A stretch of 26,268 bases of DNA from IMG/VR virus record IMGVR_UViG_3300035698_019105, positions 1-26,268 of that record; one strand, given 5' to 3'. Below are positions 1 through 26,268 of this stretch, in pieces. A program made the position numbers and the translations under genes. The notes under the pieces were generated by a model. It was given only the letters and a program-made list of their open reading frames with translations. It was not told where the DNA came from and did not search any database. How positions within the stretch are numbered: position 1 is the stretch's first letter; every line of letters begins with the position of its first letter. The stretch comes from a virus.

Positions 1-1
1 T

Positions 2-289
2 GGTAACAAAATAACAGAAGCAGTAATAGTATATTATACTGCTGTAATACGTTATACTTTAGAGAATATAGCATACGAGCTAGAGAGACGTAAAAAAGAC
101 TTACCTATTTTCAGGGATGCTGTACCTATCATAGTGTCTGGTGGTTTGACACTTGCTAATGGCTTTACAGAAAAAGTAAAAAGTATTTTAAGTGAGTTGG
201 AGTTACCTATGAAGGTAAGTAAAGTCATAAGAGCCGAAGATCCTATGCGATGCGTGGCAGCAGGCGCACTCTTAGCAGCACAATTATAG
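2..289 (+). CDS. Actin/Hsp70-fold (ParM/MreB-like) ATPase, C-terminal part
   Basis: The reading frame is open from the window edge, and only the last 95 residues are present. Two features point to the actin/Hsp70/ParM superfamily. One is the segment PIIVSGGLTLANGF, matching the adenosine-binding V(S/A)GG motif that follows a hydrophobic strand. The other is the ending EDPMRCVAAGALLAAQL, the same arrangement as the 'DPL.CVARG' helix near the C terminus of MreB, ParM and EutJ-like proteins. Such proteins bind ATP and often polymerise; in phages and plasmids they can position or segregate DNA. The gene ends 10 bases before the peptidase gene, so the two are probably co-transcribed. The phosphate-1 and phosphate-2 motifs lie outside the window, so ATPase activity is inferred. 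A reactivating-factor or chaperone role is also possible. The fold is likely; the function is open. Confidence 0.6.
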   Translation, partial: GNKITEAVIVYYTAVIRYTLENIAYELERRKKDLPIFRDAVPIIVSGGLTLANGFTEKVKSILSELELPMKVSKVIRAEDPMRCVAAGALLAAQL

Positions 290-299
290 GAATTGAAAA

Positions 300-785
300 A
301 TGATAAATATAAACGATAAAATACCTGGTGCTCAAAATTTTAGATATAGAGAGTTTATAAAATCAGATACGGCTATTAGGAAAGGAATTGATAATATACC
401 CAACGATGAACAATGGAGGAATATAGAGAGGTTAGCTGTGAATGTTTTACAGCCTATACGAGAACAGTTTGGGCGTATTAAGATAACCAGTGGATTTAGA
501 AGTAAAGAATTGAATGTGGCTATAGGAGGTAGTGATACGAGTAACCATTGCCTTGGTGAGGCTGGCGATATAGAGCCGATAAGTACTAATACTTCACTAC
601 TCGATATAGTCATTTTTACTTATAAGAATCTTTACTATAGAAATATGATAGCAGAGTATTTTCTTTATGGGTGGGTTCACATAGATTATAGAAACGGACA
701 AAATGTAAAGAGGTTAAAGTTGAAGGATAAGGATCATAACTATGAAGAAGTCACATTGGGTTATTTATTAGATTTATATAAATAA
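300..785 (+). CDS. M15-family zinc peptidase, endolysin candidate
   Basis: This 161-residue protein resembles peptidase M15 (D-Ala-D-Ala carboxypeptidase/VanY type, 'M15_3' group), which cuts peptidoglycan peptides with one zinc ion. The visible signature is S64-G-F-R67, then S81-N-H83-x6-D90 (HCLGEAGD), E119 and W125-V-H127. H83, D90 and H127 fit the zinc ligands and E119 fits the catalytic acid. Length is typical of a single-domain phage M15 enzyme. There is no signal peptide or membrane segment, so it would need a holin, or would act from the virion. AGGA lies about 8 bases before the ATG. It sits well away from the two-helix holin candidate at 9708 and the spanin candidate at 10664, so the lysis genes would be scattered. 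A tail-associated peptidase is an alternative. Confidence 0.8.
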   Translation: MININDKIPGAQNFRYREFIKSDTAIRKGIDNIPNDEQWRNIERLAVNVLQPIREQFGRIKITSGFRSKELNVAIGGSDTSNHCLGEAGDIEPISTNTSLLDIVIFTYKNLYYRNMIAEYFLYGWVHIDYRNGQNVKRLKLKDKDHNYEEVTLGYLLDLYK

Positions 786-800
786 GGAGGAATTAGGTTT

Positions 801-1016
801 ATGAGTGAGATATTTGAAGGCGAAGTAAAATGGTTTAATAACGAACGCGGGTATGGATTTATTCTTGACCCTAACGATGAAACAGTGGAGTATTTTGTAC
901 ATTTTTCATCTATTGAGATGGAAGGTTATAAAACACTTAAAGCCGGCCAAAAAGTTTCTTTTGAATTAAAAGAAACCGATAAAGGCATTCAAGCTGTTAA
1001 TGTAAAATTTATTTAA
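801..1016 (+). CDS. Cold-shock-domain protein (CspA-like)
   Basis: This is a 71-residue single cold-shock domain, the normal length of bacterial CspA proteins. It has GEVKWFN at the first strand, the RNP1 motif RGYGFI (residues 16-21) and the RNP2 motif YFVHFSSI (31-38). These aromatic motifs bind single-stranded RNA or DNA and melt mRNA structure. A strong AAGGAGG precedes the ATG. Phage copies are common and are thought to act as RNA chaperones or antiterminators. Several hairpins in this window could be targets, but that link is only inference. Just downstream begins the left arm of the 16-bp inverted repeat. Confidence 0.93.
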   Translation: MSEIFEGEVKWFNNERGYGFILDPNDETVEYFVHFSSIEMEGYKTLKAGQKVSFELKETDKGIQAVNVKFI

Positions 1017-1022
1017 GTAATA

Positions 1023-1038
1023 TAGTTGCTTACCCTCT
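1023..1038 (+). repeat. Left arm of 16-bp perfect inverted repeat
   Basis: TAGTTGCTTACCCTCT is the exact reverse complement of 1927-1942. The two arms enclose a single gene and its leader. The arm begins seven bases after the cold-shock stop codon. No other copy was noticed in the window. Confidence 0.85.
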
Positions 1039-1108
1039 TTGCCCTAATTGACTTTAAATAAAAATAGGCGCTTAGTCAATGCACCATAACAAAGAGGAGA
1101 CGAGGAAA

Positions 1109-1921
1109 ATGATGTATAACAATAATTTCGTAGTAGTAATAAAATGTAATGGTAGTGTTCTAAGGGAAACTGATAGTTGTGTTAGACTTCCTTTTGGGGC
1201 TCAGTATTCGGTTCTTTTAAAGAACTTAGATCCTCGCAAAGCAGTAGCGAGAGTAAGTGTCGATGGAGATGAAATTTGTGGTGGCGATCGTGTGATAGTC
1301 CCTGCTAATAGTTCTGTAGAACTCAAGGGAAAGATGAGTAATGGAAAGGTCAGACACAAATTCAAATTCATCGAGCGAACTGAAGAGATATCTAATCACA
1401 GAGGTAATAGAGCAGATGATGGCTTAGTAAGAGTAGAATATTGGTTTGAGAGAGCTCACATACAACCAGAACAGTGGATCTTGCCTCAGCCTATTTGGAC
1501 TACCTATACCGCAAAATGGTATGGTGACGGTGATTCCACTTGGTCTGATGGACTTACAAGCGGTGATATATCAGATGTATCTTCTGGTGGTAATGTAATG
1601 TTTTGCAACTCTTTAGATGCTAGTAGTAGAGGTAGTTCTTTTACCGCTAAGAAAACTAAGTCCAGCAAAAGAGCTCCGAAAACTGATATTGGTATTACCG
1701 TACAGGGTTCTACGACTAGACAGGATTTCGTTAATGGATACACTAGAACGTTGGAAACACATTCAACTGTGATAGTGATTCATCTTAAAGGTAAGACAAA
1801 ACAAGGTAGAAAGCTTGAGAAAGCAGTTTCTACTAGAACTAAATTTAGATGTCCTACATGTGGTAGGAAATCTAGATCGTACGCTAAATGGTGTCATAAT
1901 TGTGGTACTAATTTAGAATAA
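1109..1921 (+). CDS. Conserved phage protein with C-terminal zinc ribbon
   Basis: The frame is open from ATG 1079, but the likely start is ATG 1109 (or 1112), because AAGAGGAGACGAGG lies immediately before it; this gives 270 residues. The N-terminal half (N-F-V-V-V-I-K-C-N-G, LPFGAQYSVLLKNL, VPANSSVELKG, KFKFIERTE, DGLVRVEYWFE) reads as a beta-rich domain. I recall similar sequences in other phage genomes as conserved hypothetical proteins, without a proven role. The C terminus has a four-cysteine zinc ribbon, CPTCG-x10-CHNCG. The middle (about residues 140-200) is low complexity, rich in Ser, Gly, Asp and Lys. Codon use is more GC-rich than in the genes just downstream and nearer to that of the capsid gene, suggesting high expression or separate ancestry. 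The gene alone lies between the two inverted-repeat arms. Function unknown; a virion or dosage-regulated protein is possible. Confidence 0.8.
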   Translation: MMYNNNFVVVIKCNGSVLRETDSCVRLPFGAQYSVLLKNLDPRKAVARVSVDGDEICGGDRVIVPANSSVELKGKMSNGKVRHKFKFIERTEEISNHRGNRADDGLVRVEYWFERAHIQPEQWILPQPIWTTYTAKWYGDGDSTWSDGLTSGDISDVSSGGNVMFCNSLDASSRGSSFTAKKTKSSKRAPKTDIGITVQGSTTRQDFVNGYTRTLETHSTVIVIHLKGKTKQGRKLEKAVSTRTKFRCPTCGRKSRSYAKWCHNCGTNLE

Positions 1922-1926
1922 GCAAT

Positions 1927-1942
1927 AGAGGGTAAGCAACTA
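1927..1942 (-). repeat. Right arm of 16-bp perfect inverted repeat
   Basis: AGAGGGTAAGCAACTA on the + strand pairs perfectly with 1023-1038. It starts five bases after the stop of the enclosed gene and ends just before the ribosome binding site of the next gene, so it could affect that gene's translation if the arms pair in RNA. Confidence 0.85.
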
Positions 1943-1956
1943 AAAAGGAGAATTAA

Positions 1957-2379
1957 ATGTTAGTATCAGAAGTAATAGAAAGAAAAAATAATATAAAACA
2001 AAAAATAGAGGAGCTTGATTATTATTTAGAAAAAGTTTCTAGTATACCTAAAGTTAAAGAAAATACTACGGTGTATAATGAAGTAATAAACAACATGTTC
2101 GAGTTGCTTGATAGTTATCAGAGTCATATCATATTATTGGATAATAGTAATAATGACGCTATTATAAAAGTAGGAAAATCAGAGGTTAAAGTATCGGATG
2201 CTATTAAATTAAAACGAACTATTGACGAGAAAATAAAAATTTTAACTAGTGTAATAACAAACAGTGATTTATCAGTAGATGTGCCTAATTTGATTAAACA
2301 GAGAGATAAATTAATGGAGGAGCAGATTTTAATAAACAATGCTATACAACAAAGTGACTGGTCTACGGAGATAGAATAA
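1957..2379 (+). CDS. Helical hypothetical protein, possibly DIP1984-like
   Basis: This 140-residue, charged, helical protein has no membrane segment. The pattern resembles the DIP1984/septicolysin-like family: an N-terminal helix with 'ERKNNIKQKIEEL', a central 'LDNSNNDAIIKV' and a later helix starting 'LKRTIDEKIKIL'. That family also has a paired-helix fold with an Asn-rich turn. The resemblance is by eye only. The function of that family is not firmly known, so none is assigned. The start has AAAAAGGAG seven bases upstream. The stop overlaps the next start by one base (TAATG), so the two are translationally coupled. Confidence 0.65.
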   Translation: MLVSEVIERKNNIKQKIEELDYYLEKVSSIPKVKENTTVYNEVINNMFELLDSYQSHIILLDNSNNDAIIKVGKSEVKVSDAIKLKRTIDEKIKILTSVITNSDLSVDVPNLIKQRDKLMEEQILINNAIQQSDWSTEIE

Positions 2380-2660
2380 TGGACATTGAGAAAATGTGGG
2401 TTAAGTTCGATGGGCTTGATGTAGAATGTTGGTGTAGTAGTGAAAGGAAGAAGTGCCCTATAGAAAAAAAGCCTGAATGTAAATATTATGTAGTTAAGTT
2501 TATAGAAATAACAAATGAAGCAGAGCACAATGAACGAATAAAATTTTTACGAGACGGAGCAACAAAATTAGAAAAAGAGATGGCTAAGAAACTAAAAAAA
2601 GAAACAAATAAATTTAAAAAAGAAGTAGATAGAAGTATTAATAAGTTTAAAGTAAGATAG
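2379..2660 (+). CDS. Small cysteine-containing coiled-coil protein, unknown
   Basis: This 93-residue protein is not recognised. The N-terminal half holds four cysteines (ECWC, KKC, PEC) that could bind a metal. The C-terminal half, from about residue 50, is a lysine/glutamate-rich heptad-like helix, probably a coiled coil. It starts on the last base of the preceding stop codon and lacks a clear separate binding site, so expression is likely coupled to the upstream gene. Confidence 0.6.
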   Translation: MDIEKMWVKFDGLDVECWCSSERKKCPIEKKPECKYYVVKFIEITNEAEHNERIKFLRDGATKLEKEMAKKLKKETNKFKKEVDRSINKFKVR

Positions 2661-2704
2661 TATAGGAGACAGATAGATAGTAAATAATAAAGAGGAGACA
2701 GAAT

Positions 2705-3019
2705 ATGTTATTAAAAATAGAAAGATGTACGGAAAGAGAAAATTGGTGGCTTTTGGATGATATAAGAAGAATTAGTAAGTCTCAGTTTAGACAACCATTT
2801 AGTCAGGATTTTGATGATACTACAGACGCTGATATATTTTTATTGGATTACGAGGATTATTTGAAGTCGAAATCTGGTGAACAAGATTCACGTGATGTGG
2901 TTAGATTAATATGTAGACTTAGCAATGATGATGAAGTTATCGTATTATTTGATACAGTGGCTTACGTATTAAATGATGATGGAAAAACAGTAGAAAAGAT
3001 TGTGGCTAATTATAAATAA
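2705..3019 (+). CDS. Hypothetical protein
   Basis: This 104-residue acidic protein belongs to no family I recognise. It begins with a short beta/aromatic segment (ENWWLLDDI), has an acidic middle (DDTTDADIFLLDYEDY) and ends with alternating hydrophobics (EVIVLFDTVAYVLNDDG), consistent with a small alpha/beta fold. AGAGGAG precedes the ATG at good spacing. It is followed closely by the nucleotide pyrophosphohydrolase gene. There are no cysteines suited to a zinc site and no membrane segment. Confidence 0.6.
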   Translation: MLLKIERCTERENWWLLDDIRRISKSQFRQPFSQDFDDTTDADIFLLDYEDYLKSKSGEQDSRDVVRLICRLSNDDEVIVLFDTVAYVLNDDGKTVEKIVANYK

Positions 3020-3047
3020 ACAATAAGGATTTAAAGGGGAAATTAAT

Positions 3048-3401
3048 GTGGAAAAGGAAAAGTTTGAAGACGCTGATCCAGGACATAAAGAGAACGAAGG
3101 AGCAAAATTTGATCTTGGTAAAAACAGATATGATTTAATACCTGGAGATGCTTTTGATGAATTGGTAGCGGCGTATACATATGGAGCTAAAAAATATGCT
3201 GATAATAATTGGCGTGAAGGTATGAAATGGGGTAGGGTGTTTGGTGCTTTGATGAGACATTCGTGGGCATTTTGGAGAGGAGAAGAAAGAGATCCAGAAA
3301 GCGGTTTACATCATATGGCACAAGCTGCATGGCAATGTTTAACCTTAATAAATTATTGTAAAACTCATCCTGAGTTGGATGATAGAGTTAAAGATTTATA
3401 A
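3048..3401 (+). CDS. dATP/dGTP diphosphohydrolase-like protein (DUF5664, MazZ-like)
   Basis: This 117-residue protein is of the DUF5664 (dGTP_diPhyd_N) type, an all-alpha nucleotide pyrophosphohydrolase related to the MazG/MazZ group. These enzymes split (d)NTPs to (d)NMP and pyrophosphate. Visible motifs are GAKFDLGKNRYDLIP (residues 18-32), YGAKKYADNNW (45-55), LMRHSWAFWRGEERDPESG (68-86) and HHMAQAAWQ (88-96). The acidic and histidine residues (E79, E80, D82, H88, H89) could hold the metal and phosphates. Translation starts at GTG 3048, with AAAGGGG upstream. Such genes occur in many phages. Some, but not all, accompany 2-aminoadenine (Z) genomes. No PurZ is seen in this window, so a Z genome is not claimed. 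It may act with the HD protein at 4067. Confidence 0.82.
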   Translation: MEKEKFEDADPGHKENEGAKFDLGKNRYDLIPGDAFDELVAAYTYGAKKYADNNWREGMKWGRVFGALMRHSWAFWRGEERDPESGLHHMAQAAWQCLTLINYCKTHPELDDRVKDL

Positions 3402-3427
3402 ACTAAATAATTATGGAGGGACATGAA

Positions 3428-3808
3428 ATGGCAAAAGCTAAGAATTTTTCGATTAGTATAGATGCGAGTGAAGTAATGCATACTTCAATATCTAAATCTA
3501 AAGGCGGATATAGTTCTGCAAGAATGGTAGTTAAGAAAGGCGATAATGAATACATGTCAATAAATTATGAGTGGGAAGGCGACGGTATTCCTTCTTTTGC
3601 TATGGACCTTATGGGTTTTATGCAAGCCAGTGAATTTGAGTTAGGCAAGGTAGTTAAGGGTATGGAGGACGATTACGGAATTTACCTTTCTTCCGCTAAA
3701 AAAGGCAAGAATCCATTTGATAAGAAGAATATTGATGATGAAGATGAGGATGATGAAAAAAAGAAGAAGAATAAAGAAAAGAAGAATGGTAAAGAAAAGA
3801 AAAAGTAA
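3428..3808 (+). CDS. Hypothetical protein with charged C-terminal tail
   Basis: The frame is open from ATG 3413, but that codon overlaps the GGAGGG binding site; ATG 3428 is correctly spaced and gives 126 residues. The first 90 residues look like a small beta-rich domain (FSISIDASEVMHTSISKSK, SARMVVKKG, YMSINYEWEG). The last 35 are a disordered acidic run followed by lysine/glutamate repeats, resembling nucleic-acid-binding or chaperone-interaction tails. I do not recognise the family. It overlaps no neighbour and is followed by a strong AAGGAGGTG for the next gene. Confidence 0.65.
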   Translation: MAKAKNFSISIDASEVMHTSISKSKGGYSSARMVVKKGDNEYMSINYEWEGDGIPSFAMDLMGFMQASEFELGKVVKGMEDDYGIYLSSAKKGKNPFDKKNIDDEDEDDEKKKKNKEKKNGKEKKK

Positions 3809-3820
3809 GGAGGTGTTTAA

Positions 3821-4048
3821 ATGCCTGTATCAATGGATGAATACAGAGTTCCTAAATGGGTAAACATGTCTAATATGGATAAAGCCACTATGAGCAGGGA
3901 TGATGATGAAAGGTTTTATAAATTTGGTACCGACCCACGTGGCTGGCGGGATGGATTTAAACAAGCTGGTTATAATGTTAATCATAATTCTTCTAGGATT
4001 GAAAATATTAGAATTAATCGTGATGATATTACATTAAAAGGTTATTAA
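3821..4048 (+). CDS. Small hypothetical protein
   Basis: This is a 75-residue soluble protein rich in Arg, Asp and Asn, with no family I recognise. It has one of the best ribosome binding sites in the region (TAAGGAGGTG, seven bases before the ATG), supporting real and strong translation. It lies between the charged-tail protein and the HD phosphohydrolase with short gaps, so probably in one operon. Confidence 0.6.
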   Translation: MPVSMDEYRVPKWVNMSNMDKATMSRDDDERFYKFGTDPRGWRDGFKQAGYNVNHNSSRIENIRINRDDITLKGY

Positions 4049-4066
4049 GAATTAAGGAGAGTTAAT

Positions 4067-4627
4067 ATGGTTTCAATACAGGAAAAGGAACAAACATTTG
4101 TTAAAGAATTAGAATTAATATTTAATAAGAAAATAAAAGAGTTTGCTAGATTATGTATTGTATCTGCGCCGGATTATTTTTTTACAGATTGTCCGGCAAG
4201 TTCAACTGGTAAGTATCATCCATTAAATGAACTTGGACCTGATGGTACTATTATTCATACTAAAAAAGTATTTACTACAGCATATGAATTGTGTAGAGGA
4301 ATGGGATGTGAAAATAATAGAGATATAATTTTAGCTGCGTGTTTAGTTCATGATTTGGTAAAGCAAGGATGGAAACGTAGTGGTCATACACATAAAATGC
4401 ATCCTGCGTTTGGAGCACAATTAGTGGAAAATGTTCAGAAAGATACACAGATTTTAGATAAAGAACAGTTTGTAGTGTTACGTAATTGTGTTGGTTATCA
4501 CTATGGTTTATGGTCTTATGGTGATTGGAAAAAGGATTTAAATGATTACACTTCTGAAGAGCTGTGTGTGTATTTATCTGATTACATAGCTAGTAAAAGA
4601 TGTGTAGAGGTTTCTTATAAAAGATAA
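4067..4627 (+). CDS. HD-domain phosphohydrolase
   Basis: This 186-residue protein belongs to the HD superfamily of metal-dependent phosphohydrolases. The metal-binding pattern H...HD...D is visible as H64 (GTIIHTKK), H95-D96 (CLVHDLVKQ) and D172 (YLSDYIAS). H107 and H112 fall in a TGHT-like segment and H145 lies in GYHYG, as in other phage HD proteins that begin 'HP.NE.GPDG...HT'. Substrates of the family include nucleotides, cyclic nucleotides and RNA ends, so the exact reaction cannot be read from sequence. Lying between the DUF5664 and uracil-DNA glycosylase genes suggests nucleotide or base quality control. DatZ of Z-genome phages is also an HD enzyme, but I see no feature tying this protein to DatZ. 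Confidence 0.8.
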   Translation: MVSIQEKEQTFVKELELIFNKKIKEFARLCIVSAPDYFFTDCPASSTGKYHPLNELGPDGTIIHTKKVFTTAYELCRGMGCENNRDIILAACLVHDLVKQGWKRSGHTHKMHPAFGAQLVENVQKDTQILDKEQFVVLRNCVGYHYGLWSYGDWKKDLNDYTSEELCVYLSDYIASKRCVEVSYKR

Positions 4628-4630
4628 GAA

Positions 4631-4702
4631 GTGTTAAAGATATACTATGATGGTGATTACTTATCAGAGGGTTTTTATGCATGTAAGGTGAGGAATATTT
4701 AA
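4631..4702 (+). CDS. Possible 23-residue ORF
   Basis: A GTG-initiated frame of 23 codons fills the gap between the HD and UDG genes, and its TAA directly abuts the UDG ATG. The peptide is balanced in composition (LKIYYDGDYLSEGFYACKV) and could be a coupled leader peptide. The ribosome binding site (AAGATAAG) is weak, and short frames arise by chance in AT-rich DNA. Low certainty. Confidence 0.2.
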   Translation: MLKIYYDGDYLSEGFYACKVRNI

Positions 4703-5266
4703 ATGAATTTACAAGAATTAGAATTAGCAGCCGCATCTTGCAGGTTGTGTGGTTTGTGTAAAGGGCGTATTAAGCCGGTGTTTGCTAGAGGTTATAGTAA
4801 AAGCAGTATACTTATTTGTGGAATGTGTCCAGGTAGGGATGAGAATTTGATAGGTTATCCGTTTGTTGGGGCAGCAGGTAAATTACTTGATATTATATTA
4901 TATACAGTGTTTATTGGGGAAACAGAACCAAGTGATCATGTATATATAACTAATCTAGTTAAATGTTTTGTACAGCCTGGATTAAAACTAGAAGAAGAGT
5001 GGATGGATGCTTGTTTGCCTTATTTTCTTGTTCAACTTTCATTAATAAAACCAAAGGTTATAATAGGACTTGGTAAGGATGTGTGTAATTATTTATTAAA
5101 TACTAATGATAGTATAGGAAATATGAGGAAGTATACAGGTAATTATATGGCCACAAAATTAATTTGTACTTATCATCCAAGTTATTTAATTCGTGGTGGT
5201 GGTGTAAAGCATAAAGATTTTGATAAGGTGGTGAATGATTTTAGAATGGCATTAGACGTAATATAG
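4703..5266 (+). CDS. Uracil-DNA glycosylase, family-4-like iron-sulfur type
   Basis: This 187-residue protein has the layout of family 4 uracil-DNA glycosylases, which remove uracil from DNA. Visible are a phosphate-binding loop with the PFVG segment (GYPFVGAAGKLLD, residues 51-63), TNLVKC (83-88) and the C-terminal TYHPSYLIR loop, with H158 at the catalytic-loop position. Cysteines suited to a 4Fe-4S cluster are C13, C16 and C19 in the N-terminal CRLCGLC, then C88 and C104. One feature is odd: motif 1 reads GMCPGRDEN, whereas the family usually has GEAPGxxED, so the usual glutamate is methionine. This may alter specificity or activity. The site GGTGAGG lies ten bases before the ATG. A phage UDG could repair deaminated cytosine or act in virus-specific base metabolism. 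Confidence 0.87.
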   Translation: MNLQELELAAASCRLCGLCKGRIKPVFARGYSKSSILICGMCPGRDENLIGYPFVGAAGKLLDIILYTVFIGETEPSDHVYITNLVKCFVQPGLKLEEEWMDACLPYFLVQLSLIKPKVIIGLGKDVCNYLLNTNDSIGNMRKYTGNYMATKLICTYHPSYLIRGGGVKHKDFDKVVNDFRMALDVI

Positions 5267-5277
5267 GGGGAGAATAT

Positions 5278-5577
5278 ATGACGAAAGAATTCACTATTGA
5301 AGGAGATATTGGTATTGGTGAATTAAACCCTGGTTCTACATCTAGAAGATGGGAGCCAGAAGAAGGAATAACAAACCTTAGACATAGAATTCATAGAGAA
5401 AGTAAGCAAGTAGATGAACGAGATGATTTAAATTTTACATTTTCTAAACCAAAAAAAGTAGGTAAGAGAAGTTGGAAGCAATGTAGTAATTGTGGCAGCA
5501 TAAGTTATGTTCCTACAAATACTGTTGGTATAATTTGTAATCAATGCCATTCGTATGCCTCTGTACAGGGGGTATAA
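5278..5577 (+). CDS. Zinc-ribbon hypothetical protein
   Basis: This 99-residue protein has a C-terminal zinc ribbon made of CSNCG and CNQCH, two CxxC knuckles about 18 residues apart, preceded by a basic linker (SKPKKVGKRSWK). The first 60 residues are charged and probably disordered. Zinc ribbons of this type bind nucleic acid or proteins; no specific role can be assigned. A purine-rich GGGGGAG lies close before the ATG. It ends one base before the GTG start of the next gene, so translation is probably coupled. Confidence 0.65.
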   Translation: MTKEFTIEGDIGIGELNPGSTSRRWEPEEGITNLRHRIHRESKQVDERDDLNFTFSKPKKVGKRSWKQCSNCGSISYVPTNTVGIICNQCHSYASVQGV

Positions 5578-5578
5578 A

Positions 5579-6010
5579 GTGGATGATAATGGTAATGGTA
5601 AAAAAAGAGGACGTCCTTTGGGTTTTAAATTAAGTGATGCTAGTAAAAAACAAATAAGTGATTCTAAAACGGGACAACAACATAGACAAGAAACAAAAGA
5701 TAAAATATCTCATACATTATTGATTTATTTTAAACAAAAAAATCCACTTTCTGAAGAAATAATTAATAGTTACTGCAGGGCTGATGATGATGAACTTTGT
5801 AATTGGGTGTATGGTGTACAAGAAGAGTTAGATGCTTTGCAGGATGTAAAAACAGAAAGAATGCTTCATAATGACAATAAAATAGAATTAGCATTCGGTA
5901 ATAATATAGAATATTTTGGGCATAACATTACCCCTGAATCAATTATGTTACTTAAAGAATATTGTGAAGAGAACAATTTAAATTTTGATGATGTTATAGA
6001 AATATTGTAG
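5579..6010 (+). CDS. AT-hook/NUMOD3-like DNA-binding protein
   Basis: The longest frame starts at ATG 5555, inside the preceding gene, but GTG 5579 follows that gene's stop and has AGGGGG six bases upstream, giving 143 residues. The N terminus holds an AT-hook-like KKRGRP followed by GFKLSDASKKQISDSKTGQ and a second similar helix, 'RQETKDKIS'. This is the NUMOD3-type modular DNA-binding motif of homing endonucleases. No nuclease domain follows. The remaining 100 residues are acidic and helical and not recognised. Sitting directly before the terminase genes, it could be a packaging-site-binding protein, or the DNA-binding remnant of a homing endonuclease. Confidence 0.6.
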   Translation: MDDNGNGKKRGRPLGFKLSDASKKQISDSKTGQQHRQETKDKISHTLLIYFKQKNPLSEEIINSYCRADDDELCNWVYGVQEELDALQDVKTERMLHNDNKIELAFGNNIEYFGHNITPESIMLLKEYCEENNLNFDDVIEIL

Positions 6011-6019
6011 GAGAACCCA

Positions 6020-6550
6020 ATGGTACAAGGGAGAGGAAGACCAAAAAATCCACCAAAAGTAAAGGAAATGCTTAAAGAAGTTATTCCAGTGGATGAATTA
6101 TTTGAAGAAGACGAGTTAAAAATATACAACTCATTGGTTGATATATATTTGGGTGATTTTGAAAGCGATGACCTTTCATCTGGTGATATGGATGATATTA
6201 TGAGCTTGGCAATGAATAGGGTGTTTGAAATACGTTTGCTTAAGACTAGTAAAGGTAATCCTGATAAACAATTGGATATTTCAGCAGCAATAGAAAAATT
6301 AAGAAAGCAAGGAGACAATATAAAAAGCAATTTGTCTACTAGGCGTAGAGACAGAATAAATCCAAATGAATTTAAAGGGTTTTCTATTGTTGATTTGGCT
6401 GTAGCTTTTGATGATGATAGAAAATTAACATTACAAGAAAAAATCAGGAAGCTTTCAGTTGGTGAGAAAGAAATAATTGAAAAAAGGAAAGAATATATTG
6501 GTAATAGGCACGATGCGGATTCAAAAGAGAAGGACGCTGAGGAGGAATAG
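6020..6550 (+). CDS. Terminase small subunit (probable)
   Basis: This 176-residue protein lies immediately upstream of, and touching, the large terminase, the usual place for the small subunit that recognises phage DNA and regulates packaging. It starts with an AT-hook-like GRGRPKNPP. A central helical segment around ISAAIEKLRKQGDNIKSNL leads into STRRRDRINPNEF, similar to the coiled-coil and basic segment of myovirus-like small terminases. The C-terminal tail is highly charged (about residues 145-176). TAGGAG lies nine bases before the ATG. Assignment rests on position, size and this pattern; sequence conservation in this family is always low. Confidence 0.7.
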   Translation: MVQGRGRPKNPPKVKEMLKEVIPVDELFEEDELKIYNSLVDIYLGDFESDDLSSGDMDDIMSLAMNRVFEIRLLKTSKGNPDKQLDISAAIEKLRKQGDNIKSNLSTRRRDRINPNEFKGFSIVDLAVAFDDDRKLTLQEKIRKLSVGEKEIIEKRKEYIGNRHDADSKEKDAEEE

Positions 6551-9500
6551 TTGGCTAGAAAAACCAGTTATGAAGAGTTAATTATACAAGGTAAACAACT
6601 GATAGATTTTTATAGAAACTATCCAGTAATAGCAGCATATGATTTACTAAATGTAGATCTAGCACCAATTCAAAGATTAATATTTAATGACATGTGGTTT
6701 AAGAATTATACCATAGCTGTCTGTGGCAGAGGTGTCGGTAAAACATTTATGTTAGGCACATTATCTTGCTTGAGTTGTTTGTTATATCCTGGTTATAGGG
6801 TTGGTTTGATAGCCCCCGTTTTTAGGCAGAGTTTTCCAGTAATGTCAGGTACTTACGACACTTTCTGGACTTCAGATGGGCTACAAACTACAGCACAGAA
6901 TTTTTATGATTCTATAGAAGAAGGCGTAACAAAAACACAATCATTAAAGCACCAAAATACTATTTTGAGCAAATGGGAAAATCCAGAACGCGCTTGTAGA
7001 AGTATAAAAACAACAAAAGGTTTTGAATTGGCAGGTACTGTGGATCATGGAATTTTAATTCTAAATATTGAGTTAGATTTAGTATATAAAGAACTTCAGG
7101 ACATAACTAAAGAAGACAACATTGTAATTAAAAAAGGCTTTAAGTATTTCGGTAATGATGATTCAATGCCTCCTTTTGATGAGTTTGAAACTGATTGGAG
7201 AACTAAAGATTGTAAGATACCAGAAAAATTAACTCCTGATTTAGCGTATTTATTTGGTTTAATAACAGGCGACGGTTGTATTTCAATCAGTAAAGATAAA
7301 AGAAAACAACGAGTGGATTTTGTTAATGAGGATCAGGATTTATTGGATTACTTCGAGAAGCATTTATCTGAATATTTTGCTGATGATGTTGAAAATATAG
7401 GCAGAAGAAATAGAAAAAATAATACTTGGGAAATAGAATATTATAGTAAAAAATTAGCTAATTACTTATTAAAGTGTGGTTTTACTAAAACAACAGCGTT
7501 AGATAAAAAAATTCCAGATGTGATTAAGAAATCTTCTCAAGAATGTGTAAAGCAGTTTCTTATAGGATTGATGGATACAGATGGCTGCGTCTATATTCAA
7601 AATGGTAAATATACACATTGTGAAATAGCACTAAACACCTCGTCATTACAATTAGCAAAAGAAGTCCAAGCGTGTTTTCTCAACTTTGGTATAATGACTA
7701 ATTTAGGTATAAGCAAAAAAGCAGGTAAACGAAAATTAAATGGTAGAGACAAAGTGTCAGTTTGTGCTGAGGCCTATAAAGTAAGAATTACAGGACTACC
7801 AGATCTGTTTAGATATAGAGAAGAAATAGACTTTAGGTGTAAAAGAAAAGCAGATAAATTAAACAACTATCTTAATAATGTAAGTGGCAAAACAAGCTCT
7901 GCTGATAAAATACCTAATACATCATCTGCAGTAAAACAATTGGCTTTAGTGTGTAAAGAGTTTACTTTACGTGGTAGTAAAGATGCTGTTATATTAGGAA
8001 AGACAATAAATAATAGTAGTAATAGTAACAATATAACTAAAGAAAGAGTAGAACTAGTCTTACAATTAGCAAACAAGTACGAAGTAAGAACCAATAGTTA
8101 CTACAAACTGAAGTCATTACTAGAATTAGATTTATCTTTCGTTCAAATGACTGAATCGGATTATTTCTTTGCTCCTACCGTAGATGCGGAAATAGATAAA
8201 GAATCGTGTTATTGGTCTAATGGGTTCATTTCTCATAATTCAAAAATGATATTTTCTGAAGTAGAAAAATTATATAGTAAATCTCCAATTCTAAGAGAAG
8301 CGTGTGAGAAAAGACCTACTAGAGGGGCTGATACTTGTTATTTGAAATTTAAAGCTGTAGGAGGTAGAAATGGGTCTTTTGTGGAGGCATTGCCATTATC
8401 TGACGGATCTAAAATAAGAGGGTCACGTTTTTATTTGGTTCTTATGGATGAGTTAGCTCAGATACCAGATAAAGTTATTGATATGGTGATCAGGCCTATG
8501 GGTGCTACTACTTTGGAGCCTATGGAGAATGTAAGAAGACTGGAACAACAAAAAATGCTCATAGAACAGGGATTAGCAACTGAAGATGACTTTGAGGATG
8601 ACACTGTCAATAAGATGGTTATGACATCATCTGGTTATTATAAATTTAATCATATGTGGCGAAGAATGAAAGATTACTGGCGTCAAATGGAAATGTATGG
8701 AGATGATTCTCAATATGCTGTTTGGCAGGTTCCTTTTTGGGATTTACCAGAAGGTTTTCTTGATAGGGCAAATATTCAGGAAGCTAAACGAATAATGTCT
8801 AATCAAGAATATAGGATGGAATATGAAGCCGCGATGATTTCTGATTCAGAGGGATTTTTTAAAGCTTCTTTGTTAGAATTATGTACTCAAAGTAGTGGGT
8901 TTTCTTTAGAATTAAGAGGCGATCCTATTGGTTCTTATGTTGTAGGAATTGATCCAAATCAAGGCGGAAGCGCTAGTTGTGGTGTTGTAATAATAAGATG
9001 TGGTGCTGTAAATCAAATAGTAAATGTGCTTGAATTAAAAAGACAAACTACTCAGGAATTAACTACGTCTGTACAGGACATATGTACTAGATATAATGTT
9101 GTAAGGGTTTTTATGGACAAAGGCGGTGGAGGAAAAGCAGTAATGGATTTACTTGAGGAAGGTTATAGTGATAGAGAGCCTATAATTGATAGAACAAATG
9201 AAGATCATAGGCATATGAAAGGACGTCATATATTGGAGATGGTTAATTTTAATCCGGCATGGATAGCAGATGCTAATTTTACAACTCTGTCTCTTTTAGA
9301 AGATCAAAGATTGAAATTCCCAGAACCACCAACATCTACCTTGGACATAGAGGCCATAACATATGAAAATATAAGAACCCTTAAATCACAGATGTTAAAT
9401 ATAATAGTTACGCAGACAGGAAGTGGTTTACTTCATTTTGATACCCCTAAAAAAGGACAAAATAAGGATTTATATTCAGCTTTAATTTTAGGAGCCCACG

Positions 9501-9676
9501 GTGTTAGAATGGTAGAAAAAGAATTAGAGGATTCAGGTGAACCAGTATTATATAATTCAAGTGGTATGCTTAGGTCACGTCAACCAGGAGCTGCTTGGAA
9601 TGTTTCGACTGCAGGTGGGTCTAAAGTGGGCACTAATGTGAGAAGTCATGCTGTTTTGAAGAAAAAAATTAAATAA
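6551..9676 (+). CDS. Terminase large subunit, interrupted by an intein
   Basis: This is the ATP-driven DNA packaging motor and headful nuclease. The primary product is 1041 residues; removing the intein (residues 94-563) leaves 571, normal for the family. ATPase motifs are Walker A G59-R-G-V-G-K-T65, the APVFRQ segment just before the intein, and Walker B L629-V-L-M-D-E634. The RNase-H-like nuclease domain shows three acidic residues: D801 (VVGIDPNQGG), D856 (VFMDKGGGG) and D973 (NKDLYSAL). Translation starts at TTG 6551, next to the small subunit's stop, with GAGGAGG inside the end of that gene. The joined exteins read APVFRQ-SKMIFSEVEKLY, the continuous pattern expected of uninterrupted terminases. 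Packaging depends on splicing, because the intein splits the ATPase domain between Walker A and Walker B. Confidence 0.95.
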   Translation: MARKTSYEELIIQGKQLIDFYRNYPVIAAYDLLNVDLAPIQRLIFNDMWFKNYTIAVCGRGVGKTFMLGTLSCLSCLLYPGYRVGLIAPVFRQSFPVMSGTYDTFWTSDGLQTTAQNFYDSIEEGVTKTQSLKHQNTILSKWENPERACRSIKTTKGFELAGTVDHGILILNIELDLVYKELQDITKEDNIVIKKGFKYFGNDDSMPPFDEFETDWRTKDCKIPEKLTPDLAYLFGLITGDGCISISKDKRKQRVDFVNEDQDLLDYFEKHLSEYFADDVENIGRRNRKNNTWEIEYYSKKLANYLLKCGFTKTTALDKKIPDVIKKSSQECVKQFLIGLMDTDGCVYIQNGKYTHCEIALNTSSLQLAKEVQACFLNFGIMTNLGISKKAGKRKLNGRDKVSVCAEAYKVRITGLPDLFRYREEIDFRCKRKADKLNNYLNNVSGKTSSADKIPNTSSAVKQLALVCKEFTLRGSKDAVILGKTINNSSNSNNITKERVELVLQLANKYEVRTNSYYKLKSLLELDLSFVQMTESDYFFAPTVDAEIDKESCYWSNGFISHNSKMIFSEVEKLYSKSPILREACEKRPTRGADTCYLKFKAVGGRNGSFVEALPLSDGSKIRGSRFYLVLMDELAQIPDKVIDMVIRPMGATTLEPMENVRRLEQQKMLIEQGLATEDDFEDDTVNKMVMTSSGYYKFNHMWRRMKDYWRQMEMYGDDSQYAVWQVPFWDLPEGFLDRANIQEAKRIMSNQEYRMEYEAAMISDSEGFFKASLLELCTQSSGFSLELRGDPIGSYVVGIDPNQGGSASCGVVIIRCGAVNQIVNVLELKRQTTQELTTSVQDICTRYNVVRVFMDKGGGGKAVMDLLEEGYSDREPIIDRTNEDHRHMKGRHILEMVNFNPAWIADANFTTLSLLEDQRLKFPEPPTSTLDIEAITYENIRTLKSQMLNIIVTQTGSGLLHFDTPKKGQNKDLYSALILGAHGVRMVEKELEDSGEPVLYNSSGMLRSRQPGAAWNVSTAGGSKVGTNVRSHAVLKKKIK
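6830..8239 (+). mobile_element. LAGLIDADG homing-endonuclease intein in terminase large subunit
   Basis: This 470-residue in-frame insertion excises itself from the protein and can spread its gene by homing. The N-terminal residue is Ser94 (RQ/SFPV), and the C-terminal junction is GFISHN/S564, the classic His-Asn before a nucleophile. Block B is G162-T-V-D-H166. The endonuclease has two LAGLIDADG motifs, LFGLITGDG (residues 234-242, D241) and LIGLMDTDG (337-345). The block F-like segment is PTVDAEIDKESCYWSNGF. Block A is unusual: serine replaces the common cysteine and the sequence around GTYDTFWTSDG is only loosely like CLxxDT. The boundary was chosen because joining residue 93 to 564 restores a conserved terminase motif. 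Confidence 0.92.
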
Positions 9677-9707
9677 AGTAACCTTATAATGGTAGGAGGC
9701 ATAACTA

Positions 9708-9995
9708 ATGTCAGAAAAATTAACTGTTTTTGGAAAGTCGTTTTGGGACAAACTGATACAAAAAATTTTTAGGAATTGGGCGTCTGTTAAATATCAATTT
9801 TTAATATTGATGTATGTACCTGTAATTTATGGTATGTTCACAATTTGTCCCAAGACACAGCTGCCGTGGATATCAGCTACATTAGGTTTGAGTTTTTTGT
9901 CTGGAGGTTTTGTGACTCTAGCTACTAGTCGTATTATAGCTAGGACTAAATTAACTGAAAATAATAATAATGATGGGTTGGACACAGATAAATAG
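9708..9995 (+). CDS. Two-helix membrane protein, holin candidate
   Basis: This 95-residue protein has two predicted membrane helices, about residues 28-47 (YQFLILMYVPVIYGMFTI) and 54-77 (WISATLGLSFLSGGFVTLA), with a basic N-terminal segment and a charged, Asn-rich C-terminal tail. Size and topology suit a class II holin, which opens the inner membrane at lysis. No holin family is recognised, so this is inference from topology and from the membrane-anchored coiled-coil gene nearby. TAGGAGG lies nine bases before the ATG. The HNH endonuclease gene overlaps or immediately follows its 3' end. Confidence 0.5.
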   Translation: MSEKLTVFGKSFWDKLIQKIFRNWASVKYQFLILMYVPVIYGMFTICPKTQLPWISATLGLSFLSGGFVTLATSRIIARTKLTENNNNDGLDTDK

Positions 9996-9996
9996 A

Positions 9997-10662
9997 ATGT
10001 TAGAAGAGAATGTAAAAATATGTACTAAATGTAATAAAGGATTGCCTGCCACATCTGAGTTTTTTTATAAACGAAATGGTAATAAGTCGGGATTACATGC
10101 TTATTGTAAAAAATGTTTCAGTATTAGAAGTAAGATATATTATAGTAATAATAAAGAACACATCTTAAAACAGGTTAGTGATTATAGAAAAACTGACAAG
10201 GGAAGAGAGTTTAAAAATATTTGGAATAGTAAATGGAAAAAGACTGATGCTGGTAAGAAGGTAAATAAAAGGTACAAGCAGTCCACTAAAGGACTAAAAG
10301 CTACTAGACTATCTAGTATTAAACAATATTATAGTAATAAGTTGTCATGTATAATGTCTTCCCATATATATCAGGCCTTAAAGGAGAATAAAGAAAATAA
10401 ACATTGTTTCGATATTTTACCTTATACTTTAGGTGAATTGAAAAGTCATCTTGAAAAGTTATGGTGTTTAGGTATGACGTGGGACAATCATAGTAGATAT
10501 GGATGGCATATTGATCATATAAAACCAATTTGTTACTTTAATAAAGAAAAAATGAAAGATGTAAATAGTAAAGAATTTCAGGAATGTTGGTTATTAGAAA
10601 ATTTACAGCCTTTATGGGCAGAACAAAATTTAAAAAAAGGCGGTCAATACACGGATAATTAA
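9997..10662 (+). CDS. HNH homing endonuclease with N-terminal zinc ribbon
   Basis: An upstream in-frame ATG at 9970 overlaps the previous gene; ATG 9997, one base after that gene's stop, is preferred (221 residues). Neither has a clear ribosome binding site, so translation is probably coupled. The N terminus is a zinc-binding module, CTKC-x20-YCKKC, followed by a lysine- and tyrosine-rich segment. The C terminus holds the nuclease core WHIDHIKPICYFN and the later ECWLLENLQPLWAEQNLKKG, the paired halves of this phage HNH group. It probably cuts intron- or gene-free alleles at its insertion site. The same N-terminal module starts the partial gene at 26092, so the two are paralogues. Confidence 0.85.
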   Translation: MLEENVKICTKCNKGLPATSEFFYKRNGNKSGLHAYCKKCFSIRSKIYYSNNKEHILKQVSDYRKTDKGREFKNIWNSKWKKTDAGKKVNKRYKQSTKGLKATRLSSIKQYYSNKLSCIMSSHIYQALKENKENKHCFDILPYTLGELKSHLEKLWCLGMTWDNHSRYGWHIDHIKPICYFNKEKMKDVNSKEFQECWLLENLQPLWAEQNLKKGGQYTDN

Positions 10663-10663
10663 A

Positions 10664-11620
10664 ATGGCTATAAAATTCCAAACTAATTTATTTGATATTG
10701 CAAAGTTTATAGGAATAGGATTATTAATTGCATTCTTATGGTTTAATTATGGTAAGTTTACAAGTTGGATGGATAGACCTGAAAAGACTGATACGATGAC
10801 CCCACGTCTTGAGAGAATAGAAGTCGGGCTTATTAAATATACTGCCATGGCAAACACTCAAAGATTAGAATTTATGATAAAGGAATTAAAAGAACAAAAC
10901 AGTAAGGCACTGGAAGCGTTAGAGAAAGAGGGTAAAAAGGTAGATGAATTAACTACTGTAGTTACTAAAATGAGAGCAGAATCTAAAATACAATCAGGGG
11001 ATACATATAAGGATGAAGAGAAACCCGATGAGCCGTCAACAAGAGATTTCGCTGACACTGTAGTATACAGATCAGACGATAAAGGGCAACAGCTTCCAAT
11101 GTCCCGCGTGATGTTTCACGCAAATATTGAAGAAGAGCCTTGGACTATACAAAATTTTCCTTTAGATTTACACACTAATGTAGTGCAGTCAGAAGATGAC
11201 CATGGAGTTTACACTAATGTTGTAGAGACATATTTTACTAATGATTTTGTAGAAAGTTCTAAGGGAAAAAAGTACTATTTTGATAGTGATGTTAGTTGGG
11301 CTAAAAGAGAGAAAAGAGATAAGGAGTTTAGATTTAATTTAAGGTTAGGGTTTACAGGCAGTTCTACAACTGAATTAATATTCGTTGGCCCTGATATAAG
11401 TTTGTTTAGTTATGGAAGAACTAAAAGAGATCTAGATTATAGATTCGTGGTTTTTGGGGTTGGGTTTGATAAAGACGATGTTTATGGATATTTTTCACCA
11501 CTACAATACAATATTGGAAATTTTATACCTCTTGTAGAAAACATGTTTATAGGCCCTATGATTAGTGTAGATACAGAATCAGATGTTTTTTATGGAGTAG
11601 GGTTATCTGTCCTGTTTTAA
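10664..11620 (+). CDS. Membrane-anchored coiled-coil protein with OMP-like C terminus; spanin candidate
   Basis: This 318-residue protein has a single N-terminal membrane helix (about residues 10-28, IAKFIGIGLLIAFLWF) without a cleavage site. A heptad-rich helix follows (about 48-108), then an acidic linker. The beta-rich C-terminal half has alternating hydrophobic/polar stretches and ends in YGVGLSVLF. A final strand with terminal phenylalanine is the signature that the BAM machinery reads in outer-membrane proteins. Together this suggests a protein anchored in the inner membrane that reaches the outer membrane, which is what spanins do at the last step of Gram-negative lysis. The layout is unlike known Rz/Rz1 or lipoprotein-type unimolecular spanins. 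A virion or ejection protein is an alternative. It starts two bases after the HNH gene and after the holin candidate. Confidence 0.5.
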   Translation: MAIKFQTNLFDIAKFIGIGLLIAFLWFNYGKFTSWMDRPEKTDTMTPRLERIEVGLIKYTAMANTQRLEFMIKELKEQNSKALEALEKEGKKVDELTTVVTKMRAESKIQSGDTYKDEEKPDEPSTRDFADTVVYRSDDKGQQLPMSRVMFHANIEEEPWTIQNFPLDLHTNVVQSEDDHGVYTNVVETYFTNDFVESSKGKKYYFDSDVSWAKREKRDKEFRFNLRLGFTGSSTTELIFVGPDISLFSYGRTKRDLDYRFVVFGVGFDKDDVYGYFSPLQYNIGNFIPLVENMFIGPMISVDTESDVFYGVGLSVLF

Positions 11621-11769
11621 TGGCACAGACATTAATGGAATTTAATTTTAGTATTACTTATAAGAAATTAGTACAAATAATAAATGAAAAGACGGATAAG
11701 ATGCGGTTTACACAAAACCCTCAGCTTGAATGTAAGAAAGAGTGTTTTGGTGTGAATTTTCTTTCGTAA
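11620..11769 (+). CDS. Small ORF, 49 residues
   Basis: A 49-codon frame starts at ATG 11620, overlapping the preceding TAA by one base (TAATG), and ends 13 bases before the next ATG, filling an otherwise empty gap. The peptide begins MAQTLMEFNFSITYKKL and has two cysteines near the end (LECKKECFG). I do not recognise it. The stop-start overlap and exact gap-filling favour a real, coupled gene. Confidence 0.4.
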   Translation: MAQTLMEFNFSITYKKLVQIINEKTDKMRFTQNPQLECKKECFGVNFLS

Positions 11770-11782
11770 AGGAGAATAAGTT

Positions 11783-12172
11783 ATGTATATAGATAGAAAT
11801 GATTATACAAAATACAGAGCCAATCAATGGGCTGCAACATGGTCTGGGTCTGTGCCAGCGGTAGATGATAAAATAGGCAGGTCAGATAGTGTAGATAAGA
11901 TCGTTACTACATTAATGACGGTATCTGGAACAGCGTCGTTACTTCCATCCTCTCCTTTAGGTAGAAGAAATCATATAAAAATTAAAAACCTAGATGGGTC
12001 CGCTTCTGTTTCTATATTAGCATCAGGAACCGCTACATATTCTGGAGGATATATAGTAGTTGCAGGTGGAGAATGGGAAGATAACACTGATGCGGTATTG
12101 TACGTAACTACATTGGCTGGATCTGTAAATGTACAAGTATATGAGAGATCTAGCAGATTTAATTATAGTTAA
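11783..12172 (+). CDS. Beta-rich probable virion protein
   Basis: This 129-residue protein is rich in Ser, Thr, Gly and Val with alternating beta-strand patterns (IKIKNLDGSASVSILASG, YSGGYIVVAGGEW, NVQVYE). It has no membrane helix or signal peptide. The composition and the location just before the portal suggest a small structural or decoration protein with a jelly-roll-like domain. No family is recognised. AAAGGAG lies before the ATG. The HNH gene following it separates it from the portal gene. Confidence 0.55.
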   Translation: MYIDRNDYTKYRANQWAATWSGSVPAVDDKIGRSDSVDKIVTTLMTVSGTASLLPSSPLGRRNHIKIKNLDGSASVSILASGTATYSGGYIVVAGGEWEDNTDAVLYVTTLAGSVNVQVYERSSRFNYS

Positions 12173-12186
12173 TAGAGGTTTGATTT

Positions 12187-12468
12187 ATGTTTTGTGAATT
12201 ATGTGGTAGAATGATTATTATTGGTACTGAAAGTAGACATCATTTGATACCTAAAAGCAGGAATGGAGCGCATGATAATTATGTTTATGTACATGAAGTA
12301 TGTCATAAACAAATACATGCTTTATTTACTGAAAAGAGGTTAGAGAGGGAATATAATACCATAGATAAATTAAGGGAACATAAAGATGTACAAAGATTTA
12401 TTATATGGATAGCTAAAAAGCCTTTAGGCTTTAACAGAAAATTACGAATGCGAAAGAAAAATAGATAA
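12187..12468 (+). CDS. Small HNH endonuclease
   Basis: This 93-residue HNH nuclease has zinc-knuckle CELCG, then SRHHLIPKSRNG with the catalytic histidine, then DNYVYVHEVCHKQIH, completing the ββα-metal fold. The C-terminal 40 residues are basic and helical and probably bind DNA. Free-standing HNH genes near terminase and portal genes can be homing endonucleases, or packaging cofactors as in HK97-like phages. The separation from the terminase and the short form leave both open. The binding site TAGAGGT is moderate. It is not closely similar to the HNH proteins at 9997 and 26092. Confidence 0.83.
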   Translation: MFCELCGRMIIIGTESRHHLIPKSRNGAHDNYVYVHEVCHKQIHALFTEKRLEREYNTIDKLREHKDVQRFIIWIAKKPLGFNRKLRMRKKNR

Positions 12469-12480
12469 TGGAGATTTAAT

Positions 12481-14445
12481 ATGGATACTATTACATTACA
12501 GCAAGTAACTGCAGACTTAAAAAATAAATACCCGACTGTTGGAATTGAATCTATAGAAGTAGATGAAAAATCAGGTAAGTCTACTTTTTATTTACAACCC
12601 ACTAAGAAGTCGCTTGCTTTTTTAGAAAATCCAGGAGCCGCTGTTATTCCAAGGCAATTTAGAGAAAAAGCAGCGGTAATCGCAAGAGATCCGGTTGATA
12701 GAGGTAATTTAGATTTAGCTCTGCCTGATCATTATACTGCTGCTCCAGCAGAATCGTTTAAAAGAGCAATGGAGTATTATTATACAGATCCATTAGTGGG
12801 AACAGCAACAAATTTGCTAGCAGCTTTGTCCGCTAAAGGGTTTGAAAATGATTTGGATGATGAAAAAATAAAACAATTTTATGATGTTTGGGGCTTTGAT
12901 GTAAAATTAGATGAAGTATTAGAATGGGTATTTTTGGATTTTTTTAAAACTGGTCATGTAACTACGTATAAAGTGCTAGCCAAATATGAACCACGTGTTT
13001 CTTACCTTTCTCCTATTCCAGGCCAAAAAATGAAAAAGAATGGAAAAACTACCGGAAGTAGTAAATCATTGATGAGATTAATGAAAATGATGGAAGAGGA
13101 AAGAAAAGAATTTAAAGAAATATATATTGCTAAGATAAGGGAAGAAGGTAAAAGAGTTACTAAAAAAAGACTAGTTGAAATAGAAGATGCAGCAAAAAAG
13201 AATATATGGAGTAAAGGGCATTTACCTGTAGCGTATACTGTTTTAAATCCATTGTTAGTTAATATAGAAGGTAATTTGTTGTTTGATAAGTATACCGTTA
13301 AACTTACACCGCCGCCGGAATTAAGAGCCATGATGCAGAAGGATAAATCAAAGCTTACTGAAGAAGAAAAAGAATTAATTAAAGCTTTGCCAAGTGATCT
13401 TAAACAAGCTGCAGAAAAAGGCGGTGAATTTCAATTAGATTCTCGCTTGGTTGGTGCTGTAACTTATAGAAAGCAGCCGTATGAAAGATATGCGAGACCG
13501 AGGGCCGCCAGAGTGTTTGATTCTATAGAGTATAAGAAAACACTTAGAAATGCTGATCTAAGTACTTTAGATGGTATTACTAATTTTATTTTAAAAATAA
13601 CTATTGGTAATGATGAATATCCTGTTGTATCTCAAGCAGAATTGGAGGCAGTAGCACAATTATTTAATACACCATCTAAAAGTTTTGATGTGGTTTGGAA
13701 TCATACTCTTGAAATAGAAAAAATAGTATCGCCTGAAATAGCTTCTATTCTTGGACAAGGTAAATATGAGCAAGTTAATGAGGACATGACCGGTGGTCTT
13801 GGTATACCTAGAGCTATTATTGATGGTACTGGAGAAGTTAATGCTGCTGAAGTTGGTCTTATGGTTAAAGGATTAATGGAGGAAATAAATTACGCCAGGC
13901 ATCAAGTTACAAGATGGATTTATAGAGAATATCAGCAAATAGCTGAAGCTATGGGATTTGATAGATTTCCAAAAGTTAGATGGGATGAAGGTGTATTGAA
14001 AGACACAATACTTTATATGAATACATTGGCTCAGTTAGTAGATAGACGCATGCTTAGTTATAGAACCTCATTAGAAGCATTAGGATTTGACTTTCCGCAA
14101 GAATTACAAAACATGGAAGAAGAATTCGATCTTGTTGATAAAGGTATTTTTGGTATTATTGGTTCTCCATGGCAACAAGCTAAGGTTCAGCCTGGTCAAA
14201 AGGCCCCTGTAGGAACTCCTTCTTCAGGAAGACCGCCAGCTAAACCTAGTAAAAAGAAACAAACTGATACTGATCCGCAGAGTAAGTTAAAGAAAACTGT
14301 GCATAAGAAACCAGCAAAACCAACAAGTACTAAATCACCAGAACAGAAAGTGGCCTCTTCAACTATTGCTGATGTGGTGAAAGATATGAAAGATGAGGAG
14401 TATGTTTTATTTAGACAAACGTTAGATAATATAAGAACAGAGTAG
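12481..14445 (+). CDS. Portal protein
   Basis: This 654-residue protein matches the size and layout of phage portals, the dodecameric ring at the head vertex through which DNA enters and leaves. Characteristic segments include ESFKRAMEYYYTDPLVGTATNLLAALSAKGFEND (about 97-130), a wing region with basic helices (200-250), and the late GGLGIPRAIIDGTGEVNAAEVGLMVKGLMEEI with the following RHQVTRWIYREY helix, comparable to the stem and crown helices. The C-terminal 80 residues are a disordered Pro/Lys tail. It follows the terminase block and precedes the protease candidate, the standard order. GGAG lies seven bases before the ATG. Confidence 0.85.
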   Translation: MDTITLQQVTADLKNKYPTVGIESIEVDEKSGKSTFYLQPTKKSLAFLENPGAAVIPRQFREKAAVIARDPVDRGNLDLALPDHYTAAPAESFKRAMEYYYTDPLVGTATNLLAALSAKGFENDLDDEKIKQFYDVWGFDVKLDEVLEWVFLDFFKTGHVTTYKVLAKYEPRVSYLSPIPGQKMKKNGKTTGSSKSLMRLMKMMEEERKEFKEIYIAKIREEGKRVTKKRLVEIEDAAKKNIWSKGHLPVAYTVLNPLLVNIEGNLLFDKYTVKLTPPPELRAMMQKDKSKLTEEEKELIKALPSDLKQAAEKGGEFQLDSRLVGAVTYRKQPYERYARPRAARVFDSIEYKKTLRNADLSTLDGITNFILKITIGNDEYPVVSQAELEAVAQLFNTPSKSFDVVWNHTLEIEKIVSPEIASILGQGKYEQVNEDMTGGLGIPRAIIDGTGEVNAAEVGLMVKGLMEEINYARHQVTRWIYREYQQIAEAMGFDRFPKVRWDEGVLKDTILYMNTLAQLVDRRMLSYRTSLEALGFDFPQELQNMEEEFDLVDKGIFGIIGSPWQQAKVQPGQKAPVGTPSSGRPPAKPSKKKQTDTDPQSKLKKTVHKKPAKPTSTKSPEQKVASSTIADVVKDMKDEEYVLFRQTLDNIRTE

Positions 14446-14452
14446 GAAAATT

Positions 14453-14506
14453 ATGGCTAGAAGAAGATTTTATCATAAAGACGTAAATAGAAGAAAAAAG
14501 ACTTAA
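14453..14506 (+). CDS. Tiny basic ORF, 17 residues
   Basis: The frame reads MARRRFYHKDVNRRKKT and fills the gap between the portal gene and a hairpin. GTAGGAAAA precedes the ATG. Eight of 17 residues are Arg or Lys, so if translated it would bind nucleic acid or acidic proteins. It is very short and could be chance. Confidence 0.25.
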   Translation: MARRRFYHKDVNRRKKT

Positions 14507-14546
14507 TAAACTAACCTTCTAATATTAGAGGAAGTTTAATTTTTTG
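14507..14546 (+). terminator. Possible intrinsic terminator after the portal gene
   Basis: An imperfect hairpin pairs TAAACT with AGTTTA and CC with GG around the self-complementary core TCTAATATTAGA, and is followed by six T. The stem is AT-rich with small bulges, so it is probably a weak or partial terminator between the portal and protease genes. Confidence 0.4.
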
Positions 14547-14563
14547 ATTTAAGGAGGTTTCCA

Positions 14564-15700
14564 GTGCCAAATAAAAATAAACCTGTATATCTTGAAGCTG
14601 ATATAGTACTTCATGAAGAGACTGTTGCTCTTAAGGAGGCAGCGTCTTCAATTATACAGTTACCTAAAAATGAAGATAAACAACCTGATCTTCTTTATTT
14701 TTCTGCTATTTTCGTATCATCAGGTGAGAATTTAAATCATGCGTATTTTCTACCAACAGAATTGGTTCAAGCTGAAGGAACAATTGTAAATAAAGCTTTA
14801 GATGTTGAACATAATGAAAGTGAAGTTATTGGTCATATATATGATCGTGCTTTTATGGATATGGAAGGTAATAAATTAGAGATAGCTGATCTTAAAACAG
14901 AGGCTTCTTTGGATAAAAAAAATATGCATATAGCTATTGCTGGTATTATATATAAAAATAGATTTCCTAATTTAGCTGAAGAAATGGCTAATAACAAGTG
15001 GCGTGTTTCGATGGAAGCATATTACCAGGATTTCGATGTTAAAATTGGAGATTTAATTATAAGTAGACAAGAAGCAGAGTCTCTTGGTTTAGCTTCTGCG
15101 GAGGAAGGTATTTTTGGTAAAATAACAAATGTAATAAAAAATGGAACAAAAATAGCAGAAGGGGCGTTAACTAGGGTATTGAGGGGTATAGTTTTTAGTG
15201 GTTGCGGGGTGGTTAAAAACCCAGCTAATCCTCCATCTGTAATATTGGAAACAGCAAAGAACAAGGAATCAAAAGAAGAAGATGAAGAAGGAATTATAAT
15301 ATTAGATTATGATAAATTAAAGCAATCTGATGAAAACATTAATAATGTAACCTCTATACATATAGAAACCAAAAAGGAGAAGGAAGAGTCTGAATTAGTA
15401 TATAACGATTCTGTAGGAATATGTGTCAGTTTTAGTAGAAGAGTTCTCGATGCTACATTTGAAAGTCCTGACACTAAAGTTATACATGAGAATTGGTGTA
15501 CTTTATATGACACAGGTTGTACTTCTTTTTCTAGAGATACAACTGATCCAAAATGTATAAGAAATAAAGATGTCACTAAGAAGGCTAAAGCTTATGTGAA
15601 TAAACTAGTTGTAGAGAAAGAGGACGAGGACAAAAGAAACAATTTGGTAACAGATTTAGAATTAGCTTTAGAAAAAGCTGATAAAGCATTAACCAATTAA
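14564..15700 (+). CDS. Prohead protease candidate
   Basis: This 378-residue protein starts at GTG 14564 with AAGGAGG upstream. The N-terminal 220 residues resemble the HK97-type prohead protease group, which cleaves scaffold and capsid proteins during maturation. NKALDVEHNESEVIGHIYD holds H83, and NKWRVSMEAYYQDF holds S149, fitting the His and Ser of that catalytic set; SGCGVVKNPANPPSVIL (about 212-228) matches its conserved ending. The C-terminal 150 residues are charged, with a patch of four cysteines (GICVSF, NWCTL, TGCTSF, PKCIR) that is unusual for the family and may form a second small domain. Position between portal and scaffold supports the call. Cleavage sites were not identified. 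Confidence 0.68.
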   Translation: MPNKNKPVYLEADIVLHEETVALKEAASSIIQLPKNEDKQPDLLYFSAIFVSSGENLNHAYFLPTELVQAEGTIVNKALDVEHNESEVIGHIYDRAFMDMEGNKLEIADLKTEASLDKKNMHIAIAGIIYKNRFPNLAEEMANNKWRVSMEAYYQDFDVKIGDLIISRQEAESLGLASAEEGIFGKITNVIKNGTKIAEGALTRVLRGIVFSGCGVVKNPANPPSVILETAKNKESKEEDEEGIIILDYDKLKQSDENINNVTSIHIETKKEKEESELVYNDSVGICVSFSRRVLDATFESPDTKVIHENWCTLYDTGCTSFSRDTTDPKCIRNKDVTKKAKAYVNKLVVEKEDEDKRNNLVTDLELALEKADKALTN

Positions 15701-15763
15701 GCTTGGTTTAACAGCTGATTGATGCGAGTCAGTTAAAATAATAATCGCAAGGAGGAGTAAATT

Positions 15764-16219
15764 ATGCCTGATTTAGGACAAGCTCAAACAGGACATACTC
15801 CAGCAGGACCTGCTGGAGGGGCGTTAAAGAGCACGCCTAAACTAACAAGAATTAATGGCGATGATAATCTTGCCGTGATTTATAGAAATCTTGGAAATAA
15901 CCACGCGTATCCGTTTGTTTTTGCTGATACATTTGCAGTTAGTTCTGGGACTACAACTATTGTATTAGCCAGCGGTGTGAAATGGCACGGTTATGATTTA
16001 GCTACATACAGTAAAGTCGCTGTTACACCAGCATGGAGTGCTGGGGATTTTTACGTTACTAAGAATACTAGTACTAACGTTATTAGTTTTACTTGTACAA
16101 CTGCTGGAGTTGATGCCGGTACATCTACAGTTGACGCAATTTTTATGGTAGGAATTGATGCTGCTGTTGAGGGTATTTACTGTAGAGGGAATACCGGAGC
16201 CGCTCCTAGCTATCCTTAA
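15764..16219 (+). CDS. Head decoration-like protein
   Basis: This 151-residue, Gly/Ala/Thr-rich, beta-strand-rich protein has a flexible N terminus (GQAQTGHTPAGPAGG) and no membrane segment. Its size and its place between protease and scaffold match head decoration proteins (gpD-like), which clamp the capsid lattice. No diagnostic motif is visible, so the call rests on context and composition. AAGGAGGAG precedes the ATG, one of the strongest sites in the window, as expected for an abundant protein. GC-richer codon use than the early genes is consistent with high expression. Confidence 0.55.
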   Translation: MPDLGQAQTGHTPAGPAGGALKSTPKLTRINGDDNLAVIYRNLGNNHAYPFVFADTFAVSSGTTTIVLASGVKWHGYDLATYSKVAVTPAWSAGDFYVTKNTSTNVISFTCTTAGVDAGTSTVDAIFMVGIDAAVEGIYCRGNTGAAPSYP

Positions 16220-16346
16220 TGGATAATTTAAAATAAAATATAGATTTAGGTAATTGGAGAAGGGGTTAAAAGTGTTATTAATAAACATTCAGGTTGATTA
16301 TTAATAAAAAATTGAAGTGAAATTACGTAAGGAGGTAAACTCTAGG

Positions 16347-17120
16347 ATGGATGAAAAACTTAAAAATGAGCTTAAAACTGAAATAGAGTCTATAGTGGCG
16401 TCTATCTTTTCTGAAAAAGAGCAAGTTAACATTAGAAAGAAAACTGAAATAGCTCTTCAAGAATCAGCAGAGAAAATTCAAGAATTAACAACTTGTCTGG
16501 AAGAGAGGAATGAAGAAATCTCTACTTTTAATGATAAGGCTACTGAGAATGAAGAGAAAATTCAGAGTCTTGAATCAGAGCTTGAGGCGGCGAAGAACGA
16601 GACTATTGAAGCTAATGAAAAGCTAACTGAAGCAGAAACTGCTTTGGCTGAAATGAAGAAAGATAGAGCAGCAGAATTTAGAATGACTGAGCTAACAAAA
16701 GCGAAAGTCGTTGATTCTGATAATAAAGCTCAACTTGCTAAGGTCCGCGAAATGTCTGATGAGGAATTTGCAACATACAGAGACGAGAGAAGTGCTCTAC
16801 GTCAGGCAGTTATTGATGAGTTGGCCGCGGCTTCTGAGGAAGTGGATGTAAATGCGCAGGCATCTGGAAATGGTGCTGAAAAGGGCGCCGGAGAAGGTGC
16901 CGAAGAGGGTGCTGAAGAAGGTTCTGAAGAGGCAGAAAAAAACGCTTCTGAGGAAGATGATGCATTACCGCCTGCCAATATAAGTCCAGGGCAGGCAGTT
17001 GCTGCCGCTTTAAATATGGAAATTATACCTACAGCTAGTATGGTTAGTAAATATACTGAGTTAGGTAATGCTATGGCGGCACGATTAACTTTACCTAAGA
17101 AACAAGAAATTGAAGTGTAA
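16347..17120 (+). CDS. Capsid scaffolding protein
   Basis: The frame is open from GTG 16317, but that start precedes the AAGGAGG site at 16329-16335; ATG 16347 is preferred, giving 257 residues. Residues 1 to about 115 form a long acidic/lysine coiled coil, and a Gly/Ala/Glu-rich repeat follows (about 173-200, units like GAEEGAEEGSEE). The C-terminal 60 residues are more ordered and end near basic LTLPKKQEIEV, possibly the capsid-binding tail. Scaffolds in the HK97 class are typically helical, acidic and just upstream of the capsid gene, as here. They chaperone procapsid assembly and are removed by the protease. The repeat in the linker could vary in length between relatives. Confidence 0.72.
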   Translation: MDEKLKNELKTEIESIVASIFSEKEQVNIRKKTEIALQESAEKIQELTTCLEERNEEISTFNDKATENEEKIQSLESELEAAKNETIEANEKLTEAETALAEMKKDRAAEFRMTELTKAKVVDSDNKAQLAKVREMSDEEFATYRDERSALRQAVIDELAAASEEVDVNAQASGNGAEKGAGEGAEEGAEEGSEEAEKNASEEDDALPPANISPGQAVAAALNMEIIPTASMVSKYTELGNAMAARLTLPKKQEIEV

Positions 17121-17134
17121 GGAGGAAAAAGGAT

Positions 17135-17827
17135 ATGTTTATAACTAGACATCCTGTTGTGGAAAATCAATTTTGTAGCTATGCAGCACAAACTAGTATT
17201 ACTGCCGGTATTGGAGGGGTTCTTTGCTATGCTGGTGCCGTTCTATATATGGACAATACAACTGCTGCTGATGTAGAGAATGCGATAGTAAAGCGTTATA
17301 ATCTTGAAAGTGAAGAGCCATCAGATACAATGGAGAGAATTCCTATAGGTTTTGCTATGCAGAAGGTTAAAGCTGGATATCATAATGTGCATCCTACTGG
17401 TTTTATGATGCCTGGAGATCTTGGTTCTAGTGATGTTATAGCACAGCCTTCATATAACGCAACTACTGGCGCAGTTAATGGTACCAAGTCGGCTCCTATA
17501 GGTGTTGCTCATCTAGGAATTTGGGATACAGTGCATTATTGTTGTGAAGTTACCAGTGGTCTTCCGACTACTGGAAATGTTGTTATTGCAACTGCTGATC
17601 AGCCCATGCCTGGTGACAATCTTAGGGTTGCCGCTAACGCTGAAAGCCGTGTGGTTAATGAAGGTGATGGTTTCGCTAATTCAGGTGATGATGTTTATAA
17701 AGGCGAGGTATTCACAAATGTTACCACAGTTGTAGGACGTGTTATTAAAGGCGTGACTGCTGCAAAGGCGATGGCTAATGCCAATAATACTTCACTTTAT
17801 AGCATTAGGATTAAGCTGTTAGTATAA
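17135..17827 (+). CDS. Capsid-associated structural protein
   Basis: This 230-residue protein lies between scaffold and major capsid genes. The sequence is rich in Gly, Ala, Val and Thr with a beta-strand character (GGVLCYAGAVLYMD, GRVIKGVTAAKAM, YSIRIKLLV). It has no signal or membrane segment. It resembles the decoration or cementing proteins found directly upstream of capsid genes in large phages, but no motif proves it. AAGGAGG lies upstream of the ATG. Codon use matches that of the capsid gene, suggesting an abundant product. A minor capsid or vertex protein is the alternative. Confidence 0.6.
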   Translation: MFITRHPVVENQFCSYAAQTSITAGIGGVLCYAGAVLYMDNTTAADVENAIVKRYNLESEEPSDTMERIPIGFAMQKVKAGYHNVHPTGFMMPGDLGSSDVIAQPSYNATTGAVNGTKSAPIGVAHLGIWDTVHYCCEVTSGLPTTGNVVIATADQPMPGDNLRVAANAESRVVNEGDGFANSGDDVYKGEVFTNVTTVVGRVIKGVTAAKAMANANNTSLYSIRIKLLV

Positions 17828-17843
17828 TAAAGAAACAAAATAA

Positions 17844-17870
17844 CGGATTAAGGCACAAATAGTGCTTCCG
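17844..17870 (+). other. Small hairpin upstream of the capsid gene
   Basis: CGG...AAGGCAC-AAATA-GTGCTT-CCG can fold into a bulged stem in the leader of the major capsid mRNA. No T run follows, so it is not a terminator. It could mark an RNA processing site or stabilise the transcript. Confidence 0.3.
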
Positions 17871-17896
17871 AAAATACTTAAGGAGGAGTTGTTAAT

Positions 17897-18964
17897 ATGG
17901 ATAGACAAGAAATGATGGAGCTTTTTAGAGCCACTGCTGACATTCATACACAAGAAGGTATGGCTGCCTATAGAGCTTTTGCCGCTGCGTTGACAACTCC
18001 AATTCTACAGAAGATTGAACTGGAATCAATTATGCGAAAACTATTCGCTGTTGAAAGACTTGGGCCAGGTGCGCAAGCAGTGTACCCTGTTGCAGAGGAT
18101 TTTGAGATTCCGGTGTGGGTACTTCCTGGTTTGGGCTATGTGGCTCAGAACTTCATCGAAGGTATTGGTGAAGAGGTTTATGTTCCCACGTTTACTATAG
18201 ATGCTTCTGCGGATTGGAAAATTACATACGCTAGAGATTCTCGTATTGATATTGCCAGCCGGGCCGCTGCGAGGGCCGCTAAGGATCTGGCTAACTATGA
18301 AGAGGAATGTGGTTGGAGAGTTATTATGCCTTCGGCTACTTCATCTTTCTCAGGAAAGGGACTGCTTGGTTCCAGACCTGCCCCTATTTATGAAATTAAC
18401 CCGGCTTCTACTGGAGCTGGTTACTTGTCAAAAGAGCTCATCAATAAGATGATGGTTGGTTTTAAAAGAATAGGAAGAACTCTTACGGATTTATATGTGT
18501 CTCCAGAAGATGCTGCTGATATCCGTGAGTGGACGGATACGGATATTGACCCTGTGACCAGAAGAGAGATTTTTCAAGCTGCTGGTATGGGTAGTATTTG
18601 GAATGTGAGTTTGCATGAAGTTCAGCATTTGGGTGCTACTGGTATGTATAATATCAACGGTGCCACTTCAGCATATGGTAAGTTTCTTGCTACTGCTGGT
18701 GCTTACGGTTCTTATACGTTAGATAATGCTAATATTACTTCTGCTGATGGTACAATTGATACTCTCGGTGAAACACAAATTCTTGGTTTTGACTTGGGTG
18801 TTAATGATTCTCTTGTCATGCCTATCCGTAAAGAGTACGAGGCCCATGATGACCCAACTTTACTTAGAGTTCAGAAACAAGGATTCTTTGGATGGGCAGA
18901 GCTTGGCTTTGCTTGTTTAGATAGTAGAATGATTGGTATGGGTGTTATTGATAGAAGTCTATAA
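17897..18964 (+). CDS. Major capsid protein (HK97 fold)
   Basis: This 355-residue protein has the features of an HK97-type shell protein. An N-terminal helix (MDRQEMMELFRATADIHTQ) leads to an extended loop segment (about 66-105), a long spine helix region (IDIASRAAARAAKDLANYEEE) and A-domain strands. LTDLYVSPEDAADIREW is the typical 'thlyvspe' segment, and the C terminus reads GFFGWAELGFACLDSRMIGMGVIDRSL. It sits after scaffold and decoration genes. AAGGAGGAG precedes the ATG. Codons are the most GC-rich in the window, consistent with the highest expression. A strong hairpin follows the stop codon. Confidence 0.9.
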   Translation: MDRQEMMELFRATADIHTQEGMAAYRAFAAALTTPILQKIELESIMRKLFAVERLGPGAQAVYPVAEDFEIPVWVLPGLGYVAQNFIEGIGEEVYVPTFTIDASADWKITYARDSRIDIASRAAARAAKDLANYEEECGWRVIMPSATSSFSGKGLLGSRPAPIYEINPASTGAGYLSKELINKMMVGFKRIGRTLTDLYVSPEDAADIREWTDTDIDPVTRREIFQAAGMGSIWNVSLHEVQHLGATGMYNINGATSAYGKFLATAGAYGSYTLDNANITSADGTIDTLGETQILGFDLGVNDSLVMPIRKEYEAHDDPTLLRVQKQGFFGWAELGFACLDSRMIGMGVIDRSL

Positions 18965-18972
18965 GATATAAA

Positions 18973-19015
18973 TGCTTAGCACTTCATTTTAAATGAGGTG
19001 CTAAGCTTGCTTTAA
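18973..19015 (+). terminator. Hairpin/terminator after the major capsid gene
   Basis: GCTTAGCACTTCATTTT pairs with AAATGAGGTGCTAAGC over about 15 positions, including one G-T pair, directly after the capsid stop. The downstream tract TTGCTTT is only moderately T-rich, so it may terminate partially or protect the capsid mRNA 3' end. Confidence 0.6.
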
Positions 19016-19060
19016 ATGAATGGACAAGGGAAATAAATACTATTGAAAAGGAGAATAATT

Positions 19061-19555
19061 ATGAAAGGATTTGTTAAGAATTCTACACCAGTATGGGCTC
19101 ATGCTATGAAAAGAGCTATTGGGCCTAATCAAATTGTTCTATTAGATGATTTATATGAACAATATGGTAAAAAGCATGATTTGGCTGAAGGAGAGGAATT
19201 TGTAGGTTGGTTAAGATCTGTTAAATTAAGAGATACTAATCGCTGGCAAATAAATTTTGAAGGTATTATTGAAAGTAAGGAACAAGAAATAGAAAAACAA
19301 GAAATAGAAGAATCAGATATAGAACCGATGGTTGTAGAAGTGAGAGGAGGAGTTATGCCTCCAATAGTTCCTGTTGATATGGAGGTTAAAGATGTTGTGT
19401 CATTATCGGTTCGTAAGTCTAGAGAAATAGTACCTAAAATTACTGATTTGAAGTTATTGAAATATGCAATGCAAGAAGCAAATCAGTTAGCAAATAAAGA
19501 TAGTTTATGTAGAATTTTGAGAAAAAGAATTAGAGAAATTGAAATTTCTAGATAG
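19061..19555 (+). CDS. Conserved post-capsid protein, unknown
   Basis: The longest frame starts at TTG 19043, but ATG 19061 with AAAAGGAG eight bases before it is the clear start, giving 164 residues. The N-terminal 60 residues (VKNSTPVWAHAMKR, GPNQIVLLDDLYEQYGKK, FVGWLRSVKLRD) resemble a small domain often encoded after capsid genes in large phages, possibly binding the shell or head-tail junction. The middle is an acidic linker with a repeated KQEIE unit, and the C terminus is a basic helix. The role is not established. Hairpins on both sides isolate this gene as a separate transcription segment. Confidence 0.6.
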   Translation: MKGFVKNSTPVWAHAMKRAIGPNQIVLLDDLYEQYGKKHDLAEGEEFVGWLRSVKLRDTNRWQINFEGIIESKEQEIEKQEIEESDIEPMVVEVRGGVMPPIVPVDMEVKDVVSLSVRKSREIVPKITDLKLLKYAMQEANQLANKDSLCRILRKRIREIEISR

Positions 19556-19595
19556 TATGATTAGGGACGGGAACTAATATAAATAGGAGAAAACT

Positions 19596-19685
19596 ATGTT
19601 ACTACGCATAGATACTAATGTATATTATAAAGGCAGACTTAGTGGGGACACTGGTTTGCCTTTTTTATTTGGAAAAGGAGAATAA
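19596..19685 (+). CDS. 29-residue leader ORF overlapping a terminator
   Basis: ATG 19596 has AGGAG at good spacing. The frame runs 29 codons (starts MLLRIDTNVYYKGRLSGDTG) and stops one base before the glycosyltransferase ATG. The whole terminator at 19629-19666 lies within it. The peptide has no recognised family. The good initiation signal and exact placement argue for a real leader ORF. Confidence 0.45.
   Translation: MLLRIDTNVYYKGRLSGDTGLPFLFGKGE
19629..19666 (+). terminator. Strong intrinsic terminator before the glycan block
   Basis: AAAGGCAGACT pairs with GGTTTGCCTTT (11 positions, two G-T pairs). The interior AGTG/CACT extends the stem around a GGGA loop, and six T follow. This is the best intrinsic terminator in the window. 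It separates the capsid region from the glycosyltransferase genes, yet no promoter is evident between it and the next ATG. Confidence 0.75.
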
Positions 19686-19686
19686 C

Positions 19687-22098
19687 ATGGATAAGATATC
19701 AAATCTTGCAATAATTAAAAAGGAAAAAAGCCCTAAAGATTTAACTTTTAAGTATGTGGATGATGAAAAGGATATGAATAGAAGGAAAATTATATTTAAA
19801 CATAGTAGGGCTATAGGAGATACTTTGATGTTTACGGCGGGGGTGAGGGATTTTAAGCTTTTATTTCCGGATATTGAGATAAATGTTGACAGTAATTTTC
19901 CAACTTTGTGGGAAAATAACCCTTATCTTAGTAGTAATATAAAGAAAGGTGATCCTGGAGTTGAATTTTATAAAGTAGGCTATCCTATCATCAATAATTG
20001 TAATGATTCATATATGCATTTTACAGCGGGGTTTTTATATAATATGATAGCGACTGTAGATGCACATGAACGATTACCTATGTCTATCGGAGAGTTTGCT
20101 TCTGTTTTTTCTGGAGGAGAAGTAGGTGACTATGGTTTTGGTAAGGCTGAAGGTGGTGTTGATGGGCCAAGGCTTTTAACTACTCTTCGAGAAAAGTATG
20201 GCACAAGAAAACACAAAGGTGGACTTGCTCATTTACCTAAACATCTACAAGATGTATATGGAAATCAAGATAACTTTTGTTCTGTTTTTGGAAGACAGCG
20301 AGCCGATATTTATTTAACTGAGAAAGAGAAGTCTTATAGTTTGATAAAAGATCTTTATGGTGATGGTGTTAAATACTGGGTTATATCTCCAGGCGGAAAG
20401 ACGGATTGTACATGTAAAATTTGGGATTGGAGAAGATTTCAAGATGTTGTAAATCATTTTGATGGGTTGATTAAATTTGTAGTAATTGGTAAAAGCGATC
20501 ATGTGGTAGAAAAACTTAAAAACGTAATAGATCTAACTGATAAGTTTAATGATGATGTTAGAGGAATAATACCTCTTGTCTATCATTCTGAAGGGTGTGT
20601 AAGTGGGGTTTCTTTTCTTATGCATCTAGCGGCTGCGGTTCCTTCAAGATTTCGACAAGAAAGAAAACCTTGTGTTGCTATTTATGGTGGTCGTGAGCCA
20701 ACGTCTTTTACTGCTTATTGCAATCATCAAATATTACACACTAATGGCGCTTTTACTTGTTGTGATAATGGCGGGTGTTGGCATTCAAGGGTGGTACCAC
20801 TGTCAACAAACCCTAAACGAAATACGAGGTTTTGCAAATTGTCAGTAGAAGTGGAGGACAGGACTATTCAGGAATGTATGGAAGCCATATCTGCTAATGA
20901 TGTTATAAGAGCCATAGAAAAGTACTATTCTGGAAATATTTACAGTTATATGGAAAAGACTATTAAGCCTCCTAAAATTGAGATAGCGGAACCTATTGTA
21001 GCTAAATCTTCAGATCAGGAGATTAATGTTCTTGCATCTTTATCTTCAAAAGGAGGCGGCGAACAATCTGCATGTATGATAGTAAAGCTTCTTAGAAAAA
21101 ATGGCTGGAAAGTTAATTTTCATCCTTGGGATAAAGTTCACGAAGATTATGACAAAAAAGAACTTGATATAAGTAAGTATTCTTTTAAGGAAGGAATGCA
21201 AAAGAACATGGTTGTTGGTGTTCCATTGTTGTTTTACGCTAATGATCAGATAGGTGCTTTTTGTGAAGAATCGCAAGCTATAGTAGAAAAAAGTTCCGCT
21301 GTTATGATAGGCATTAATTATGTGAATAGTAAACTACCTAAATGTAGATGGTTAGACAAGACTAATAAATTAAGAGCAGTAATTTTTCAAAATACAGAAA
21401 AAAGAGATGAGTTTGAATGTGATAGGTTAGGATTTGAGAATACAAAACAAGTTGTTTTATTTGGTGCTATAGATCTTAATAAATATCTAGAGGTATGTAA
21501 TAAGAAAAGAACAAAAGATGATCCTTTTGTGATATTAAAACATTGCACGGCTGATTGGAGGAAATATGTTACTGAAGAATCATCTAAAAAAGGCTCAAAA
21601 ATTCATTTATGGCAAAAGAAGTTTTTTAAAGAGCCTGATACTAAATTTTATACAAGATTACTAAAAGACACTAAGAATACCAGATTTGAATTTATGGAAG
21701 CTCATAAAGAATTAGTTGATTATTTTAAAGATAATAAACGTATGGTTTTTCATAAATGGAATTCTATGGATGTTGGGGAATTTCTTTCTAGAGGACATCT
21801 TTATTTGTATAGGTCCTCTAATGCCTGGAGAGATCAGTATCCACGTGTAGTGGCTGAAGCTCTTGCTGTTGGTTTGCCGGTATTAAGTGAACCTAGAGAT
21901 GGTACACGAGATAGAGTTGTGCATGGTACAACTGGTTTTTATTGTGTACATTATGATGAATTCCTACTTAATATTAAAACTTTGCAGAGGAAAACGGATT
22001 TATGTTATTCCATGGGCAATACAGCAAAGAAATGGGCAAAGAAAAATTTAGATCCTGAGAAATGGATAGATATTATAGGAGATATATTAGATGGCTAG
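19687..22098 (+). CDS. Two-domain glycosyltransferase, GT9-like plus GT4-like
   Basis: The frame is open from 19618, but ATG 19687 has AAAAGGAG upstream; 803 residues. The first half resembles family 9 heptosyltransferases: KHSRAIGDTLMFTAGVRDFKLLFP (38-61, with G44-D45), a later VISPGGKTDCTCKIW, and the donor-site stretch CVSGVSFLMHLAAAV and CVAIYGGREP. A cysteine-rich CCDNGGCW follows. The second half, from about 445, is GT-B family 4 type: LASLSSKGGGEQSACM, then PRVVAEALAVGLPVLSEPRDG (719-739), the nucleotide-sugar-binding helix. Both domains probably transfer sugars from nucleotide donors, perhaps adding two successive units. It overlaps the next gene by eight bases and leads the block. 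Confidence 0.82.
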   Translation: MDKISNLAIIKKEKSPKDLTFKYVDDEKDMNRRKIIFKHSRAIGDTLMFTAGVRDFKLLFPDIEINVDSNFPTLWENNPYLSSNIKKGDPGVEFYKVGYPIINNCNDSYMHFTAGFLYNMIATVDAHERLPMSIGEFASVFSGGEVGDYGFGKAEGGVDGPRLLTTLREKYGTRKHKGGLAHLPKHLQDVYGNQDNFCSVFGRQRADIYLTEKEKSYSLIKDLYGDGVKYWVISPGGKTDCTCKIWDWRRFQDVVNHFDGLIKFVVIGKSDHVVEKLKNVIDLTDKFNDDVRGIIPLVYHSEGCVSGVSFLMHLAAAVPSRFRQERKPCVAIYGGREPTSFTAYCNHQILHTNGAFTCCDNGGCWHSRVVPLSTNPKRNTRFCKLSVEVEDRTIQECMEAISANDVIRAIEKYYSGNIYSYMEKTIKPPKIEIAEPIVAKSSDQEINVLASLSSKGGGEQSACMIVKLLRKNGWKVNFHPWDKVHEDYDKKELDISKYSFKEGMQKNMVVGVPLLFYANDQIGAFCEESQAIVEKSSAVMIGINYVNSKLPKCRWLDKTNKLRAVIFQNTEKRDEFECDRLGFENTKQVVLFGAIDLNKYLEVCNKKRTKDDPFVILKHCTADWRKYVTEESSKKGSKIHLWQKKFFKEPDTKFYTRLLKDTKNTRFEFMEAHKELVDYFKDNKRMVFHKWNSMDVGEFLSRGHLYLYRSSNAWRDQYPRVVAEALAVGLPVLSEPRDGTRDRVVHGTTGFYCVHYDEFLLNIKTLQRKTDLCYSMGNTAKKWAKKNLDPEKWIDIIGDILDG

Positions 22099-22651
22099 AC
22101 GACAAGATTGGTCAATAATTGAACAGCTAGGTGATATCATTTTAAATAATGTTGAAGGACAGATACTTGAAATAGGAATTGGACATTCAACTCCCATCCT
22201 TAGTAGATTAGCTGATGAGTTTGATAGAACTCTCTTTTGTCTTGAGAAGAGTGAGTGGCGATGTAATTGGGCAAAGATGTTTGGTTGTACAATATTCCAA
22301 GGAAAGTCTCTAACTAATATGAATAAACTTTCAACAATTCCTATAGCTTTAGGTTTAATTGACGGTAAACATAAAGCAGATACAGTAAGGGCTGAGATTG
22401 CTTTTTTTATAGAAAGGCTATCAATTGGTGGTGTAATTTTTTTACATGATACTTATAGACTCTCTTCTCCACTCTTGAGAAAAGGCAAAGATTGTTATGA
22501 CGAAAAAGCTATAGGAGATGTTTACAAAGTTAGGCAAGAATTAGAGTGTTTAGATAACGTACAGACTTTTACATGGCCCTACACAGCTATGAGCTGTGGA
22601 TTAACTATGGTCATGAAACTGGATCTCGGGAGGCCTTACTATGAGTCATAA
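22091..22651 (+). CDS. SAM-dependent methyltransferase-like protein (1)
   Basis: This 186-residue, class I Rossmann protein has motif I ILEIGIGHS (residues 25-33), a second-strand acidic FCLEKSEW, then ALGLIDGKHKADTVRAEIAFFIERLSIGGVIFLHDTY. That is the Methyltransf_24-like 'DG.H......D...w...L..GG.i..HD' pattern. It has the fold to bind S-adenosylmethionine; the acceptor is unknown, perhaps a sugar hydroxyl, as such enzymes often accompany glycosyltransferases. It overlaps the preceding stop and the following start, indicating tight coupling. Confidence 0.75.
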   Translation: MARRQDWSIIEQLGDIILNNVEGQILEIGIGHSTPILSRLADEFDRTLFCLEKSEWRCNWAKMFGCTIFQGKSLTNMNKLSTIPIALGLIDGKHKADTVRAEIAFFIERLSIGGVIFLHDTYRLSSPLLRKGKDCYDEKAIGDVYKVRQELECLDNVQTFTWPYTAMSCGLTMVMKLDLGRPYYES

Positions 22652-23177
22652 GATGAGTCAATCACAAGTTCTAGTAGATATGATAACAGATCTTAATAAG
22701 AAGAATTTAGTAATTGCTGAGTTAGGAATTTGGAAAGCACATACTGTCAAGCGAGTTTTTAAAAATCACAGTGATGTTATAAATCAATACTGGGCAGTAG
22801 ATTTTTGGGAATACTCAAACCACTGGAGTTACCGAAAAATTACACCAAAGCAATGGCAAGAATGGTACATCTATGCATCCAGGTTAATGCGATGGTGGCC
22901 CCAACTGTGTGTTGTAAGGGCAACAACTTTTGAAGCATCTAAAATGTTTCCCGAACAATATTTTGATTTAGTATTTATAGATGCAGACCACACCTACAAA
23001 TACATAATGGAAGATATAAAAGCTTGGTTGCCGCTAGTAAAGGATGGAGGCATATTATGTGGGCATGATTATGGAAGAAGCAAGAAAGATGTTAAAATAG
23101 CAGTGGACGAATGCTTCGGTGATAGTATTAAATTACTTGATGCTACAGTATGGAGTGTAGATGTTAAACATAAATAA
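22641..23177 (+). CDS. SAM-dependent methyltransferase (2), Methyltransf_24-like
   Basis: This 178-residue class I methyltransferase has motif I VIAELGIWKAHT (24-35), DLVFIDADHTYKYIMEDIKAW (109-129) and PLVKDGGILCGHDYG (131-145), a close fit to the Methyltransf_24 group that includes sugar and small-molecule O-methyltransferases. ATG 22641 has GGGAGG at proper spacing and overlaps the preceding gene. It is related in layout to the upstream methyltransferase, perhaps by old duplication. The substrate is inferred to be a glycan made by this block. Confidence 0.82.
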   Translation: MSHKMSQSQVLVDMITDLNKKNLVIAELGIWKAHTVKRVFKNHSDVINQYWAVDFWEYSNHWSYRKITPKQWQEWYIYASRLMRWWPQLCVVRATTFEASKMFPEQYFDLVFIDADHTYKYIMEDIKAWLPLVKDGGILCGHDYGRSKKDVKIAVDECFGDSIKLLDATVWSVDVKHK

Positions 23178-23210
23178 TATACAAGGTAAAATTAATTAGG
23201 AGCATATAGC

Positions 23211-23867
23211 ATGGGAATGCACTTCAAAGATATAAAATATTTCGAAGAAATTACTGATTGGCTTAAATACAGAAAACGTATAGAGGATCTGAATGGATTG
23301 TGTATATGTGAGATAGGGGACTTGTGGCTTCGTGGAGATCTCCATAACTATACTGTACATCGTACAGCTAGGCAGTACTTTGAAAGTAAGGGGATCGACA
23401 CTACAGTAATTGATTTGGGTATAGGTCAGGATAAGATTACAGAGGGAACTTTACAATATGATTTAACAAAACCTATACCAGAGAGTGTGGGAAAATTTGA
23501 TTTTGTTGTAGATTTTGGGACTGCTGAACATATAGAGAATCAATACGAATTCTTCAAAAATATACATAATTTATGTAAAGTTAATGGTGTGATAATGATG
23601 TCTAATCCGTCAGATAAATATAGTTTCAGACATCCTGGTAAACATCATGGTTTATTTCACTACACTTCAATATTCTATTTAAAACTAGCTAAACTTTGTA
23701 ATTATGAAGTGCTAGATGTTAGAGAAATGACTCAAAAGTATATAATAAAAATCCCATACAGAAAAAATTTCACGTATGTAACTATGATAAAATTGACAGA
23801 TATCAGCTTTCCTCCTCTTGATGATTTTGAAAGGATAGCTGTTGAATTAGGAAACTACAAGACATGA
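23211..23867 (+). CDS. SAM-dependent methyltransferase-like protein (3)
   Basis: This 218-residue protein has a Rossmann pattern: CEIGDLWLRGD near residue 33, TTVIDLG, then KFDFVVDFGTAEHIENQYEFFKNIHNLCKVNGVIMMSNPS, the Methyltransf_11-type motif IV-VI stretch. It ends with a distinctive GKHHGLFHYT segment. The glycine-rich motif I is degenerate, so cofactor binding is less certain than for its neighbours. AGGAG lies eight bases before ATG 23211. Its last four bases overlap the next gene (ATGA), so the two are coupled. Confidence 0.7.
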   Translation: MGMHFKDIKYFEEITDWLKYRKRIEDLNGLCICEIGDLWLRGDLHNYTVHRTARQYFESKGIDTTVIDLGIGQDKITEGTLQYDLTKPIPESVGKFDFVVDFGTAEHIENQYEFFKNIHNLCKVNGVIMMSNPSDKYSFRHPGKHHGLFHYTSIFYLKLAKLCNYEVLDVREMTQKYIIKIPYRKNFTYVTMIKLTDISFPPLDDFERIAVELGNYKT

Positions 23868-24778
23868 AAATCTTACTAGTAGCTTGGAACAGAGAAAGAA
23901 AAGGTAATGTAAACCATGAGTTATTTAGAAGAGAGCTTGCAAAACAACACGATGTAATATTTCATGGTAGAGGATACGAAGGATACAATAGAAACCTTTC
24001 TGTTCCAGATATGGTGGAAAAACACCAAGTTGATATTGTTCTTACTCACTATGAACACAGAAGCAGAACTTTAGCTAACGGGATAGAAAACGTTAAAAGC
24101 ATCCCAAAGGTACATATTATGGGTGGGGATTATGATGAAGGCACATATAAAGGATACAACTCACATTTTAATAGATCAAAATATGATATAATTTTTTACA
24201 GGTACAATTTGCAGTCGAGAAGATTGAAAGAGCATAATGTAGGCGGAGTACACCGTCTTCTCCCCTGGTCTGTAGATACTACTGTATTCTATAATCAAAA
24301 TATAGAGAAAACTATAGATGTTACGATGTGCTCCCAAAAAAACCGTTCTCATCCTCATCGTTATATAGGATATAAGATAGTACGTAAGATGAATGTAAAT
24401 AGCTCTTTAGATAAAGCTTTTTTTGATGAATACATAAAGAAAATTAATAAATCTAAGATTTTCGTTACTAGCAATACATACGAAAAAGAGCTAACTGGAA
24501 AGTATTATGAGGTGATGGTATGTGGTACTTTCTTATTAACTACTGAGCCGGAAGATTTAAGCAGGTTGGGATTTAAGGATGGACATCACCTCATAATATA
24601 TAAAGATGATTTTAGTGATTTAGAAGACAAAATAAGATATTTTTTAAAGAATGAAAAAGAAAGAGAAGAAATTGCACAACAGGGTATGCAATTTGTTAGG
24701 GAAAATCACAGTAGCGAAATTAGAGTTAGAGAGTTTATCGAAGCAGTAAAGGAGACAACCTTATTATGTGGGAACTAA
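23864..24778 (+). CDS. CgeB-like glycosyltransferase (GT-B)
   Basis: This 304-residue protein resembles CgeB-type glycosyltransferases (Glyco_trans_1_2). An N-terminal Rossmann half starts MKILLVAWN. The C-terminal nucleotide-sugar half has TGKYYEVMVCGTFLLTTEPEDLSRLGFKDGHHLIIYKDDFSDLEDKIRYFL, the family's typical 'yE.maCG.~~l......~...f..g.~...~.d..~l...i.~~l' stretch, followed by A-Q-Q-G-M and V-R-E-N-H-S. It would transfer a sugar from a nucleotide donor to an unknown acceptor. In bacteria, CgeB-like enzymes decorate spore coats and surface glycans. It overlaps both neighbours, consistent with one operon. Confidence 0.82.
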   Translation: MKILLVAWNRERKGNVNHELFRRELAKQHDVIFHGRGYEGYNRNLSVPDMVEKHQVDIVLTHYEHRSRTLANGIENVKSIPKVHIMGGDYDEGTYKGYNSHFNRSKYDIIFYRYNLQSRRLKEHNVGGVHRLLPWSVDTTVFYNQNIEKTIDVTMCSQKNRSHPHRYIGYKIVRKMNVNSSLDKAFFDEYIKKINKSKIFVTSNTYEKELTGKYYEVMVCGTFLLTTEPEDLSRLGFKDGHHLIIYKDDFSDLEDKIRYFLKNEKEREEIAQQGMQFVRENHSSEIRVREFIEAVKETTLLCGN

Positions 24779-25533
24779 TATCCCCAAGGAAAAAATTACG
24801 AGTAGGTAATCAACCTATTACACATAGAATGAAGCACGCTATAACACAACTTGAAGAGATGATAGAGAGCGGAGAACTGAAGGGTAAATTTTCAAAACCG
24901 AAATCACTTACTATTATAACCTGTGATACATATGATTACAACGACTATAGACCATACTTAATACAAAGTTTGGATTTTTTAGGAATCGAAGGGTGGCATT
25001 CGATTAAATTTGGTATATCCGACACATACAAATCTTCCACTAGAATAAAGCTGGTTCGTGATTTTCTCTCAAATAGTACCAAAACACCATATGTATTATT
25101 CTGTGATAGTAGAGATGCTATATTAAGAGACAACCCACAAAAAATAGTCGATAAATTTGAAGCTCTAGGAATAGATTTGATATTTAATTCGACAATGTTT
25201 AAGGGTGGATTTATGTGTATGGAGGAAGTCCGTAGCTGGACAAAAACAGTAGCTCGCAAGAAAGGAAGATATTTAAATGCAGGAGTATATATTGGAAAAT
25301 GGGATTTTATTTTAGATTTTTTAACAAAAGCATCAGAGTTTGTCACTCCAAATAGTTTAACAGAGGAAGAATATCATCAGACAGGGAGGGGAATTAAGAC
25401 AACAACTTTATGTGATGCTTTGTCAGAATATCCAAAGAATAGCATAGATCAAGATATATTTAGATACCTACACCCCCAGTTTTGGCCCAACTTGGATATT
25501 GATTATAGAAACGAAATTACTTATAGGAACTAA
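24766..25533 (+). CDS. PLOD-like/GT-A glycosyltransferase
   Basis: This 255-residue protein is similar in layout to the glycosyltransferase domain of procollagen lysyl hydroxylase (PLOD) and related GT-A enzymes. It shows TIITCDTYDYN at the first strand (49-59), YVLFCDSRDAIL with the DxxD-type metal/donor motif D114-S-R-D117, YLNAGVYIGKWDF (169-181) and SIDQDIFRYL (226-235). The PLOD group shows the same order: DSRD, YLNSG.~IG and DDQ~. In animals and some viruses it adds glucose or galactose to hydroxylysine or other acceptors; the phage acceptor is unknown. The first 45 residues are an unmatched helical extension. It overlaps the upstream gene by 13 bases. Confidence 0.7.
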   Translation: MWELISPRKKLRVGNQPITHRMKHAITQLEEMIESGELKGKFSKPKSLTIITCDTYDYNDYRPYLIQSLDFLGIEGWHSIKFGISDTYKSSTRIKLVRDFLSNSTKTPYVLFCDSRDAILRDNPQKIVDKFEALGIDLIFNSTMFKGGFMCMEEVRSWTKTVARKKGRYLNAGVYIGKWDFILDFLTKASEFVTPNSLTEEEYHQTGRGIKTTTLCDALSEYPKNSIDQDIFRYLHPQFWPNLDIDYRNEITYRN

Positions 25534-25535
25534 TT

Positions 25536-26108
25536 ATGGAATATATAGATAAAAAGACTGGTATATGGCACATAGATTTAACCAACAAAAGAACAGTCCA
25601 TGACCCAATACTAGCAGCTAGAATTAGTATGCTTTATACTCCAAACAAGGCGGCAGATTTAGGTTGTGCTGACGGATGGTACTGTAAACTACTTAAAGCA
25701 TATGGGTGGCCTGTAGTACACGGATACGAAGGAACTGCTAATACCAAAAATCTTGGAGTTTATGATGACATAATGACTGTGGATCTATCTAAGAAAAGGT
25801 ATGTTGATATTGATTATGATTTTGTTTTGTGTTTAGAGGTTGGTGAACATGTTCCTAAACAGTACGAGCAGACTTTCATAGACAATGTATGTGAGTACGC
25901 TAAGAAGCACTTAGTCCTAAGCTGGGCTATCCCAGGCCAAGGTGGAAAAGGGCACTTTAATGAGCAGCCTAACAGTTATATAATATCTGAGTTTCAAAAA
26001 AGAGGGTTTAAGATACACAAAAACAGAAGTAAAAAACTTAGGACATTCACTACTTTGCGTTGGTTTACAAATACTCTGATGGTGTTTTCCAATGAAAATA
26101 TGTCCTAA
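25536..26108 (+). CDS. SAM-dependent methyltransferase (4)
   Basis: This 190-residue class I methyltransferase has motif I KAADLGCADGWYCKLL (38-53), GYEGT as the acidic end of strand 2 (63-67), YDFVLCLEVGEHVPKQYEQTFIDNV (94-118), and LVLSWAIPGQGGKGHFNEQ (126-144). This set, with 'EVGEH.P' and 'SWA.PGQGG.GH.N', marks a distinct methyltransferase group common in phage and surface-glycan loci. The acceptor is not known. The gene starts two bases after the preceding stop. The partial endonuclease gene overlaps its last 17 bases. Confidence 0.83.
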   Translation: MEYIDKKTGIWHIDLTNKRTVHDPILAARISMLYTPNKAADLGCADGWYCKLLKAYGWPVVHGYEGTANTKNLGVYDDIMTVDLSKKRYVDIDYDFVLCLEVGEHVPKQYEQTFIDNVCEYAKKHLVLSWAIPGQGGKGHFNEQPNSYIISEFQKRGFKIHKNRSKKLRTFTTLRWFTNTLMVFSNENMS

Positions 26109-26268
26109 ATGTAAAGATATAAAAGAAAGAATGTATTTCTCTAAGTGTACAAAATCCAAGGATGGTTTACACTACTACTGTAAAGTGTGCACCAAACAAT
26201 ATGCTAAACAATACTACAAAGACAACAAGAAGAGAATAGACATACAAGCTAAAAATTACTATGAAGAA
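26092..26268 (+). CDS. HNH-type homing endonuclease, N-terminal part
   Basis: The frame is cut by the window edge after 59 residues. It begins MKICPKCKDIKER, and the zinc module CPKC-x-CTKSKDGLHYYCKVC followed by QYAKQYYKDNKKRI closely matches residues 8-57 of the HNH endonuclease at 9997 (CTKC...KSGLHAYCKKC...YYSNNKEHI). The nuclease core would lie beyond the window. It overlaps the methyltransferase gene by 17 bases and lacks its own strong binding site, as at 9997, suggesting a recent insertion beside that gene. Confidence 0.75.
   Translation, partial: MKICPKCKDIKERMYFSKCTKSKDGLHYYCKVCTKQYAKQYYKDNKKRIDIQAKNYYEE

Follow-up and report, generated by a model that had tools for sequence, protein, structure and literature searches.

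The seven-gene block at positions 19687-26108 of the window (the whole IMG/VR virus fragment IMGVR_UViG_3300035698_019105, 26,268 bases) forms the 5' portion of a phage glycan-assembly island that is modular and exchangeable and is headed by a GT9-GT4 fusion. With a probability of about 50%, the soluble enzymes of this island assemble a glycan on a protein of the virion and methylate it. Virus-encoded glycan assembly is known as such; what is of interest here is the exchangeable, modular organisation, the GT9-GT4 fusion at its head, and the setting in virion-gene regions of uncultured phages. Glycan genes of phages are mostly interpreted as modifiers of DNA or serotype. If the present reading is true, many tailed phages would vary the sugar surface of their particles through a mobile island of soluble glycosyltransferases (GTs) and methyltransferases, which would affect how the particles bind receptors, how they are recognised and how stable they are, and the fused GT9-GT4 gene would be a marker for finding island-bearing phages.

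All major open reading frames (ORFs) of the window are on the + strand, and its GC content is about 33%, the block (32-37%) being the same as the rest. The relevant features are the following.

6551-9676, +, terminase large subunit with intein and LAGLIDADG endonuclease domains
12481-14445, +, portal-like protein, distantly similar to the portals of Bacillus phage G and the Slash group
17897..18964, +, major capsid protein (MCP); phrog_2522 major head protein, E 1.4e-11
18974..19006, +, strong terminator-like hairpin after the MCP gene, with a 15-pair stem; putative function
19043..19555, +, o19043, small conserved gene (170 aa) that forms the spacer between MCP and island; present in 68 loci
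19687..22098, +, A, GT9-like plus GT4 two-domain glycosyltransferase, island head gene; assigned by Pfam, conserved residues and the fold of its C-terminal half
22091..22651, +, B, class I methyltransferase; Methyltransf_24, 35.0 bits (cut-off 26.3)
22641..23177, +, C, class I methyltransferase; Methyltransf_24, 48.4 bits (cut-off 26.3)
23211..23867, +, D, class I methyltransferase; Methyltransf_11, 23.8 bits (cut-off 21.2)
23864..24778, +, E, CgeB-like glycosyltransferase; Glyco_trans_1_2 (PF13524), 73.4 bits (cut-off 25)
24766..25533, +, F, PLOD-type glycosyltransferase with DxxD motif; GT_PLOD (PF25342), 33.2 bits (cut-off 27)
25536..26108, +, G, class I methyltransferase; Methyltransf_23, 29.9 bits (cut-off 27)
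26092..26268, +, 5' part of an HNH-endonuclease-like ORF, overlapping G and cut by the contig end; begins with MKICPKCKDIKERMYFSKC

The seven ORFs were indeed found to be real, contiguous, tightly packed and on the same strand, with junctions (in bases, overlaps being negative) of -8 for A/B, -11 for B/C, +33 for C/D, -4 for D/E, -13 for E/F and +2 for F/G. A GGAG-like Shine-Dalgarno sequence precedes most of the starts, and for gene A the start at 19687 is favoured over 19618 because of such a sequence. The original prediction had placed the block next to the capsid gene, which is nearly right, except that o19043, for which a Pfam search gave no match, intervenes between MCP and gene A. Given the hairpin at 18974-19006, the island may be transcribed below the level of the capsid gene; its expression would probably be late. 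At least 80 relatives of the MCP at 82-91% identity are found in IMG/VR, and tblastn returned none among cultured phages, so the window represents an uncultured lineage.

The predicted gene families also held, as all seven proteins match Pfam glycosyltransferase or methyltransferase families, the GT9 part of A being sub-threshold; judged by these matches, the falling of seven out of seven genes into two functional classes is not chance. In the C-terminal half of A, Glycos_transf_1 scored 34.3 bits against a cut-off of 26.4, and a fold search, the matches of which cover the GT4 half, assigned residues 441-803 to the GT4 fold with Z of 23-27 to solved GT4 structures. The EX7E motif of this half reads D716-x7-E724 and is invariant in 16 sequences, with the second Glu kept and the first replaced by Asp. 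The N-terminal half reached 18.1 bits with Glyco_transf_9 (cut-off 22), and its orthologues in five other loci (L005, L010, L028, L030, L034) exceed that cut-off, at 23.5-33.3 bits; Asp45 in RAIGD, which we take to be the N-terminal catalytic Asp of the GT9 family, is likewise invariant in 16 sequences. In more distant phages (L028, L030, L033, L038) each half is encoded by a gene of its own, the two lying next to each other, and the fusion thus unites partners that are otherwise found side by side. In F, CDSRD aligns with VDSYD of LH3, i.e., the DxxD metal motif, and no Pfam match to a lysyl hydroxylase domain was found in F or elsewhere in the block, which is an incomplete fragment. With two sequences as input, AlphaFold gave a poor model of F (pLDDT 47.6), which was left out of the evidence. 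Sequence searches of the PDB gave no match for B or E, and a generic methyltransferase alone for C.

By tblastn at the sensitivity used, A and E had zero matches in cultured phages, F had one distant match and C had 80 distant ones. Two peptide patterns from the A alignment, scanned against bacterial and archaeal genomes, gave 8 matches, 0 of which were confirmed; since only these two patterns were used, absence of A from cells is weakly supported. The possibility that C is a DNA methyltransferase was considered and rejected: it is a Methyltransf_24 protein, and the DNA label on some of its relatives is an inherited annotation. Its mycobacteriophage relatives were not inside any annotated glycan cluster. 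In one locus (L030:9860-11164) a C-like methyltransferase is fused to a GT2/GT7-like glycosyltransferase, placing methylation and sugar transfer on a single chain. Synechococcus phage ACG-2014f (L124:7384-9294) has a 2OG-Fe(II) oxygenase, a C-like methyltransferase and another gene in a row, soon after tail-fibre genes.

The end of the block at 26108, as first proposed, does not stand. Since the HNH-like ORF from 26092 overlaps G and runs to the contig end, the block is truncated and continues past 26108. A Pfam search of the 59 amino acids of this ORF gave no match; HNH-type ORFs are also present within the closest island, L002, the gene order of which is A, C, G-type methyltransferase, D, PIG-L deacetylase, E, methyltransferase, C-type methyltransferase, c37, HNH, G, GT2/GT7-like, HNH and c21, and which accordingly has more genes beyond the counterpart of G. 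Other islands encode epimerase/dehydratases, UDP-glucose dehydrogenase, DegT aminotransferase, PIG-L deacetylase and hexapeptide-type acetyltransferases. The proposed lack of sugar-nucleotide genes therefore holds for this fragment but is unsupported as a trait of the system, because the contig is cut in the next ORF and the islands of relatives carry such genes.

Conservation of the block was then considered in two ways, through its capsid neighbour and through its own genes. In 28 capsid-family loci, the window not counted, the sequence reaches 5 kb or more past o19043/MCP; homologues of the block genes are absent from 27 of these, and only L059, which is the same record as L002, has the island. 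The idea that the block regularly accompanies this capsid family was thus rejected (1 of 28), and its place behind the head genes is not something fixed in the lineage; in the island-free relatives the slot is filled by proteins that are Ig-like (Big_1) or resemble tail fibres (Gp53-like_C). A tree built from MCP, portal and the 14564-15700 protein (25 taxa, LG+G4, quick tree) put the window and L059 into separate clades, and their grouping into one was rejected (AU p 7.3e-5). Their A proteins are nevertheless 75% identical, while the structural proteins that they share are 32-57% identical, except for MCP (84%). In the tree of A, the window, L002 and L003 form one clade with full support, although the 108-kb record to which L003 belongs yielded no MCP of the window's type. 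Such similarity of A in non-sister phages means that the island moves or has been lost many times. It would either have entered the same slot twice or been lost in nearly all relatives, transfer being the simpler account, although the structural-protein tree alone cannot separate gain from loss. The recovered relatives of A form about 31 groups at 90% identity, and their gene sets differ strongly from phage to phage. The classes seen in the window nevertheless predominate among the 115 island-side ORFs of relatives, with Methyltransf_24 (18), GT2/GT7C (12-15), FkbM (9), Methyltransf_23 (9), Hexapep (4), epimerase (3) and Glyco_trans_1_2 (3). Conservation as a unit, which had been suggested as a check, was therefore borne out in that relatives, too, carry the genes together as an island, but the members are shuffled and swapped, and are absent from nearly all phages that share the capsid.

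Location of the island among virion genes is common, but not universal. Upstream of A lies the capsid gene in the window and L002, the terminase with an SU10-type adaptor in six loci (L005-L008, L013, L023), the tape measure in two (L018, L026), and tail fibre J in one (L020); in all these contexts the GT genes are among virion genes. They are not in the very large phages in which A is split, where the island often lies tens of kb from the terminase, and the islands of L010 and L011 have sugar genes as neighbours, with no virion gene in view. Both of these observations count against a virion target. So does the comparison of the MCPs of the two island-bearing phages, in which an acceptor hint, in the form of unusual shared columns, was limited to 1 of 363. 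The window contains no collagen-like or strongly Ser/Thr-rich protein, and no GXY tract.

With regard to mechanism, the two GT domains in the single chain of A would probably add consecutive sugars; E and F, together with the GT2/GT7-like and other GTs of relatives, may extend or branch the chain, and SAM-dependent methylation by B, C, D and G would cap it. We infer O-methylation of the sugars, the activities of the enzymes and the order of the steps, and it is to be noted that the methyltransferase families leave the substrate unfixed. TM-like segments were absent from all seven window proteins and were flagged in 9 of 139 ORFs of relatives, several of these being Rossmann-type hydrophobic starts, as against 63 of 63 in a control membrane family. 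Flippase (PF13440) and polyprenyl-phosphate sugar transferase (PF02397) were found in 0 of 19 island-bearing records, all fragments, with positive controls. These results point to a soluble acceptor or a host-supplied carrier. Because all the enzymes are soluble and encoded among virion genes, the likeliest acceptor would be a protein of the virion (capsid, head decoration or fibre) that receives its glycan in the cytoplasm, before assembly or while it proceeds. Overall, the proposed building and methylation of a glycan is supported, and decoration of the virion is the target to which the context points best.

Location apart, a virion-protein acceptor is favoured by analogy with the chlorovirus PBCV-1, in which one protein with two GT domains and a methyltransferase domain, together with another methyltransferase, completes the capsid-protein glycan, A064R/A061L building and O-methylating it (PMC9614988). 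Common to both systems are a virus-encoded multi-domain GT and class I SAM methyltransferases for glycan assembly and O-methylation. However, PBCV-1 is a eukaryotic virus with a glycan proven on the capsid protein; the GT families also differ, the phage domains being GT9-like and GT4, and the phage methyltransferases are separate genes. According to the passages on mycobacteriophages in PMC12619734 (citing Freeman 2023), these are tailed phages with GTs whose capsid and tail tube subunits are glycosylated; compared with what is described there, the enzyme set of the island is larger, and its glycan is a predicted one. The large 'moraphages' of the same source resemble the island phages in having several GTs, among core genes, in uncultured large phages; this likeness is one of description rather than of compared lineages, and a methyltransferase is unmentioned there.

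F shares the PLOD GT domain and the DxxD motif with Mimivirus R699 and the human PLOD/LH3 collagen glycosyltransferases (PMC9546862), but, unlike them, it has no hydroxylase domain, and a collagen-like protein is absent from the window. In 11 records of cultured phages, PLOD/LH3-like enzymes combine GT25 and GT_PLOD with a 2OG-Fe(II) oxygenase domain for which the match is weak, as in gp58 of Roseobacter phage CRP-6 (L126:5702-9314) and its cyanophage relatives. All five loci examined (L126-L130) have a neighbouring tail-fibre gene with 55-99 consecutive collagen GXY triplets, of which 22-26 have Lys in Y, so that, on these sequences, enzyme and fibre are likely a phage pair for collagen lysine hydroxylation and glycosylation. 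Since both the hydroxylase and a collagen-like protein are missing here, the PLOD-type GTs of cultured phages support a fibre target for F by analogy only.

Three other targets were weighed. GT9 enzymes classically act on the LPS core, and GT4 enzymes and methyltransferases are common in O-antigen loci. It is therefore conceivable, if somewhat unlikely, that the island alters a glycan on the surface of the host cell (LPS core, O-antigen or wall polymer) by way of host carrier and export, blocking superinfection or releasing progeny from receptors. The Pfam name of GT9, as relatives of LPS-core heptosyltransferases, the O-antigen-like combination of GT4 with methyltransferases, the sugar-nucleotide genes in the islands of relatives, and the ability of phage GTs to convert host serotype (PMC12619734) would all fit. 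However, no membrane protein, flippase or polyprenyl-phosphate transferase was found, although host carriers would still be usable, and the island is repeatedly placed among virion genes, which is also compatible with use of such a carrier. Distinctly unlikely is a product with no relation to virion, surface or DNA, namely a small glycoside or a polysaccharide that is secreted or stays in the cell, or else a host-protein acceptor; the substrates of the seven enzymes are not fixed and the gene sets vary strongly between phages, as this would allow, but the repeated coupling to virion genes would be left unexplained. Modification of phage DNA against restriction (glycosylated, methylated hypermodified bases) is very unlikely, and DNA a less likely acceptor than a virion protein: DNA-acting phage GTs are well known (PMC12619734, PMC9614988) and some relatives of C are annotated 'DNA methyltransferase', but that label is inherited by a Methyltransf_24 protein, the thymidylate-synthase-family hydroxymethylase PF00303 was in 0 of 19 records (fragments; controls positive), and TET/JBP PF12851 was also in 0 of 19 (fragments), with a silent control.

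Building on the preferred reading of a methylated glycan on a virion protein, a broader one may tentatively be put forward, namely that a widespread, horizontally exchanged cassette with the GT9-GT4 fusion, here phage-only, could give uncultured bacterial viruses lineage-specific particle coats of methylated glycan, swapped at the slot of surface and fibre-like proteins, a possible phage counterpart of the glycans on giant-virus capsids.

Elsewhere in the window, the C-terminal end of an actin-like protein is cut by the contig start (2-289; best Pfam match Volactin, 48.5 bits, over the cut-off). A protein with the dATP/dGTP diphosphohydrolase N-terminal domain (3048-3401; 113 bits) is encoded close to an HD-domain protein (4067-4627), and the two possibly act on purine nucleotide pools.
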